Source of the DNA: Ciceribacter sichuanensis
GTDB lineage: Bacteria; Pseudomonadota; Alphaproteobacteria; Rhizobiales; Rhizobiaceae
Direction of reading: 5' to 3'
Length of the DNA: 64,000 nt
NCBI RefSeq assembly: GCF_024055605.1
Contig: NZ_JAMXLX010000004.1
Coordinates: forward strand, 310,001 to 374,000
Below are positions 1-64,000 of the stretch, piece by piece; within the stretch, counting starts at the first letter, position 1; the number at the start of each line of letters is the position of its first letter. Below the pieces are notes generated by a model that saw only the letters and a program-made list of their open reading frames with translations, did no database searches and was not told the DNA's origin. The position numbers and the translations under genes were made by a program.

Positions 1-165
1 AATTTGATTGATCGCTTTGTTTACGGTCATGTTATCGACTATATACTCTTCTACACGAGGACGTGGTCTTTCGCGGTGTTCAACCTTGCCGACAGCCTGA
101 TCACCATCGGTGCCGGGTTTATTCTGCTGGATGAGGTGTTGGCCCACAGACGTTCGAAAGAGTAG
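1..165 (+). CDS. lspA: Lipoprotein signal peptidase II (C-terminal fragment)
   Basis: The window opens inside this gene; the last 54 codons are present. LspA is the inner-membrane aspartic peptidase that removes signal peptides from diacylglyceryl-prolipoproteins. The fragment begins NLIDR, continues with G-x-V-I-D-Y and then FNLADS, which are the conserved C-terminal blocks of the family; the aspartates of the VIDY and NLADS blocks correspond to the catalytic pair. A last hydrophobic helix and a short charged tail (HRRSKE) finish the protein, as expected for the C-terminal membrane segment. The rest lies upstream of the window. Lnt, a later step of the same pathway, is encoded about 22 kb downstream. 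Confidence 0.88.
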
Positions 166-313
166 GTTTTACCGGTGCCGCAAATGGGATACGAAGTGGC
201 GGTATCGGGGTGAGTTTTTCACGGGCAGACGCCCGAATTGTGTGACAATTCCTGTCACTTTCCTGTCGTACAGCCGTGGTTTATGACCCCTAGCTTAACC
301 TGGACGAGTCGCG

Positions 314-1192
314 ATGAGCGTTGAACTTCTGGATCGAAAGTCCCTGCTTGAGGGCGGCTCTGCGTCCGCCGCTCCCGACCAGTCCATTTCCGAGGGCCTT
401 TACGGCCGCATCGGCTCGCTGGAAACGCGCCTCGCCCGCAATGAGCGCGAGATCGACGCCGCCCAGGCCGTACGTTACAGGGTGTTCGTCGAGGAAATGA
501 AGGCTCAGGTGGCTCCGGAAGCCGCCCGGCTCCAGCGTGACGTCGATTCCTGGGATGCCGTCTGTGATCACCTTCTGGTGGTCGACCGTTCGATCGAAGG
601 CGATCCGGAAGACCAGATCGTCGGCACCTACCGCCTGCTGCGCCATGAGGTCGCGATGATGCATGGTGGCTTCTATTCCGACTCCGAATTCGCGATCAGC
701 GACCTTGTCGCCCGCCATCCGGAAAAACGCTTCATGGAGCTTGGCCGTTCCTGCGTTCTGCCCGCCTATCGCAACAAGCGCACTGTCGAACTCCTGTGGC
801 AGGGCTGCTGGGCCTATGCCTTGCAGCATCGTGCCGACGCCATGTTCGGTTGCGGGTCCTTCCCGGGCGTACGCCCCGAAGAGCATGCGCTTGCCCTTTC
901 CTTCCTGCACCACAATACCGGCGTTCGCGGCGAGTGGACGGTTTCGGCAAAGCCCGAGCTTTACCGTGAAATGGACCTGATGCCGGTCGAGGCGATCAAT
1001 GCACGCAAGGCCCTGTCTGCCATGCCGCCGCTGATCAAGGGCTATCTGCGCCTCGGCGCCATGGTCGGCAATGGCGCGGTCGTGGATCACGCCTTCAACA
1101 CCACCGATGTGTTGATCGTACTTCCGATCGCCAGCATTTCCGGCCGCTACGTGAACTACTACGGCGCCGACGCTGGCCGTTTCTCGAGCTGA
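314..1192 (+). CDS. olsB: L-ornithine N(alpha)-acyltransferase (lyso-ornithine lipid synthase)
   Basis: This 292-residue protein belongs to the GNAT-like N-acyl amino acid synthase family. OlsB transfers a 3-hydroxyacyl group from acyl-ACP to the alpha-amino group of ornithine, giving lyso-ornithine lipid, the first step of phosphorus-free ornithine lipid synthesis at the inner membrane. Family blocks are visible: an N-terminal AQAVRYRVFVEEM segment, IVGTYRLLR, a central MELGRSCVLPAYRNK block and a CGSFPGV motif. The length fits rhizobial OlsB. In Sinorhizobium meliloti olsB lies beside a malic enzyme, mutS and glnD as here. The partner O-acyltransferase gene olsA is about 17 kb downstream. 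The call is by family motifs and neighbourhood; ornithine specificity is inferred. Confidence 0.9.
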   Translation: MSVELLDRKSLLEGGSASAAPDQSISEGLYGRIGSLETRLARNEREIDAAQAVRYRVFVEEMKAQVAPEAARLQRDVDSWDAVCDHLLVVDRSIEGDPEDQIVGTYRLLRHEVAMMHGGFYSDSEFAISDLVARHPEKRFMELGRSCVLPAYRNKRTVELLWQGCWAYALQHRADAMFGCGSFPGVRPEEHALALSFLHHNTGVRGEWTVSAKPELYREMDLMPVEAINARKALSAMPPLIKGYLRLGAMVGNGAVVDHAFNTTDVLIVLPIASISGRYVNYYGADAGRFSS

Positions 1193-1251
1193 CGGCCTTT
1201 CGCCCGCTGGATCCCTCCAGGAAATAGCCGCGGGCGAATCCCCTTCATCAA

Positions 1252-1422
1252 TCATTCCGGCGGGATCGCACGAGGATCGAACGGCAGGTCTGCCCTGCGG
1301 CGCTCGTCCATGACTGCAATCTGCGGATGGCCGAGCGGGTCGCGGATCCCCTCCGCACAGAATTCCAATCTCTGTTCCGGACTGCGGAAGAGGTTGAGGA
1401 AATTCAAGAATATCTTGAGCAT
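1252..1422 (-). CDS. Small conserved-looking hypothetical protein (56 aa)
   Basis: A short reverse-strand ORF between olsB and the LysR gene. The start chosen is the ATG at 1422, because a GGGAGG sequence lies about seven bases upstream of it; an in-frame start 15 bases earlier lacks such a site. The protein starts with a hydrophobic amphipathic stretch (MLKIFLNFLNLF), followed by a polar region with several acidic and arginine residues and a proline-rich tail. I do not recognise the family. It is divergent from the LysR-type regulator at 1537, the arrangement usual for a LysR target, so regulation by that protein is a reasonable inference. It could still be a chance ORF. Confidence 0.45.
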   Translation of the reverse strand: MLKIFLNFLNLFRSPEQRLEFCAEGIRDPLGHPQIAVMDERRRADLPFDPRAIPPE

Positions 1423-1521
1423 ACTTTGGCCTCCCATTCCCGGCGGATGCTAAAAAATTGCGAGATTTCAGCGGTATAATCCCGGATACAGGCCCCATCC
1501 ATTGATGTATTCCGCAGAGGT

Positions 1522-1538
1522 ATGTAGATTTTCTACAT
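1522..1538. promoter_or_regulatory. Perfect inverted repeat over the LysR start codon
   Basis: Seven-base arms ATGTAGA and TCTACAT are separated by TTT. The right arm overlaps the ATG start codon (1537-1539) of the LysR-type gene. The site lies in the 114-base region between two divergent genes. Inverted repeats of this kind are typical LysR binding sites, although spacing here is not the classic T-N11-A. Autorepression is an inference. Confidence 0.45.
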
Positions 1539-2481
1539 GCGCAACCTGAATGTGATCACCCTGAATGGCTTGCGGGCGGTGGAGGCGGTCGCCCGCCTCG
1601 GCTCGTTGCAGGCTGCCGCAGATGAACTCGGCGTCACCATCGGCGCCGTCAGCCAGCAGGTCATCAAGTGCGAGACACAACTGGGGCGAACCCTTTTCGC
1701 AAGGGAGCCGCGCGGTCTCGTGGTGCTGCCGGGCGGGCGCGATTTCGTGGCGCGCCTGACAGAAGCGTTCGGCGGAATTTCCCGCGCAGTGGAAGTAGTG
1801 CGCCACGAGCGCGATGACGTCCTGACGATCTCGGTCGCACCCGTCTTTGCCGCGCGATGGCTCGTGTTCAGGCTGGGCCGCTTTGCCGAGCGTCATCCGG
1901 ATATCCGCATCCGGCTCGACGCGACCGACCGTCTCGCCGATCCGAATGTCGGTGATGTCGATCTCTGTATTCGGGTTGGAAGGGGACGCTGGCCGGGCGT
2001 GCGGGCCGACCTTCTTTTGCAGCAGCGCGTCTTTCCCGTCTGTACGCCGGCGCTCGCTGCCGGTCTTGCTTCGCCCGCGGATCTTCTGGACATGCCGTGG
2101 GTCGTGGATGCACGCGCTCTGTTTTCACGCGATGTCTGGCTTGAATGTGCGGGATTGCCCGTCGGTCGGGTGACGGGGCGGCATGTGTTCAACGAGGCGT
2201 CGCTCTGTCTTGATGCGGTGATCGCAGGCCAGGGCGTCATGCTGGCATGGCAGACGCTTGCATCCCATGCGATCCAGAGTGGACAGCTTGTCGTGCCCTT
2301 CGGACCCTTCGCCGCAACCGGCGACGGACATTATCTGGTCACGGCCGAAAACGCGCCCCACGATCCGAAGGTCGAGGCCTTCGGGGCTTGGTTGCGCGAG
2401 GCGCTGGCTGCGGACATGGCGGCTCTCGAAGGTTTCGTCCGGTCGACGGGTATCGATCCGGACGAAAGCGCCAAGGCTTAG
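1537..2481 (+). CDS. LysR-family transcriptional regulator
   Basis: A 314-residue LysR-type DNA-binding regulator. The N-terminal winged helix-turn-helix covers about residues 5-65, with LNGLRAVEAVARLGSL followed by a recognition helix around VTIGAVSQQVIKCE. A periplasmic-binding-protein-like effector domain fills about residues 90-300. The N-terminal pattern resembles the GcvA/AmpR branch, but the ligand cannot be deduced. The start ATG sits inside a perfect inverted repeat, and AGAGG upstream is rather far (about 16 bases), so initiation may be weak. The gene faces a small divergent ORF. Its TAG stop overlaps the TAA stop of the convergent malic enzyme gene. Confidence 0.85.
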   Translation: MRNLNVITLNGLRAVEAVARLGSLQAAADELGVTIGAVSQQVIKCETQLGRTLFAREPRGLVVLPGGRDFVARLTEAFGGISRAVEVVRHERDDVLTISVAPVFAARWLVFRLGRFAERHPDIRIRLDATDRLADPNVGDVDLCIRVGRGRWPGVRADLLLQQRVFPVCTPALAAGLASPADLLDMPWVVDARALFSRDVWLECAGLPVGRVTGRHVFNEASLCLDAVIAGQGVMLAWQTLASHAIQSGQLVVPFGPFAATGDGHYLVTAENAPHDPKVEAFGAWLREALAADMAALEGFVRSTGIDPDESAKA

Positions 2482-4760
2482 AGAGCGTTATAGGCCGCCA
2501 TCATTGCCATGTTGACGATGTCGGTGTCCTTGGCGCCCATCTGGGTGATCTGGACGGATTTTTCGAGACCCACCAGAAGCGGCCCGATCACGGTGGAACC
2601 ACCGAGTTCCTGCAGCATCTTGGTGGAAATTGCCGCGGAGTGGATCGCCGGCATGACGAGCACGTTGGCCGTGCCCGAGAGACGGCAGAACGGATACTGC
2701 TCCATGCGGTGGGCGTTGAGCGCGACATCGGCGCCCATTTCCCCGTCATATTCGAAATCGACCTTGCGCTTGTCGAGGATCTTGACCGCCTCGCGCAGCC
2801 GCTCCGAGCGCTCGCCGGTCGGGTGGCCGAAGGTCGAGTAGGCCAGAAGAGCGACGCGCGGCTCATAGCCGAAGCGATGCGCGACGTGGGCGGCTTCCTC
2901 GGCGATATCGGCAAGCTCTTCCGCCGTCGGCATGTCGTGTACGGCGGTATCGGCCACCAGCACGGTGCGTCCACGCGTCAATGCCAGCGAAACGCCGATC
3001 ACGCGGTGGCCGGGCTGTGGATCGATGCAACGGCGGACGTCCTCCAGCGCGGTCGAATAGTTGCGGGTCGTGCCGGTGACCATGGCATCGGCATCGCCCA
3101 GCGCCACCATGCAGGCGGCGAAGTGGTTACGATCCGTGTTGATGAGACGCTGGCAGTCGCGGTGCAGGTAGCCTTTGCGCTGCAGGCGGGAATAGAGATA
3201 TTCGGTATAGGCCTCGACGCGCTTTGAAACGCGGGCGTTGACCAGTTCGATGCCGGGCCGGTCGAGATCGATGCCGGCGCGTTCCGCGGTTGCCCTGAGC
3301 GGCTCATCGCGACCAAGCAGGATGGCAGTGCCGAGCCCCTGGTTGGCGAAGGCGATGGCAGCGCGCATCACCTGCTCTTCCTCACCTTCGGCGAAGACGA
3401 CGCGCTTCGGATTTTCACGAACGCGCTCGTAGAGTTGCTGGGTGGTCGCGGCGATCGGGTCTTTGCGGGCGGATAGTTCGCGCGCATAGGCGTCAAGATC
3501 GCTGATTTCCTTGCGTGCCACGCCGGTCTCCATCGCCGCGCGGGCGACAGCGACCGGAATGGAGGAAATAAGACGTGGATCGAAGGGCACCGGAATGATG
3601 TACTGCGCGCCGAACCGCGGCCGCTGGCCCTGATAGGCGGCGGCCACGTCATCAGGCACGTCTTCGCGGGCAAGTGCTGCAAGCGCCCGGACGGCCGCGA
3701 TCTTCATGGCGTCGTTGATCGAGGATGCCCGCACGTCGAGCGCGCCGCGGAAGATGTAGGGGAAGCCGAGCACATTGTTGACCTGGTTCGGATAGTCAGA
3801 GCGCCCGGTCGCCATGATCGCGTCCTTGCGGATTTCTGCGACTTCCTCCGGCGTGATTTCCGGATCCGGATTGGCCATCGCGAAGATGATCGGGTTGGGC
3901 GCCATGGAGCGGATCATATCGGCCGAAAACGCGCCCTTCTGGGAGAGACCGAGCACGACGTCGGCGCCTTCCATCGCTTCCTGCAGCGTGCGGCGGTCCG
4001 TCTTGACGGCGTGGGCCGATTTCCACTGGTTCATGCCTTCGGTGCGGCCTTGATGGATCACGCCCTTGGTGTCGCAGAGGATGATGTTTTCGGGATTGAA
4101 TCCCATGGCCTTGATGAGTTCGATGCAGGCGATGGCGGCGGCGCCCGCACCGTTGCAGACGAGCTTTGTCGTCTTGAAATCGCGGCCCGTCAGTTCGAGC
4201 GCATTGATGAGACCGGCGGCGGCGATGATCGCGGTGCCGTGTTGGTCGTCATGGAAAACCGGGATGTCCATCAGTTCGCGCAGGCGCTGCTCGATGATGA
4301 AGCAGTCGGGCGCCTTGATGTCCTCGAGGTTGATGCCGCCGAAGGAGGGGCCGAGGTAGCGCACGCAGTTGATGAATTCTTCGACGTCCTGTGTATCGAC
4401 CTCGAGGTCGATGGAATCGACGTCGGCAAAGCGCTTGAACAGGACGGACTTGCCTTCCATCACCGGCTTCGAGGCGAGCGCGCCGAGATTGCCGAGGCCG
4501 AGGATCGCCGTGCCGTTGGAAATGACGGCCACCATGTTGCCACGGGTGGTGTAGTCATAGGCTGTGGCAGGATCGGCAGCGATCGCCTTGACCGGAACCG
4601 CGACGCCCGGCGAATAGGCGAGCGACAGGTCGCGCTGCGTGGCCATCGCCTTGGTCGGCGTGATTTCCAGCTTGCCCGGACGTCCCTGTGAGTGGAAATC
4701 CAGCGCTTCCTGTTCGGTGACGGAGGTCTTTACGGTCTTGCCATTGTCGCTGCTCGGCAT
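2478..4760 (-). CDS. tme: NADP-type malic enzyme with phosphotransacetylase-like C-terminal domain
   Basis: This 760-residue protein oxidatively decarboxylates malate to pyruvate in the cytoplasm. Residues about 1-430 are the malic enzyme: an N-terminal [11 protein letters not shown] block, [15 protein letters not shown], then [10 protein letters not shown] and a nucleotide-binding [11 protein letters not shown] motif. Residues about 435-760 resemble phosphate acetyltransferase, the chimeric layout of rhizobial Dme and Tme; in those enzymes the C-terminal part is thought not to be catalytic. The location between olsB and mutS matches the NADP-dependent tme locus of Sinorhizobium meliloti rather than dme, so NADP use is inferred from synteny. 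It is transcribed alone, convergent with the LysR gene (four-base overlap of stops) and divergent from mutS. Confidence 0.88.
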
Positions 4761-4875
4761 GTTTCCCTCTAACCTTGTTGTGGGCAGCCATGCGTGCGGC
4801 TGTCCTTGGTGGTTGTTTTTGCTCGGCTTAGGTCGTTAGTGTTGCCTGACATCTTTTTCAAGAAAACTTTGGCCC

Positions 4876-7611
4876 GTGACAATCAATACCGCGCCCGCAA
4901 ATGAAGTCTTCAATGCCGCCGAGCTTGCCTCAGAGGAAAGTCGCGCCTCTGCGACTCCGATGATGGAGCAATATATCGAGATCAAGGCGGCCAATCCGGA
5001 TAGCCTGCTATTCTACCGGATGGGGGATTTCTACGAACTGTTTTTCGAGGATGCCGTCGAGGCATCCCGGGCGCTCGGCATCACGCTGACCAAGCGCGGC
5101 CAGCATCTGGGTCACGACATTCCCATGTGCGGTGTGCCGGTTCATGCAGCCGACGATTACCTGCAGAAGCTGATTGCGCGCGGTTTTCGCGTTGCCGTCT
5201 GTGAACAGGTCGAAGACCCGGCGGAAGCCAAGAAGCGTGGTTCGAAATCCGTCGTGCGCCGTGATGTCGTTCGCCTCGTGACACCCGGCACGCTGACCGA
5301 AGAGAAGCTTCTGTCGCCGTCGGAAACGAACTACCTGATGGCGCTCGCCCGTATCCGAGGCGGCTCGACACCGCTGTTGGCGCTCGCCTGGATCGATATC
5401 TCGACCGGCATCTTCCGATTGGCGGAAACGGATGAGGGCCGCCTGCTCGCCGATATCCTGAGGATCGAGCCGCGCGAGCTGATCGTGCCCGATACGCTCT
5501 TCCACGATCCTGAACTGAAGCCGGCCTTCGATGTTCTGGGACGCGTGGTCGTGCCGCAGCCGGGCGTCCTGTTCGACAGTGCCACGGCCGAAACACGTCT
5601 TGCCCGCTATTTCGGCGTTGGTACCCTCGATGGCTTCGGCTCCTTCAGCCGCGCCGAGATTGCCGCGGCTGCCGCAGCTGTCGCCTATGTCGAAAAGACC
5701 CAGATTTCCGAGCGTCCGGCGCTCGGGCTGCCGGAGCGGCAGAGCGCATCCTCCACGCTTTTCATCGACCCGGCGACGCGCGCCAATCTGGAACTGGTGA
5801 AGACCCTTTCAGGGGATCGTAACGGCTCGCTCCTGAAAGCAATCGACCGCACAGTGACTGGCGGCGGCGCTCGCCTGCTGGCCGAACGGCTGATGTCGCC
5901 GCTCACCGAACCCGCTGCCATTTCCGCGCGTCAGGATTCCATCGCTTTCATGCTGAGCGAATCCGCGCTGTGCGAACAACTCCATGACGCCCTGAAAAGG
6001 GTGCCGGACATGCCGCGCGCACTGTCGCGGCTGGCGCTCGATCGCGGCGGTCCGCGCGACCTCGGCGCGATCCTCTATGGACTTGCCTCGGCCCGGGAGG
6101 TGGGCGAGCGGCTTGCTGGAATGCTCCTTCCGGATGAACTGGCGGCTGCCGTTGAAGATCTCGCCGCACTTCCAGCTTCCGTCGGTGAACTTCTCGCATC
6201 CATGCTGGCGGACGATCTGCCGCTCCTGAAGCGTGACGGCGGCTTCCTGAGGGAAGGGGCCATCCCCGAACTCGACGAGATCAGGGCGCTGAGAGACCAG
6301 TCGCGGCGCGTCATCGCAGGCCTGCAGCTTCAATATGCCGAGGAGACTGGCATCAAGTCGCTGAAGATCAAGCACAACAATGTGCTCGGCTATTTCATCG
6401 AGGTAACTGCGGGCAATGCTGGCGCGATGACGGAAGGCGAGGCCGCCAAGGCCCGCTTCATCCATCGCCAGACGATGGCCAGCGCCATGCGCTTCACCAC
6501 CACCGAGCTTGCCGATCTGGAAAGCCGCATTGCCAATGCCGCGGGGCAGGCGCTCACCATCGAACTTGAAGCCTTCGACCGCATGCTGGCGGCGGTCGTT
6601 GCCGCGGCCGAGCCGATCAAGGCGGCGGCCCGTGCGCTCGCCATCATCGATGTCGCGGCAGGTCTTGCAACGCTCGCGGAGGAGCAGGGCTATTGCCGCC
6701 CGCTGGTCGATGACAGCCGCATGTTTGCGATTGTCGCCGGCCGCCATCCGGTGGTCGAACAGGCGCTGCGCCGTCAGGCGGCAAGTCCCTTCATCGCCAA
6801 TGACTGCAACCTTTCGCCCGATGGATCGGATGATACCGGCGCAATCTGGCTGCTGACCGGCCCGAACATGGGCGGTAAGTCGACCTTTCTGCGCCAGAAC
6901 GCGCTGATCGCCATCATGGCCCAGATGGGTTCCTTCGTGCCGGCGGGATCGGCCCATATCGGCATCGTTGACCGGCTGTTTTCCCGCGTCGGCGCATCCG
7001 ACGATCTTGCGCGCGGCCGTTCGACCTTCATGGTCGAGATGGTCGAGACGGCGGCGATCCTCAATCAGGCAACTGACCGCTCGCTGGTCATCCTCGATGA
7101 AATCGGCCGCGGTACGGCGACCTTCGACGGCCTGTCGATCGCCTGGGCGGCAGTTGAACATCTGCATGAGGTGAACCGCTGCCGGTCGCTTTTCGCCACC
7201 CATTTCCATGAACTGACAGTGCTGTCGGAAAAGCTGCTCAGGCTTTCCAACGTCACCATGCGGGTCAAGGAATGGGACGGCGACGTGATCTTCCTGCATG
7301 AGGTAGGTCCCGGTGCGGCCGACCGTTCCTATGGTATTCAGGTCGCGCGCCTCGCCGGCCTGCCGGCCTCGGTGGTTTCTCGCGCCCGCGATGTGCTGAC
7401 CCGGCTGGAAGATGCTGACCGCAAGAACCCGGCAAGTTCGCTGATCGACGATCTGCCCCTCTTCCAGGTGGCGGTGCGCCGCGAGGAGGCGCTGAAATCC
7501 GGTCCGTCGAAGGTGGAGGAAGCGTTGAAAACGCTGGATCTCGACGATATGACTCCGCGTCAGGCGCTCGACGCGCTTTATGATCTCAAGAAACAACTTG
7601 GCAAGTCTTGA
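4876..7611 (+). CDS. mutS: DNA mismatch repair ATPase MutS
   Basis: A 911-residue mismatch-recognition ATPase. The mismatch-binding domain carries the conserved MGDFYELFF block with the Phe-x-Glu motif; the core and clamp domains follow. The ATPase domain has the Walker A motif GPNMGGKST near residue 660, then a [14 protein letters not shown] segment, Walker [12 protein letters not shown] and a TTHFHEL-like motif (ATHFHEL). I use the GTG at 4876, which gives a 28-residue N-terminal extension; tandem ATG codons at 4960 and 4963 (MMEQYIEIK) are an alternative start. Neither has a strong ribosome binding site. The intergenic space to the divergent malic enzyme gene is 115 bases. Confidence 0.95.
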
Positions 7612-7622
7612 GCGCTAATATG

Positions 7623-7657
7623 CTTGTCCGGTGCGCCGCAAAGGCGCTATAGCGCCT
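7623..7657 (+). promoter_or_regulatory. Possible glnD promoter with 16-bp palindrome
   Basis: CTTGTC at 7623-7628 and CTATAG at 7647-7652 are 18 bases apart, close to the rhizobial vegetative pattern CTTGAC-N17-CTATAT. The -10-like box is embedded in a perfect 16-base palindrome, AGGCGCTATAGCGCCT (7642-7657). If this is the promoter, a start codon at 7624 for GlnD is impossible and the ATG at 7708 is favoured. The palindrome could instead be an operator or RNA hairpin. Confidence 0.4.
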
Positions 7658-7707
7658 CCCGTCGCCGCCTTGAAAAAGCCGGCAAGCCACGAAAGCCTGC
7701 AGCAATA

Positions 7708-10530
7708 ATGGCCAAGCCCGAATACGAACACGCGGATCTGATCGACATCGCCTCGCTCAAGGCAGAGTGCGATGCCATCGCCCGGACCTACGCCGGAAAT
7801 CTTCTGGAGACGCGCGCCGCCCTCTTGCCGGTGCTGCGCAAGGCGAGCAATGACGGCCGCGAAAAGGCCCGCGAACTTCTCTTCAAGGACGGAAGCGGCC
7901 TGAACTGCGCACGGCGCATTTCCGATATTCAGGATCAAATCATCTCGGTGATCTTCGGGATCGCCATCACCCATCTCTATCCGGATAATGCCGATGGCAT
8001 CGGTGTTGCCGCAGTCGGCGGTTATGGACGCGGTACGCTGGCGCCGGGTTCCGACATCGATCTCCTGTTCCTCATGCCGCAGAAGCTTTCCGGGACCATG
8101 CACAAGGCGGTGGAGTTCGTGCTCTATCTGCTGTGGGACATGGGCTTCAAGGTCGGTCACGCCACCCGCAGCGTCGAGGAATGTATCCGCCTGTCCAAGG
8201 GTGACATGACGATCCGCACCGCGATCCTCGAGACCCGCTTTATCTGCGGTAAGGAAGAACTCGTCGGCGAATTGCATCGCCGCTTCGATCAGGAAGTGAC
8301 GAACAATACGGCTCCCGAATTCATCGCGGCGAAGCTTGCCGAGCGGGACGAACGTCACCGCAAGGCCGGCGACAGCCGCTATCTGGTCGAGCCGAATGTC
8401 AAGGAAGGCAAGGGCGGCCTGCGCGATCTGCAGACCCTCTTCTGGATCGCCAAATACAAGTATCATGTTCGCGATTCCGGCGATCTCGTGCGCCTCGGCG
8501 TGCTCTCGCGTCAGGAATGGCGTCTCTTCCAGAAGGCGGATGACTTCCTCTGGGCGGTGCGTTGCCACATGCATTATCTCACCGGCAAGCCGGAAGAGCG
8601 CCTCTATTTCGATATCCAGCCCGAGATTGCCCGCAACCTCGGCTATCAGCCTCGCCCCGGCCTTTCGGCGGTCGAGCGCTTCATGAAGCATTACTTCCTG
8701 ATCGCCAAGGATGTCGGGGACTTGACCCGTATCTTCGCTGCGACGCTGGAAGAGCAGCAGGCCAAGGCCGCGCCGGGCATCACGGCGGCTATCGGCCGCT
8801 TCGCCCACCGGCCGCGCAAGATCGCCGGAACGGTCGACTTCCTCGACGACCGGGGTCGTATCGCGCTCGCCAAGCCGGATGTCTTCAAGCGCGATCCGAT
8901 CGCCATCATGCGGCTGTTCCATGTCGCCGATCTCAATGGCTTGGAATTCCACCCGGACGCCCTGAAGGCGGTTACGCGGTCTCTCTCGCTGATCGACCAT
9001 GATTTCCGCGAAAACGAGGAGGCAAACCGCCTTTTCCTCGATGTGCTGACCTCCCGCCGCGATCCGGGGTTCATCCTGCGCCGCATGAACGAGGCAGGCG
9101 TTCTCGGTCGCTTCATTCCGGAATTCGGCAAGATCGTCTCGATGATGCAGTTCAACATGTATCATCACTACACCGTCGATGAGCACCTGATCCGCACGGT
9201 CGAGGTTCTGTCCGAGATCGACAAGGGCAAGGCCGAGGAGCTTCATCCGCTGGCCGCCAAGGTGATGCCCGCCATCGAGGAACGACAGGCGCTTTACGTT
9301 GCGGTCCTGTTTCACGATGTAGCCAAGGGGCGGCAGGAGGATCACTCGATCGCCGGCGCAAGGGTTGCGCGCAAGCTTTGCCCGCGTTTCGGCCTGAACC
9401 CGAAGCAGACGGAACTCGTCGCCTGGCTCATCGAGCAGCATCTCCTGATGTCGATGGTCGCTCAGACCCGCGACTTGCACGACCGCAAGACGATCACCGA
9501 CTTCGCCGAGAAGATCCAGTCGCTCGATCGGCTGAACATGATGCTGGTGCTGACCGTGTGCGATATTCGCGCCGTCGGCCCCGGCGTCTGGAACGGCTGG
9601 AAGGGTCAGCTTCTCCGCACGCTCTATTACGAAACGGAACTGCTCCTGTCCGGCGGCTTCTCGCAGGTGCCGCGCAAGGAACGCGCCCGCCACGCGGCGG
9701 AACAGCTCGCCCACGCGCTCGGTGGCTGGAGCCAGAAGGACCAGAAGCGCTACACCAAGCTGCATTACGAGCCCTATCTCCTGTCGGTAGCTCTCGAGGA
9801 TCAGGTGCGGCACGCGCATTTCATTCGTCAGGCCGACAAGGCAGGTCAGGCGCTCGCGACCATGGTACGCACGGATTCCTTCCATGCGATCACCGAGATC
9901 ACCGTTCTGGCGCCTGACCATCCGCGCCTGCTCTCGATCATTGCCGGAGCCTGTGCCGCTGCCGGTGCAAACATCGCCGACGCGCAGATCTTCACGACCT
10001 CCGACGGACGTGCGCTCGACACCATCATGGTCAATCGCGAATTCCCGATCGATGAGGACGAGATGCGGCGCGCCGCGACCATCAGCAAGATGATCGAGGA
10101 CGTGCTTTCGGGAAAGAAGCGTCTGCCGGAGGTGATCGCCACCCGCAGCAAGGGCAAGAAGAAGAACAAGACCTTCCCCGTGCAGCCGCACGTCACCATT
10201 GCCAACACGCTCTCCAACAAGTTCACCGTCGTAGAGGTCGAGTGCCTTGACCGCATAGGTCTTCTGGCGGAGATCACGGCCGGGCTGGCGGACCTGTCGC
10301 TCGACATTCACTCGGCGCGCATCACCACATTCGGTGAAAAGGTCATCGATACCTTTTACGTCACCGATCTGGTTGGCCAGAAGGTGACCAACGAGAACAG
10401 GCAGGCAAGCATCGCCAACCGGCTGAAGGCCGTCATGGCCGAGCAGGCGGAGGAACCGCGCGAACGCGCCACCGTGGCCCTTGCGCCTCCTGCCCAACCG
10501 CAGCCGCTGCCGAAGAAGGCCCGGGCCTGA
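7708..10530 (+). CDS. glnD: Bifunctional uridylyltransferase/uridylyl-removing enzyme
   Basis: A 940-residue nitrogen sensor that uridylylates PII proteins when glutamine is low and removes UMP when it is high. The nucleotidyltransferase motif [17 protein letters not shown] begins near residue 100; a GlnD-type linker contains [15 protein letters not shown]; the HD hydrolase signature [14 protein letters not shown] is near residue 533; two ACT glutamine-sensing domains start near residues 725 and 835. The frame is open further upstream to a TTG at 7624, but the ATG at 7708 ([11 protein letters not shown]) gives the length of other rhizobial GlnD proteins and lies after a likely promoter. The stop codon is one base from the murJ start. 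Confidence 0.95.
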
Positions 10531-10531
10531 G

Positions 10532-12121
10532 ATGAGCCTCGTCAAGAAATTCATGACCGTTGGCGGCGCCACGCTTGGCAGCCGCGTCTTCGGCTTCGCC
10601 CGCGAAACGCTGATGGCCGCCGCCCTCGGCACCGGGCCGATGGCGGATGTGTTCTACGCCGCCTTCCGGTTTCCGAACCTCTTCCGTCGGCTCTTTGCGG
10701 AAGGCGCCTTCAACGCCGCCTTTGTGCCGCTCTTCGCCAAAGAGATCGAGGCCAACGGCGTGGACGGTGCAAAACGGTTCTCCGAAGAGGTGTTCGGCGT
10801 CCTTTTCTCCGTGTTGATGCTGATTACCATCGTCATGGAACTTGCCATGCCGCTTCTGGTGTCGTGGATCATCGCGCCGGGCTTTGTCGGCGATGACGCC
10901 AAGTTCTCGCTCACAGTACGCCTTGCCGCGGTGATGTTCCCCTACCTCATGTGCATGTCGCTGACGGCAATGCTGAGCGGCATGTTGAACTCGTTGCACC
11001 ATTTCTTCGCGGCCGCGATTGCGCCGGTCTTCCTCAACGTGATGATGATCGGCGCGCTGTTCTGGGCTCTCTATACCGGCTCCGATCCGGAGGTGACGGC
11101 CTGGTATCTTTCGTGGTCGGTGCTCGGCGCGGGTGTTCTCCAGCTTGCCGTCGTCTATGCCGGTGTTCGCCATGCCGGCATGAGCATTGCCTTCAAGTTC
11201 CCGCGCCTCACGCCCAATGTGAAGCGCCTGCTGGTTCTGGCCGTTCCCGCCGCCGTCACCGGTGGCATTACCCAGATCAACCAGATGATCGGGCAGGCGA
11301 TCGCATCGGGCAAGGAAGGTGCCATCGCGGCGCTGCAATATGCCGACCGTATCTACCAACTGCCGCTCGGCGTGGTTGGCGTTGCCGTCGGCGTCGTTCT
11401 TCTTCCAGAACTCGCGCGGGCGCTGAAGGCCGGCTTCATGAAGGAAGCCGCCAATACTCAGAACCGCTCCATCGAATTTGTGCTGTTCCTGACGCTGCCG
11501 GCCGCCGCCGCACTCTGGGTTCTCTCCGACGAGATCATCCGCGTGCTTTATGAACGCGGCGCCTTCTCCGAGCAGAACACCTCCGTCGTCGCCGGCATCC
11601 TTGCGATCTATGGTCTCGGTCTGCCCGGATTCGTCCTGATCAAGGCCCTGCAGCCCGGCTTTTATGCGCGCGAGGATACCCGCACGCCGATGCGGTTCAC
11701 CGGCATTTCCGTGGTCATCAATACGGCTCTCGCGGTCAGCCTTTTCCCGCTGATCGCGGAACGCGGCATTGCTGTTGCCGAAGCCGCTGCCGGCTGGACG
11801 AACACGCTGCTACTGGGCGCAACCCTTTACCGGCGCGGCCATCTCGAATGGGAATGGCCGCTTGTCGGACGCGCGCTGAGGCTCGTGGCGGCCGCTGCCG
11901 TCATGGCGGTCGTGCTGGTCTATCTTTCGGACCAGTGGTCCGCGTGGCTTACGCCGCAGTCGTCGCTTCTGACGCAGGTCACCGCTCTCGGCGGCCTGAT
12001 TGCCGTTGCCATGGCGGTCTATTTCGGTGTCGCCTTCGCCATCGGCGGAGCAAATCTCGGCATGCTGCGCCGTAACCTCAAGCGGAAGCCGAGCGCGGCC
12101 ACGTCACCTCCAGAGGCCTGA
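10532..12121 (+). CDS. murJ: Lipid II flippase MurJ
   Basis: A 529-residue polytopic inner-membrane protein of the MVF/MOP superfamily that flips lipid-linked peptidoglycan precursors to the periplasmic face. The N-terminus (SLVKKFMTVGGATLGSRVFGFARE) and the FRFPNLFRRLFAEGAFNAAFVPLF block are diagnostic of MurJ (formerly MviN), and about 13-14 hydrophobic helices can be counted. The ATG at 10532 follows the glnD stop by one base, so the genes are probably co-transcribed, as in other rhizobia. An upstream in-frame start would overlap glnD. The gene ends one base before a convergent periplasmic peptidase gene. Confidence 0.94.
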   Translation: MSLVKKFMTVGGATLGSRVFGFARETLMAAALGTGPMADVFYAAFRFPNLFRRLFAEGAFNAAFVPLFAKEIEANGVDGAKRFSEEVFGVLFSVLMLITIVMELAMPLLVSWIIAPGFVGDDAKFSLTVRLAAVMFPYLMCMSLTAMLSGMLNSLHHFFAAAIAPVFLNVMMIGALFWALYTGSDPEVTAWYLSWSVLGAGVLQLAVVYAGVRHAGMSIAFKFPRLTPNVKRLLVLAVPAAVTGGITQINQMIGQAIASGKEGAIAALQYADRIYQLPLGVVGVAVGVVLLPELARALKAGFMKEAANTQNRSIEFVLFLTLPAAAALWVLSDEIIRVLYERGAFSEQNTSVVAGILAIYGLGLPGFVLIKALQPGFYAREDTRTPMRFTGISVVINTALAVSLFPLIAERGIAVAEAAAGWTNTLLLGATLYRRGHLEWEWPLVGRALRLVAAAAVMAVVLVYLSDQWSAWLTPQSSLLTQVTALGGLIAVAMAVYFGVAFAIGGANLGMLRRNLKRKPSAATSPPEA

Positions 12122-12122
12122 G

Positions 12123-12590
12123 TCACGACTTCGTGCGGGGCTTGAGGTTGGCGAGACTGCCCTTGCCGCAGTGAGCCCAGCGGCGCTTGGGCCCTATGTC
12201 GACATGCACAAGGCCGTTGCAGTATCGGCCGATGCCGCCGATACCGGGAGCGCTGGCCGCAGCCGCGAGAATTCGCCTTTCCGAAACGCCGGGTATCCGG
12301 AAATCCGCCGCATAGCAGCGCGTGTGCTGCGACCGGCCGGAATGGGGCCGGTGCCCCGAGGTAATCACCAGTCGCCGCCCGGTCTGTCTGGCGATGTGTG
12401 CGAGAATGATCCTGAGACCTATCGGAAAGCAACTGGCCCGTACGCCGATCCGCTGCAGCGTGTAGGCGGCCGTATAGTCGTGTTGTTTCAGTGTGGCGGT
12501 ACGGTTTTTCCGGGTTTCCCCGGCGTTGACCTCGACTTGCGTAGTGAGCGTCATAAGGCAGGCAAGCATGACGCGAATGGCTGTGCGCAT
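12123..12590 (-). CDS. Secreted M15A-type zinc peptidase (peptidoglycan peptidase-like)
   Basis: A 155-residue protein with a likely signal peptide in the first 23 residues (hydrophobic core ending near VNAG). The mature part looks like the small M15 family (D-Ala-D-Ala carboxypeptidase-like): SGHRPHSGRSQHTRCYAADF supplies His89 and Asp96 in an H-x6-D pattern, and LVHVDIG supplies His129, which together match the zinc ligands of the fold. Cysteines at 54, 92, 124 and 141 could form disulfides in the periplasm. A role in peptidoglycan trimming is inferred. The gene is convergent with murJ and separated from it by a single base; no terminator is seen between them. Confidence 0.7.
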   Translation of the reverse strand: MRTAIRVMLACLMTLTTQVEVNAGETRKNRTATLKQHDYTAAYTLQRIGVRASCFPIGLRIILAHIARQTGRRLVITSGHRPHSGRSQHTRCYAADFRIPGVSERRILAAAASAPGIGGIGRYCNGLVHVDIGPKRRWAHCGKGSLANLKPRTKS

Positions 12591-12807
12591 GGCATCCCCC
12601 TGAAAAATGGCGTCCGTGAACGGAAGCCGATTTCGGAGGCGGCAATTTCATTTCAGATTAAGGAGAAAATGTGGAATACAATGCCATTAATTAGGATTAA
12701 CTATTTCTTGTATCAAGATAAGTCAGTCTCTTACCGAGACAGGCTATGTAGAGTTGTCGGAGAGCCGTTGATGATGCATGGTTCGCCGTCCCGTTCCGGA
12801 GTTTCCC

Positions 12808-13203
12808 ATGGCTGGCCAGTCTGTCTTTCTCGTTACCATCGTCGTTGACGATTATGATCGCGCCAAGGCGTTCTATTGCGGCTGTCTGGGCTTCGAATGC
12901 CTTGAGGACAAGGATCTGCCTGACGCCAAGCGGTGGCTTGTGGTGAAGCCGGGGAGCGGTGAGGGTGCGGCCCTGTTGCTGGCGCAGGCGGATGGTGAGG
13001 CCGAGCTTGCCGCGATAGGCAACCAGACGGGCGGCCGTGTCGGCTTCTTCCTGAAGACGGACGATTTTGCCCGCGATCACGCAGCCTTTGTCGCCGCCGG
13101 AGTGACCTTTCTCGAAGCGCCGCGATACGAGCCCTACGGCACGGTTGCCGTTTTCCGCGACCTTTACGGAAACCGCTGGGATCTCCTGGAACCCGCAGGC
13201 TGA
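12808..13203 (+). CDS. VOC (glyoxalase/bleomycin-resistance fold) protein
   Basis: A 131-residue protein with two beta-alpha-beta-beta-beta modules of the vicinal-oxygen-chelate fold. It opens with VFLVTIVVDDYDRAKAFYCGCLGF and ends with a GTVAVFRDLYGNRWDLLEP segment, the usual C-terminal metal-ligand region with a glutamate. The substrate cannot be deduced; such small proteins include dioxygenases, isomerases and resistance proteins. The ATG at 12808 is preferred because GGAG lies seven bases upstream; an in-frame ATG at 12778 would add ten residues outside the fold. It lies just before trpS on the same strand. Confidence 0.75.
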   Translation: MAGQSVFLVTIVVDDYDRAKAFYCGCLGFECLEDKDLPDAKRWLVVKPGSGEGAALLLAQADGEAELAAIGNQTGGRVGFFLKTDDFARDHAAFVAAGVTFLEAPRYEPYGTVAVFRDLYGNRWDLLEPAG

Positions 13204-13305
13204 CTGCGGCGAACGAACCCCTTGATTGCTGGCTGTCGGCGGTGCATAAGCCCAACGTATTTCGATCGACAGATCGGGCCCTCCACCAGCCTGTTGAGGA
13301 CAATC

Positions 13306-14370
13306 ATGGGTGAGTTCAAGCCGCTGGTTTTCTCCGGCGTTCAGCCGACCGGCAATCTTCATCTCGGTAACTATCTCGGCGCCATCAGGAAGTTCGTGGC
13401 CCTGCAGGAAAACAACGACTGCATCTATTGCGTCGTCGACCTGCATGCGTTGACCGCGCAACTCGTTCACGAAGACATGGCCAGCCAGATCCGTTCGATC
13501 ACGGCAGCCTTCCTGGCAAGTGGCATCGACCCGAAGAGCCATATCGTCTTCAACCAGTCGGCTGTGCCGCAGCATGCGGAACTCGCTTGGATCTTCAATT
13601 GCGTCGCCCGTATCGGCTGGATGAACCGCATGACGCAGTTCAAGGACAAGGCCGGCAAGGACCGCGAGCAGGCCTCGCTCGGCCTTTACGCCTATCCGAG
13701 CCTGATGGCGGCGGACATTCTGGTTTACCGAGCCACCCACGTCCCGGTGGGCGAGGACCAGAAGCAGCACCTTGAGCTGACCCGCGATATCGCCATGAAG
13801 TTCAATCTCGACTTCATGGAGCATATTCGCCGCGCCGGCCAGGGCATCGATATCACCGTCGGTGACGAGCCCGTGCATGCCTATTTCCCGATGGTGGAAC
13901 CGTTGATCGATGGCCCGGCGCCGCGCGTCATGAGCCTGAAGGACGGTACCAAGAAGATGTCGAAGTCGGATCCGTCCGACCTCTCCCGCGTCAACCTGAT
14001 GGACGATGCCGAGACGATCTCGAAGAAGATCCGCAAGGCGAAGACCGATCCAGACGCGCTTCCGAGCGAGACCGAAGGCCTGAAGGGACGCCCCGAGGCC
14101 GACAACCTCGTCGGCATCTTTGCGGCACTGGCCGACAAGTCCAAGGAAGACGTGCTGAAGGACTTCGGTGGCCAGCAGTTCTCGGTCTTCAAGCCGGCGC
14201 TCGTGGAGCTTGCGGTCGAAGTGCTTTCGCCGATCAGCGCCGAGATGCGCAAGCTGATGGCCGATCCCGCCCACATCGACAGCATCCTGCGCGATGGCGG
14301 TGAAAGGGCACGAGCACGGGCCGAGAAAACCATGAACGAAGTCCGCGACATTATCGGCTTCGTGAAGTAA
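13306..14370 (+). CDS. trpS: Tryptophanyl-tRNA synthetase
   Basis: A 354-residue class I aminoacyl-tRNA synthetase that charges tRNA-Trp. The HIGH-like signature is TGNLHLGN (residues 15-22) and the KMSKS signature is [10 protein letters not shown] near residue 217. The length is that of other alphaproteobacterial TrpS proteins. The frame is open upstream, but the ATG at 13306 ([11 protein letters not shown]) is preceded by TGAGGA and begins the conserved fold. It follows the VOC gene by about 100 bases and precedes a universal stress protein gene. Confidence 0.96.
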
Positions 14371-14454
14371 AGTCCCGACGAGTCACGCGGCCGTTCGACC
14401 GGAGCCGGCCGCGGACAGGGTGAAAGATAAACTGATCCGGCGGCGGGGTCCTGT

Positions 14455-14946
14455 ATGGTTTCAACACGGCTTTCACGCCTTGAGGGTCACCGCCGCAAGT
14501 TCATGGCGGTGATCGACAATACGCCGGAATGCTCGCGCGCCGTGCACTATGCCGGACGCCGTGCGAAGAATTCCAATGGCGGCCTGGTGCTGATCTACGT
14601 CATTCCGGAAGGCGACTTCCAGCAATGGCTCGGCGTCGAGGAAATTATGCGGGCCGAGGCGCGTGAAGAGGCCGAGGCCATCATGGCGAAGGCGGCGCAG
14701 ACCGTGCGCGAGACGATCGGCATCGAGCCCGAGATCGTCATTCGCGAAGGCAGTTCCGCAGCGCAGATCAATTCGCTCATCGAGGAGGATCGGGATATCG
14801 CCATTCTCGTTCTCGCGGCCGGTTCGACCAAGGAAGGCCCTGGTCCGCTCGTCTCGATGATCGCAGGACGCGGCGCTGCGTTTCCCATTCCGGTGACGGT
14901 GTTGCCGGATTCACTGACCGACGAGGAAATCGACGCGCTTTGCTAA
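14455..14946 (+). CDS. Universal stress protein (UspA family)
   Basis: A 163-residue single-domain Usp protein. The fold starts at about residue 15 with FMAVIDNTPECSRAVHYAGRRA, the characteristic beta1-alpha1 with the conserved Asp; the C-terminal half has ILVLAAGSTKEGPGPLVSMIAGR followed by IPVTVLP, which matches the nucleotide-binding loop region of the family, although the classical G-x2-G-x9-G(S/T) motif is imperfect. Function is probably stress adaptation; no specific ligand can be given. It is located between trpS and the Fe-S scaffold gene. Just after its stop there is a piece of a dispersed repeat (14950-14970). Confidence 0.82.
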   Translation: MVSTRLSRLEGHRRKFMAVIDNTPECSRAVHYAGRRAKNSNGGLVLIYVIPEGDFQQWLGVEEIMRAEAREEAEAIMAKAAQTVRETIGIEPEIVIREGSSAAQINSLIEEDRDIAILVLAAGSTKEGPGPLVSMIAGRGAAFPIPVTVLPDSLTDEEIDALC

Positions 14947-14949
14947 GAA

Positions 14950-14970
14950 CATAATTCGACTGGAGTGAAA
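14950..14970. repeat. Truncated copy of a dispersed intergenic repeat
   Basis: Twenty-one bases beginning CATAATTCGACTGGAG match the stretch at 63122-63142 with only two differences, both C/T. The right palindrome arm found in the fuller copy at 63.1 kb is missing here. The same intergenic region continues with an ACGCGCTCC segment resembling the tail of that copy. Confidence 0.5.
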
Positions 14971-15102
14971 ATATACCTAAACGCGCTCCAGCAAAGATGG
15001 CAATCGTCAAATCTCACTTGAAGCGGCCTCCCATCGGGCCTATCTTCTTTTGAAGAATTCTAATTTTGTTGGCGACGAATGAGAGGTCGCCCGGAGGTTC
15101 AG

Positions 15103-15666
15103 ATGTTCATCCAGACGGAATCCACGCCGAACCCGGCGACCTTGAAGTTCCTGCCGGGCAAGGTGGTGATGGAAAGCGGCACCGCCGAGTTTCGCGATGC
15201 CGCAAGTGCCGCGGTGTCCCCGCTCGCCAGCCGGCTCTTCGATATCCCCGGCGTAACAGGCGTTTTCTTCGGCTACGATTTTGTGACCGTCACCAAGGAC
15301 GGTCCGGAATGGCAGCACCTGAAGCCGGCCATTCTCGGCACGATCATGGAACACTTCATGAGCGGCGCGAAGGTCATGGGATCCGGTGCGACCTCCGAGG
15401 AAGCCGATACGGATGGAGAGTTCTTCGATGCCGGGGACGAGAACATCGTCGCGACTATCAAGGAACTTCTCGAAACGCGCGTCCGCCCCGCCGTTGCCCA
15501 GGATGGCGGAGACATCACCTTCCGCGGTTTCAAGGATGGTAAGGTCTATCTCAACATGAAGGGCGCCTGCTCCGGCTGCCCGTCCTCGACCGCCACGCTG
15601 AAGCATGGCGTGCAGAACCTGCTCAGGCACTTCGTGCCGGAAGTGCAGGAAGTCGAGGCGGTCTGA
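15103..15666 (+). CDS. NfuA/NifU-type Fe-S cluster carrier
   Basis: A 187-residue protein with an N-terminal Nfu domain (MFIQTESTPNPATLKFLPG, residues 1-90) and a C-terminal NifU-like domain (about 115-187) containing VAQDGGDI and the cluster-binding C-x2-C motif at Cys156 and Cys159 (KGACSGCPSS). Such proteins receive a 4Fe-4S cluster from the main assembly scaffold and deliver it to target enzymes; MiaB, encoded 3 kb downstream, is one likely kind of client. The start is the ATG at 15103, six bases after GGAGG. It is followed closely by tsaB. Confidence 0.9.
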   Translation: MFIQTESTPNPATLKFLPGKVVMESGTAEFRDAASAAVSPLASRLFDIPGVTGVFFGYDFVTVTKDGPEWQHLKPAILGTIMEHFMSGAKVMGSGATSEEADTDGEFFDAGDENIVATIKELLETRVRPAVAQDGGDITFRGFKDGKVYLNMKGACSGCPSSTATLKHGVQNLLRHFVPEVQEVEAV

Positions 15667-15688
15667 TACGGACCGGCAGGGGGAGGGG

Positions 15689-16339
15689 ATGATCGTTCTG
15701 GCGATCGATACGGCGGGCGTGGATTGCTCCGCCGCGATCTATGACAGCAGCAAGGACAAGCTCCTGGGCGCAGCGACCGAAACCCTCGGTCGTGGTCACG
15801 CGGAGCATTTGATGCGCATGATTGATGAGGCGCTCGGACAGGCTTCGCTCTCTCTCGATGATGTCGAGCGTATCGCGGTCACGATCGGCCCGGGTTCGTT
15901 CACCGGTATCCGTGTGGGTGTCGCGACCGCGCGCGGTCTTGCGCTGGCGCTTGGTGTCGAGGCTGTCGGCGTTTCGACGCTTTCGGTATTGGCGAATGCG
16001 GTGGAAGTGACTGACATGCCTGTGCTCGCCGCCATGGATGCCAAGCGCGAGGAAATCTATCTTCAGCCGTTTTCGGCCACGGGCACCCCGCTCGGCGAAC
16101 CGCGCATCGAAAACCTCTCCGGCTTTGCTGCCCTCGTTCAGGACGAAGCCTATCGCGTCGTGGGTTCGGCGGAAGTCCTGCTTGCCGATCCTCAGGCCGT
16201 CACGCCACCGGATCACTTTCCTATCGGGATCGTGGCTCGCCTCGGTGCGGAGGTCGAAACGACAAGCCCGCCGAAACCGCTCTATCTGCGTGGCCCCGAT
16301 GCCAAGCCGCAGGCAGGGTTTGCGGTTGCCAGAGCATGA
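15689..16339 (+). CDS. tsaB: tRNA threonylcarbamoyladenosine biosynthesis protein TsaB
   Basis: A 216-residue ASKHA-fold protein that partners with TsaD and TsaE to make t6A at position 37 of ANN-decoding tRNAs. The start MIVLAIDTAGVDCSAAIYD and the block IAVTIGPGSFTGIRVGVATARGLA are diagnostic. The ATG at 15689 follows a strong GGAGG by two to three bases (part of a GGGGGAGGGG run), so an upstream start inside the Fe-S gene is unlikely. It is followed after 19 bases by rimI, the common alphaproteobacterial order. Confidence 0.93.
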   Translation: MIVLAIDTAGVDCSAAIYDSSKDKLLGAATETLGRGHAEHLMRMIDEALGQASLSLDDVERIAVTIGPGSFTGIRVGVATARGLALALGVEAVGVSTLSVLANAVEVTDMPVLAAMDAKREEIYLQPFSATGTPLGEPRIENLSGFAALVQDEAYRVVGSAEVLLADPQAVTPPDHFPIGIVARLGAEVETTSPPKPLYLRGPDAKPQAGFAVARA

Positions 16340-16358
16340 AATACCAAGGCATCAGATA

Positions 16359-16856
16359 ATGCGCGATACCTACTTTTCCCGTCAGCCCGAATTCGAAATC
16401 GTCCCGATGACTGCGGAGCATTGCGCAGAGGTGGCCGCGCTCCATACCCTGCGCTTTGCGCGGCCGTGGAACGACGGCGAGTTCCTGAGCCTGCTTCTGC
16501 AGCCGAACTCCTTCGGCTTCGTCATGCGGCAGACCAATACGCTGATCTTCAAGGCGCCGCTTGCCGGCTTCGTGCTGGCTCGCGAGGTCGCCGGCGAGGC
16601 AGAAATCCTGACGATTGCCGTGAGTGAAAAATGCGCCCGCTTCGGTCTCGGATGGAGGCTGATGCAGGCCGCGATGCGCGAGGCGAGAAGCCGGGGCGGG
16701 GAAACCATGTTCCTGGAAGTCGATGACGGCAATGTGCCGGCCCTTGGCCTTTATCGGAAGCTCGGCTTCGAGAAGGCGGGAGAACGCCCGGCATATTATG
16801 CGGATGAAAAGGGGCGGCGGTCGTCGGCGCTTGTCATGCGGCGTGATCTTCGCTAG
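16359..16856 (+). CDS. rimI: Ribosomal-protein-alanine N-acetyltransferase (RimI)
   Basis: A 165-residue GNAT acetyltransferase. The acetyl-CoA binding region is recognisable as ILTIAVSEKCARFGLGWRLMQAAM (the R/Q-x-x-G-x-G/A loop is slightly altered: RFGLGW), followed by ETMFLEVDDGNVPALGLYRKLGFEKAGERPAYY, the typical RimI C-terminal block. RimI acetylates the N-terminal alanine of ribosomal protein S18; in this phylum the specificity is by homology. The start ATG at 16359 is nine bases after AAGG, and the gene forms an operon with tsaB. Confidence 0.86.
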   Translation: MRDTYFSRQPEFEIVPMTAEHCAEVAALHTLRFARPWNDGEFLSLLLQPNSFGFVMRQTNTLIFKAPLAGFVLAREVAGEAEILTIAVSEKCARFGLGWRLMQAAMREARSRGGETMFLEVDDGNVPALGLYRKLGFEKAGERPAYYADEKGRRSSALVMRRDLR

Positions 16857-17002
16857 TTCGGTTTCACTGTCCGAAGCGCGCCGCGCAAATCTGCGCATCG
16901 CTTTTGTGACGATGACACCGTAAGAACAAGAATCTGAAGCGCAGGAGCTGATCCGAAAAGATCGCGACGCGCGTCAGCCTTATCTGAAGAGATGCCGGGG
17001 CC

Positions 17003-17431
17003 ATGACCGATACTCCGAAATCGTTGGAAGCGTTGTGCGCCGAGCGGGGCATGCGCATGACCGAGCAGCGCCGCGTCATTGCGCGCATTCTGGAAGAATC
17101 GGAAGATCATCCCGATGTCGAGGAACTCTATCGGCGCTCGGTAAAGATCGACAGCCGCATTTCCATCTCGACGGTTTACCGCACGGTGAAGCTCTTCGAA
17201 GATGCCGGCATCATCGAGCGTCACGATTTTCGCGACGGCCGCTCGCGCTATGAAACGGTTCCCGAGGAGCATCACGATCACCTGATCGACCTGAAGAATG
17301 GTGATGTCATCGAGTTTCATTCGCCCGAAATCGAGGCCCTGCAGGAACGTATCGCCCGCGAACACGGCTTCAAGCTCGTCGGCCATCGTCTGGAACTCTA
17401 TGGTGTTCCGATCGGCAAGGATGAAGGCTGA
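17003..17431 (+). CDS. mur: Fur-family metal regulator (Mur-type)
   Basis: A 142-residue Fur-fold repressor. The DNA-binding winged helix is residues about 10-85 (RMTEQRRVIARIL, then SISTVYRTVKLFEDAGI), followed by the metal-binding dimerisation domain with HHDHLID at 90-96. It has a single cysteine (Cys12) and none of the C-terminal C-x2-C motifs that bind structural zinc in many Fur proteins. In Rhizobiaceae the homologue at this locus is Mur, a manganese-responsive repressor of Mn uptake genes, while iron control is done by RirA and Irr. The Mn role is therefore by family and synteny. The ornithine-lipid acyltransferase gene follows 29 bases later. Confidence 0.85.
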   Translation: MTDTPKSLEALCAERGMRMTEQRRVIARILEESEDHPDVEELYRRSVKIDSRISISTVYRTVKLFEDAGIIERHDFRDGRSRYETVPEEHHDHLIDLKNGDVIEFHSPEIEALQERIAREHGFKLVGHRLELYGVPIGKDEG

Positions 17432-17460
17432 ACGATGACCTCTCTTCCGGAGGCTGCGGC

Positions 17461-18264
17461 TTGATCAACTGGCTGCGCATTGTCGTCAACATGACCATTC
17501 TGGCGATCGTGACGATCCTCCTTGCGCCCGTTCAGGTTCTCGCCCTCGTCTTCGACTGGAGGCTTCGCCGACGCCTGCCGAGGCTCTGGCATCGTGTCGC
17601 CTGTCGCATGCTTGGCATCCGCATCCATGTGCATGGCGGTCTTGACCATCGTCGGCCGCTGATGCTGGCGGCCAATCACGCGTCGTGGAAGGACATTCTG
17701 GTTCTGGGCGCGCTGGCCGATGTCGTCTTCATCGCCAAGACCGAGGTCGCATCATGGCCGGTCTTCGGAACCCTCGCGAAACTGCAGAAGAGCATCTTCG
17801 TGGTGCGCGAGGAGCGACGACGCACCGGCGACCAGGTCAACGAAATCGCCTCCCGCATGGCCGATGGCGAGATCGTCGTGCTTTTTCCGGAAGGCACGAC
17901 ATCCGACGGTAACCGGGTGCTCGAGGTCAAGACCTCGCTGTTTGGCGCCGCTGCGGCGGCATTGCCGCTGGCGCCCGAAGGGGTCGTGCACGTGCAGCCC
18001 GTGGCGATCGCCTATACGCGCGTCCATGGCCTGCCGATGGGACGCTATCATCGCCCGATTGCCGGCTGGCCGGGTGATATAACGCTCCTGCCGCATCTTA
18101 TGGGTATATTGAAAGCGGGTGCTCTTGATGTGGATGTGAGCTTCGGCGAGACCTATGATTACGCTGAGGGCAGCAACCGCAAGCATCTAGCGGCCTTCGT
18201 CGAAAGCCGCATGCGCAGGATGCTGCTCGGCCACCTGCGCGGACGTCCTCCTAAGGACCTGTGA
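17461..18264 (+). CDS. olsA: Lyso-ornithine lipid O-acyltransferase (PlsC family)
   Basis: A 267-residue 1-acylglycerol-3-phosphate O-acyltransferase-type protein. It has an N-terminal membrane segment (about residues 7-30), the catalytic H-x4-D motif NHASWKD, an FPEGT substrate-binding motif and a conserved C-terminal region. In Sinorhizobium meliloti the protein at this position, next to mur and miaB, is OlsA, which O-acylates lyso-ornithine lipid made by OlsB. The start appears to be TTG at 17461, eight bases after GGAGG; a nine-codon ORF (17435-17464) overlaps it. A general lysophosphatidate acyltransferase role cannot be excluded, but synteny with olsB in the window favours OlsA. Confidence 0.83.
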   Translation: MINWLRIVVNMTILAIVTILLAPVQVLALVFDWRLRRRLPRLWHRVACRMLGIRIHVHGGLDHRRPLMLAANHASWKDILVLGALADVVFIAKTEVASWPVFGTLAKLQKSIFVVREERRRTGDQVNEIASRMADGEIVVLFPEGTTSDGNRVLEVKTSLFGAAAAALPLAPEGVVHVQPVAIAYTRVHGLPMGRYHRPIAGWPGDITLLPHLMGILKAGALDVDVSFGETYDYAEGSNRKHLAAFVESRMRRMLLGHLRGRPPKDL

Positions 18265-18307
18265 TTTTTCGGTTTAATCGGCGCTCAAAAACCACTAAAT
18301 AGCCCGC

Positions 18308-19714
18308 ATGACCCAAGACATCGCCATTTCTTCAGCATCCGACCTGCCGGCCGCCGGTGCAGCCACAGCATCGCGCAAGGTCTTCATCAAGACCTACGGC
18401 TGTCAGATGAACGTCTACGACTCCGGCCGCATGACCGATGCGCTGGCAGCCGAAGGCTATGTCGCGACCGAGGAAATGGAAGAGGCAGACCTCGTCCTGC
18501 TCAACACCTGCCACATCCGCGAAAAAGCGGCGGAAAAGGTCTATTCCGCGCTTGGCCGCCTGCGCGAGACCAAGAAGGCGCGTGCTGCCGAAGGCCGCGA
18601 GTTCATGATCGGCGTTGCCGGTTGCGTCGCCCAGGCCGAGGGTGAGGAAATCTCCCGCCGTGAACCGGCCGTAGACGTGGTGATCGGGCCGCAGACCTAT
18701 CATCGGTTGCCTCAGGCCCTGAAACGCGCCCGCACCGGCGAGCGTGTGGTCGATACCGAATATGCGCTGGAAGACAAGTTCGAGCACCTTCCCGATCCGA
18801 AAAAGGCAAAGACCGGCCCGCGCAACGTTACCGCGTTCCTGACCGTGCAGGAAGGCTGCGACAAGTTCTGCACCTTCTGCGTCGTTCCCTATACGCGCGG
18901 TTCCGAGGTTTCCCGGCCGCTGGCGCAGATCGTTGGAGAAGCGGAAAAGCTCGTTGCCACGGGTGTACGCGAACTCACCCTGCTCGGCCAGAACGTCAAT
19001 GCCTGGCATGGCGTCGATGCCGCGGGACAGGAACTCGGCCTTGGCGATCTTCTTTATCGGCTGGCGGACATTCCGGGCCTTGCCCGCCTGCGCTACACCA
19101 CCAGCCATCCCCGCGACATGGACGACCGGTTGATCGAGGCGCATCGCGATCTCAGGATGCTGATGCCGTACCTGCACCTTCCGGTGCAATCGGGGTCGGA
19201 CCGTATCCTGAAAGCGATGAACCGCCGTCACAAGGCTGCTGAATACATCGCCCTGATCGAGCGCATTCGTGCGGCCCGTCCAGACATCGCCCTATCAGGC
19301 GATTTCATCGTCGGCTTCCCAGGTGAGACGGATGAGGACTTCGAGGCGACGCTCGAACTGGTCCGCGCGGTGGGTTATGCACAGGCTTATTCGTTCAAAT
19401 ATTCGACCCGTCCGGGCACGCCCGGAGCCGATCTGCCGGATCAGGTTCCGGAGGATGTGAAGACCGAAAGGCTTGCCAGATTGCAGGAATTGCTGCTTCG
19501 GCAGCAGCAGGAATTCGCTCGATCCTTGATTGGCGAGACAATCGACCTACTTTTGGAGAAGCCGGGACGGCTGCCGGGACAGTTGATAGGACGCTCTCCA
19601 TGGCTGCAGTCTGTGAATGTTGATGCAAAGTCATCGCAAATCGGTGACATTATAAATGTACGAATCACCGCAGCCGGCCCAAACAGCTTGTTTGCCGAGG
19701 TGGCAGAGGGTTAG
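18308..19714 (+). CDS. miaB: tRNA-2-methylthio-N6-dimethylallyladenosine synthase MiaB
   Basis: A 468-residue radical-SAM methylthiotransferase acting on i6A37 of tRNAs. The N-terminal UPF0004 domain supplies three cluster cysteines, Cys32 (KTYGCQMN), Cys68 (NTCHIREKA) and Cys106 (GVAGCVAQ). The radical SAM cluster is C-x3-C-x2-C at Cys184, Cys188 and Cys191 ([17 protein letters not shown]). A C-terminal TRAM domain ends the protein. A PhoH-like gene and ybeY follow on the same strand, the usual alphaproteobacterial miaB-phoH-ybeY-corC-lnt arrangement. Confidence 0.96.
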
Positions 19715-19754
19715 AGTGAGGGCCTGATACCTGATCGAACAGGAGCCTTATCGC

Positions 19755-20810
19755 TTGAACGCACAAGAAGTGATTTCTTCACCTTCGCGCAATACCCGAA
19801 CCGCTGCGACCGACGCCAATCACTTCATCTTGACGTTCGAGAACAATCGCTTTGCCAGCGAGTTGTTCGGGCAGTTCGATCAGCACCTCAAATTGCTGGA
19901 GCAGCGTCTTCATATCGACGCACGGGCGCGGGGCAATTCCGTATCCATTTCGGGGGATCTCGTTGCCACCAATCAGGCACGCAGGGCTCTGGATTTCCTC
20001 TATGCCCGGCTTCAGAGCGGCGGCTCTGTTGAAATCTCCGATGTGGAAGGTGCGATACGCATGGCGGTTGCCGCCGACGATCAGCTGACGCTGCCGACGC
20101 TGGAGCGCAAGGCCAAGCTGACAATGGCGCAGATTTCCACGCGCAAGAAGACCATTGCCGCTCGCACGCCGACTCAGGATGCCTACATGCGGGCGCTGGA
20201 GCGCTCCGAGCTGGTCTTTGGCGTCGGCCCGGCCGGTACCGGCAAGACCTATCTGGCTGTGGCGCATGCCGCCCAGTTGCTGGAGCGCGGCCTGGTCGAC
20301 CGGATCGTGCTGTCGCGCCCGGCTGTCGAAGCCGGCGAGCGTCTGGGCTTCCTGCCCGGCGATATGAAGGAAAAGGTCGATCCGTATCTGCGGCCGCTCT
20401 ATGATGCACTCTATGACATGATCCCGGGCGACAAGGTCGAACGTGCCATCACCGCGGGTGTCATCGAAATCGCGCCGCTGGCCTTCATGCGTGGCCGTAC
20501 GCTTTCCAACGCTGCCGTCATCCTCGACGAGGCCCAGAACACCACGTCGATGCAGATGAAGATGTTCCTGACCCGTCTCGGCGAAAATGCCCGGATGATC
20601 GTGACGGGCGACCCAAGCCAGGTGGACCTGCCGCGTGGCGTGACCTCCGGTCTGGTCGAGGCCCTTCAGATCCTGAAGGGCGTCGAGGGCGTTTCGGTCG
20701 TCCGCTTCAAGGACGTCGATGTCGTGCGCCATCCTCTGGTCGGACGGATCGTCAAGGCTTATGATGCCCAGTATGTGGTGCACGAGGAAAGCGAAAAGAT
20801 CGACCGTTGA
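19755..20810 (+). CDS. phoH: PhoH-like ATPase
   Basis: A 351-residue P-loop ATPase of the PhoH family, thought to act in RNA metabolism together with YbeY. The Walker A motif is GPAGTGKT at residues 158-165 and Walker B is AVILDEAQNTT; the segment TGDPSQVDLPRG is diagnostic. The start is TTG at 19755, nine bases after AGGAG (19741-19745), since no suitable ATG exists near the beginning of the conserved region. It follows miaB by 40 bases and is followed within about 20 bases by ybeY. Confidence 0.92.
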   Translation: MNAQEVISSPSRNTRTAATDANHFILTFENNRFASELFGQFDQHLKLLEQRLHIDARARGNSVSISGDLVATNQARRALDFLYARLQSGGSVEISDVEGAIRMAVAADDQLTLPTLERKAKLTMAQISTRKKTIAARTPTQDAYMRALERSELVFGVGPAGTGKTYLAVAHAAQLLERGLVDRIVLSRPAVEAGERLGFLPGDMKEKVDPYLRPLYDALYDMIPGDKVERAITAGVIEIAPLAFMRGRTLSNAAVILDEAQNTTSMQMKMFLTRLGENARMIVTGDPSQVDLPRGVTSGLVEALQILKGVEGVSVVRFKDVDVVRHPLVGRIVKAYDAQYVVHEESEKIDR

Positions 20811-20827
20811 GGTCGAAACGAAATCCG

Positions 20828-21334
20828 ATGCAACTACTGGACATACAGATCTCTATCGAAACGGAAGGCTGGTCGGCGGAAGACGTGCTGGAGGTCATGG
20901 CCTCACGCGTGCTGGGTACGGCGGCTGATTTCCTGCGCGACGAGGAAAAGCAGCCTTTCCCCGGCATGCCGGTGGAGGTCTCGCTGGTCTTCTGCGATGA
21001 TGCTACCATTCAGGATATCAATGCGGAATGGCGCAACCAGGACAAGCCGACCAATGTTCTGTCCTTCCCGGCGTTCCCGCTGGTGCCAGGTGGCAAGCCC
21101 GGACCGATGCTGGGCGATATCATCATTGCGCGCGAAACCGTGGCGCGGGAAGCAGTCGATCTCGGCAAGAGCTTCGAGGAACACCTGACGCATCTTCTGG
21201 TGCATGGTTTCCTGCATCTCTTCGGCTATGATCACATGGAAGTGCAGGAGGCGGAAAGAATGGAGTCGCTTGAGACTCGCATTTTGGCGTCACTTGGCTT
21301 ATCTGATCCCTATGCGGGGCAGGACCCGCTTTGA
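20828..21334 (+). CDS. ybeY: Endoribonuclease YbeY (rRNA maturation)
   Basis: A 168-residue metal-dependent RNase needed for 16S rRNA 3' end maturation and ribosome quality control. The zinc-binding signature HGFLHLFGYDH provides His126, His130 and His136. The N-terminal half includes NAEWRNQDKPTNVLSFP, another family block. I use the ATG at 20828; a TTG at 20807 that overlaps the phoH stop codon is an alternative giving seven more residues. The next gene, a CorC-like protein, begins 12 bases after the stop. Confidence 0.94.
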   Translation: MQLLDIQISIETEGWSAEDVLEVMASRVLGTAADFLRDEEKQPFPGMPVEVSLVFCDDATIQDINAEWRNQDKPTNVLSFPAFPLVPGGKPGPMLGDIIIARETVAREAVDLGKSFEEHLTHLLVHGFLHLFGYDHMEVQEAERMESLETRILASLGLSDPYAGQDPL

Positions 21335-21346
21335 TAGTCAGGACCA

Positions 21347-22516
21347 ATGAACGATTTTTCGACGAAAGTGGCCGCAGAGGCCGATGAAGGGTCGGAGGGT
21401 TCCTCTTCGGACGAAGGCAGTAGTCCTTCGCGGCCGGAGACGCCCGGCCGACAACGTAGCTCAATCTGGGCGCGCGCCGTCCGCATCCTGAAGCCGAACC
21501 AGGCATCGAGCCTGCGAGAGGATCTGACGGATGCGTTGAAGGAAGACGCCGCCACCAGCGATGTGTTCACCCCCGACGAACGGGCGATGCTGAACAACAT
21601 CCTTCGCTTCCGGGAAGTCCGCGTTGAAGACGTTATGGTGCCGCGTGCCGATATCGAGGCCGTGGACCAGAATGTGAGCATCGGCGAACTGATGACCATC
21701 TTCGAGGTTTCCGGTCGCTCGCGCATGCCGGTCTATAGCGAGACGCTGGATGATCCGCGCGGCATGGTGCATATCCGCGACCTTCTTTCCTATGTAACGA
21801 AAGAGGCCCGCGCCAAGCGGCGCACCGGCAACGGATCGGCGCAGATTGCTGCCGATACCTCTGCGAAGGCCGAAAAGCCGGCGCGCGGGGCGAAGGCCGA
21901 TTTCGATCTTGGCCGCGTGGATCTTTCCAGGACCGTGGCCGAAGCGGGGATCGTGCGTTCGATCCTGTTCGTTCCGCCGTCGATGCTGGCCTCCGATCTC
22001 TTGAGCCGCATGCAGGCGGCGCGCACCCAGATCGCGCTGGTCATCGATGAATATGGCGGCACCGACGGCCTCGTTTCCCACGAGGACATCGTCGAAATGG
22101 TTGTCGGTGACATCGACGACGAACACGACAACGACGAAGCCATGTTCACCCGAACGTCCGACGATGTTTTCGTCGCCGATGCGCGTGTCGAACTTGAGGA
22201 AATCGCAGAGGCCATCGGTGATGACTTCGACGTGCGCGACCAGATCGACGAGGTCGACACGCTCGGCGGGCTGCTCTTTTCCGCGCTTGGCCGGATACCC
22301 GTCCGTGGCGAAGTCGTGCAGGCCTTGCCGGGCTTCGAATTCCTGATCCTCGATGCTGACCCACGCCGCATCAAACGGGTGCGCATCACCCGCAAACGTC
22401 CGCAGGCAAGGCGACGCGCCAAGGCGGATGCGGATGGAGTGGCCGCGCCGGTGAAGGCGAACGGTGCCCTGCAGACCACGGAAGCGTCGGCGCCCGACAA
22501 CAGCGTCGCATCCTGA
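21347..22516 (+). CDS. CorC/HlyC-family CBS-domain protein
   Basis: A 389-residue cytoplasmic protein with an acidic serine-rich N-terminus, a pair of CBS domains (about residues 85-270, from EVRVEDVMVPRADIEAV to VIDEYGGTDGLVSHEDIVE) and a C-terminal CorC_HlyC transporter-associated domain (about 275-360). A low-complexity insert rich in Ala, Lys and Arg separates the two CBS motifs, and the tail is basic. Related proteins (CorC/YbeX) affect magnesium and cobalt efflux and have been linked to ribosome maturation, which fits its place between ybeY and lnt. No haemolysin activity should be assumed. Confidence 0.86.
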   Translation: MNDFSTKVAAEADEGSEGSSSDEGSSPSRPETPGRQRSSIWARAVRILKPNQASSLREDLTDALKEDAATSDVFTPDERAMLNNILRFREVRVEDVMVPRADIEAVDQNVSIGELMTIFEVSGRSRMPVYSETLDDPRGMVHIRDLLSYVTKEARAKRRTGNGSAQIAADTSAKAEKPARGAKADFDLGRVDLSRTVAEAGIVRSILFVPPSMLASDLLSRMQAARTQIALVIDEYGGTDGLVSHEDIVEMVVGDIDDEHDNDEAMFTRTSDDVFVADARVELEEIAEAIGDDFDVRDQIDEVDTLGGLLFSALGRIPVRGEVVQALPGFEFLILDADPRRIKRVRITRKRPQARRRAKADADGVAAPVKANGALQTTEASAPDNSVAS

Positions 22517-22606
22517 GCCTTCTGCCGTCAATGCGCGGGACAAGTCCTCCGAATTTTGGAAGACTGCCCCCGTCGTGATTCGCGCGGCGTAAGGCAAGGA
22601 GAATCC

Positions 22607-24199
22607 ATGGAGGGACTGGCGGGCAGGATCATGCTGCTCTGGGGTGTCAGGCGAGCGTTGCTGGCGGCCTTCGCCGGTGCAATCGGGGCTCTGGCTTTGC
22701 CGCCTGTAGGTTTTTTCGCGGCGCTTTTCGTCTCGTTCACGCTACTCGTCTGGTTGCTGGATGGCGCCACCGGAAACCCTGATAAAAGCCACTCCTGGGG
22801 CTTTCGTTCCGCCTTCATGACGGGCTGGCTTTTCGGCTTCGGCTATTTCGTTGCCGGGTTGTGGTGGCTTGGCAGCGCCCTGCTGGTGGAGGCCGATGAA
22901 TTTGCCTGGGCGCTTCCGCTTGCGATCCTCGGATTGCCGGCGGTGCTTGCTATCTTCTATGGCTTTGCAACGGTCGTCGCCCGCCTTCTCTGGTCCGAAG
23001 GGTGGGGCCGCCTTGCGGCCCTCGCTACCGGTTTCGGGCTTGCGGAATGGCTCCGCGGCTTCGTCGCGACGGGGTTCCCATGGAATGCCATCGGCTACGG
23101 AGCAATGCCCATCCCGGTGATGATGCAGTCGACCCATGTCATCGGCGTGCTTGGCGTCACGACACTTGCCGTCTTCGTCTTCTCCGCTCCAGCGCTGATC
23201 GGTACGCGCAAGGGAATCGTGCCGGGCCTGACGATAGCCGGTCTGCTGTTTGCTGCTCACCTGGGATACGGTGCCTGGCGCCTGCTTCTGCCGCCCGATA
23301 CCGGTTCGGCGACCAGCCTTAACATTAGAATGGTGCAGCCCGCCATCGATCAGGCGAAGAAGATCGAAAACGGCGAGCGTATCGAGATCTTCAACGAGCA
23401 TCTTGCGCTGTCCGCCCAGCCCCCGGCACCCGGAAAGCCAAGGCCGGACATCATTGTCTGGCCGGAGACGTCGATACCTTTCATCTTGACCGAAAATCCA
23501 GATGCACTTGCCCGCATCGGCGACATGCTGCAGGACGGCCAGGTTTTGATTACGGGGGCTGTCCGTTCGGAGGACGGCGGGGCCGGTCACGCCCCACGCT
23601 ACTACAACTCGATCTACATGATCGACGACAAGGGGCAGATCCTCGCCGCTTCCGACAAGGTGCACCTGACACCCTTTGGTGAATACGTGCCCTATGAGGA
23701 CATCCTGCGGCGCATCGGTTTCGACAATCTGATCAGCCTGCCGGGCGGCTTTTCGGCGGCATCCCGTCGCTCCCCGCTGGCACTGCCCTCCGGGGTCAGC
23801 CTCTATCCGCTGATCTGCTACGAGATCATCTTCCCGAACGAATGGATGGATGATCTGGGCAAGGCAGGGGTCCTGCTGAACATCACCAATGACGCCTGGT
23901 TCGGCTCGACGCCCGGGCCGTATCAGCACTTCCTGCAGGCCCGGATCAGGGCCATTGAGACCGGTCTCCCCTTGGTTCGGGACGCAAATAATGGCATATC
24001 TGCGGTAGTTGACCCCTATGGACGCATCCTTTCCGGCCTGGCGTTGAATTCCCGGGGTATCGTCGATTCAACCATAAGTGTTGGATCGACGGTCGATGGT
24101 GGCAGAATTTCGACAAAAAACAACTTTTGGTACGTGTTTCTTGGAATCGCATTGGTAGCAATGATTTCACGCGCAGGTTTTATTTTCGGAAAGAATTGA
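22607..24199 (+). CDS. lnt: Apolipoprotein N-acyltransferase
   Basis: A 530-residue inner-membrane enzyme that adds the third acyl chain to the N-terminal cysteine of lipoproteins. The N-terminal 230 residues hold about six to seven membrane helices; the nitrilase-like periplasmic domain follows, with the catalytic triad visible as Glu287 (VWPETSIPF), Lys351 (SDKVHLTPFGEY) and Cys404 (LICYEIIFP). A last membrane helix is at the C-terminus. The ATG at 22607 is preceded by AAGGAG. Together with lspA at the window start it belongs to the lipoprotein maturation pathway. Confidence 0.95.
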   Translation: MEGLAGRIMLLWGVRRALLAAFAGAIGALALPPVGFFAALFVSFTLLVWLLDGATGNPDKSHSWGFRSAFMTGWLFGFGYFVAGLWWLGSALLVEADEFAWALPLAILGLPAVLAIFYGFATVVARLLWSEGWGRLAALATGFGLAEWLRGFVATGFPWNAIGYGAMPIPVMMQSTHVIGVLGVTTLAVFVFSAPALIGTRKGIVPGLTIAGLLFAAHLGYGAWRLLLPPDTGSATSLNIRMVQPAIDQAKKIENGERIEIFNEHLALSAQPPAPGKPRPDIIVWPETSIPFILTENPDALARIGDMLQDGQVLITGAVRSEDGGAGHAPRYYNSIYMIDDKGQILAASDKVHLTPFGEYVPYEDILRRIGFDNLISLPGGFSAASRRSPLALPSGVSLYPLICYEIIFPNEWMDDLGKAGVLLNITNDAWFGSTPGPYQHFLQARIRAIETGLPLVRDANNGISAVVDPYGRILSGLALNSRGIVDSTISVGSTVDGGRISTKNNFWYVFLGIALVAMISRAGFIFGKN

Positions 24200-24345
24200 C
24201 CGAAAACCCCTAAAATTGCATAGTGGAAACGGCCGTAAGTCTCTACGTATGCTTACAGTTCCGCGATTGCGAATACAACGTGTCGTTATGGCCGTGGGAA
24301 TGTTAAGGGTTATGGTCGTTATGCAAACATCATCAGGGTCAAAAC

Positions 24346-24765
24346 ATGATCGAGAATAAGAAGAAGCCGAACCCGATCGACATCCATGTGGGTAGTCGGA
24401 TTCGCCTTCGCCGCACGATGCTGGGCATGAGCCAGGAAAAGCTGGGCGAAAGCCTGGGCATCACGTTCCAGCAGATTCAGAAATACGAGAAGGGCACCAA
24501 CCGTGTCGGCGCGAGCCGTCTGCAGAATATTTCCAGTATTCTCAACGTCCCGGTTTCCTTCTTCTTCGAAGATGCCCCCGGCGAGCAGTCTGCCGGTCCG
24601 ACGGGCATGGCGGAAGCATCGAGCTCCAACTACGTGGTTGACTTCCTCTCCTCCTCGGAAGGCCTCCAGCTCAACCGTGCCTTCGTCAAGATTTCCGACC
24701 CCAAGGTTCGCCGCAAGATCGTGGATCTGGTGAAGGCGCTTGCCGCGGAAGCAGATGCCGACTGA
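24346..24765 (+). CDS. praR: Cro/CI-type helix-turn-helix regulator, PraR/PhrR-like
   Basis: A 139-residue cytoplasmic regulator with a lambda-repressor-like helix-turn-helix at about residues 15-70: GSRIRLRRTMLGMSQEKLGESLG, then ITFQQIQKYEKGTNRVGASRL. The C-terminal part (GLQLNRAFVKISDPKVRRKIVDLVKAL) is typical of a rhizobial group including PraR of Azorhizobium and Rhizobium leguminosarum and PhrR of Sinorhizobium, which control quorum sensing, surface attachment or symbiotic genes. The match is from memory of the family and its place before metK; the symbol is tentative. It has its own upstream region of about 145 bases and is followed by a strong terminator. Confidence 0.78.
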   Translation: MIENKKKPNPIDIHVGSRIRLRRTMLGMSQEKLGESLGITFQQIQKYEKGTNRVGASRLQNISSILNVPVSFFFEDAPGEQSAGPTGMAEASSSNYVVDFLSSSEGLQLNRAFVKISDPKVRRKIVDLVKALAAEADAD

Positions 24766-24790
24766 GCTTGAGCTTCAGTCGTCTTGAAGA

Positions 24791-24814
24791 GAGCGGCCTT
24801 GAGGCCGCTTTTTT
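24791..24814 (+). terminator. Rho-independent terminator after the PraR-like gene
   Basis: A stem of AGCGGCC and GGCCGCT with a TTGA loop (24792-24809) is followed directly by a run of T. It separates the regulator gene from metK, so metK must have its own promoter. Confidence 0.85.
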
Positions 24815-24837
24815 CCGTCTGTGCTATCGGATTGCTC

Positions 24838-24857
24838 ACATAAAGATATATTTATGT
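24838..24857. promoter_or_regulatory. 20-bp palindromic operator upstream of metK
   Basis: ACATAAAGATATATTTATGT is an inverted repeat with a single mismatched pair in 20 bases, 71 bases before the metK start and just after the preceding terminator. It resembles operators of ArsR-family regulators of the SAM/SAH methylation cycle in Alphaproteobacteria. The regulator itself is not in this window near the site. Confidence 0.65.
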
Positions 24858-24928
24858 CGTTGTGCGCTTGTTTTTCGGCGACGAACTCACTAACAAGATC
24901 GAGGCTTGTTCTTTGAGGGGAATCCCGA

Positions 24929-26191
24929 ATGCGCGCTAATTATCTCTTCACCAGTGAATCCGTTTCCGAAGGTCATCCGGACAAGGTCTGTGACCGTATC
25001 TCCGATGAAATCGTGGACCTCGTCTATCGCGAAGCCGCCAAGACCGGCGTCGATCCCTGGACCGTCCGTATCGCATGCGAGACCCTGGCAACCACCAATC
25101 GTGTGGTGATCGCCGGAGAAGTCCGTCTGCCGGTAAGCCTTCTGAAGAAGGACAAGGACGGTTCCGTGGCCAAGGATGCCTATGGCGATCCGGCAGTGAA
25201 TCCGGCGAAGTTCAAGGCCGCTGCGCGCAAGGCCATCAAGGATATCGGCTACGAGCAGGACCGTTTCCACTGGAAGAAGGTGAAGATCGACGTTCTGCTG
25301 CACGCGCAGTCGGCCGATATCGCCCAGGGCGTCGACAAGGCTGCTGACCACGGCAACAGCGAAGGCGCTGGCGACCAGGGCATCATGTTCGGTTACGCCT
25401 GCCGCGAGACTCCGGACCTCATGCCGGCTCCGATCTACTATTCGCACAGGATCCTTCAGCTTCTCGCCGCTGCCCGCAAGAAGGGCGAGGGTGATGCAGC
25501 CAAGCTCGGCCCTGACGCCAAGAGCCAAGTGACTGTGCGCTATGTCGACGGCAAGCCGTCGGAAGTCGACTCGATCGTTCTCTCCACCCAGCATCTCGAT
25601 GAAAGCTGGGATTCGGCCAAGGTTCGTTCGGTTGTCGAGCCCTACATCCGCGAAGCTCTCGGCGACCTCAAGATCGCCGACGATTGCAAGTGGTACGTCA
25701 ACCCGACCGGCAAGTTCGTCATCGGCGGCCCGGATGGTGACGCTGGCCTCACCGGCCGCAAGATCATCGTCGACACCTATGGCGGCGCAGCTCCCCATGG
25801 CGGCGGTGCGTTCTCGGGCAAGGACACCACCAAGGTCGACCGTTCGGCAGCCTACGCTGCGCGCTACCTTGCAAAGAACGTCGTGGCTGCCGGTCTTGCC
25901 GATCGTTGCACCATCCAGATCTCCTACGCCATCGGCGTTGCCCAGCCGCTGTCGATCTACGTCGATCTGCATGGCACCGGCAAGGTGACGGAAGACGCAG
26001 TCGAAGCCGCTATCCGCAAGACCATGGACCTGTCGCCGAGCGGCATCCGCCGTCATCTCGACCTGAACCGTCCGATCTACGCCAAGACGTCGGCCTATGG
26101 TCACTTCGGCCGCAAGGCGGGTCGCGATGGTTCCTTCTCCTGGGAGCGTCTCGACCTCGTCAAGCCGCTCAAGGACGCCATCAAGGCTTGA
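24929..26191 (+). CDS. metK: S-adenosylmethionine synthetase
   Basis: A 420-residue enzyme making SAM from methionine and ATP. It begins [27 protein letters not shown], the conserved N-terminal signature with the active-site His; [13 protein letters not shown] and the P-loop-like [19 protein letters not shown] are also present. The length is slightly above that of the Escherichia coli enzyme because of a lysine/aspartate-rich insert near residues 70-80, which is usual in Alphaproteobacteria. It is probably transcribed with trmB, which starts seven bases after the stop. A palindromic operator upstream suggests control by the methylation-cycle status. Confidence 0.96.
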
Positions 26192-26198
26192 TCTCGGA

Positions 26199-26900
26199 AT
26201 GACGCCGACCGAACGACGCAGCCGCGCGACCGAAGCCTTTTTCGGTCGCCGCAAGGGAAAACCTCTCCGCGAGCTTCAGGTCGAGCGCATGACGCACCTG
26301 TTGCCGGAACTCCGTGTCGACCCCGAAGGGCCAGCGCGGGAGAACCTGGCAGATCTCTTCCAGACGCAGGTCGAACGCCTGCGTCTGGAAATCGGTTTCG
26401 GCGGCGGCGAGCATCTCGTGCATCGCGCCGGCGAAAATCCCCAGACCGGCTTTATCGGTGTCGAGCCCTTCGTGAATTCCATGGCCAAGCTTCTGGCCGA
26501 GGTCGAGGCGAAGGAACTTCGCAATATCCGCGTCTATGACGATGATGCGACGCAATTGCTGGACTGGCTGCCGGCTGCATCGCTCGACCAGATCGATCTG
26601 CTCTATCCCGATCCCTGGCCGAAGAAGAAGCACTGGAAGCGCAGGTTCGTTTCCCAGGTGAACCTTGATCGGTTTCACCGCGTGCTGAAGCCGGGCGGGC
26701 TGTTCTGCTTCGCCTCGGATATCGATACTTATGTCAACTGGACGCTGATCCATTGCCGGGATCATGGCGGCTTTGCCTGGACGGCGCGCAATCGCGCCGA
26801 CTGGATCACGCCTTTTGCCGGATGGCCCGGCACGCGTTACGAGGCGAAAGCCAAGCGTGAAGGCCGATCCTCGGCCTATCTCACTTTTCGCAAAATCTGA
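26199..26900 (+). CDS. trmB: tRNA (guanine-N7-)-methyltransferase
   Basis: A 233-residue SAM-dependent methyltransferase modifying G46 of tRNAs. The SAM-binding motif I is [15 protein letters not shown], and the TrmB signature is [19 protein letters not shown] with the catalytic Asp; HRVLKPGG and [11 protein letters not shown] follow. The gene sits seven bases after metK, so product (SAM) and consumer are co-transcribed. The ATG at 26199 lacks a clear ribosome binding site, but it begins immediately after metK and matches the family start. It ends three bases before the convergent DUF1150 gene. Confidence 0.92.
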
Positions 26901-26903
26901 CGA

Positions 26904-27161
26904 TCAGTGCAGGCTGACCGTTTTCAGGTCGTCCTCGGCAGCTTTGTAGAAGGTGCTCGAGCGGTTGTCTGTCAGCAGGATCGGGGTGCCATCGGCGCCG
27001 AACAGGGCCCATAGGTCGAGGCTGGGATCGATATCGGGAGCTTCGGGGAAGCAGCGCGATACTTCTTCGGAGCGCATTTTCCGGATGTAACCGACCTCCC
27101 CGGAGCCCAGATGGGCAAGTTCGTTCTGGGTCAGTCGTGCTTTTACTTCTCTCAATAACAT
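26904..27161 (-). CDS. DUF1150 family protein
   Basis: An 85-residue protein with the hallmark LTQNELAHLGSGEVGYIRKM near the N-terminus and an LFGADGTPILLTDNRSS segment, followed by a terminal KTVSLH. This matches the alphaproteobacterial DUF1150 family, whose function is unknown. It is downstream of and co-directional with an hsp20 gene, 50 bases away, a pairing that recurs in Rhizobiales, so a heat-shock link is inferred. It is convergent with trmB, with only three bases between stops. Confidence 0.8.
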   Translation of the reverse strand: MLLREVKARLTQNELAHLGSGEVGYIRKMRSEEVSRCFPEAPDIDPSLDLWALFGADGTPILLTDNRSSTFYKAAEDDLKTVSLH

Positions 27162-27211
27162 TCCCGTTCCTCCGCCGAATGAGGGAGCTACGGCACTTCG
27201 GCCGTTACGCT

Positions 27212-27640
27212 CTATACTGAAGCGGAAATGTTAATTTTCCTTTCCCCCTGCACCGGTTCGGGACGGATGAGATAAATCGAGAGCAGTCCATTGCGCAGGT
27301 GCGCGCGCTCCACATCCATACCCTCGTCGAGCAGGAAAAGGCGCTGGAACTGCCGGGCGGCGATCCCCCGGAATAGAAAGGTCGTTTCCTCCCGATCGGC
27401 GTGCCGGCCACGAATGAGAAGCTCGCGCCCCTGCTGGGTGATCTCCAGTTCGTCTTCGGAAAAGCCCGCGACGGCGAGCGTGATGCGCAGCCGTTCGGTA
27501 GGATCGGCAGATTGGCCCAGCAACCGTTCGATGTTGAACGGAGGATAGCCTTCGCCGGCACGGCCATTTCTGGGTCCGGTTCGCTGCACCGTTTCGAAGC
27601 CGACGGGCAGCGGTTGGTCGGTTGGTCTCGTGCGGCTCAT
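27212..27640 (-). CDS. Hsp20-family small heat-shock protein
   Basis: A 142-residue alpha-crystallin-type chaperone. The N-terminal PPFNIERL motif and the crystallin domain (about residues 48-135: YPPFNIE, LRITLAVAGFSEDELEI, LLIRGRH) are typical of IbpA-like proteins; FLFRGIAARQFQRLFLLDEGMDV and LLSIYLIRP follow. Small heat-shock proteins hold unfolding proteins for refolding by DnaK and ClpB. An AAGGA ribosome binding site is seven bases before the ATG. An RpoH-like promoter lies about 60 bases upstream, consistent with heat induction. DUF1150 follows in the same transcript. Confidence 0.88.
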   Translation of the reverse strand: MSRTRPTDQPLPVGFETVQRTGPRNGRAGEGYPPFNIERLLGQSADPTERLRITLAVAGFSEDELEITQQGRELLIRGRHADREETTFLFRGIAARQFQRLFLLDEGMDVERAHLRNGLLSIYLIRPEPVQGERKINISASV

Positions 27641-27698
27641 CGCGATCCTTAAACGGCGGCAACGGGGTACTCATCCACCGATGCGGTCCTGCCGATTT

Positions 27699-27727
27699 AT
27701 ATGGTGTCGCCCCGCCTTGCGTGCAAG
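27699..27727 (-). promoter_or_regulatory. RpoH-like (sigma32) promoter of hsp20
   Basis: On the reverse strand CTTGCA (27727-27722) is followed after exactly 17 bases by CCATAT (27704-27699). The alphaproteobacterial RpoH consensus is close to CTTGAA-N16/17-CCATAT, so one position differs. Initiation near 27692 would leave a leader of about 50 bases before the hsp20 ATG. Confidence 0.65.
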
Positions 27728-27794
27728 CCGGCTTACCCTTGACAAAGGCCAATGCCGGGCGCATCAGGCCGACCTTGGAAATCAGGACGAAGAC

Positions 27795-28742
27795 ATGACC
27801 GAACGCAGAAAGATCATCATAGATACGGACCCTGGCCAGGACGACGCCGCCGCGCTGATGCTTGCCTTCGCAAGCGGCGAGGAACTGGAAATTCTGGGCA
27901 TTACCACCGTCGCGGGTAATGTGCCGCTGCGGCTGACGAGCCGCAATGCGCGGATCGTTTGTGAGCTCTGCGGGCGTACGGACATTCCTGTTTATGAAGG
28001 TGCGGACCGCCCGATCGAGCGCAAGCTGGTGACCGCCGAGCACGTGCACGGCAAGACCGGCCTCGACGGTGCCGAACTCGAAGAGCCGACCATGGCGGTT
28101 CAGTCGCAGCATGCCGTGGACTTCATCGTCGAGACGCTGCGCCGCGAACCGGCCGGAAGCGTTACCCTGTGCACCCTCGGCCCGCTGACGAATGTTGCGC
28201 TTGCCTTGAAGAAGGCCCCCGATATCGCGCCGCGCATTCGCGAACTGGTGATGATGGGCGGCGGTTTCTTCGAGGGTGGCAACATCACGCCTGCCGCCGA
28301 ATTCAACATCTATGTGGACCCGCAGGCGGTCGAAGTTGTGTTCGGTGCCGGGATCCCGGTTGTCATGATGCCGCTCGACGTGACCCATCAGCTCCTGACG
28401 ACCAAGGCGCGCGTGGCACGGATCGCTTCGATCGGTAGCCGTCCCTCGCAGGTGATGGTGGAATGGTTGCAGTTTTTCGAGCGTTTCGACGAAGAGAAGT
28501 ACGGCTCCGATGGCGGCCCGCTGCATGACCCGACGGTCATCGCTTATCTGCTCAAGCCCGAACTCTTCTCCGGGCGCCATTGCAATGTCGAGATCGAGAC
28601 CCAGTCGGAACTGACCATGGGCATGACGGTCGTCGACTGGTGGAGGGTTTCCGGTCGCGAGCCGAACGTTCAGGTCATGCGCGGTGTCGATGCTGACGGC
28701 TTCTTCGACCTGCTGATCGAACGGTTCGCCCGCCTCCGATAA
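27795..28742 (+). CDS. Nucleoside hydrolase (inosine/uridine-preferring type)
   Basis: A 315-residue cytoplasmic N-ribosyl hydrolase of the IunH/Rih family, which splits nucleosides to ribose and base. The N-terminal calcium-binding signature is IIIDTDPGQDDAAALMLAF with Asp10, Asp12, Asp16 and Asp17; TVAGNVPL, LCTLGPLTNVALAL, MMGGGFFEGGN and AEFNIYVDP are further family blocks, and a C-terminal HDPTVIAYL supplies the general acid/metal region. The start at 27795 follows AGGA. A ribokinase gene 3 kb away would phosphorylate the released ribose, although it is on the other strand. A bidirectional terminator follows. Confidence 0.9.
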   Translation: MTERRKIIIDTDPGQDDAAALMLAFASGEELEILGITTVAGNVPLRLTSRNARIVCELCGRTDIPVYEGADRPIERKLVTAEHVHGKTGLDGAELEEPTMAVQSQHAVDFIVETLRREPAGSVTLCTLGPLTNVALALKKAPDIAPRIRELVMMGGGFFEGGNITPAAEFNIYVDPQAVEVVFGAGIPVVMMPLDVTHQLLTTKARVARIASIGSRPSQVMVEWLQFFERFDEEKYGSDGGPLHDPTVIAYLLKPELFSGRHCNVEIETQSELTMGMTVVDWWRVSGREPNVQVMRGVDADGFFDLLIERFARLR

Positions 28743-28763
28743 CGTCTTGATCGAACAACGGAA

Positions 28764-28793
28764 AAGGGCCGCCGAAACGCTTCGGCGGCCCTT
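28764..28793. terminator. Bidirectional rho-independent terminator
   Basis: Thirteen-base arms AAGGGCCGCCGAA and TTCGGCGGCCCTT surround an ACGC loop. It lies between the convergent nucleoside hydrolase and chemoreceptor genes and has T-rich or A-rich ends on both strands. Confidence 0.85.
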
Positions 28794-28815
28794 TCTGTTC
28801 TGGGGGCTACTTCCC

Positions 28816-31161
28816 TCAGAATTCCTGCCAGTCGTCGGCAGCAGCAGCGGCTGCCGCATTACCGGAAGCCGCGCGCCGCGGAGCGAACTTGTAGGCCGGA
28901 GCAGGGGAGGCGGCCGGACGCTGCACCGGTGAGCGCATGGTCTGGACGGCGGCCTGCAGGGCCGCAACAGGGTTGCGCGCGCCCGAAACGGAGAAGCGCG
29001 AGACCAGCGTTTTCAGGTTTTCCGATTCGTTCTTCAGGGTCATGCTGGCGGCGGTGGTTTCTTCGACCATCGCGGCGTTCTGCTGGGTCACCTGATCCAT
29101 CTGGTTGACGGCCGAGTTGATTTCCTTGAGGCCCGAAGCCTGTTCGCTGGCGGAAGCCGAGATCTGGCGGATCAGATCGTTGATCTGCATGACCTGCTCG
29201 GCGATCTTGTGCAGCGTCTGACCGGCCTGGCCGACGAGTTCCACACCGTCCTTGACCTGCGCGCCGGAGGTGTTGATCAGCGTCTTGATCTCCTTTGCTG
29301 CATTTGCCGAGCGCTGGGCAAGTTCGCGCACTTCCTGTGCGACCACCGCGAAGCCCTTGCCGGCTTCGCCAGCACGGGCTGCCTCGACGCCGGCATTCAG
29401 CGCCAACAGGTTGGTCTGGAACGCGATCTCGTCGATCACGCCAATGATGCGCGAGATTTCCTGCGAGGATTGGGCAATGCCGTGCATGGAGGCTACAGCC
29501 TTCTGCACCACCTCACCGGACTTCTCTGCATCCTGGCAGGCGAGGTTGACCGTCGTCGCTGCCGTGTTGGCGTTGTCGGCGCTCGCATTGACCTGCTCGG
29601 TAAGCTCGTTGAGCGCCGCTGCGGTTTCTTCCAGGCTTGCCGCCTGCTGTTCGGTACGCTTCGACAGATCCGCTGCGCTGTCGGCAATTTCGCCGGAGCC
29701 GCTGCCGATATTGACCACGCTGGCATTGACCGCATCGATCGTGCCTTCGAGGCTTGCCAGTGCCGCATTGAAGTCGCGCTTCAGGCCGGCATATTCGCCG
29801 GGGAAGTCGTCCGAGATGCGGTAGGCGAGATTGCCCTGAGAAAGCTCGGAAAGGCCGGTGCCGAGAACGGCGACCACATGCTGCTGGACGCTTGCAGTTT
29901 CGCTGCGTTCCTGTTCGGAGCGGCGCCGTTCGTCGTCCGCTGCATTGCGATGGCGTTCGGCCTCGGCGGCAACGGTGCGGCTGTCGGCCAGGCGATGGCG
30001 GAAGCCTTCGAGCGCCTTGGCGACCAGCCCGAGTTCGTCGGCGCGGTCCTGACCGTTCACGGCGGTGTTGTATTCACCCTGGCTCAGGCGATCGACATCG
30101 GCGACCAGGCTATGGAGCGGCTTCTGGGCAAAGATGCGTACCGCGAAGAACAGGGCGGTCATGACGGCGCCGAGCACGAGGAGGCCGGCGAGGATCATGG
30201 CAAAGGTCTGGGCTTCCACGGCAGCGCCGGTTGCGCTGTGAGGGATATCGATGATGACGGCCCAGTTGGTGTTCACGCCCGGTACGGCGAACGGGTAGAT
30301 GAGGCGGTCGAAGCCCTCCTGTCCTTCAGCCTGAAGGTTGGAGACAAGGTCCGCCTTGTTGGAAGAGAGCGCGGCCTTGAGGGCGTCGACGCCTGCACCT
30401 TCGTATGGCTTCATCATCAGGTCGTCGGAAGGAGCAACCAGCCACTGGCCCGCCTGGGCGACCAGTAGAACGCGGCCCGTTTCGAAGGGACGCAGTGCCT
30501 TGAGCTTTTCTGAAAGCGACGACAGCGAGATGTCGACGCCAGTGACGCCGATCAGCTTGTCGCCGGAAAACACCGGATAGGCGATGGAGGTCATGGCGAC
30601 GGGTACGTCGGTATCCTGCGTCATGTAGGGCGCGGTGATCGCACCCTTGCCGCTGGCCTTGGCTAACGCATACCATTCCGCACTGTAGTCGTTCTTGAAG
30701 GTCGAGAACTGGATCTTTCCGTTACGGTCCTTCGACCAGTAGGGGGTAAAGACGCCCTTGTCGTTTGCACCGAGTTCGGTATTACCGACGATCTCTTCCT
30801 GCTGGCCGTCGAAGGCCTTGATTTCCTCGCAGAACCAGCTGCCGAAGGCGAAGGGGTTCTGGTCGACATTGGCCTTCAGGAGGTTGATTGCGCCCTTGCG
30901 GTCAAAGCTCTTTTCGGACTGGCCGCGGCTGAGGACGCCGGACATGGTCCGCGCGGCGCTAGCCAGTTCGCCGATGTCGCTCGCGACACCATTGGCGATC
31001 GCCTTCGCTTCCGAATTGGCCTGGTCCATGGTCAGGCCGGATACGCGGCTTCGGGTTTCTGAAATCAGGATGACGTTGGAGAGGAAAAGAACGACGGCGA
31101 TGGCGGCGCCGGTGACGATCAGCAGTTTCGCGGCGATGGAGCGCGAGATGAAATGGAACAT
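28816..31161 (-). CDS. Methyl-accepting chemotaxis protein with Cache sensor
   Basis: A 781-residue transmembrane chemoreceptor. TM1 covers about residues 9-33; a periplasmic double-Cache (PDC-like) sensor spans about 35-315, with [22 protein letters not shown] and [19 protein letters not shown]2 is about 320-342, followed by a HAMP domain and a methyl-accepting signalling hairpin containing [20 protein letters not shown]. The C-terminus is DDWQEF, a W-x-x-F pentapeptide that can tether the receptor methylation enzymes CheR/CheB. I start at the ATG at 31161 (MFHFISRS), which has GAGGT upstream; a 32-residue longer frame is open. The ligand is unknown; Cache receptors of this type often bind amino or carboxylic acids. 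Confidence 0.9.
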
Positions 31162-31356
31162 AGGGACCTCGAAAGAGACCGGGGGTTCTCGGAACAGCGG
31201 GGGATTTTCGGCACCATCATGGTGCACGCGTGCGTCCGATATCATCTCGGAACACACTCAATGGCTGAGAAGCTAGGCGGCAATGTTTAACGGTCGTTGA
31301 AGAACTGACCGTTTTTCTTGCTAACCATGCTGTCCGTATTGACCCGGTCTTGAGGT

Positions 31357-32256
31357 TCAGAGCTTGCTCTCGACCTCTCCGGCAAGCGGGATCGAGGGTT
31401 GTGCGCCCGCTTTCAGGCAGGCAAGCGAGCCCGCGACAGCTGCGCGGCGAAGCGCTGCTTCAAAGTCGAGCCCCTGATCGAGGCTCGCGGCGATGTAGCC
31501 GCAGAAGGTGTCGCCGGCACCCACCGTGTCGACCGGTGTGATCTCAAGGCCCTTGGTGCGGTAGAGCCTTCCGTCGCGCGCGGCGATGACGCCATCGGCG
31601 CCAAGCGTGACGATCAGCGTCTGGCTGGTCTCGGAATGAAGGCGCAGCAGGACCTTTTCGCGCTCGTCGGCGCTCATGCCGTCCTGGCCGGCCAGAAGCT
31701 CGAACTCGGTCTCGTTGGCAACGACGATATCGGCCATGCGCCCAAGCCGGGCGGCATCCGCCGTCAGGGGCGCGATATTGATGATCGTGGTAACGCCTTT
31801 CGCCCTTGCGGCGGTCAGTGCCTGCTCGACAGCAGGGGTCGGGACTTCAAGCTGCAACATCAGGGTGTCACCGACCGTCATGCTTCCGACGGCCGCCAGC
31901 GCATCTTCTGCCGTCACCGTGCCGTTTGCGCCGGGAACGACGACGATCATGTTTTCGCCGTCACCGCCGACCACGATCAGGGCGGTGCCGGTGGGTTCCG
32001 TTACGTGCTTGATGGTCGAAAGATCGGCGCCGGCTTCCTTGAGCAGACGCAACGCGGGTTCGGCGAACTGATCCGCACCGACGGCCCCGACCATACGCAC
32101 TTGAGAGCCTGCCCGCTGCGCTGCGAGCGCCTGATTGGCGCCCTTGCCGCCGGCCGCGGTCGAGAAACTGGTGCCGCCGACGGTCTCACCGGGCTTGGGC
32201 AGCCGCGGGCTAGTGGCGATGAGATCCATGTTGATGGAGCCGAATACCGTGATCAT
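31357..32256 (-). CDS. rbsK: Ribokinase
   Basis: A 299-residue PfkB-family sugar kinase that phosphorylates D-ribose at O5. The N-terminus MITVFGSINMDLIATSPRLPKPGET and the AAGGKGANQALAAQRAG block are typical of RbsK; the catalytic base is Asp249 in DTVGAGDTFCGYIAASL. No ribose transport genes are beside it. The gene is 44 bases downstream of rmuC on the same strand, so they may be co-transcribed, although a functional link is not obvious. It may process ribose released by the nearby nucleoside hydrolase. Confidence 0.9.
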   Translation of the reverse strand: MITVFGSINMDLIATSPRLPKPGETVGGTSFSTAAGGKGANQALAAQRAGSQVRMVGAVGADQFAEPALRLLKEAGADLSTIKHVTEPTGTALIVVGGDGENMIVVVPGANGTVTAEDALAAVGSMTVGDTLMLQLEVPTPAVEQALTAARAKGVTTIINIAPLTADAARLGRMADIVVANETEFELLAGQDGMSADEREKVLLRLHSETSQTLIVTLGADGVIAARDGRLYRTKGLEITPVDTVGAGDTFCGYIAASLDQGLDFEAALRRAAVAGSLACLKAGAQPSIPLAGEVESKL

Positions 32257-32300
32257 AGAACTGTCGTCCTCCGTTCCGGCGCTTCTTTTGGACGAATTGC

Positions 32301-33530
32301 TCAGTCCTCGTCAACAACCCTGAGCTTGAGAAACCCTGTACGGCTTTCGACGGACTTGCCGGATGGCGTTTCGCTTGGCTCTTCCTTCGTTCCACCGGCG
32401 GCTTCGAATTCCATCGCTTCGATCCGGGCGCCCCGCTTGTTCAGCTTGTCCGCCGAGGTCAGGATCATGTCGACATCCCTCTGTGCGGCGAGGAAATGGC
32501 CCTGAAGCTTTCTTGTCCGCTCGTCGAGGCGGGCGAGATCTTCCATGAGGTGAACAACCTCCCCCTGGATCAGATGGGCCTGTTCCCGCATCCGTTGGTC
32601 CTTCAACACTGCCTGGATCACCTGTATCGACAGCATCAGCAGCGAGGGCGAAACGATGACGACCCGCTGCCTGTGAGCCTTCTGCACCACGGCCTCGAAG
32701 TTCTCGTGGATTTCGGCGAAAATCGATTCCGAGGGCACGAACAGGAACGCCATGTCCTGGGTCTCCCCGGTGATGAGGTATTTCTCGGCGATATCGCGGA
32801 TATGCACTTCGATGTCCCGGCGGAATTGCTGGCCGGCTGTCTTCTTGAGGTCGGGCGTCCCTGCCTCTCGGATGGCATTCCACGCCTCCAGAGGAAACTT
32901 CGCATCGACCACCAGTGGCGGGGCGCCATTGGGCATGCGGATGGTGCAGTCGGGCCGATAGCCGTTCGAAAGCGTGGGCTGGAAGCTGTAGGCTCCCATC
33001 GGCAACCCGTCGGCGACGATCGTTTCCATGCGGGATTGCCCGAAGGCTCCGCGCGTCTGCTTGTTGGAGAGAATCGCCTGCAACCCGACCACGTCCTTGG
33101 CGAGCGACTGGATGTTGTTCTGCGCCGCGTCGATGACCGCCAGCCGCTCCTGCAGGCGGCGCAGGTTTTCATGCGTCGACTTGGTCTGTTCGCTGATCGT
33201 CGCACCGATCCTGTGTGTCATGCCGTCCAGCCGCTGACTGATCGTCTGGTTGAGTTCGGCCTGCCGGTTGCCGAAGACCTCGGCCATGGCGGTGATCCGG
33301 CCCTGCATTTCCGTCTGCACCCGCAGCATTTCGGAAAGCCGCGCTTCGGCTGCCGCTTCACGCCTTGCCGTCTCCAGCTCATGCTCGGCTCGCATCCGCC
33401 CGGATCGTAGTATCGATAAAACCAGGAGGGCAAGAATTGCGAGCGCAAGCACTCCGCCGATGATGGTGGCGGTGCTTGAAGTCGAGGAGGTAATGTCCAG
33501 GCCAAGGAGTGACGTGTCGATCGCGTTCAT
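32301..33530 (-). CDS. rmuC: DNA recombination protein RmuC
   Basis: A 409-residue RmuC-family protein. It has one N-terminal hydrophobic segment (about residues 22-42), a coiled-coil stretch rich in Glu, Arg and Gln (about 45-150) and the conserved nuclease-like core with LVVDAKFPLEAW and DMAFLFVPSESIFAEI. RmuC homologues limit inversions at short inverted repeats and are predicted restriction-like nucleases. In many rhizobia rmuC lies beside def-fmt-truA, and here those genes follow about 3.5 kb away, with two chemoreceptor genes in between. rbsK is downstream. Confidence 0.9.
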   Translation of the reverse strand: MNAIDTSLLGLDITSSTSSTATIIGGVLALAILALLVLSILRSGRMRAEHELETARREAAAEARLSEMLRVQTEMQGRITAMAEVFGNRQAELNQTISQRLDGMTHRIGATISEQTKSTHENLRRLQERLAVIDAAQNNIQSLAKDVVGLQAILSNKQTRGAFGQSRMETIVADGLPMGAYSFQPTLSNGYRPDCTIRMPNGAPPLVVDAKFPLEAWNAIREAGTPDLKKTAGQQFRRDIEVHIRDIAEKYLITGETQDMAFLFVPSESIFAEIHENFEAVVQKAHRQRVVIVSPSLLMLSIQVIQAVLKDQRMREQAHLIQGEVVHLMEDLARLDERTRKLQGHFLAAQRDVDMILTSADKLNKRGARIEAMEFEAAGGTKEEPSETPSGKSVESRTGFLKLRVVDED

Positions 33531-33801
33531 GTTTTGATCCTAGCAGATTCCCAGTCGCGCGATAGATCAAATCGGGAACAGATGGAAGCGGGACGAAGCT
33601 AGGCCGGTTCGCGGGCGTAGGGCGGCGCAGTTTTCCGGCAGATATTGCGTGGTGAAAGGGAGGCACCTGCTCGCACAAAAAAGTATGAAATTTCATGTAT
33701 TGTGCAACGCAATGTTTACCATTCCAGTATTTTATAAAGTTCTAAATGGGCGATCCGAAGCGCTTCTTGCGCAAGTCAATTCCGAGTTGGGGTTAATAAT
33801 T

Positions 33802-35328
33802 ATGCAAGTGGATGAGAGAGATGCGCTGGCGGCGCGCCTGAACTTTCTTGGTCTTGATGAAAAGGCGAAGAATACCCTGCGTAAGTTGGCTCCTTCGATC
33901 AAGAAGAATATTGGTTCAGCGCTCGACGTATTCTACAGGAAGGTGCGCAGTACACCCGAAACGGCCGCGTTCTTCCGTAACGAGGACCACATTCAGGGCG
34001 CCAAGAAACGGCAGGAAGCTCACTGGAATGTCGTGGTTAACGCCCAGTACGACGCGCGTTATGTCGAAGGCGTTGTCGCAGTCGGCAAGGCTCACGCCCG
34101 CATCGGTCTGGAACCCCGCTGGTACATCGGGGGATATGCATTGCTCGCCGAGCAGTTGATCCATGCTGTGATCCGCGAACGCTGGCCGACGCGCTTTGCC
34201 CGTAAGGAGGCCCAGACGCTTGCCGAGGAAGTCGGCGTGCTGGTCAAGGCCGCTCTGCTGGACATGGACTACTCCATTACCGTCTATCTCGACATCCTGT
34301 CTGCTGAGCGCAAAGCGGCGGACGAAGCCCGAATCCGTACCGAGCAGGAGCAGGCGGTCGCGCTTGCTGCCCTCAGTGACGTGCTGACCAAGCTCGCCGG
34401 CGGCGATCTGGAGGCCAAGCTGCCAAGCGACCAGCCGCCGAATTTCGTTGGCATGGCGTCGGACTACAACGCATCCGTCGAGAAACTTCGCGCCACGATC
34501 GGGACGGTGCGGAGCGCTGCGGAAGAGATCCTGCGCTCGACCACTGCGATTTCTGATGCATCGGACGAGCTTGCCCGGCGCACGGAACAGCAGGCCGCAG
34601 GGCTGGAGCAAAGCACAGCCGCGCTGCATGAACTCACCCAGAATGTCACGCTGAGCGCGGAAGGCGCGCAGAAGGCGGCGAAGGTCGTCGGTCTTGCCCT
34701 CGACGAGGCGCGCGCCTCCGGCGATGTCGTGATGAATGCCGTGACCGCCATGGGCGCGATCGAGAAGTCCTCCGACGGAATTTCCAAGATCATCGGCGTG
34801 ATCGACGAAATTGCCTTCCAGACCAACCTGTTGGCGTTGAACGCCGGTGTCGAGGCAGCCCGTGCTGGCGAGGCCGGTCGTGGTTTCGCCGTCGTGGCGC
34901 AGGAAGTGCGCGAACTGGCCCAGCGCTGCGCGAGCGCGGCCAAGGAAATCAAGGGTCTCATCTCACAGAGTTCCACCCAGGTTGAGACCGGCGTCGGACT
35001 TGTCAACAATGCCGGCGAAGCGCTCGACAAGATCATCGAACGTATCGGCGAGATCAACGGCATCGTGGCCGGTATTGCCTCGGCGGCAGCGGATCAGTCG
35101 AGTGGTCTCCACGAAGTGAACACCGCAGTCGGCGGCATGGACACGATCACCCAGAAGAATGCGGCGATGGTGGAAGAGACCTCGGCCCAGACAGCCACCC
35201 TGCGGGAAGAGGTTGAACGGCTGGTCACGGCGCTACGTGGTTTCCGGTCGCGTGATGAACACGATGTCGGCCAGTTTCACTCCTCCAGGCGGATCGAAGA
35301 CGTCCTCGCCTATCGTCGGGCCGGCTGA
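33802..35328 (+). CDS. Soluble globin-coupled chemoreceptor (first of two)
   Basis: A 508-residue cytoplasmic methyl-accepting protein. Residues about 1-160 form a globin-coupled sensor domain: the proximal haem ligand is His98 in [17 protein letters not shown], the signature of HemAT-type oxygen sensors. A linker and a signalling hairpin ([21 protein letters not shown]) follow. No membrane segment is seen and there is no C-terminal W-x-x-F tether. The frame is open upstream, but the ATG at 33802 ([19 protein letters not shown]) lines up with the start of the paralogue at 35492 and the preceding sequence is AT-rich. It is probably an aerotaxis transducer that binds oxygen at haem. Confidence 0.88.
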
Positions 35329-35491
35329 GCTTGGGTGTGCAGCCAAGCGCGGCCCCATGTCGCGCTCTTGGAATTCGTCAGTTTTAAATGGCTGTTGTTC
35401 ATCGGTCGTTTAGGATTTTCACGAATGCTCATCTCATATTGGATGACATTCACGAGGTTCCTTCGGGAGGCTCGAAATTCGTGGCGAGACA

Positions 35492-36982
35492 ATGAGCATA
35501 GATACTGACGACAATCTTTCCGAACGCCTTGCTTTCCTTGAACTTGACCAGAAGACCTGCAGTACGTTGAACTCGCTGCGGCCGACACTGGCAGAGATCA
35601 TCGGCGGCGCGCTCGACAAGTTCTATGCGAAGATTGCCGCGACACCGAAGCTCAAGCGGTTCTTCAGCGACAAGGCGCACATGGATGCGGCCAAGAACGC
35701 CCAGATCGGCCATTGGGAAAAGCTGTCCAGCGGCAAGTTCACCTCAGACTACGTCAAGGGCGTAACTGCCGTCGGCAATGCGCATGCCCGGATCGGTCTG
35801 GAGCCCCGTTGGTATATCGGCGGCTATTCCATGCTGATGACGGAACTCGTTTCCGGCGTGTTGAAGAAGCACTGGCCCTTTCCGTTCGGCAAGCGGCACG
35901 CCGAGGCCCTGAGCGAGAAGCTCGGTGCGCTCATCAAGGCTTCCATGCTGGACATGGACTATTCCATCTCGGTCTATCTCGATGCTCTCGAAGAGAAGCG
36001 CCACAAGCTCGAGCAGGATCGCGAACGTTTCGAGGCCGACCAGCGTCTCGCCATGGACCATCTCCGCAAGGGCCTTGAAGCGCTGGCGCGTGGTGATTTC
36101 GAAACCAAGATGTCGACCGATCTGCCGGAAAATTTCAAGGAAATGGCCGGACATTACAACGAGACGATCACGCGCCTGAGCGCGTCCTTCGCCTCGATCC
36201 GGCGGACCTCGGAGGAAATCCTCGACGGAACCGAAACCATCGCCAAGTCTTCCGACGAAATCTCCGTGCGCACCTCCAAGCAGGCCGCCGGCATTCAGGA
36301 AAGTTCGACAGCCCTGCAACAGCTTTCGGTGAGCGTCAGCCAGACGGCATCCAACGCGCAGCGTGCATCGCAGGCCGTGCACGAGGCCCAACAGCAGGCG
36401 CGCACCTCCGGCGAGGTCGTGTCCAGCGCGATCTCAGCCATGGCCGAAATCGAGAAATCCTCCGCCGAGATCTCGAAGATCATCGGCGTGATCGATGAGA
36501 TCGCCTTCCAGACCAATCTTCTGGCGCTGAATGCCGGTGTCGAGGCAGCCCGCGCCGGTGACGCCGGCAAGGGCTTCGCCGTCGTCGCGCAGGAAGTGCG
36601 TCAACTGGCGCAGCGCACCGCTGATGCCGCCAAAGAGATCAAGCGTCTGATCTCGCAGAGTTCGGACCAGGTGAACGAAGGCGTCGGCCTTGTCTCCAAC
36701 ACGGGTACGGCGCTCGGAGACATCATCTCGCGCATCGATGCCGTGCATGCCATCGTCTCGGACATCGCCGGTGCGGCAAAGGATCAGGCGACCGGCCTCA
36801 GCGAAGTCAATCAGGCGACGCACAGCATCGACATGCTGACCCACGAGAACGGCGCGATGATCGAACAGACCTCGGCGGAAAGCCAGCGCCTGCGCAACGA
36901 GGTTGCCGGTCTTGTGCGGTTGCTCGGCGAGATTCGCGTTCACGACAGTTCGGCGCAGCACCACGTCGCCCGCGCGGCCTAG
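35492..36982 (+). CDS. Soluble globin-coupled chemoreceptor (second of two)
   Basis: A 496-residue paralogue of the preceding gene, 163 bases downstream. The globin domain is residues 1-160 with the proximal His98 in [17 protein letters not shown], at the same position as in the first copy. The signalling hairpin contains [21 protein letters not shown] and the protein ends without a pentapeptide tether. The N-terminal halves differ more than the signalling tips (for example [10 protein letters not shown] against [10 protein letters not shown]), so the duplication is old and the two may differ in ligand affinity. A terminator follows. Confidence 0.88.
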
Positions 36983-37005
36983 CTGTGAGCTTTCAGGAGC
37001 ATTCC

Positions 37006-37030
37006 AAACGCGGGCCTGTCCCGCGTTTTT
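37006..37030 (+). terminator. Rho-independent terminator after the second globin-coupled receptor
   Basis: AAACGCGGG and CCCGCGTTT pair around a CCTGT loop and are followed by T residues. It separates the chemoreceptors from def, which begins 38 bases later and needs a separate promoter or read-through. Confidence 0.85.
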
Positions 37031-37067
37031 CGATTCCATATGGGAAAAAGATCGGTTATGGGAGGCC

Positions 37068-37583
37068 ATGACCATCAAGCCTCTCATTATCCTTCCCGAT
37101 CCCCTTTTGCGCCAGGTTTCCGTATCCGTGGAGCGCATTGATGACGATGTGCGCCGTCTTGCCGACGACATGCTGGAGACCATGTATGATGCACCGGGCA
37201 TTGGGCTTGCCGCGATCCAGGTGGGCGTTGCACGCCGCATGCTGGTCATCGACGTCAGCCGGGAAGGAGAGGAGAAGACGCCACTCGTCTTCATCAATCC
37301 CGAGATCATCAAGAGTTCGGACGAGCGCTCCACATATGAAGAGGGCTGCCTGTCGATCCCGGACTATTACGCCGAGGTCGAACGTCCTGCCATCGTCACC
37401 GTCAAGTCGCTCGACCGGGACGGCAAGGAGCAGATCACCGAGGCCGATGGCCTGCTGGCAACCTGCTTGCAGCACGAGATCGACCATCTGAACGGCGTGC
37501 TGTTCATTGATCACATTTCCCGGCTCAAGCGCGACATGGTGATCAAGAAATTCACCAAGGTAGCCAAACAGAAGGCGCTCTGA
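37068..37583 (+). CDS. def: Peptide deformylase
   Basis: A 171-residue metalloenzyme that removes the formyl group from nascent proteins. All three motifs are present: [18 protein letters not shown] with Cys94, and [10 protein letters not shown] with His136, Glu137 and His140. The start [18 protein letters not shown] is the usual rhizobial N-terminus; a GGAGG lies only two bases before the ATG, a tight spacing. It is followed by fmt and truA, so formylation and deformylation are encoded together. Confidence 0.96.
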
Positions 37584-37649
37584 GCCTTCTCATGGTTCGT
37601 TGGCCGCCTCTTCCGGCGGACATACGTCATCGACGGAGGCTGAGAGGCA

Positions 37650-38585
37650 ATGGCACTGCGCATCATTTTCATGGGAACTCCCGAGTTCTCGGTTGCCACG
37701 CTTGCGGCTCTGGCTGCCGCCGGCCACGATATCGTTGCCGTCTACACCCAGCCGCCGCGTCCCGCCGGTCGCCGCGGGCTCGACCTGCAGAAGTCGCCCG
37801 TTCATCTCGCTGCAGAAAAGCTCGGGTTTCCTGTCCGCCATCCTCTGAACTTTCGGGCCGAAGAAGACCGCGAGGAATTTCGCGCGCTCGGTGCAGATGT
37901 TGCCGTGGTCGTTGCCTACGGGCTGTTGTTGCCGGAGGCGATCCTGAACGGCACCCGTCTCGGGGCCTTCAACGGCCATGCCTCGCTTCTTCCGCGCTGG
38001 CGCGGTGCTGCTCCGATCCAGCGCGCCATCATGGCAGGCGATGCCGAGACCGGCTTGATGGTGATGAAGATGGACAAGGGGCTCGACACGGGCCCCGTGG
38101 CGTTGACCAGAAAGGTCGCGATTGATCCCGACATGACCTTCGGCGAACTTCATGACCGGCTTCGCGATACAGGTGCCGAAGCCATGGTCGAGGCGATCGC
38201 GAAGCTTGAAGCCGGCGACCTCAAGCCTGTCTCGCAGGCCGAGGATGGCGTGGTCTACGCCGCAAAGATCGATAAGGCTGAAACCCGCATCGATTTCGGC
38301 AAGCCGGCGACAGACGTGCATAACCACATCCGAGGGCTTTCTCCCTTCCCCGGCGCCTGGTTCGAAATCGAACCGAACGGCAAGCCGGAGCGGGTCAAGG
38401 TTCTGGGTGCCACATTGGCCGAAGGGACGGGCGCACCGGGCACGGTGCTCGACGGAGCGCTGACGGTTGCCTGTGGTTCCGGCGCCATCAGGCTGACGCG
38501 CCTGCAAAAGGCAGGCGGCAAGCCGCTCGATGCCGCCGACTTCCTGCGCGGAACCCCCGTCGCGGCAGGCACGGTGTTTTCCTGA
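37650..38585 (+). CDS. fmt: Methionyl-tRNA formyltransferase
   Basis: A 311-residue enzyme that formylates initiator Met-tRNA using 10-formyltetrahydrofolate. The N-terminal Rossmann domain begins [16 protein letters not shown]; the catalytic block is [20 protein letters not shown], followed by [13 protein letters not shown]-terminal OB-like tRNA-binding domain occupies about residues 205-311. The start has GAGG upstream. The TGA stop shares one base with the ATG of truA (TGATG), so translation is coupled. Confidence 0.95.
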
Positions 38586-39340
38586 TGTCCCGCTTCCGCA
38601 TGACCGTCGAATATGACGGCACGCCTTATGTCGGCTGGCAGCGGCAGGAAAACGGGCCGTCGGTACAGGGCGCGCTGGAAACCGCGGTCCTGTCCCTGAC
38701 GGGAGAAACGGTATCGATTCGTGGTGCCGGTAGAACCGATTCCGGCGTCCATGCGCTCGGTCAGGTCGTTCATGTCGATCTTTCGCGCGCCTGGGTGCCT
38801 CACAAGCTCCGCAACGCGCTGAATGCCCATCTGGCCATGGCGGGAGAGCGGGTCGCGGTTCTCGACGTTGCCGCCGTCGATGATGCCTTTGACGCGCGCT
38901 TTTCCGCGATCCGCCGTCACTATCTCTACCGCATCATCAGCCGTCCGGCCCGCCTCGCGGTGGAAGCGCAGCGCGCCTGGTGGGTGCCGAAGCCCCTCGA
39001 CCATGAGGCGATGCATGCCGCCGCCCAGATGCTTGTCGGCCATCACGACTTCACCACCTTCCGCTCGGCGCATTGTCAGGCAACGAGCCCGGTGCGTACC
39101 CTCGACCGGCTGGATGTGACGCGGTCGGGTGAGCTGATCGAGATCCGGGCTTCGGCCCAAAGCTTCCTGCACAACCAGATCCGGTCCTTTGCGGGCACGC
39201 TCAAACTTGCCGGCGAAGGCAAGATGACGCCGGCGGATGTGCGCGCGGCACTCGACGCGCGCGATCGTGCAGCCTGCGGGCCGGTCGCGCCGCCGGAAGG
39301 CCTGTTCTTCATGAAGGTGGATTATCCCAGCGACGAATGA
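38585..39340 (+). CDS. truA: tRNA pseudouridine(38-40) synthase TruA
   Basis: A 251-residue pseudouridine synthase acting on positions 38-40 of tRNA anticodon arms. The catalytic Asp52 is in [14 protein letters not shown]. Other family features are [14 protein letters not shown] at the N-terminus, RHYLYRI and [13 protein letters not shown]. It overlaps the fmt stop by one base. A reverse-strand gene for a membrane protein ends 24 bases after it, with no clear terminator in between. Confidence 0.95.
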
Positions 39341-39364
39341 TTGACCGGGCGGGAGCGCCGGAGG

Positions 39365-39961
39365 TTAGCCGGGGAATACTTCGAGATAGCGTTCCAGCAA
39401 TTCCGAGAGGATCATCGAAGGTACGAGCAGTACCATGGTGACGGTCGCGATCGTCAACATATGGTTGCCGAAGACCATACGGAAAATACGGAAAAGACTG
39501 ATGATGAAGGCGAGCATCAGGCCGAGCCAGGCAAACGCCACGATCGTGTCGATCGAGGGAACCAGCATCATCAACAGCACGAGCGCTGCATAGGCATAGG
39601 AAACCGGCACGGCCATCCAGTTTGAGATCGCCACGATTGCCGCGAATTTCTGTCCTATCCCCACCATCCAGCAGAGAAGGCCGACCAGAACCAGCGGCAC
39701 GACCCAGTTGGCGAACTCCACCAGCGTCAGGCGGAAGAAGAATACGGCACCGACATCGGCGCCGGCCGGAAGTGTTTCGAGGAAGGCTTTGCGCCACCAG
39801 AGGAAGGAAATGATGATTGTGGGCAATGCCCAGACGGCGGCCCAAAAGGACCGCAGCGCGCCGCGGTCGGAAAGATCGAGAAAGGAGAAACCGCGCGGGT
39901 CCTGCTTGAACAGGAGCCATAGTCCGGTCAGGTAGGTCTCGACCTCCTTAAGCGACGGCAT
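39365..39961 (-). CDS. Uncharacterised polytopic membrane protein
   Basis: A 198-residue protein with about five hydrophobic helices, for example [43 protein letters not shown] and a C-terminal [18 protein letters not shown]. It has no motif that I recognise and no signal peptide. The ATG at 39961 lies 14 bases inside the end of dapE, so it is very likely translated by coupling to dapE. It is the last gene of the dapD-DUF805-dapE operon. A link to cell-envelope or diaminopimelate metabolism is only an inference from position. Confidence 0.75.
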
Positions 39962-41141
39962 TCGCGAACCATTGTTCGATGAAGGTGCGATAGATGCGGG
40001 TCAATGTCTCGAGATCCTCTACCGCCACGCGTTCATCGACCATGTGCATGGTCTGCCCGACGAGTCCGAACTCCACCACCGGGCAATAGTCCTTGATGAA
40101 ACGCGCATCCGAGGTTCCGCCTGTCGTTGAAAGCTGCGGCGAAGCGCCGACGACCTTCTCGATTGCATCGGAAAGTGACGCAATCAGGGCGTTATTGCGG
40201 GTCAGGAAGACGTGGCTGGGTCTTTCCGACCAGACGATGTCATAACCGATGGGTTCGCGGCCCGGCCGCAGAGTTGTATCGGCTGCTGCGGCATCGAGAC
40301 GGCGCAGGATTTCCGCATGCAGGCTTTCCGCCGACCAGGTGTCGTTGAACCGGATGTTGAACTTGAAGACGGCGCTGGCCGGAATGACGTTGGTCGCGGC
40401 ATTGCCGACATCGATCGAGGTGACCTCGAGGTTCGACGGCTGGAAATTGTCCGTGCCGTGGTCGAACGGCGGGTTCATAAGGGATTCCGCGAGCTTGATC
40501 GCCCCGCGCACTGGGTTATCGGCGAGATGCGGATAGGCGGCATGACCCTGCACGCCATGCACGGTCACCGTGCCGGAAATCGAACCGCGACGGCCGATCT
40601 TGATCATGTCGCCGAGCTGGTCGGGATTGGTCGGTTCGCCGACGAGGCAGGCGTCCCATTTCTCGCCTCGGGAAGCGGCCCAGTCGAGCAGCTTGGTCGT
40701 GCCGTTGATCGCAGGCCCTTCCTCGTCACCGGTGATCAGCAGGGAGACCGAGCCTTTTGGAGCACCCTTCTCTTCGACCAGCCGGGCAAGCGCTGCGATG
40801 AAGCAGGCGATGCCGCCCTTCATGTCGACCGCGCCGCGGCCGTAGAGCATGCCCTCGGAAATCTCCGCGGCGAACGGAGGATGGCTCCATGCGGCCTCGT
40901 TACCGACCGGCACGACATCGGTATGTCCGGCGAACATCAGATGCGGGCCGTCTGTTCCGAGGCGAGCGTAGAGGTTTTCGATGTCGGGTGTGCCTTCGTC
41001 CCGGGCCATGACGCGGGAAACTTCAAAGCCGAGCGGCTCCAGAAGCTGTTGCAACGTTGTCAGCGCGCCGCCTTCATGAGGCGTAACGGATGGGCAGCGG
41101 ATAAGGGCCTGGAGAACGTCGACGGGATTGGTAGCGATCAT
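39948..41141 (-). CDS. dapE: Succinyl-diaminopimelate desuccinylase
   Basis: A 397-residue zinc peptidase-family enzyme converting N-succinyl-L,L-diaminopimelate to L,L-diaminopimelate for lysine and peptidoglycan. Metal and catalytic blocks are present: FAGHTDVVP (His73, Asp75), [11 protein letters not shown] and [13 protein letters not shown]; the C-terminal [11 protein letters not shown] is also typical. I use the ATG at 41141; a GTG four codons earlier is possible. Neither has a clear ribosome binding site. It lies downstream of dapD with a DUF805 gene between them, and its end overlaps the next gene by 14 bases. Confidence 0.94.
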
Positions 41142-41249
41142 GACATACTGCACTGGATGGAGCCCGGACCACGAACGGGCGATCCGACCTGAAAAGGGAT
41201 CGGGCAGATTTATCCGATCAGCTGCGTCGTGTCACCATCCAAGGCTGCG

Positions 41250-41633
41250 TCACAACCTGGGCCAATCGGTCGTTTCTCCATAGGCATTGGCCCTGCGGGC
41301 TGAAGGCCACATGCAGAGCAGAAAGAGCACCAGCATCGATACGGCGGGTATGAAGAGCGTCAACGCGATCAGCCCCGGCATGTTCATGTCGTGCAGCCGT
41401 TTGATGCTCATCATCACGGCCGACACGATGGAAAGTCCCATGCTTATCACGAACACCAGCTGGTAAAGCGGAAGGAGGTCGTCGTCCTCCGGAACGAGCG
41501 TCAGCTTGGCCAGCGCGAAGGAATTCATCATCAGCCAGAACAGCCAGCCGAGAATGAAGGTCTGTCGGCCCGCCCGGCCGGACGGGCTGAAGAACAGCCA
41601 CGATACAGTCGGCCGGCGGGCCGCAGCCAGCAT
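41250..41633 (-). CDS. DUF805 family membrane protein
   Basis: A 127-residue protein with four predicted membrane helices. It shows the DUF805 pattern: an FFSPSGRAGRQTFILGWL opening, a central helix, then SIKRLHDMNMPG and a final helix. The function of the family is not known; members are often encoded next to unrelated metabolic genes. It lies between dapD (five bases upstream) and dapE, on the same strand, so it is part of that operon. The spacing suggests translational coupling with dapD. Confidence 0.78.
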   Translation of the reverse strand: MLAAARRPTVSWLFFSPSGRAGRQTFILGWLFWLMMNSFALAKLTLVPEDDDLLPLYQLVFVISMGLSIVSAVMMSIKRLHDMNMPGLIALTLFIPAVSMLVLFLLCMWPSARRANAYGETTDWPRL

Positions 41634-41638
41634 GGGGA

Positions 41639-42493
41639 TCAGTCCCTGAGCAGCTCGTTGATGCCGGTCTTGGAGCGGGTCTTTTCATCGACGCGCTTGA
41701 CGATGACGGCGCAATAGAGGCTCGGACCCGGTTCGCCATTCGGGAACGGCTTGCCCGGCAGGGTGCCGGCGACGACGACGGAATAGGGCGGAACTTCACC
41801 ATAGCTGATCTCGCCGGTGGCGCGGTCGACGATCTTGGTCGACTTGCCGATGAAGACGCCCATGCCGAGTACAGAACCTTCGCGGACGATGCAGCCCTCG
41901 ACGACCTCGGAACGGGCGCCGATGAAGCAGTTGTCCTCGATGATCGTCGGACCGGCCTGCAGGGGCTCCAGAACGCCGCCGATGCCGACGCCGCCGGACA
42001 GGTGCACGTTCTTGCCGATCTGCGCGCAGGAGCCGACAGTTGCCCAGGTGTCGACCATCGTGCCTTCATCGACATAGGCGCCGAGATTGACGAAGGACGG
42101 CATCAGCACGACGTTCTTCGCGACATAGGCAGAGCGGCGTACCACGGCATTCGGCACGGCGCGGAAGCCGGCCGAGCGGAACTGTTCCTCGCCCCAGCCT
42201 TCGAACTTGGAGGGAACCTTGTCCCACCAGGTGGAGGCGCCCGGACCACCCTTGACGACGTCCATGTCGCTCAGGCGGAACGACAGGAGGACGGCCTTCT
42301 TCAGCCACTGGTGAACGGTCCATGTGCCGTCTGCGCTGCGGGTGGCCGCACGTGCCTTGCCGCTGTCGAGCAACTCCAGCGAGGCTTCCACCGCGTCGCG
42401 GACTTCGCCTTTGGTCGCTGTCGTGACCGTATCGCGATTGTCGAAGGCGGCTTCGATGACCTTTTCGAGGGCGCTCGTATCCGTGGCGTTCAT
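41639..42493 (-). CDS. dapD: Tetrahydrodipicolinate N-succinyltransferase
   Basis: A 284-residue left-handed beta-helix acyltransferase that starts the succinylase branch of diaminopimelate synthesis using succinyl-CoA. The hexapeptide repeats span about residues 110-230 (for example [49 protein letters not shown] and [17 protein letters not shown]). The N-terminal helical domain includes [18 protein letters not shown]. It is the first gene of the operon with DUF805, dapE and a membrane protein, divergent from the LOG-family gene. Confidence 0.95.
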
Positions 42494-42644
42494 TTGATTT
42501 CCTTAAATTTCGTTGTCTATCGTGGAAACGGACGATATCCGAATTCTCTAATCGGGAACCGGGACTGATCTAGCGTATTCGACCGGGGTTGAAAACAGCC
42601 ACCGGCGCATTCGAGTCCCGGCAATGCAAAGAAAGGCATGAAGC

Positions 42645-43526
42645 ATGGCAAAGCCGCGCAACGGACGGCAACAGCGGGACGGCGGGGTCTGGAAGACGCT
42701 GAAGAGCAGTGAGACGGATCGCAGCCGCGTGGCCGGCATCCCACGCACTCCGCAGTCGGAATCACCGTCCTACCGGCTGGCCTATCTCGATGACGATTTT
42801 CTCTGCCGTGAAGAATTGCGGCCGGTCAGGCTTCAACTCGAACTCCTGAAAACGGAGATGATCCTGACCGAGCGCGGCATCAAGTCGACGATCGTCATGT
42901 TTGGCGGTGCGCGCATTCCCGCGCCCGGCGCCAGCGCCTGGGCCGCCCGTAACGAAACCCAGAAAGCCAATCTGGAGGCGGCGTCGATCTACTATGAGGA
43001 AGCGCGCAAGTTCGCCCGTCTTTGCGGGGAACATGCGGCCCTTCACAATCATCAGGAATATGTGGTCGTCACCGGCGGCGGACCGGGCGTCATGGAAGCG
43101 GGCAATCGCGGGGCGGCCGAGGTTGGCGCGCCGACCATCGGTCTCAACATCGTCCTGCCCCACGAGCAGGCCCCCAACCCCTATGTCACGCCCGAACTGA
43201 GCTTCAACTTCCACTATTTCGCCATCCGCAAGATGCATTTCCTGATGCGTGCGAAGGCGATCGCGATCTTTCCCGGCGGCTTCGGTACGCTGGACGAGTT
43301 CTTCGAGGCGGTCACCCTCATCCAGACCAAGCGCATGGAGCCGATCCCGCTCATCCTGTTTGCCGAGAAGTTCTGGCGCAAGATCGTGAACTTCGAGGCA
43401 TTGGCCGAGTTCGGTACGATTGCGCCGGAAGACCTGAAGCTCCTGCACTTCGTCGAAACGGCCGATGAGGCATGGAAGATCATTGCGGAGCGATACGAGC
43501 ACACGCACGATATCGTGGTGAAGTGA
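42645..43526 (+). CDS. LOG-family protein (TIGR00730-type, Rossmann fold)
   Basis: A 293-residue protein with the two motifs of the LOG (lysine decarboxylase-like) family: VVVTGGGPGVMEAGNRGA and FPGGFGTLDEFFEAVTLIQ, the P-G-G-x-G-T-x2-E signature. Related proteins release free cytokinins or other bases from nucleoside monophosphates; the group with this long, basic N-terminus is mostly uncharacterised. The first 50 residues are polar and probably disordered. It is divergent from dapD and followed by a terminator shared with the convergent EF-hand gene. Confidence 0.8.
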   Translation: MAKPRNGRQQRDGGVWKTLKSSETDRSRVAGIPRTPQSESPSYRLAYLDDDFLCREELRPVRLQLELLKTEMILTERGIKSTIVMFGGARIPAPGASAWAARNETQKANLEAASIYYEEARKFARLCGEHAALHNHQEYVVVTGGGPGVMEAGNRGAAEVGAPTIGLNIVLPHEQAPNPYVTPELSFNFHYFAIRKMHFLMRAKAIAIFPGGFGTLDEFFEAVTLIQTKRMEPIPLILFAEKFWRKIVNFEALAEFGTIAPEDLKLLHFVETADEAWKIIAERYEHTHDIVVK

Positions 43527-43540
43527 CCTGAAAATGCAGA

Positions 43541-43564
43541 AAGCCGCCAGATATCCGGCGGCTT
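43541..43564. terminator. Bidirectional terminator between the LOG and EF-hand genes
   Basis: AAGCCGCC (43541-43548) pairs with GGCGGCTT (43557-43564) around AGATATCC. A short T-rich stretch follows on the forward strand and an A-rich one precedes it. It lies between two convergent genes. Confidence 0.7.
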
Positions 43565-43588
43565 CCTTCTTCATCTGCACAGGCCTTG

Positions 43589-44368
43589 TCAGGGCAGGAT
43601 CTTTGGTCCGGCCGGAAAATCGTCCGCCGAGATGAAGCCGTCCTTGTTGGTGTCGAATCGGTCGAAAAGCTTGGCGATTGCCGCATCCGCTTCCGCCTTG
43701 CTGATCTGTCCGTTCTCGTCGGTATCGATCCGGGCCATCATGCGCCGCATGCCGTGGTATCCCATCGGGCCCATGCCCATTTCTTCGCGAGGACCGTCCC
43801 GTTCGGGGCGATTGCGGTCGTCATGGAGGCCGGGGCGAGGCTTGTCGTCGCGCCAGCCCTTGCCATCATGCCAACCCTTGCCATCCCGCGGGCCGCAATC
43901 GCGTGCACCATCCGGTGGGGGCATGCCGTCATCATCGGCCATGTCTTCTGGTGGCGGAGGTGGCGCGGATGCATCGTCCTGGGGTGCGGGTGCCTTGGTC
44001 TTGTCGGCATCTTCGGTGGCCGCCGGTTTCGGCATGGATGCCTTCCATGCCTCCATCCGGGCCTCGTGATACTTGCGCAGTTCGCCGGGCGTCAGGTTGC
44101 CGTCCTTGTCGGCGTCGATGGCGGCAAACAGGGTGTCGCCGGCGGCCTTCGCCTCGTCTTTCGAGATCTTGCCGTCTTTGTTGGTGTCGAATTCCTGCAA
44201 TGCGCGGATGAACATGCCGGCCGGTCCGCGCATCATCATCGGACGCGGGCCGCAGTGGCCGTCCATCGACCCGGGCCCCTTGCCACCTTGCGCGAGCGCT
44301 ATGCCTGATGATGCGCTGAAGAGCAGGGCGGTCGCAAGAGCGGCGAGTGTCGTTTTGCGAGCGTACAT
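43589..44368 (-). CDS. Periplasmic calcium-binding protein with four EF-hands
   Basis: A 259-residue exported protein. A signal peptide is clear (ARKTTLAALATALLFSASSG, with cleavage likely near ALA-Q27). Four canonical EF-hand loops follow: DTNKDGKISKDE (61-72), DADKDGNLTPGE (85-96), DTDENGQISKAE (215-226) and DTNKDGFISADD (239-250). The two pairs are split by about 115 residues rich in Pro, Asp and Gly, including repeats of the DGKGW type, probably a flexible linker. A calcium-sensing or buffering role in the periplasm is inferred; no partner is encoded nearby. A strong AGGAAAGG site precedes the ATG. Confidence 0.85.
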   Translation of the reverse strand: MYARKTTLAALATALLFSASSGIALAQGGKGPGSMDGHCGPRPMMMRGPAGMFIRALQEFDTNKDGKISKDEAKAAGDTLFAAIDADKDGNLTPGELRKYHEARMEAWKASMPKPAATEDADKTKAPAPQDDASAPPPPPEDMADDDGMPPPDGARDCGPRDGKGWHDGKGWRDDKPRPGLHDDRNRPERDGPREEMGMGPMGYHGMRRMMARIDTDENGQISKAEADAAIAKLFDRFDTNKDGFISADDFPAGPKILP

Positions 44369-44483
44369 GGCTTTTCCTTTCCTCGTTTACGAAGAAAAGA
44401 CTAACCCCGACGCCCCGATATGCCGACTTAAACCTTGTTAAGGCTGGGTGAAACTTCGGTAATGTTGGGAGGCTCGTCCGGGG

Positions 44484-45194
44484 TCAGCCGATAAGCCGCT
44501 CAAGGAAGCCGGTGAGATCGTCGGTGACGAAATCGATGTTGTCAGGCTCCGTATTCTCGGCGCGTTCCCAGCTTTCCAGAACGATCGTTTCCAGATTGCG
44601 CGGCACCAGCAGCACCGTCTTCATGCCAAGTGCCTTGGGAACCATCAGGTTGCGCGGCAGGTCCTCGAACATCGCGGCCTTCTTCGTGTCCACCCGGTTA
44701 AGGCTCATGAACTTGTCATAGGTGCTGCCGGCAGGTTTCGGCTGGTACTCAGCGGCGACGATGTCGAAAATGTCGTCGAAATTGTCGAGGATGCCGAGCG
44801 CGCGGGCCGCGGCCTCGGCATGGGCGACGGTACCGTTGGTGAAGATGAACTTCCGGCCGGGAAGCGCCTTGATCGCCTCGCCCAGCGCCTCATCCGGCAA
44901 AAGCGCGGAATAGTCGATGGCATGCGCCCGGGCCAGGAAATCGTTGGGGTCGACCCCGTGATGCGTCATCAGGCCGGCAAGGGTCGTGCCGTGGTCGTGA
45001 TAGTATTTTTTCTGCAGGATCTTCGCTTCGGCAGGGTCCATCTGCAAAAGTTCCGACACATAGGCCGTCATGTTGCGATCGATCTGTGCAAACAGGTCGA
45101 TGTGATGCGGGTAGAGCGTGTTGTCCAGATCGAAGACCCAGTCACGGACATGGGCGAAATCTGCGGCAGAAGGGGCGGAAGCTGTCTTGTTCAT
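44484..45194 (-). CDS. HAD-superfamily pyrimidine 5'-nucleotidase
   Basis: A 236-residue haloacid-dehalogenase hydrolase of the SDT1/PHM8 group. The catalytic motif is DWVFDLDNTLYPH with Asp22 (nucleophile) and Asp24; motif II is FIFTNGT, and AAMFEDLPRNLMVPKALGM holds the motif III/IV acid residues. The start is the ATG at 45194; the frame extends further upstream without a better start. Proteins of this group dephosphorylate pyrimidine mononucleotides, but their true substrate in rhizobia is untested. It precedes the EF-hand gene on the same strand by 115 bases. Confidence 0.84.
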   Translation of the reverse strand: MNKTASAPSAADFAHVRDWVFDLDNTLYPHHIDLFAQIDRNMTAYVSELLQMDPAEAKILQKKYYHDHGTTLAGLMTHHGVDPNDFLARAHAIDYSALLPDEALGEAIKALPGRKFIFTNGTVAHAEAAARALGILDNFDDIFDIVAAEYQPKPAGSTYDKFMSLNRVDTKKAAMFEDLPRNLMVPKALGMKTVLLVPRNLETIVLESWERAENTEPDNIDFVTDDLTGFLERLIG

Positions 45195-45297
45195 GACGCT
45201 CTTATGGCACGCCTTGCAATGAGAAGAAAATGCGAAACTCCGCTTTTCGCCGGAAGTGGCCTTGGCGAGGATATTTGAGCCGTGATACCGGCGAAAA

Positions 45298-46200
45298 ATG
45301 GAACCCTGGATACTGATCACCATCGCCGCCGCCTTCCTGCAGAACCTGCGGTCGGCGCTTCAGAAGCACCTGCAGACCTCGCTCGGCACGCGAGGCGCGA
45401 GCTTCGTGCGTTTCGGCTATGGTTTTCCGATTGCCGTCCTCTATGTGCTCGGCCTGCATTTCATCGGCGGTTACGGACTGCCGATACCCAATCCCATCTT
45501 CGCCTTCTGGGCGGTCATCGGTGGCCTTGCCCAGATCTTCGCGACCATGCTGCTGGTGCATCTGTTTTCGCTGCGAAATTTCGCGGTCGGTACGGCCTAT
45601 TCGAAGACGGAGCCGGTGCAGGCGGCGATCTTCGGCTTTCTGCTGCTCGGTGAACGCATCACCACCGGTGCGGTCGGCGCCATCGTCGTGGGTGTGGCGG
45701 GCGTGATGATGATCTCGGTCGCGCGCATGCCGCTGACCCTTGCCAACCTGCTGAAGGCGCTTGCCGGTCGGACGGCATTGATCGGCATTGCATCAGGTGC
45801 AGTTTTCGGCATATCCGCCGTGGCCTATCGTTCCGCGTCTCTGTCGCTCGGGGTCTCAAACCCCGTCGTCGCGGCAGCCGTCACGCTTGCCTGCGTCACC
45901 ACCTTCCAGACGGTATTCATGCTTGTCTGGATGTTCGTTCAGGACAGGCGAGAAATCGTCGATGTCATCAGGTCCTGGCGCTCGTCTTCGCTCGTCGGTC
46001 TCACCGGCGTGCTGGGGTCGGCCTGCTGGTTTACCGCGATGACGCTGCAGCAGGTGGCCTATGTCCGTGCGCTCGGGCAGATAGAACTGGTCTTCACCTT
46101 CATCGCCTCGTTCTTCCTGTTCCACGAGCGGGTAAACCGCATGGAAGTGGCCGGCTGCCTTCTGATCGTGACGGGTATCCTTCTCTTGCTGCTCGGTTGA
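45298..46200 (+). CDS. DMT-superfamily (EamA) transporter
   Basis: A 300-residue inner-membrane protein with about ten hydrophobic helices arranged as two EamA repeats. The first repeat ends with the motif AYSKTEPVQAAIFGFLLLGERI and the second with QIELVFTFIASFFLFHERVNRMEVAGCLLIVTGI, both typical of the family (E-P-x-x-A-x-x...E-R). The substrate cannot be inferred; relatives export amino acids, metabolites or drugs. It is divergent from the HAD gene and followed by the alkyltransferase gene. Confidence 0.87.
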   Translation: MEPWILITIAAAFLQNLRSALQKHLQTSLGTRGASFVRFGYGFPIAVLYVLGLHFIGGYGLPIPNPIFAFWAVIGGLAQIFATMLLVHLFSLRNFAVGTAYSKTEPVQAAIFGFLLLGERITTGAVGAIVVGVAGVMMISVARMPLTLANLLKALAGRTALIGIASGAVFGISAVAYRSASLSLGVSNPVVAAAVTLACVTTFQTVFMLVWMFVQDRREIVDVIRSWRSSSLVGLTGVLGSACWFTAMTLQQVAYVRALGQIELVFTFIASFFLFHERVNRMEVAGCLLIVTGILLLLLG

Positions 46201-46279
46201 TCGCGGGTTGGCCATGCCGCGTGTCCTGATTGTTGTCGAGGCAGCCAGCCGCTAGACTGCGAGTCTCGGGGAGGACGAA

Positions 46280-46816
46280 ATGATGGGACGCACGGTCTAT
46301 TGCGAATGGTTCGACAGTCCGGTCGGCGATCTCGCCGCCATCGCTGACGACACCGCATTGCTGGCGTTGCAATTCCGGGAGCGGACTTCGCCCGACGCAG
46401 ACGAGGCCGATATCCGGCAGCAGATGAATGCGGATGCGGTTCTTCCCGGCAACGCCCTGACTCGGACGATTGGCAGCGAGCTTGAAACCTTCTTCGCCGG
46501 CCGCGCTTTCGAGTTCAGCGTGCCGCTTGCCCCGGCCGGAAGCGAATTCGAGCAGAAGGTCTGGGCGGAATTGCTGAGAGTAACGCTCGGCGAAACCTGT
46601 TCCTACGGCGACATCGCGCGGAATGTCGGCGGCATGGAGACGGTGCGCGCCGTCGGCAAGGCGAACGGCGCAAATCCGATCGCCATCATCATTCCGTGCC
46701 ATCGCTGCATCGGTTCGGACGGGTCGCTCACCGGCTATGGCGGCGGGCTGTGGCGCAAGAAATGGCTCCTGCGCCATGAAGGCAAGATGCGCCCGGTCGG
46801 CCTATTCGCTTTGTGA
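46280..46816 (+). CDS. Methylated-DNA--[protein]-cysteine S-methyltransferase
   Basis: A 178-residue suicide repair protein that moves the methyl group of O6-methylguanine to its own cysteine. The active site is IIIPCHRCIG with Cys140, and the helix-turn-helix recognition region SYGDIARNVGGMETVRAVGKANGANP precedes it. The C-terminal GYGGGLWRKKWLLRHEG is conserved. The protein could be called Ogt or the C-terminal type of Ada; no Ada N-terminal domain is present. Two adjacent ATG codons start the gene. It ends before a dispersed repeat and is convergent with argB. Confidence 0.9.
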   Translation: MMGRTVYCEWFDSPVGDLAAIADDTALLALQFRERTSPDADEADIRQQMNADAVLPGNALTRTIGSELETFFAGRAFEFSVPLAPAGSEFEQKVWAELLRVTLGETCSYGDIARNVGGMETVRAVGKANGANPIAIIIPCHRCIGSDGSLTGYGGGLWRKKWLLRHEGKMRPVGLFAL

Positions 46817-46862
46817 CCAAGCGAACTCAACAAAGCATCTCCGGCGAAAACGGGCTCGCCTT

Positions 46863-46930
46863 CAATGCTCTCTCTTTGTTTTCATGCAATTCCGGACGCG
46901 AAGCCGGTTCCCCACTTTCGCTGGAATTGC
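46863..46930. repeat. Dispersed palindromic intergenic repeat
   Basis: Arms GCAATTCC (46886-46893) and GGAATTGC (46923-46930) are perfect inverted repeats enclosing about 29 bases. Adjacent is an A/T-rich tail (TCTCTTTGTTTTCAT) like the tail of the copy at 63.1 kb in reverse orientation. It lies between the convergent alkyltransferase and argB genes. The shape and sequence match palindromic repeats common in rhizobial genomes. Confidence 0.65.
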
Positions 46931-46936
46931 TTTGGT

Positions 46937-47824
46937 TCAGGGAACCAGAAGCGTGCCGGCGCCGTGCTCCGTGAAGATCTCCAGCAGCACGGAATGGGCG
47001 GTCTTGCCGTTCAGGATGACAACACCCTGAACGCCGGCATGTATGGCGTCGATGCAGGTTTCGACCTTCGGGATCATGCCGCCGGAAATCGTGCCGTCCT
47101 TGATCAGGGCGCGGGCTTCTGAAACTGAGAGTTCCTTGATCAGTTCGCCCTGCTTGTTGAGCACGCCCGGCACGTCGGTGAGGAACAGCAGGCGGTCGGC
47201 GCGTAGCGCGCCCGCAATGGCGCCGGCGAAGGTATCGGCGTTGATGTTGTAGGTGTGGCCGTCACGGCCGGGCGCGACCGGCGCGATGACCGGGATCATT
47301 TCAGATTTTGCCAGAAGGTCGAGCAGCGTGCGGTCGACTTCCACGACCTCACCCACGAAGCCGAGGTCGAGAACGCGCTCGATGTTCGAATCAGGGTCGG
47401 TCACGGTCTTCTTGGCCTTTTCGGCGAAGACCATGTTGCCATCCTTGCCGCAAAGGCCGATCGCCCATTCGCCGGTCTGGTTGATCAGCGCGACGATTTC
47501 CTTGTTGATCGAGCCGGCGAGCACCATTTCGACAATCTCGACGGTCTTCTCGTCGGTCACGCGCAGGCCACCTTCGAACTTCGATTCGATACCCATCTTG
47601 GTCAGCATGGCGCCGATCTGCGGGCCACCGCCATGGACGACGATCGGGTTGACGCCCGACTGCTTGAGCAGCGCGATATCGGCCGCAAATGCCTTGCCCA
47701 GCTCGGCATTGCCCATGGCGTGGCCGCCGTATTTCACGACGATGGTCTTGTTTTCATAGCGCTGCATGAAGGGCAGGGCCTGGGCCAGAAGTTGCGCCTG
47801 GATTTCGCTATCGGAAGCCGTCAT
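46937..47824 (-). CDS. argB: Acetylglutamate kinase
   Basis: A 295-residue amino acid kinase for the second step of arginine synthesis. The N-terminal [12 protein letters not shown] phosphate-binding block and [13 protein letters not shown] are diagnostic, as are the [15 protein letters not shown] and [11 protein letters not shown] blocks near the C-terminus. The length is that of the hexameric arginine-inhibited forms; the N-terminal helix needed for feedback inhibition is present ([19 protein letters not shown]). In rhizobia argB usually lies upstream of engB; here a 331-base gap and an anti-sigma-like gene intervene. Confidence 0.95.
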
Positions 47825-48155
47825 GGAATACCCTCGTCGTTGGATCGCGGCCTTTTAGCGCAAGATCGATCCTGATGGAATAATGGGTCGCCAATATATG
47901 AGGTTCATGACAGCCGCTTGCGGCATGGCTTTGGCCGCCCCCAGGCTGGTGAAACATCCTTCGATCGCCGTGAAACAAAAGCGGATTGACACTCTTATAT
48001 AAGCGATAGATCCTGTTGTTGTGTACGCGGGGAGGCGTGCCGATGAGGAGGAGTTCTCACATCAGGGTTCGGCGGAACGGCGTGCCGCTCCGAACGGGTA
48101 GGTGTGCGTTCGTGGCTGCTTTGCGGCCTGTTGATCGTGGGGGAGGAGTGCATGC
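47825..48155. other. Intergenic region between argB and the anti-sigma gene
   Basis: These 331 bases hold the upstream region of argB on one side and of the anti-sigma-like gene on the other. A perfect ten-base palindrome CTTATATAAG lies at 47994-48003. A 38-codon ORF with its own ribosome binding site occupies 48043-48159. I see no sigma-factor gene or remnant. Confidence 0.5.
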
Positions 48156-48159
48156 ATGA
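48043..48159 (+). CDS. Possible 38-aa arginine-rich peptide upstream of the anti-sigma gene
   Basis: A short frame begins with ATG at 48043, seven bases after GGAGG, and ends with TGA at 48157-48159, which overlaps the ATG of the next gene (ATGA). The predicted peptide starts MRRSSHIRVRRNGVPL and is rich in Arg and Gly. Good initiation signals and the coupled overlap argue for translation; the short length and high basic content fit a chance ORF as well. It may serve as a leader that couples translation of the anti-sigma-like protein. Confidence 0.3.
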   Translation: MRRSSHIRVRRNGVPLRTGRCAFVAALRPVDRGGGVHA

Positions 48160-48875
48160 CGATACCGCATCAGAGCAAAGGTAGTCGTTCGCGAGACGAG
48201 GTTCTTGCCGGCGAATATGTACTCGGGGCTCTCGGCATCGAGGACAGACTGAACGTGCAGGAGAGGATGCGCAACGATCGTCCGTTTGCAGCCATCGTCC
48301 GCCGTTGGGAAGACAATCTGCTGCAATTCAGTGACGACTACGGCAGCGAAGTGCCGCCGGAGATGCTGTTCACCAGGATGGATGGCAGACCGTGGAGACC
48401 ACGTCGGCGTCGATCCATGGGCATGGCGCTTGCTTTCTGGAATTCGCTGGCTGTCTGGCGAGGCATCGGGCTCGCCGCGCTTGGAACGCTTTCGCTTTAT
48501 CTCTGTCTCGAGGCCGGCGCGGATATGCGCCCGGGTTCCGAGCAATCCCTCGTTGCCGGGTCCTCGGTCCGCAATGGCGCGATTCGCCTTGTCGCCCATT
48601 ATGACGGCGGCTCGGGACGACTGCAGGTGACGCCCGCGGTCGCCGGTGGCGGCAAGGAAAAATCGTTGCAGGTTTGGATGGTCAAGGGAACCAGTGAACC
48701 GCATTCTCTCGGCGTTCTGCCGCAGACGGGCGAAAACGAGGTCATTGTGCCGCCGGAACTGCGAAGCCGCCTTGCCGACGGAGCGACCCTTGCTCTGACC
48801 GTTGAACCCCTGGGGGGTGTCCCGTTCGGAGCCGCGCGAGGCCCCATGATTGCTCTGGGGCCTGCGCATCCCTGA
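48156..48875 (+). CDS. Anti-sigma-K-like (RskA-family) membrane protein, orphan
   Basis: A 239-residue protein. The N-terminal cytoplasmic part starts with DEVLAGEYVLGALG, a conserved block of RskA-type anti-sigma factors, followed by RRWEDNLLQF. There is one membrane helix at about residues 102-120 and a periplasmic RskA C-terminal domain (about 130-235, with KSLQVWMVKG and LALTVEPLGGVPFGAARGP). No zinc-binding H-x3-C-x2-C motif is present. Such proteins hold an ECF sigma factor, usually encoded immediately upstream; none is encoded here. The start ATG follows GGGAGGAG by seven bases. The sigma partner, if any, must be elsewhere. Confidence 0.8.
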   Translation: MTIPHQSKGSRSRDEVLAGEYVLGALGIEDRLNVQERMRNDRPFAAIVRRWEDNLLQFSDDYGSEVPPEMLFTRMDGRPWRPRRRRSMGMALAFWNSLAVWRGIGLAALGTLSLYLCLEAGADMRPGSEQSLVAGSSVRNGAIRLVAHYDGGSGRLQVTPAVAGGGKEKSLQVWMVKGTSEPHSLGVLPQTGENEVIVPPELRSRLADGATLALTVEPLGGVPFGAARGPMIALGPAHP

Positions 48876-48896
48876 ACCATAAGGCGGATCTCGACC

Positions 48897-49547
48897 TTAG
48901 CTGACAGTCTCGACGATTGCCTCGCGCAACTCGTCGAGACCGTGGCCCTTCTCGGATGACGTCGCAAGCACGAAGGGGTAGGCGGCAGGCCGCTTGCGGA
49001 TCTTTTCCAGTGTTTCCGCGACCAGCCGCGGCACGCCGGCTTCCTTGATCTTGTCGGTCTTGGTCAGCACGATCTGGTAGGAGACGGCGGCCTTGTCGAG
49101 CAGGTCAAGCACCTCGTCGTCGTTCTTCTTGAGGCCATGACGGGCATCGATCAGCACATAGACGCGCTTGAGGGTTGCACGACCGCGCAGGTAGTCAAAG
49201 ACGAGCTTGGTCCATGCGTCGACCTGTTCCTTGGGCGCCTGGGCATAGCCGTAGCCGGGCATGTCGACGAGCGCCATCGGCGGCAGATCGCCCGCCTCGC
49301 CGGAATAGCCGTCCGGAACGAAGTAGTTGAGTTCCTGGGTGCGGCCCGGTGTATTCGACGTGCGGGCGAGGCCCTTCTTACCCGTCAGCGCATTGATCAG
49401 CGACGACTTGCCGACATTCGAACGGCCAGCGAAGGCGACCTCAAAGGGGCCTTCCGGCGGCAGGAATTTCATCGATGGCACGCCACGGATGAAGATCCAC
49501 GGACGACCGAACAGGGGCTGTTCGCCGGCTGGCATTTTGGATGTCAT
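48897..49547 (-). CDS. engB: Ribosome biogenesis GTPase EngB (YsxC/YihA)
   Basis: A 216-residue GTP-binding protein needed for assembly of the large ribosomal subunit. The G1 motif is GRSNVGKS (41-48), G3 is DMPGYGYA and G4 is TKTDK. The ATG at 49547 ([17 protein letters not shown]) has GGAGAGG upstream; the longer open frame would run into the yidC terminator and is not used. The gene is separated from yidC by a strong terminator, so it is expressed independently of the rpmH operon. Its downstream neighbour on the other strand is the anti-sigma-like gene. Confidence 0.93.
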
Positions 49548-49601
49548 GGGCGTTGCCTCTCCTGATGCGTTGATCGGACCGTATACCCGCAAGGGGCTCA
49601 T

Positions 49602-49632
49602 AAAAAAAGCCCCGGGGAAACCGGGGCTTTTC
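49602..49632 (-). terminator. Rho-independent terminator of the rpmH-rnpA-yidC operon
   Basis: AAAAGCCCCGG and CCGGGGCTTTT form a strong stem. On the reverse strand it is followed by a run of T (read as A on the forward strand at 49602-49608). It lies just after the yidC stop and before engB. Confidence 0.85.
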
Positions 49633-49636
49633 CGTC

Positions 49637-51445
49637 TTACTTGGTCTCGGCCGGTTTTCGTTTGAACAGGCCCTTGAGATTGTCGAAAAGTTCGACCTTG
49701 ACGCCATGGCGCTTCATGATGATCGCCTGCTGCAGGATCGAGAGCGTGTTGTTCCAAGCCCAGTAGATGACCAGACCTGCCGGGAAGGTGCCGAGCATGA
49801 AGGTGAAGATCAGCGGCATCCAGTTGAACAGCATCGCCTGCGTCGGGTCCGGCGGCGTGGGGTTCATGCGCATCTGCAGGAACATCGTGATGCCCATGAT
49901 GATCGGCCAGACGCCAAGATGCAGGAATGTCGGCGCTTCGAACGGCAAGAGGCCGAACAGGTTGACGAAGGTCGTCGGATCGGGAGCCGAAAGGTCCTGG
50001 ATCCAGCCGAAGAACGGCGCGTGGCGCATTTCGATGGTGACGTAGATCACCTTGTAGAGCGCGAAGAAAACCGGGATCTGCAGCAGCACCGGCCAGCAGC
50101 CGGCCACCGGGTTGATCTTCTCGGTGCGATAGAGCTCCATCATCGCCTGCTGCAGGCCCATCTTGTCGTCGCCGAACTTGGCCTTCAGTTCTTCCATCTT
50201 CGGCTGCATGCGCTTCATGTTGGCCATGGAGGCATACTGCTTGCTGGCAAGCGGGAAAAAGAGAAGCTTGACGACGATGGTGGTCAGCAGGATCGCGACG
50301 CCGAAGTTGCCCACCAGACGATAGAAATAGTCCATCATCTTGAACATCGGCTTGGTGATGAAATAGAACCAGCCCCAGTCGATCATGAGATCGAATTTCG
50401 GGATCGAATAGGTCGCTTCGTAGCTATCAACGACCGGCACTTCCTTCGCGCCGGCAAAAACCAGCTGCTTGACGCTTGTGCTCTGGCCGGGTGCGACCGA
50501 AACGGCCGAGTTCTTGTAGTCGGCCTGGAAGCGCGGCTGTCCGTCAGTGAAGTGCGAGAAGCGGGAATCGTAGCTCAGCGTCTGCTGCGGAACGAGTGCT
50601 GTTGCCCAGTACTTGTCGGTGATGCCGAGCCAGCCGCCGGTTGCCGCCGCGTTGCTGACGGCTTCCTTCTCGATGTTAGAATACTTGTCCTCGGTCAGGC
50701 CGTTCTCGGCGCCGATGACGCCGAGGAAGCCTTCATGCAGGACGTAAACGGAGGGCGTCGAGGGCTTGTTGTAGCGGGTGATGCGTCCATAGGGCGCCAC
50801 GCTGGCGGCTGCCGTGCCGGCATTGGAGATCGTGTCCTCGACGGTGAACATGTAGTGTTCGTCGACGGAGATCTTGCGCAGGAAGGTCAGGCCGGCTTCG
50901 TTGGTGAAGGAAAGGGTGACCGGGGTCGACTGAGTGAGCTTGTCGCCCTCTGCCAGCGTCCAGACGGTCGCCGGTCCGGGAGCGGCACCTGCGCCTTCGC
51001 CAGCGATGTAGCCAAGTTCGGCGAAGTAGCCGTCCTTGGTATCAGCCGGGTTGAAGAGGGTGATGATCGGGCTCGTCGGATCGACGGTCTCGCGGTATTC
51101 CTTGAGCTTCAGGTCGTCGAAGCGGGCGCCGGCAAGGTTGATCGAGCCGGAAAGGGCGGGGGTGTCGATGACGACGCGGGCCGACTTGGCCAGGGCAGCA
51201 TCACGATCGACGCTGCTGGCCGCGGTTGCCGTGCTGCCCGGAAGCGTGCCGTTCACCGTGCCGGGCGTGGCGGCTGCGGCGTTCTGGTCGGCCGCGGGTG
51301 CGGTCTTGGCCTGTTCCTCGATCCGGGCCTGTTCGGCCTTCCGCTGCGCCTCGATCCTCGGATTCATGATGAAGAACTGCCATCCGAAGACGATCAGCAC
51401 GGACAGAGCAATCGCGATGATGTAATTGCGGTTGTTTTGCATCAT
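49637..51445 (-). CDS. yidC: Membrane protein insertase YidC
   Basis: A 602-residue insertase of the YidC/Oxa1/Alb3 family. An N-terminal anchor (about residues 7-24), a large periplasmic beta-rich domain (about 65-360) and five conserved C-terminal helices are visible, including [31 protein letters not shown] with the hydrophilic-groove arginine region, [20 protein letters not shown] and a final [17 protein letters not shown]. The ATG overlaps the rnpA stop codon in an ATGA arrangement, so the two are coupled. It is the last gene of the operon that starts with rpmH and ends at a terminator. Confidence 0.96.
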
Positions 51446-51831
51446 TCTTTCCTGGAACCGGTCGCGGGGGACCGAGTGTTTCTTGGTCTGGCCTTGATCC
51501 TCTCGGCCAACTGCGCGGCAAGCTGCTGGAAGGGAGCGTCGAGAACGTCTCTCCGGGCGACAACCACATAGTCGTGTCCGGGCTGCATTGCAAACGCTGC
51601 GTTCAGCCGCACGGCCTCCTTGAGGCGGCGGCGCATGCGATTCCGCTCGACGGCGTTTCCATGTTTTTTGGTGACGGTAAAGCCGACGCGCGCCGGGGCA
51701 TCGGGTTCTTTGCGGTCGAGGACCTCGAGCAGAAACAATCTTCCCTTGCGCTTCTCGCCTGCGCGGACCGCAAGGAACTGCGGCCGGCTTTTCAGCCGCC
51801 CGACAGCAATCTTGTCTTTGGGAGCAGTCAT
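51442..51831 (-). CDS. rnpA: Ribonuclease P protein component
   Basis: A 129-residue basic protein that assists the catalytic RNA in tRNA 5' maturation. The conserved RNR motif is seen in [17 protein letters not shown], with the preceding [12 protein letters not shown] block. It follows rpmH by 32 bases and overlaps yidC by four. The C-terminal tail is rich in Arg, Lys and Ser. Confidence 0.93.
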
Positions 51832-51863
51832 ATGCCCGGCTCTCTCAACGGGCCAGCCCGGCC

Positions 51864-51998
51864 TTAAGCCGAGAGACGCTGACGACCGCGGGCGCGGCGA
51901 GCTGCGATGACCTTGCGGCCGCCCTTGGTTGCGATACGTGCACGGAAGCCGTGACGGCGCTTGCGGACAAGCTTGGAGGGTTGGTAGGTACGCTTCAT
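51864..51998 (-). CDS. rpmH: Large ribosomal subunit protein L34
   Basis: A 44-residue ribosomal protein found by translating the reverse strand: it opens [20 protein letters not shown] and continues with [20 protein letters not shown], the invariant L34 pattern. It is the first gene of the rpmH-rnpA-yidC operon. A vegetative-type promoter lies about 115 bases upstream. It is short and highly basic. Confidence 0.96.
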
Positions 51999-52443
51999 TT
52001 ATTTAATACCGCGGTGTGCGGCCCTTCTTGGGTTTGCATTGCTGCAAGAGCGTTGGATTGAGCGCACGGCATTCCACCCGTCGGTGCGGGCAGGTCGGGC
52101 CGAACGTGCGCGGCTTATAGGTGCGAACCGCGCCAGAGTCAATTCCAGCACCCGAAACCCGCGCGTTTCCCGGCGTTGCAAGAAATTACAATCGCCGGTT
52201 AACTTTTTGGGTTGTGTGTGGCAAAGTTGAAAATCTTGATTTTAGTCAACACTTGCCCGGTTTTGCCGGATCGATGCATGAAATGTTGGCTTCGATACCC
52301 GATTTGACATGAATTCCCTGCCGAACCGGTCCCAAATCGGAAATCTGCGAGCCGCAACAGTTCGTTAACGAGCATCTCCTACTTTAGTAAAATTGTAGGG
52401 GTCTTCTTTGACGCCCTCGTGAGGTAACCAGGGAGACGGGCTC
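51999..52443. other. Intergenic region between rpmH and a chemoreceptor gene
   Basis: This 445-base region carries the rpmH promoter (52114-52142) and its leader. From about 52200 onward it is more A/T-rich and supplies the upstream region of the chemoreceptor gene at 52444. I see no further gene, and no DnaA-box cluster that would suggest an origin. Confidence 0.5.
52114..52142 (-). promoter_or_regulatory. Vegetative promoter of the rpmH operon
   Basis: On the reverse strand TTGACT (52142-52137) is followed after 17 bases by TATAAG (52119-52114), a near-consensus sigma70-type promoter. The predicted leader to the rpmH ATG is about 110 bases. Confidence 0.75.
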
Positions 52444-54471
52444 GTGAAGATTAGCGGCAAGGTTTATTCGTTAGTTGGTATTTTAGGACTCTCAGCCATT
52501 GTTATTGCGGCGATGGGCATGTTCGTGACCATTCAGTATGGCGCGAAGTCTTATGAACTCAATACCGTATCGGACCGGGCCTATCTCGGCGAACGTCTGA
52601 ACCGCATGGTGACTGCCGTTGTTATGGAAGCACGCGGCATCTATGCGGCGCGGGATACTGAAAAGGCTGCTTCCTTCGCCAAGGGCCTGCTGAAGAACCT
52701 CGATGAAATGGATAAGGTGCTTGCCGATTGGCAGCCCATGGTGCCGGCCGCTCAGAGGGCGACCTTCGATGCGATGGTCAGCCGCGCGAAGGAATTCCGT
52801 TCCTTCCGTACCGAAACTGCGCGCCTTGGCACGGACGTCTCGCCTGCTGCCGCCAACGAGCAGGGCAACAACGAGGCGAACCGCGCCAACCGCAAGGCTT
52901 TCCAGGCGGAGATCGATGCCGTTGTCGAAGCCGACAAGGCCGAGCTTCATGCTCTGAGCGGCTCGCTCGCTTCGTTCCAGCAGTTGATGCTCATTCTGAT
53001 CTCGGGTGTCACCGCCGTTGCCGTTGCCGTCGGCGCCGGATTCGGCATCCATATCGGCGTCAATCATCTGAGCCGTCCGATCCGCAATGTTACCGCTGCC
53101 ATGAAGCAGGTGGCCGACGGCGATTTTTCCACCGACGTACCCTATAGCGGCCGTTCCGACGAAATCGGCGAGATGGCCGAGGCCGTCGAGGTGTTCAAGC
53201 AGAACGGCCTCGCCGTCCAGCGGCTGAATGCCCAGGAAGCCGCCATGCGGGCGAAGAGTGATGATCTGCAGTCGAGCATGTCGGTCGTGGTCGCCTCGGC
53301 TGCTGCCGGCGATTTCGGCAAGCGCATCGAAAAGGATTACCACGACGCAAACCTCAACCAGTTTGCGGCCAACATCAACGACCTTCTGTCGGCGGTCGAC
53401 ACGGGCGTTTCCGAAACCCGCCGGGTCATCGCCAGCCTTTCGTCTGGCGATCTGACGCAGTCGATGCGCGGCGAGTTCCGCGGCGCTTTTGCCGAACTCA
53501 AGACCAACGTCAACAATACCTTTGATCGCCTGCGCCAGACGATGATGGAGGTTCGTACCAAGACGGATACGATCAACGGTAGCACCGGCGAACTGACCAC
53601 TGCCACCAACGATCTTGCCAAGCGCACCGAGCAGCAGGCGGCGGCCCTGGAGGAGACCTCGGCGGCGCTCGACCAGATCACCGTCGTTGTTCGCGGCTCC
53701 AGCGAGAGAGCCCAGGAAGCAAGCCGCATGGTGAGCGAGGCGAAGGAAAGCGCTGCCCAGTCCGCCGTCGTCGTCAGCAATGCCGTCGAGGCCATGGGCC
53801 GCATCGAGCAGGCATCGCGCGAGATCAGCCAGATCATCAACGTGATCGACGAGATCGCCTTCCAGACGAACCTTCTGGCGCTCAACGCCGGCGTCGAGGC
53901 AGCGCGTGCGGGTGAAGCCGGCAAGGGTTTTGCCGTCGTCGCCCAGGAAGTCCGCGAACTCGCCCAGCGTTCCGCCAATGCCGCCAAGGACATCAAGGCG
54001 CTCATCACCAAATCGGGCCAGGAAGTTGCCGGCGGCGTTTCTCTGGTCCAGCGAACGGGCGAATCCCTCGCCGAAATCGAGACCCGGGTTCTGCAGATCA
54101 ACGACCATATTCATTCGATCGCATCGGCGGCCAAGGAGCAGTCGACGGGTCTTGCCGAAGTCGCCACCGCCATGAACCAGATGGATCAGGTGACGCAGCA
54201 GAACGCTGCGATGGTCGAGGAAACCTCTGCGGCCACGCACAAGCTTTCGGCCGAGGCCGACAGCCTCGCGGCGCTGGTTGCCCAGTTCCGTACCGGCGAA
54301 GGATATGCTCACCAGTCGGCCCCGGCAGCCGTCTCCCGTGCCTCTCAGCACAGGCCAGTTCCGTCGCCCGCCCGCCAGATGGTGGGCTCGGTCGCCAGGG
54401 CCTTCGGTGGCGGTCGTGCCGCCACGGCCCGGGCCGTGGTTCAGGAAGCCGAGAACTGGGAAGAGTTCTAA
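52444..54471 (+). CDS. Transmembrane methyl-accepting chemotaxis protein
   Basis: A 675-residue chemoreceptor. TM1 is about residues 7-30, a helical periplasmic domain about 31-178 (four-helix-bundle-like, rich in Ala and Glu), TM2 about 180-205, then HAMP ([20 protein letters not shown]). A second HAMP-like stretch precedes the signalling hairpin with [19 protein letters not shown]. The protein ends AENWEEF, a W-x-x-F tether for CheR/CheB. The start is GTG at 52444 with GGGAG about 10 bases upstream. No chemotaxis operon lies nearby. A terminator follows the gene. Confidence 0.9.
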
Positions 54472-54502
54472 GCGATATCCGCTCCCAATCAGCGAAAAAT
54501 CG

Positions 54503-54529
54503 ACCCCGGGCATCATGTCCGGGGTTTTT
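54503..54529 (+). terminator. Rho-independent terminator after the chemoreceptor
   Basis: ACCCCGG and CCGGGGT pair around GCATCATGT and are followed by a run of T. It separates the chemoreceptor from the histidine kinase gene. Confidence 0.85.
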
Positions 54530-54678
54530 CGTTGTCGTGACGTTAACAGGCGGTCGGCTTTACGGGGTATGCGATCTGTGCAGTATTGGCGAAATCCCGT
54601 TCCCTCGGTTATGGTAGGCATTCTGAATGAACGATATGTACCGATGCGCCGCAAGGCGGCGCAGCCCGGAGATCTGGA

Positions 54679-56163
54679 ATGTTGGAGCATGAGGGAACTG
54701 AACCTGGCGCTGGTGGCGGCATGATTGCCGCACCGCCGCGTTGGGTCCGGGGCCTTTCCGGCAAGCTCCTCTGGCTGACCATCGCTTTCGTCATGCTGGC
54801 GGAAGTGCTGATCTTTGTGCCTTCCGTGGCCAATATGCGGCTGCGCTGGCTGCAGGATCGTCTCAATACGGCCGCCGCCGCCGCGGTGGTGATCGATGGC
54901 CTCCAGCCACTGGAACTGCCGCGCACGGTTCAGGACGATACGCTGATTGCCACGGGCACCAAGGCGATCGTGCTGCGCAAGGACGGTACCTCCCGCCTGC
55001 TGGTGGTGGACGACATGCCGCCGGAAGTCGATGCCAAGTTCGACCTTGCCGACGTGACGTCCCTGCAATCGATCAGCGATGCGCTCTATACGCTGGCACT
55101 GGGCGGCGACCGCATCGTGCGCGTCTACGGCCCCATCGGCGATAACGACACCATCGTCGAGATGGTGATGCAGGAAAAGAGCCTGCGTAGCGCGATGATC
55201 GCCTATGCCCGCAGCGTGTTCACCGTTTCGCTGCTGATTTCCGTTTTCACCGCGCTGCTGATGTATCTCGCAATCAACCGCATGATGATTCGCCCCGTAA
55301 GGCGCCTGACGAACAGCATGCAGGCCTTTGCCGAACAGCCGGAGGATCCTGCGCGGATACTGCAGCCCGCGCGGGGCGGCGACGAGATCGCCGTGGCGGG
55401 CCGCCATCTGTCCATGATGCAGCAGCAGTTGCAGAAGACTCTGAAGCAGCAGAAGAACCTTGCCGATCTCGGTCTGGCGGTATCCAAGATCAACCACGAC
55501 ATGCGCAATATCCTCGCATCCGCGCAGCTGATGTCGGACCGGCTGGTCGATGTCGAGGATCCCATGGTGAAGAGCTTCGCGCCGAAGCTCCTGCGTACCA
55601 TCGACCGTGCGGTAGGCTATACGACCGAGGTGCTGGCCTATGGGCAGGCTTCCGAAGCGGAACCGCGCCGGCGGCGTTTCTGCCTTGCCGAACTCAGCCA
55701 GGAGGTTCGCGATATCCTGGCGATCGACGCTGAAAGCGGCATCGAGTTCATCGATCTGGTGGGAGCCGAGATCGAGGTCGATGCCGACAGCGAGCAGCTG
55801 TTTCGCGTCATTCACAATATCTGCCGCAATGCGGTGCAGGCGCTTTCCACTTACGGCGGCGATACTCCGGGTGCTGTCCGTCGAATCACGGTGTCCGCCC
55901 AGCGCGTCGGCAGCGTTGTCGCGATTGCTATCGATGACACCGGCCCGGGCATGGCGCGCAAGGCGCGGGAGAACCTGTTTGCCGCGTTTCGCGGGTCGGC
56001 CCGCTCGGGCGGCACGGGTCTTGGATTGGCCATTGCCCGCGAACTCGTGCTCGCCCATGGCGGCACGATTGCCCTTGTGGAAAAACCGGGACCGGGCACG
56101 CTTTTCCGCATCGAAATCCCGGATCGGCCTGTGTCGCTTGACGATTGGCGGGCTCGAGCATGA
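54679..56163 (+). CDS. Orphan sensor histidine kinase
   Basis: A 494-residue membrane histidine kinase. TM1 is about residues 28-50 and TM2 about 170-195, with a periplasmic domain of roughly 120 residues between them; a HAMP-like linker (RPVRRLTNSMQAFAEQPEDPAR) follows. The H-box is SKINHDMRNILASAQLMSDR, and the ATPase domain has an N-box (RVIHNICRNAVQAL), DDTGPGM and GGTGLGLAIARELVLAHGG. No response regulator is encoded beside it, so its partner is elsewhere. The ATG at 54679 has GGAG nine bases upstream. Signal unknown. A tRNA-Arg gene follows. Confidence 0.88.
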   Translation: MLEHEGTEPGAGGGMIAAPPRWVRGLSGKLLWLTIAFVMLAEVLIFVPSVANMRLRWLQDRLNTAAAAAVVIDGLQPLELPRTVQDDTLIATGTKAIVLRKDGTSRLLVVDDMPPEVDAKFDLADVTSLQSISDALYTLALGGDRIVRVYGPIGDNDTIVEMVMQEKSLRSAMIAYARSVFTVSLLISVFTALLMYLAINRMMIRPVRRLTNSMQAFAEQPEDPARILQPARGGDEIAVAGRHLSMMQQQLQKTLKQQKNLADLGLAVSKINHDMRNILASAQLMSDRLVDVEDPMVKSFAPKLLRTIDRAVGYTTEVLAYGQASEAEPRRRRFCLAELSQEVRDILAIDAESGIEFIDLVGAEIEVDADSEQLFRVIHNICRNAVQALSTYGGDTPGAVRRITVSAQRVGSVVAIAIDDTGPGMARKARENLFAAFRGSARSGGTGLGLAIARELVLAHGGTIALVEKPGPGTLFRIEIPDRPVSLDDWRARA

Positions 56164-56235
56164 TCGAAAAAGCCTGAAATTTCAGAGGGTCGGCCGTCTT
56201 GTTACAGCAAAATGACTCTTTTTTCCGAAAGGTGC

Positions 56236-56264
56236 TTGCATTCCTCCGCGGCACCCTTTAGAGG
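56236..56264 (+). promoter_or_regulatory. Likely promoter of tRNA-Arg
   Basis: TTGCAT (56236-56241) and TAGAGG (56259-56264) are 17 bases apart and 36 bases before the mature tRNA start. The -10 box is a weak match. Confidence 0.4.
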
Positions 56265-56299
56265 ATCGCCACACAGCCGGTGCACACCGGTTGGGGCAA

Positions 56300-56376
56300 G
56301 CACCCGTAGCTCAGCTGGATAGAGCACCAGACTACGAATCTGGGGGTCAGGAGTTCGAATCTCTTCGGGTGCGCCA
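56300..56376 (+). tRNA. tRNA-Arg (anticodon ACG)
   Basis: A 77-base cloverleaf. The acceptor stem pairs GCACCCG with CGGGTGC, followed by discriminator G and an encoded CCA. The D arm is GCTC...GAGC, the anticodon stem CCAGA/TCTGG encloses the loop CTACGAA with anticodon ACG at 56334-56336, and the T loop is TTCGAAT. The anticodon A is expected to be deaminated to inosine to read CGU, CGC and CGA. No integrase or duplicated 3' end is visible, so it does not look like an occupied attachment site in this window. Confidence 0.95.
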
Positions 56377-56512
56377 TTTCTCTTCCTAAAAAAAATAATA
56401 TGTGTCTATGCGGTCCTTGCGGCCGCTCTAGCGCATCTTCGTTTCCCTGATTTCCTGATGCGAAATCTCGCGTCTATGCTGTCGTGACATTTCTCTATAG
56501 GCTCATGTGCAA

Positions 56513-56537
56513 CTGATATGCCGTGAGCGCATATCAG
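56513..56537. promoter_or_regulatory. Perfect inverted repeat upstream of the succinate CoA-transferase
   Basis: Nine-base arms CTGATATGC and GCATATCAG flank a seven-base spacer, about 120 bases before the start codon at 56656. A second weaker dyad (TGAATTG ... CAATTCA, 56606-56640) lies nearer the gene. These could be an operator or RNA hairpins; the regulator is unknown. Confidence 0.45.
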
Positions 56538-56655
56538 CCCTGCGGTCGATGCGACTGAAGGATGATTGCGCCGGTAGCGGGCTGGCCAGTAAGCCTTTGG
56601 CCACCTGAATTGCCGTAAGGCAATCGGTAAAGCCAATTCATGACAAGGACGAGAA

Positions 56656-58149
56656 ATGTTGCGCGACCGGATCCGATACAAGCCCCTGCTTGACCGTGTG
56701 GTCAGTGCCGACCAGGCCGCCAGCCTTATCAAGGACGGCATGACGGTCGGCATGAGCGGCTTCACGCGCGCTGGCGAGGCCAAGGCTGTGCCGCTGGCGC
56801 TGGCCGAGCGTGCCCGCAAGGATCCTCTGAAGATCACCCTGATGACGGGGGCTTCGCTGGGCAACGATCTCGACAAGACGCTGGCCGAAGCCCACGTGCT
56901 CGCCCGCCGCATTCCGTTCCAGTCCGATCCGGGCCTGCGCAAGGCGATCAACGCCGGCGAGGTCATGTTCATCGACCAGCATCTTTCTGAAACGGTCGAG
57001 CAGCTGCGAACCAACCAGATCAAGCCGGTAGACATCGCCGTCATCGAGGCCGTCGCCATTACCGAACATGGCGGTATCGTGCCGACCACGTCTGTCGGCA
57101 ACTCCGCGAGCTTTGCGATCCTTGCCGACAAGGTCATCGTGGAGATCAACCTTTCCCAGCCGGTAACGCTCGAGGGTCTCCACGACATCTATATTCCGAC
57201 CCGGCGTCCGGCGCGCATGCCGATCCCGGTGGTCACGCCGGAAGCCCGCGTCGGCCTGCCGTTCATTCCAATCCCGCCGGAAAAGATCGTTGCGATCGTG
57301 GTGTCGGAAAAGCACGACAGCTCCGCCACCATCCAGCCGCCGGACTCAGAGACCAGGGCGATCGCCGGCCACCTCACGGATTTCCTGCTGAACGAAGTGA
57401 AGCAGGGTCGCATGGGCTATGAGCTGCAGCCGCTGCAGGCGGGTATCGGCACCATTGCCAACGCCGTGCTTCACGGCTTCATCGACACGCCCTTCCATGA
57501 TCTCAAGATGTATTCGGAAGTGCTGCAGGATTCGACATTCGAGCTGTTCGATGCCGGCAAGATGACCTTTGCCTCCGGTTCGTCCATTACCCTGTCGGCC
57601 GAGATGTACCAGAAAGTGCTGCCGCGCCTTGCCGAATACAAACATCGCCTGATCCTGCGCCCGCAGGAAATCAGCAACCATCCGGAAGTCATCCGCCGCC
57701 TTGGCCTTATCTGCATCAACACGGCGCTCGAGTTCGACATCTACGGTAACGTGAACTCGACGCATGTCGGCGGCACGCACATGATGAATGGTATCGGCGG
57801 CTCGGGCGACTTTGCCCGCAACGGCTTCATGTCGATCTTCGTCACCAAGTCGATCGCCAAGAATGGCGCCATTTCCTCGGTCGTGCCGATGGTGAGCCAT
57901 GTCGATCACACCGAACATGACGTTGACGTTCTGGTAACAGAGGTCGGCCTCGCTGACCTGCGCGGTCTCGCACCTCGCGAGCGCGCGGCGATCATCATCG
58001 CCAACTGCGTCGAACCCGGCTACCGCGATGCCCTGCAGGATTACTTCGATCGAGCCGTGAAACGCGGCGGCCATACGCCCCATCTTATCGAGGAGGCGCT
58101 GTCCTGGCATGTGAACCTGCGTGAGAAGGGTACCATGCGACCCGCCTGA
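56656..58149 (+). CDS. Succinate (succinyl-CoA:acetate) CoA-transferase / acetyl-CoA hydrolase family
   Basis: A 497-residue class I CoA-transferase of the Cat1/ScpC (YgfH) group. It shows TVGMSGFTRAGEAKAVP near the N-terminus, a central YSEVLQDSTFELFDAGKM block whose Glu is the expected CoA-thioester-forming residue, and the C-terminal NSTHVGGTHMMNGIGGSGDFARNG. Such enzymes move CoA between succinate and acetate or propionate. Distinguishing hydrolase from transferase needs assay; the family match favours the transferase. It stands alone behind a region with two dyads, and its stop codon is in the loop of a hairpin shared with the convergent ArsR gene. Confidence 0.86.
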   Translation: MLRDRIRYKPLLDRVVSADQAASLIKDGMTVGMSGFTRAGEAKAVPLALAERARKDPLKITLMTGASLGNDLDKTLAEAHVLARRIPFQSDPGLRKAINAGEVMFIDQHLSETVEQLRTNQIKPVDIAVIEAVAITEHGGIVPTTSVGNSASFAILADKVIVEINLSQPVTLEGLHDIYIPTRRPARMPIPVVTPEARVGLPFIPIPPEKIVAIVVSEKHDSSATIQPPDSETRAIAGHLTDFLLNEVKQGRMGYELQPLQAGIGTIANAVLHGFIDTPFHDLKMYSEVLQDSTFELFDAGKMTFASGSSITLSAEMYQKVLPRLAEYKHRLILRPQEISNHPEVIRRLGLICINTALEFDIYGNVNSTHVGGTHMMNGIGGSGDFARNGFMSIFVTKSIAKNGAISSVVPMVSHVDHTEHDVDVLVTEVGLADLRGLAPRERAAIIIANCVEPGYRDALQDYFDRAVKRGGHTPHLIEEALSWHVNLREKGTMRPA

Positions 58150-58157
58150 GGCGGGTC
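58139..58157. terminator. Hairpin spanning the stop codons of two convergent genes
   Basis: Perfect eight-base arms GACCCGCC (58139-58146) and GGCGGGTC (58150-58157) enclose only TGA, the stop codon of the CoA-transferase gene. The right arm also reaches the stop codon of the ArsR gene. There is no T run on either strand, so its terminator role is uncertain. Confidence 0.45.
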
Positions 58158-58458
58158 ACACGGCGCAATAGGTTCCGTACAGGGCCGTAATGACGTTGCG
58201 TGCCGGTTCGCTTTCGATCCGGTACCAGATCGTCTGGCCATCCCTGCGCCCGGCAATGATCTTGTCGCGGCGCAGGAGCGCCAAATGCTGCGACACGGTC
58301 GAATCCCGGATGCCGAGAAATTCGGCGAGCTGTCCCACGGAACGCTCGCCCTCCACCAGTTGGCAGAGAATAAGCAGTCGGTGGCGATTGGCGAGCGCTT
58401 TGAGCAATTCGCTGGCGTCATCGGCTGCAACCTGCATTGAATTGGGGTCAATTTTCAT
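58156..58458 (-). CDS. ArsR-family repressor with a BigR/SqrR-like cysteine pair
   Basis: A 100-residue winged-helix repressor. The fold reads LLKALANRHRLLILCQLVEGERSVGQLAEFLG, recognition helix RDSTVSQHLALLRRDKII, wing RRDGQTIWYRI and a final helix ending ALYGTYC. The only two cysteines are Cys32 and Cys98, which are 66 residues apart, the same spacing as the persulfide-sensing pair in the BigR and SqrR repressors. No metal-binding ArsR or SmtB motif is seen. The start ATG at 58458 has a weak ribosome binding site and the frame remains open upstream. No sulfide-oxidation genes are nearby, so the target is unknown. Confidence 0.8.
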   Translation of the reverse strand: MKIDPNSMQVAADDASELLKALANRHRLLILCQLVEGERSVGQLAEFLGIRDSTVSQHLALLRRDKIIAGRRDGQTIWYRIESEPARNVITALYGTYCAV

Positions 58459-58768
58459 TTTTGCGTATCTACGTTTGAATGAATACAATAACACGTGACC
58501 CACCCCGGCGATATGGGGGTCGAAATCGCATGAAATTGCAAGATGTCGGGGGAGTGAAAGATCATTTGTCCGCAATGTTTTGCTGTGGATCTTCCGACAT
58601 CGCACCTGCCCGCGCCGCGATAGTTCGTCAGATTGCCGACGGAAGGAGGCAACTCGGCGCAGTCGCCTTGTGTGAAGGTCTTCTCTTTTGAATGGGGCTG
58701 GAAACCGGCCGTGAAGCCCGCTAAGACGAAAGCCGCTGCTTGTGTCTTGCGTTGGAGGGCTTTTGCCT
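58459..58768. other. Intergenic region between the ArsR and alpha/beta-hydrolase genes
   Basis: About 310 bases carrying the upstream regions of two divergent genes. An A/T-rich stretch at about 58460-58495 (with GTAT and ATAC near its ends) is a plausible ArsR operator and promoter. A 53-70 residue forward frame is open (to 58691) but has no convincing features. Confidence 0.4.
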
Positions 58769-60076
58769 TTGGTATGCGCCGAACCTGATATCGGAACTCG
58801 ACGCGAGTTCCTCCGCTACGTCGGCAAGGTGGCCCGCAGCCTTTGCGTGCTGTCGCTCGTGCTGCCGGGGCTGGCGACCTGCGCCGGCCGTCCCATCGGT
58901 GTCATGGAGCCGGTTGGCAAGATGGGGGATGGCGCAACCCGGGTGGACCTCATTGCGGCGACGACCCGAGCGCCCGCCGCCGACAAGGCGATCCTCTTTA
59001 CCGGCGAGCGCGGCAGTGGTCTGATGCTCGATGCGGTCACAATCTCCATTCCGTCCGATGGCAAGCGCGAAATCGGTCAGGTGCAATGGCCGAAAAAGCT
59101 TCCACCGAATCTCGAAAAGGATTTCGCGACGGTTGCCGTCGAGCCAATCGAGACGAAACAGGAAGGCGTCAAGTGGCTTGCCGGACACGTGCGGAAGAGC
59201 CGTCGCGTGCTGGTCTTCGTCCATGGCTTCAACAACCTGTATGAGGACGCGGTTTACCGCTTCGCGCAGATTGTCCATGATTCCAAGGCCGATGTCGTGC
59301 CGGTGGTGTTCACCTGGCCGTCACGCGGTTCCGTTTTCGATTATGCCTATGACAAGGAGAGCACCAATTACTCCCGCGATGCGCTCGAGGATCTGCTGAC
59401 CCAGATCGCCCGCAATCCTGCTGTGGGAGAGGTGACCGTCATGGCCCATTCCATGGGCACCTGGCTTGCAGTGGAATCCCTTCGCCAGATGGCGATCCGC
59501 AACGGCCGCATCGATCCGAAGATCAGCAATGTCATTCTTGCTGCCCCGGATCTGGATGTCGATGTCTTCGCCCAGCAATACCGCAGCTTTGGCACCAAGC
59601 CGCCGCATTTCACGCTCTTTGTTTCGCGTGACGACCGCGCTCTTACCCTTTCGAAGCGTATTTCCGGCAACGTGGAGCGTCTCGGCCGCATCGATCCTGC
59701 GGCCGAGCCCTATCGCAGCGAACTGGAAAAGGCGGGCATCACCGTGCTGGATCTGACCAAGCTGAAATCCGGTGACAAGCTCAATCACGGCAAGTTTGCC
59801 GAAAGCCCGGAAGTCGTGCGCCTGATCGGTGATCGCCTCATTGCCGGCCAGGCGGTGACGGAATCCAATATCGGCCTTGGCGAGAGCCTGGGGGCGGTGG
59901 CAATCGGGGCAACGAGCACTGTCGGGCAGGCGGCAAGCTCGGTGATTTCGGCTCCGATTGCGATCTTCGATCCGCGCACCCGTCGGAACTATGGTCAGCA
60001 ATTGCTGCTGCTCGGCGACTCCGCCGGCAATACCGTGGGGGCCGTCGGTGACAGTCTGGGAACGACGGCGAAGTGA
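58769..60076 (+). CDS. Exported alpha/beta hydrolase (DUF900 family)
   Basis: A 435-residue alpha/beta hydrolase. The oxyanion region is VLVFVHGFNNLYEDAVYR and the nucleophile elbow is AHSMGTW; the following LAAPDLDVD holds the acidic residue region. The N-terminus has TRREFLRY, a possible twin-arginine signal, then a hydrophobic stretch ending LATC (Cys38), a near-lipobox. I use TTG at 58769, nine bases after GGAGGG; a GTG at 58742 gives a longer frame. An export or lipoprotein fate is therefore possible. The C-terminal 90 residues are Gly/Ala/Ser-rich and probably flexible. The substrate is unknown. It ends four bases before the convergent biotinyl-like gene. Confidence 0.8.
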   Translation: MVCAEPDIGTRREFLRYVGKVARSLCVLSLVLPGLATCAGRPIGVMEPVGKMGDGATRVDLIAATTRAPAADKAILFTGERGSGLMLDAVTISIPSDGKREIGQVQWPKKLPPNLEKDFATVAVEPIETKQEGVKWLAGHVRKSRRVLVFVHGFNNLYEDAVYRFAQIVHDSKADVVPVVFTWPSRGSVFDYAYDKESTNYSRDALEDLLTQIARNPAVGEVTVMAHSMGTWLAVESLRQMAIRNGRIDPKISNVILAAPDLDVDVFAQQYRSFGTKPPHFTLFVSRDDRALTLSKRISGNVERLGRIDPAAEPYRSELEKAGITVLDLTKLKSGDKLNHGKFAESPEVVRLIGDRLIAGQAVTESNIGLGESLGAVAIGATSTVGQAASSVISAPIAIFDPRTRRNYGQQLLLLGDSAGNTVGAVGDSLGTTAK

Positions 60077-60080
60077 CGGA

Positions 60081-60482
60081 TCAGCGCCCTGCGGGGTGAA
60101 AACGGAAGAGCGGCTTGCCGTAATCGGCAAGCGCGCCGTCGCCGACCAACTGTTCGGCAAGAACGCCATCCTGTGGCGCAAGAACCGGACGTAGCAGCAT
60201 CTCGATCTGCAGATAACCGATCATCTCGCCCTTACGAACCAGACGCGGCAACTCGGCCGGCTCTCGGGTGTCGGGATGCCCCGAACGAAAGATACCGATA
60301 AAGGGCGCCGGGATTTCGATGGTCTGGCGAGGAGGGGTGGGCTCCTCGTGCCGGACGCGGCCGATCTCGCTGATCCGGCCGTTGCTGGCCAGTATGTGCC
60401 GTGTGTCGTCCTCGTATTCGAATTCGGCGATGCCGTATTGTTCGAGAAGCCTGAGGGCTGACTGTAGCCACGCGTCGTTCAT
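60081..60482 (-). CDS. Biotinyl/lipoyl-domain-like protein lacking the modified lysine
   Basis: A 133-residue protein. The C-terminal 65 residues align with a biotinyl domain: [21 protein letters not shown] and DYGKPLFRF match the hammerhead around the biotin site and its closing strand. Aligned with AccB in this window ([12 protein letters not shown]), the biotinyl lysine is replaced by Met95, so it cannot be biotinylated in the usual way. The N-terminal half is novel. The ATG overlaps the accC stop by four bases (ATGA), so it is translated with accC. It may be a structural or regulatory subunit, or a decayed carrier. No published function is known to me. Confidence 0.7.
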
Positions 60483-61840
60483 CGGTTCTGCCTCCCGTAG
60501 CCTTCGGCGAGCCGCCGCTCGAGGTGATGGATATCGAAGCCGCCGGCGACGATGCCCGGCTCATCGAGAAGAGCCTGGTGCAGCGCGATTGTCGTGTCCG
60601 GTCCGACAATCACCGTTTCGGACAGTGCGCGCCGCATGCGGGAAAGCGCGATCTCCCGTGTGGGACCATGGGCGATCAGCTTGGCGATCAGCGAATCGTA
60701 ATGCGGCGGGATCGTGTAGCCGGGATAAAGATGTGTATCCATCCGCACGCCGGGACCTCCCGGCGCGATGAAGCGGGACACCTGGCCGGGTGAGGGGGTG
60801 AACTTGAAGGGGTGCTCGGCATTGATGCGGCATTCGATGGCATGGCCGGAGAAAAACACGTCCTCCTGCTTCACCTGAAGCGGTTCGCCCATCGCGATCC
60901 TCAATTGCTCGCGGACGATATCGATGCCGGTGATTTCCTCCGTCACGGGATGTTCGACCTGGACCCGCGTATTCATCTCGATGAAATAGAAGCCACCGTT
61001 CTCATACAGGAACTCGAAGGTGCCAGCACCGCGATAGCCGATGGCGATGCAGGCCTCTGCACAGTGCCTGCCGATCGCATCGATGGCCCCGGCATCGATG
61101 CCGGGAGGAGGAGCTTCCTCGATCAGTTTCTGGTGACGGCGCTGCGTCGAGCAGTCGCGCCCGCCGAGATGGATGGCATGGCCATGCGCATCGGCCAGAA
61201 CCTGGATCTCGACATGGCGCGGAAATTCAAGGAACCGTTCCAGATAGACTTCCGGATTACCGAAGGCGCGGCCGGCTTCCTCGCGGGCCATCTGTACCGC
61301 CGAAACCAGCGCCGCCGGTTCGCGTACAATCCGCATGCCGCGCCCGCCGCCTCCGCCCGATGCCTTGACGATCAGCGGATAGCCGACCTCGTCGCCAATG
61401 GCTGCAATCGCCGCCTGATCGTCGGGCAGTGCGCTGTCCGGACCGGGCACACAGGGAACACCGGCTGCGATCATCGCCCGCTTGGCGGACACCTTGTCGC
61501 CCATCATGCGGATCGCGGCTGCAGGTGGTCCGACAAAGGTTATTCCCGCCGATTCGACCATGGCGGCGAAGCGGGCGTTTTCGGAGAGAAAGCCATAGCC
61601 GGGATGGATGGCCTCCGCGCCGGTCAGTTTGGCTGCAAGCAGAATCTCGTCGATGTCGAGATAGCTGCGGGCGGCCGGAGCCGGTCCGATGCAGAGCGCC
61701 TGATCGGCGAGCTGGACGTGGCGCAGATCCCGGTCGGCCTCGGAATGGATGGCGATCGTCCTGAGGCCGAGGTCGCGGCAGGCTCTGAGAATACGCAGGG
61801 CGATTTCCCCGCGATTGGCGATCAGGACGCTGTCGAACAT
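60479..61840 (-). CDS. accC: Biotin carboxylase subunit (AccC-like, pxp-linked)
   Basis: A 453-residue ATP-grasp biotin carboxylase. Family features are [24 protein letters not shown], the glycine-rich ATP loop [14 protein letters not shown], and [18 protein letters not shown] with [16 protein letters not shown]. It carboxylates biotin on AccB using bicarbonate and ATP. It lies directly downstream of accB (four bases between them) and of pxpA, in a cluster with 5-oxoprolinase genes, so it is probably a second, specialised copy rather than the housekeeping fatty-acid enzyme. The substrate of the complex is not known. Confidence 0.92.
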
Positions 61841-61844
61841 CGGG

Positions 61845-62309
61845 TCAGTCCGCGATCAAGGTGATGAGGGGTGTCCCTGCGGTCACCGGCTGGCCGTCCT
61901 CGATGAGGATATGGCCGATGCGTCCGCCAAGGGGGGCCTCGACAGGGTTCAGCATCTTCATCGCCTCGATCAGCGCCAGCGTCTGGCCTTCCTCTATGAT
62001 ATCGCCTTCCTTGGCGTAAGGCTCGGCGCCCGGTGCCGGCGCGCGGTAGAAGGTGCCGGGCAGGCCTGCGACCACCACCGTCTCCACACTGTCTTCGACC
62101 TCCGGCAGGGCCAGAAGCGAAGCAATCTCGGCGGCGGCCATTGCTTCCGGCGATTCGCTCCGCGCAGTGGCCGGGATGACGGATCCTCCACCGGCCCGGC
62201 CTGCAGTCTTTGACAGGCGGATACGCATGCCGTTTTCCGAGACTTCAAGTTCGTTCAGCGACGAATCCTGCAGCATTTCCATAAGTTTGGCGATCGTGGC
62301 CAGATCCAT
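61845..62309 (-). CDS. accB: Biotin carboxyl carrier protein (AccB-like, pxp-linked)
   Basis: A 154-residue carrier. The biotin-attachment motif is [14 protein letters not shown] with the biotinyl Lys118, and the domain closes with [33 protein letters not shown] linker segment precedes it. The protein is short like other AccB copies in 5-oxoproline clusters. It follows pxpA by nine bases and is followed by accC, so the three form one operon with the degenerate biotinyl protein. Confidence 0.9.
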
Positions 62310-62318
62310 GCGATGTCC

Positions 62319-63083
62319 TCAGTGCAGGAAGTTGCGGATGGTGATACCGGCATCTTCCAGTCCGGCGCGCACCTTTGCGGCAATGCCGACGGCAGACGGC
62401 GTGTCGCTATGCACGCAGATCGAATCGATCGGCGTCACGATGGAGCGTCCGGTGATCGTTTCGATCGCGCCGTTCCGGACCATGCGCGCCACCCGTTCGG
62501 CAGCCGCTGCCGCATCGTGGATGACCGCGCCCGGCTTGCTGCGATGAACAAGAAAGCCTTCGTCCGTATAGGCCCGGTCGGCAAAGATCTCGGACCGGCA
62601 GGAAAGCCCCATTTCCCGTGCCAGCCGTTCCTGATGACCAAGCGCGATGGTGAGGCAGACGAGCTTCGGATCGACCGCCTTGATCGCGTTGTTGACGGCT
62701 TGCGCAATGCTCTCGTCCTGTTGGGTCAGGTTGCCAAGCGCGCCATGGGCTTTCACATGGGTGATCGGATGGCCGGCATAGGTCGCCAGAGCCTGAGCCG
62801 CGCCGATCTGGTAGGCGACCAGCCGCTCGATCTCTCCGGCAGAAAAGGGAATGTTGCGCCGCCCGAAGCCCCAGAGATCGGGAAAGCCGGGGTGGGCACC
62901 GACCGCCACGCCTTTCTCCTTCGCCAGCGAAAAGGTCTGCGTCATGATTTCGGGATCGCCCGCATGCAGTCCGCAGGCTATGTTGGCGGAACTGACGATC
63001 GACAGCATTGCTGCGTCGTCGCCCATCCTATAGGCGCCGAAGCCTTCGCCCATGTCCGAGTTGAGATCGACGCTGAGGCTCAT
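62319..63083 (-). CDS. pxpA: 5-oxoprolinase subunit A (LamB/YcsF family)
   Basis: A 254-residue protein of the LamB/YcsF family, one of three subunits of the prokaryotic ATP-dependent 5-oxoprolinase that opens 5-oxoproline to glutamate. It starts SLSVDLNSDMGEGFG and contains SSANIACGLHAGDP, AHPGFPDLWGFGRR and HVKAHGALGN, which are family signatures. The ATG at 63083 follows GGGAGC. It heads the reverse-strand operon with accB, accC and the biotinyl-like gene, and is divergent from pxpB. The association with a biotin carboxylase is common in Proteobacteria. Confidence 0.93.
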   Translation of the reverse strand: MSLSVDLNSDMGEGFGAYRMGDDAAMLSIVSSANIACGLHAGDPEIMTQTFSLAKEKGVAVGAHPGFPDLWGFGRRNIPFSAGEIERLVAYQIGAAQALATYAGHPITHVKAHGALGNLTQQDESIAQAVNNAIKAVDPKLVCLTIALGHQERLAREMGLSCRSEIFADRAYTDEGFLVHRSKPGAVIHDAAAAAERVARMVRNGAIETITGRSIVTPIDSICVHSDTPSAVGIAAKVRAGLEDAGITIRNFLH

Positions 63084-63115
63084 GTCTTTGCTCCCGTGTG
63101 TTCGGTCGACCAATT

Positions 63116-63188
63116 CTAGAGCATAATCCGACCGGAGTGAAACGAGGATCGGTAAGATTATGCTTAAAAAATAAGGTATTAGAGCGCT
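63116..63188. repeat. Dispersed palindromic intergenic repeat
   Basis: Nine-base arms AGCATAATC (63120-63128) and GATTATGCT (63156-63164) surround a core with ACCGGAGTGAAA. An A/T-rich tail follows, ending near TATTAGAGCG. The core matches the fragment at 14950-14970, and the stem-plus-tail layout matches the reverse-oriented copy at 46863-46930. It is in the divergent region between pxpA and pxpB. Confidence 0.6.
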
Positions 63189-63311
63189 GCTACGAATTAT
63201 TCGGATCAAAGCGTACTCTAAAGAGAGCTTCAAGGCACAGACAATGGCGGCTGCGAAGAAATGCTTGGGGTCTCTACAGGCTTCTGATATATCACATTCG
63301 ACGAGGTTATC

Positions 63312-63992
63312 ATGACGGTCAGCATAAGTGGGGATGGCGGCAATCCGAGAGTGAGCGCGGAAGGTGCTGGCGCTCTGTTGCTCGATGTCGCCGACGCTGT
63401 CTTCGACCAGTCGCGACAAGAGCGCATCTGGACGCTGGCCGAGGCGCTGAAGGGACTTGTCGGCGTTCTCGAGACAGCGCCGGGCATGAACAACCTCATG
63501 GTCGTCTTCGATCCGTTGCGCCTCGATCCGGATGTGCTGCAGGCGAAGCTTCTTGCCGGCTGGGAAAAGGCCGAAGCCGGTCACTCCCGCGCGCGTCTGG
63601 TGGAGATTTCCGTCGTCTACGGCGGTCCGGGCGGTGGCGATCTCGCTGAAGTCGCCGAGGCCAAGGGGATGACGCCCTGGGCGTTGGTCGAACTTCACGC
63701 TGCTCCGGTCTACTCCGTGGCCGCGGTGGGTGCCATGCCGGGCTTCGTCTATCTGTCAGGGCTCGATCCGAAGCTGGCGATACCGCGCCGGGCCGTGCCG
63801 CGCATGGGCGTTCCCGAGGGTTCGGTGATTATCGGCGGCGCGCAGGCCGGCATCATGCCGCTCACCGCGCCTTCCGGTTGGCACATTCTCGGCCACACGG
63901 ATTTCCATCTTTTCGATGCCTCCCGTGAACAGCCGGCGGCACTTCGTTCCGGCGACAAGATCCGTTTCGTGCCCAGGGAGATCCTCGCGTGA
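63312..63992 (+). CDS. pxpB: 5-oxoprolinase subunit B (KipI family)
   Basis: A 226-residue cyclophilin-like-fold protein of the KipI family. The conserved blocks are VYGGPGGGDLAEVAE, GAMPGFVYLSGLDPKLAIPRRAVPRMGVPEGSV and GGAQAGIMPLTAPSGWHILGHT. With PxpA and PxpC it hydrolyses 5-oxoproline. It is divergent from pxpA across 228 bases. Its TGA stop overlaps a GTG that begins the next gene (GTGA), so PxpC is translated by coupling. Confidence 0.93.
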   Translation: MTVSISGDGGNPRVSAEGAGALLLDVADAVFDQSRQERIWTLAEALKGLVGVLETAPGMNNLMVVFDPLRLDPDVLQAKLLAGWEKAEAGHSRARLVEISVVYGGPGGGDLAEVAEAKGMTPWALVELHAAPVYSVAAVGAMPGFVYLSGLDPKLAIPRRAVPRMGVPEGSVIIGGAQAGIMPLTAPSGWHILGHTDFHLFDASREQPAALRSGDKIRFVPREILA

Positions 63993-64000
63993 TCGAGATT
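63989..64000 (+). CDS. pxpC: 5-oxoprolinase subunit C (start only, runs off window)
   Basis: GTG at 63989 overlaps the pxpB stop codon and reads M-I-E-I before the window ends; this matches the usual start of PxpC (KipA family). The call rests on position and four residues. Confidence 0.5.

What the first reader, a model, noticed from the sequence alone, without database searches (positions are those of the whole stretch)
60081..63083. Biotinyl-like protein without its lysine, coupled to accB-accC and pxpA
The protein keeps the fold pattern of a biotin domain, but Met95 replaces the biotinyl lysine, and its start overlaps the accC stop. A catalytically dead carrier maintained in an operon with an intact carrier suggests a structural, inhibitory or substrate-binding subunit of an uncharacterised carboxylase related to 5-oxoproline use. 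I regard this as the best candidate for undescribed biology here.
Basis: partly seen in the sequence, partly recalled or inferred. Interest (0 to 1): 0.65.

Follow-up and report, generated by a model that had tools for sequence, protein, structure and literature searches.

The report
Lysine-less biotin-carrier twin beside PxpABC
A small bacterial protein that looks like a biotin carrier but cannot carry biotin is kept, next to a working carrier, in one group of little-studied carboxylase gene clusters, and probably helps hold that enzyme together.

Summary
P0001 (60081-60482, minus strand) is a full-length BCCP paralogue: N-terminal domain plus biotinyl domain. Met95 stands where AccB has its biotinyl lysine, and its ATG overlaps the accC stop (ATGA). 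It is not a decayed copy. I collected 42 lysine-less loci (one more was found later), mostly Rhizobiaceae and other Hyphomicrobiales, plus Burkholderia and Pseudomonas plasmids; 39 of the 42 also hold a lysine-bearing carrier. The fair test is a search with PxpC alone, blind to this gene: 19 hits in 18 of 122 family genomes at E <= 1e-65, and all 19 loci hold a lysine-less gene plus a lysine-bearing AccB. In a PxpC tree these loci form one branch (SH-aLRT 99). Other pxp loci with accC have one carrier, lacking the N-terminal domain in 26 of 28. Most likely the protein is a non-catalytic assembly or docking subunit of a PxpBC-type carboxylase, like plant BADC proteins. The complex, the role and the substrate are inferred, not shown. 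5-oxoproline is unproven: PxpC falls below the 5-oxoprolinase equivalog cut-off. I found no description in the open-licence papers searched. New variant of a known kind.

The parts
60081..60482 (-). Lysine-less BCCP-like protein (BCLP, P0001, 133 aa)
   Evidence: ORF; homology to AccB over both domains; family of lysine-less relatives
60198..60200 (-). Codon of Met95, in the column of the biotinyl lysine
   Evidence: Alignment columns; numbering
60479..60482 (-). ATGA overlap of accC stop and BCLP start, with GGGAGG 8 nt upstream
   Evidence: Sequence
60479..61840 (-). accC, biotin carboxylase with intact motifs
   Evidence: NCBIfam TIGR00514 685.7 bits, above cut-off; [22 protein letters not shown][LVI]QVEH conserved in the 29 of 29 accC genes of the lysine-less loci
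61845..62309 (-). accB, biotin carboxyl carrier with EAMKM
   Evidence: TIGR00531 115.5 bits, just over cut-off 115.2
62319..63083 (-). pxpA (LamB/YcsF family)
   Evidence: PF03746 E 3.9e-95; NF003814 364.5 bits over cut-off 226
63312..63992 (+). pxpB (carboxyltransferase subdomains C and D), divergent; pxpC follows past the window end (G000:C24:373989-374990)
   Evidence: PF02682 E 4.7e-61, TIGR00370 over cut-off; pxpC PF02626 and TIGR00724, place
63113..63141 (-). Weak promoter-like site upstream of pxpA
   Evidence: 9 of 12 matches; 2 such sites found in the stretch against 0.7 expected

Best explanation
P0001 is a dedicated non-catalytic subunit of a multi-subunit biotin carboxylase made of AccC (biotin carboxylase), AccB (biotinylated carrier) and PxpB-PxpC (urea-carboxylase-type carboxyltransferase), working with the hydrolase-like PxpA. 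It arose as a paralogue of the carrier and lost the biotinyl lysine, but kept the N-terminal domain and the beta-sandwich with a remodelled thumb region. I think it pairs with AccB and/or docks on AccC and PxpBC, fixing assembly and the number of biotins per complex, as plant BADC proteins are proposed to do for chloroplast acetyl-CoA carboxylase. Shown: the gene set, the loss of lysine, its conservation, a single origin (moderate support) and the tie to one PxpC branch. Inferred: the complex, the role, and that the enzyme carboxylates an amide or lactam nitrogen before PxpA acts.
For: Homology over the whole AccB length: hhalign 99.4%, 132 columns. The N-terminal domain is present in 42 of 42 lysine-less proteins and 39 of 39 lysine-bearing partners, but missing in 26 of 28 single carriers of other pxp loci; exceptions L040 and the contig-truncated L195 (of 36 other lysine hits, 7 without pxp genes and one lipoyl-E2-like hit in L142 were set aside). 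Lysine-bearing carrier in the same locus 39 of 42; pxpA 41, pxpC 40, pxpB 39, accC 29 of 42. Test not selecting on the carrier: the PxpC hits at E <= 1e-65 lie in 19 of 19 cases in loci with both genes (loci). PxpC tree: these loci are one side of a branch, SH-aLRT 99. Own signature: G63 42/42, H69 32/42, P70 34/42, a Gly at column 94 32/42, G122 36/42. dN/dS 0.156. Papers: an AF2 model of E. coli Acc places the AccB N-terminal domain on AccC and the thumb on AccA and AccC (PMC10863985, passages); BADCs lack AMKL and are proposed as assembly 'glue' (PMC11926652, passages).
Against: No interaction or activity data. Three of 42 loci have no lysine-bearing carrier nearby (L194 at a contig end, L196, L216), and 13 of 42 have no accC hit, so a fixed AccB-AccC-BCLP complex is not always locally encoded. 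The coevolution test was fragile: partial correlations with PxpC 0.45, AccC 0.33, AccB 0.19 fell to 0.15, 0.23, 0.17 once near copies were removed. The structure prediction failed (pLDDT 49.6). The family diverges fast, with long branches, and its single origin has only SH-aLRT 79. PMC10863985 (passage) cites the thumb as a mark of malonyl-CoA-making enzymes only, which a thumb-bearing carrier pair beside PxpBC does not fit neatly. The same facts fit an inhibitor.
Confidence: 0.55

Rival explanations
2. Substrate-side adaptor: the lysine-less hairpin sits in or near the PxpC carboxyltransferase pocket and positions the substrate or the AccB carrier; AccB and AccC are secondary partners.
For: PxpA (41/42) and PxpC (40/42) are its most constant neighbours, above accC (29/42). 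It occurs with PxpBCA without AccB or AccC in the fetched stretch in G084 and G878.
Against: The lysine column is hypervariable (12 residue types), unlike a substrate-binding site.
Confidence: 0.15
3. A regulator with no place in the enzyme, such as a BirA or PII decoy.
For: BCCP is bound by BirA (AF2 model, PMC10863985, passages) and by PII proteins (PMC5080355, abstract start in a search listing).
Against: Strict linkage to one carboxyltransferase branch; no collected copy keeps the Met-Lys of the biotin ligase target motif.
Confidence: 0.07
4. Decayed pseudogene of accB.
For: The lysine is lost and branches are long.
Against: Open frame, SD-like site, dN/dS 0.156, a lysine-less copy in 19 of 19 loci found through PxpC, and partner genes conserved.
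Confidence: 0.02

Closest known systems
Plant BADC proteins (biotin attachment domain-containing; chloroplast heteromeric acetyl-CoA carboxylase)
   Same: BCCP paralogue without the biotinylation motif, coexisting with an intact BCCP and a biotin carboxylase (PMC11926652, passages).
   Different: Bacterial; operon-encoded; tied to the PxpBC urea-carboxylase-type carboxyltransferase, not to a plastid acetyl-CoA carboxylase. Common descent with BADC not tested.
AccB / BCCP (TIGR00531, PF00364)
   Same: N-terminal domain and biotinyl beta-sandwich, ungapped through the lysine hairpin.
   Different: No biotinyl lysine, no EAMKM; 17.8 bits against a 115.2 cut-off.
PxpABC 5-oxoprolinase
   Same: PxpA, PxpB and PxpC homologues are present.
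   Different: Carries AccB, AccC and BCLP; PxpC below the equivalog cut-off. 46 of 76 surveyed pxpA loci have no accC or carrier hit in the fetched stretch.
Urea carboxylase (TIGR02712)
   Same: Same three activities: BC, BCCP, and a CT homologous to PxpB plus PxpC (PMC3199775 passages and section 8).
   Different: One polypeptide there; separate genes plus an extra lysine-less carrier and PxpA here.
Single-carrier pxp-acc loci (e.g. G000:C2, L080)
   Same: pxpA, accC and one biotin carrier, nearly all with a pxpC hit and many with a pxpB hit.
   Different: No lysine-less partner; carrier without the N-terminal domain in 26 of 28, in some (L080 among them) in one open frame with accC; different PxpC branches.

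Membership tests
AccB / BCCP | Biotinylated lysine in E-x-M-K-M | tested here: not met
   Met95 in the lysine column; lysine-less also in the copies of all 19 loci found through PxpC
AccB / BCCP | N-terminal domain plus biotinyl beta-sandwich | tested here: met
   hhalign 99.4% over 132 columns; profile matches both parts of E. coli BCCP 4hr7_B. By sequence only; the structure prediction was poor
AccB / BCCP | Curated model score | tested here: not met
   TIGR00531 17.8 vs 115.2 bits; PF00364 12.8 vs 22.1
BADC | BCCP paralogue without the biotinylation motif, alongside an intact BCCP | tested here: met
   39 of 42 loci hold both
BADC | Binds BCCP and BC and affects carboxylase assembly | not testable with these tools
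   No complex could be predicted or assayed here
BADC | Member of the plastid acetyl-CoA carboxylase; descent from plant BADC lineage | not tested
   Bacterial genes linked to PxpBC; no plant BADC sequence was compared
PxpABC 5-oxoprolinase | PxpA, PxpB, PxpC homologues present | tested here: met
PxpABC 5-oxoprolinase | PxpC equivalog score (NF045499) | tested here: not met
   297.8 vs 500 bits
PxpABC 5-oxoprolinase | Hydrolysis of 5-oxoproline | not testable with these tools
   Needs an assay
Urea carboxylase | Full-length single-chain model TIGR02712 | tested here: not met
   PxpC 166.5 bits and AccC 459.8 bits against 1303.85

The most novel reading that the evidence does not exclude
A bacterial six-subunit biotin carboxylase (AccB, a lysine-less AccB twin, AccC, PxpB, PxpC, PxpA) that carboxylates the nitrogen of a lactam or amide so that PxpA can open it. 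The lysine-less twin is an obligate assembly subunit, an independent bacterial counterpart of plant BADC, and in some lineages it lets the system borrow the fatty-acid AccC.
Probability: 0.35. Interest if true: 0.78.

Novelty: new variant of a known kind. Interest (0 to 1): 0.6.

Why it matters
Whether lysine-less BCCP twins are inhibitors or assembly factors is argued over for plants (PMC11926652). A compact bacterial operon with both twins makes the question testable by simple genetics and reconstitution. It also marks one branch of PxpABC-like systems as a likely biotin-dependent carboxylase, so the labels '5-oxoprolinase' and 'acetyl-CoA carboxylase' seen on such genes in public records may mislead.

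Tried and rejected
Pseudogene or decay: rejected on conservation, selection and linkage. A lysine elsewhere in the hairpin: motif strings show none at or beside the lysine column in the lysine-less copies, though a few have Lys further along (e.g. L026 CLKAV, L041 CLKAV). Structure prediction of P0001 with the one relative used: mean pLDDT 49.6, pTM 0.37; no fold search was run on it. Coevolution of pairwise distances: suggestive, then fragile when near copies were removed; not used. Class-wide profile search: flooded by true AccB (263 of 337 genomes at 1e-8); of its 30 fetched loci, 29 carry Lys and one is the window. The single genome-contig scan confirmed only R. daejeonense. PHROGs: no match. 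No terminator-like site was found in 59800-63600. Literature: searches showed no paper on a lysine-less carrier in pxp loci; for most papers I saw only the listing. I saw passages in PMC11926652, PMC13274462, PMC12344293, PMC3199775 (plus its section 8), PMC11077971 and PMC10863985. Subscription journals are mostly missing from the library.

Full report
What is there. On the minus strand, pxpA, accB, accC and P0001 are packed with gaps of 9 nt, 4 nt and a 4-nt ATGA overlap. pxpB and pxpC lie divergently, followed beyond the window by a proline-racemase-family gene (343 bits to a trans-3-hydroxyproline dehydratase model, cut-off 550). The window sits in a 5.48-Mb genome, close to Rhizobium daejeonense, where the gene is 85% identical and the order is the same.

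Is P0001 a biotin-carrier relative? Single-sequence scans are weak (Pfam E 0.11, NCBIfam E 0.0024, both below cut-off). Profile against profile is clear: 99.4% probability over 132 columns including the N-terminal domain, and the family profile matches both halves of E. coli BCCP 4hr7_B. The alignment is ungapped across the hairpin: [14 protein letters not shown] against [14 protein letters not shown].

Is the lysine loss conserved? In the order-wide search 18 of 297 genomes matched: 11 hold a lysine-less copy, and the matches in the other 7 were lysine-bearing carriers. In the phylum sample 23 of 397 matched: 10 lysine-less, 13 with Lys. In the family sample 17 of 121 matched and all 17 have a lysine-less copy; this is a lower bound, because G1054 was found only through PxpC. 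Of 152 plasmid records that matched I fetched 12: nine are lysine-less, three (L040, L043, L044) carry Lys. In all I collected 42 lysine-less loci; one genome gave two, and L133 was dropped as a copy of L216. The lysine column holds P 17, G 5, H 4, E 3, A 2, M 2, L 2, F 2, N 2, S 1, D 1, Q 1. This count cannot itself show that Lys is always absent, since the loci were sorted by it, and the partner carriers were likewise sorted as lysine-bearing. The fair test is PxpC: searched without any carrier, the window PxpC gave 19 hits in 18 of 122 family genomes at E <= 1e-65, and all 19 loci hold a lysine-less gene and a lysine-bearing AccB (loci). The genome sample is nearly that; the cut-off was my choice and weaker hits were not followed. 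No collected locus has two lysine-bearing carriers except L142, whose second hit looks like a lipoyl E2.

Where it does and does not occur. In a census of 76 pxpA loci from 61 of 120 order genomes: 46 have neither accC nor carrier, 26 have accC with a lysine carrier, 3 have accC plus both carriers, and 1 has the lysine-less gene without AccB or AccC. Stretches were mostly about 14.7 kb and some were cut by contig ends, so absences are local. Of the 42 lysine-less loci, 39 have a lysine-bearing carrier, 41 pxpA, 40 pxpC, 39 pxpB and 29 accC. Where accC is missing locally, as in G223, the genome's only AccC hits are one AccC elsewhere and one in a 1193-aa frame, so another AccC would have to serve; that is inference. 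Exceptions: L042 is a Bradyrhizobium plasmid stretch with both carriers around an annotated 171-bp biotin-carboxylase fragment and no pxp hit. L040, a Lactiplantibacillus plasmid module, has one lysine carrier with an N-terminal domain and no lysine-less gene. L195 has an N-terminal-domain carrier beside pxp genes but its contig ends there.

Origin. With the motif columns left out, the 42 lysine-less proteins are one side of a branch among 118 carriers, SH-aLRT 79, with many long branches. In the PxpC tree (101 rows) the 39 PxpC from these loci are one side of a branch, SH-aLRT 99. Both trees were quick searches. A single origin together with one carboxyltransferase branch is likely but, for the carrier itself, only moderately supported.

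How it may work. AccC motifs are intact in 29 of 29 loci that have it and AccB keeps EAMKM, so a biotin carboxylase half-reaction is likely. PxpC and PxpB match urea-carboxylase parts. An AF2 study of E. coli places the AccB N-terminal domain on AccC and the thumb on AccA and AccC, and gives AccB4C2A2D2 as the accepted stoichiometry (PMC10863985, passages). In Chloroflexus the fused BCCP's beta-hairpin is needed for the tetramer (PMC11077971, passages). P0001 keeps the N-terminal domain and, in the thumb region, a common His-Pro (H69 32/42, P70 34/42). I therefore favour an assembly or docking subunit. Plant BADC proteins are the precedent: no AMKL motif, proposed first as inhibitors, then as 'glue' (PMC11926652, passages).

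Against my reading. No binding data exist; coevolution numbers were fragile; the structure model failed; an inhibitor fits most of the same facts; three loci lack a lysine carrier and 13 lack accC. The thumb is cited as a mark of malonyl-CoA-making enzymes (PMC10863985), which I cannot reconcile yet. The substrate is unknown. 5-oxoproline is possible, but PxpC is below the equivalog cut-off and this genome has a second pxp locus of the single-carrier type (L080).

Literature. The 2017 paper on the prokaryotic 5-oxoprolinase is not held and was not read. PMC3199775 section 8 reported the two split urea-carboxyltransferase genes as unstudied in 2011. I found no description of the lysine-less gene in searches, within an open-licence library.

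Noticed in passing
G000:C2:32700-47400 (L080): The same genome holds a second pxpABC locus with one lysine carrier (EAMKMET type) in one open frame with accC, from a different PxpC branch.
   Followed up: partly
L035:7020-8060 (just past the window end): Proline-racemase-family gene after pxpC; relatives also neighbour the module in L024, L205, L206, L212, L213 and L041, hinting at a cyclic amino-acid substrate.
   Followed up: partly
L036, L038, L039, L046, L047: Modules sit beside nac, an aminotransferase, an SDR and amino-acid ABC transporter genes, and in some an RraA-like aldolase, hinting at a nitrogen-regulated catabolic pathway.
   Followed up: no
L042:5377-6366: Bradyrhizobium plasmid with both carriers flanking an annotated 171-bp biotin-carboxylase fragment and no pxp genes; looks like a decayed module.
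   Followed up: no
L037: A Pseudomonas aeruginosa megaplasmid (pCF39S) carries the six-gene module.
   Followed up: no
L040:7753-8541: A Lactiplantibacillus plasmid module has a 'putative hydro-lyase' between accC and pxpA and only one, lysine-bearing, carrier.
   Followed up: no
L117, L122, L129 and similar loci: A large group of pxp loci has a short carrier with EVMK[ST]F between pxpA and accC, without the N-terminal domain.
   Followed up: partly
window 58742-60076: Convergent neighbour: an alpha/beta hydrolase of the DUF900 family (PF05990).
   Followed up: no
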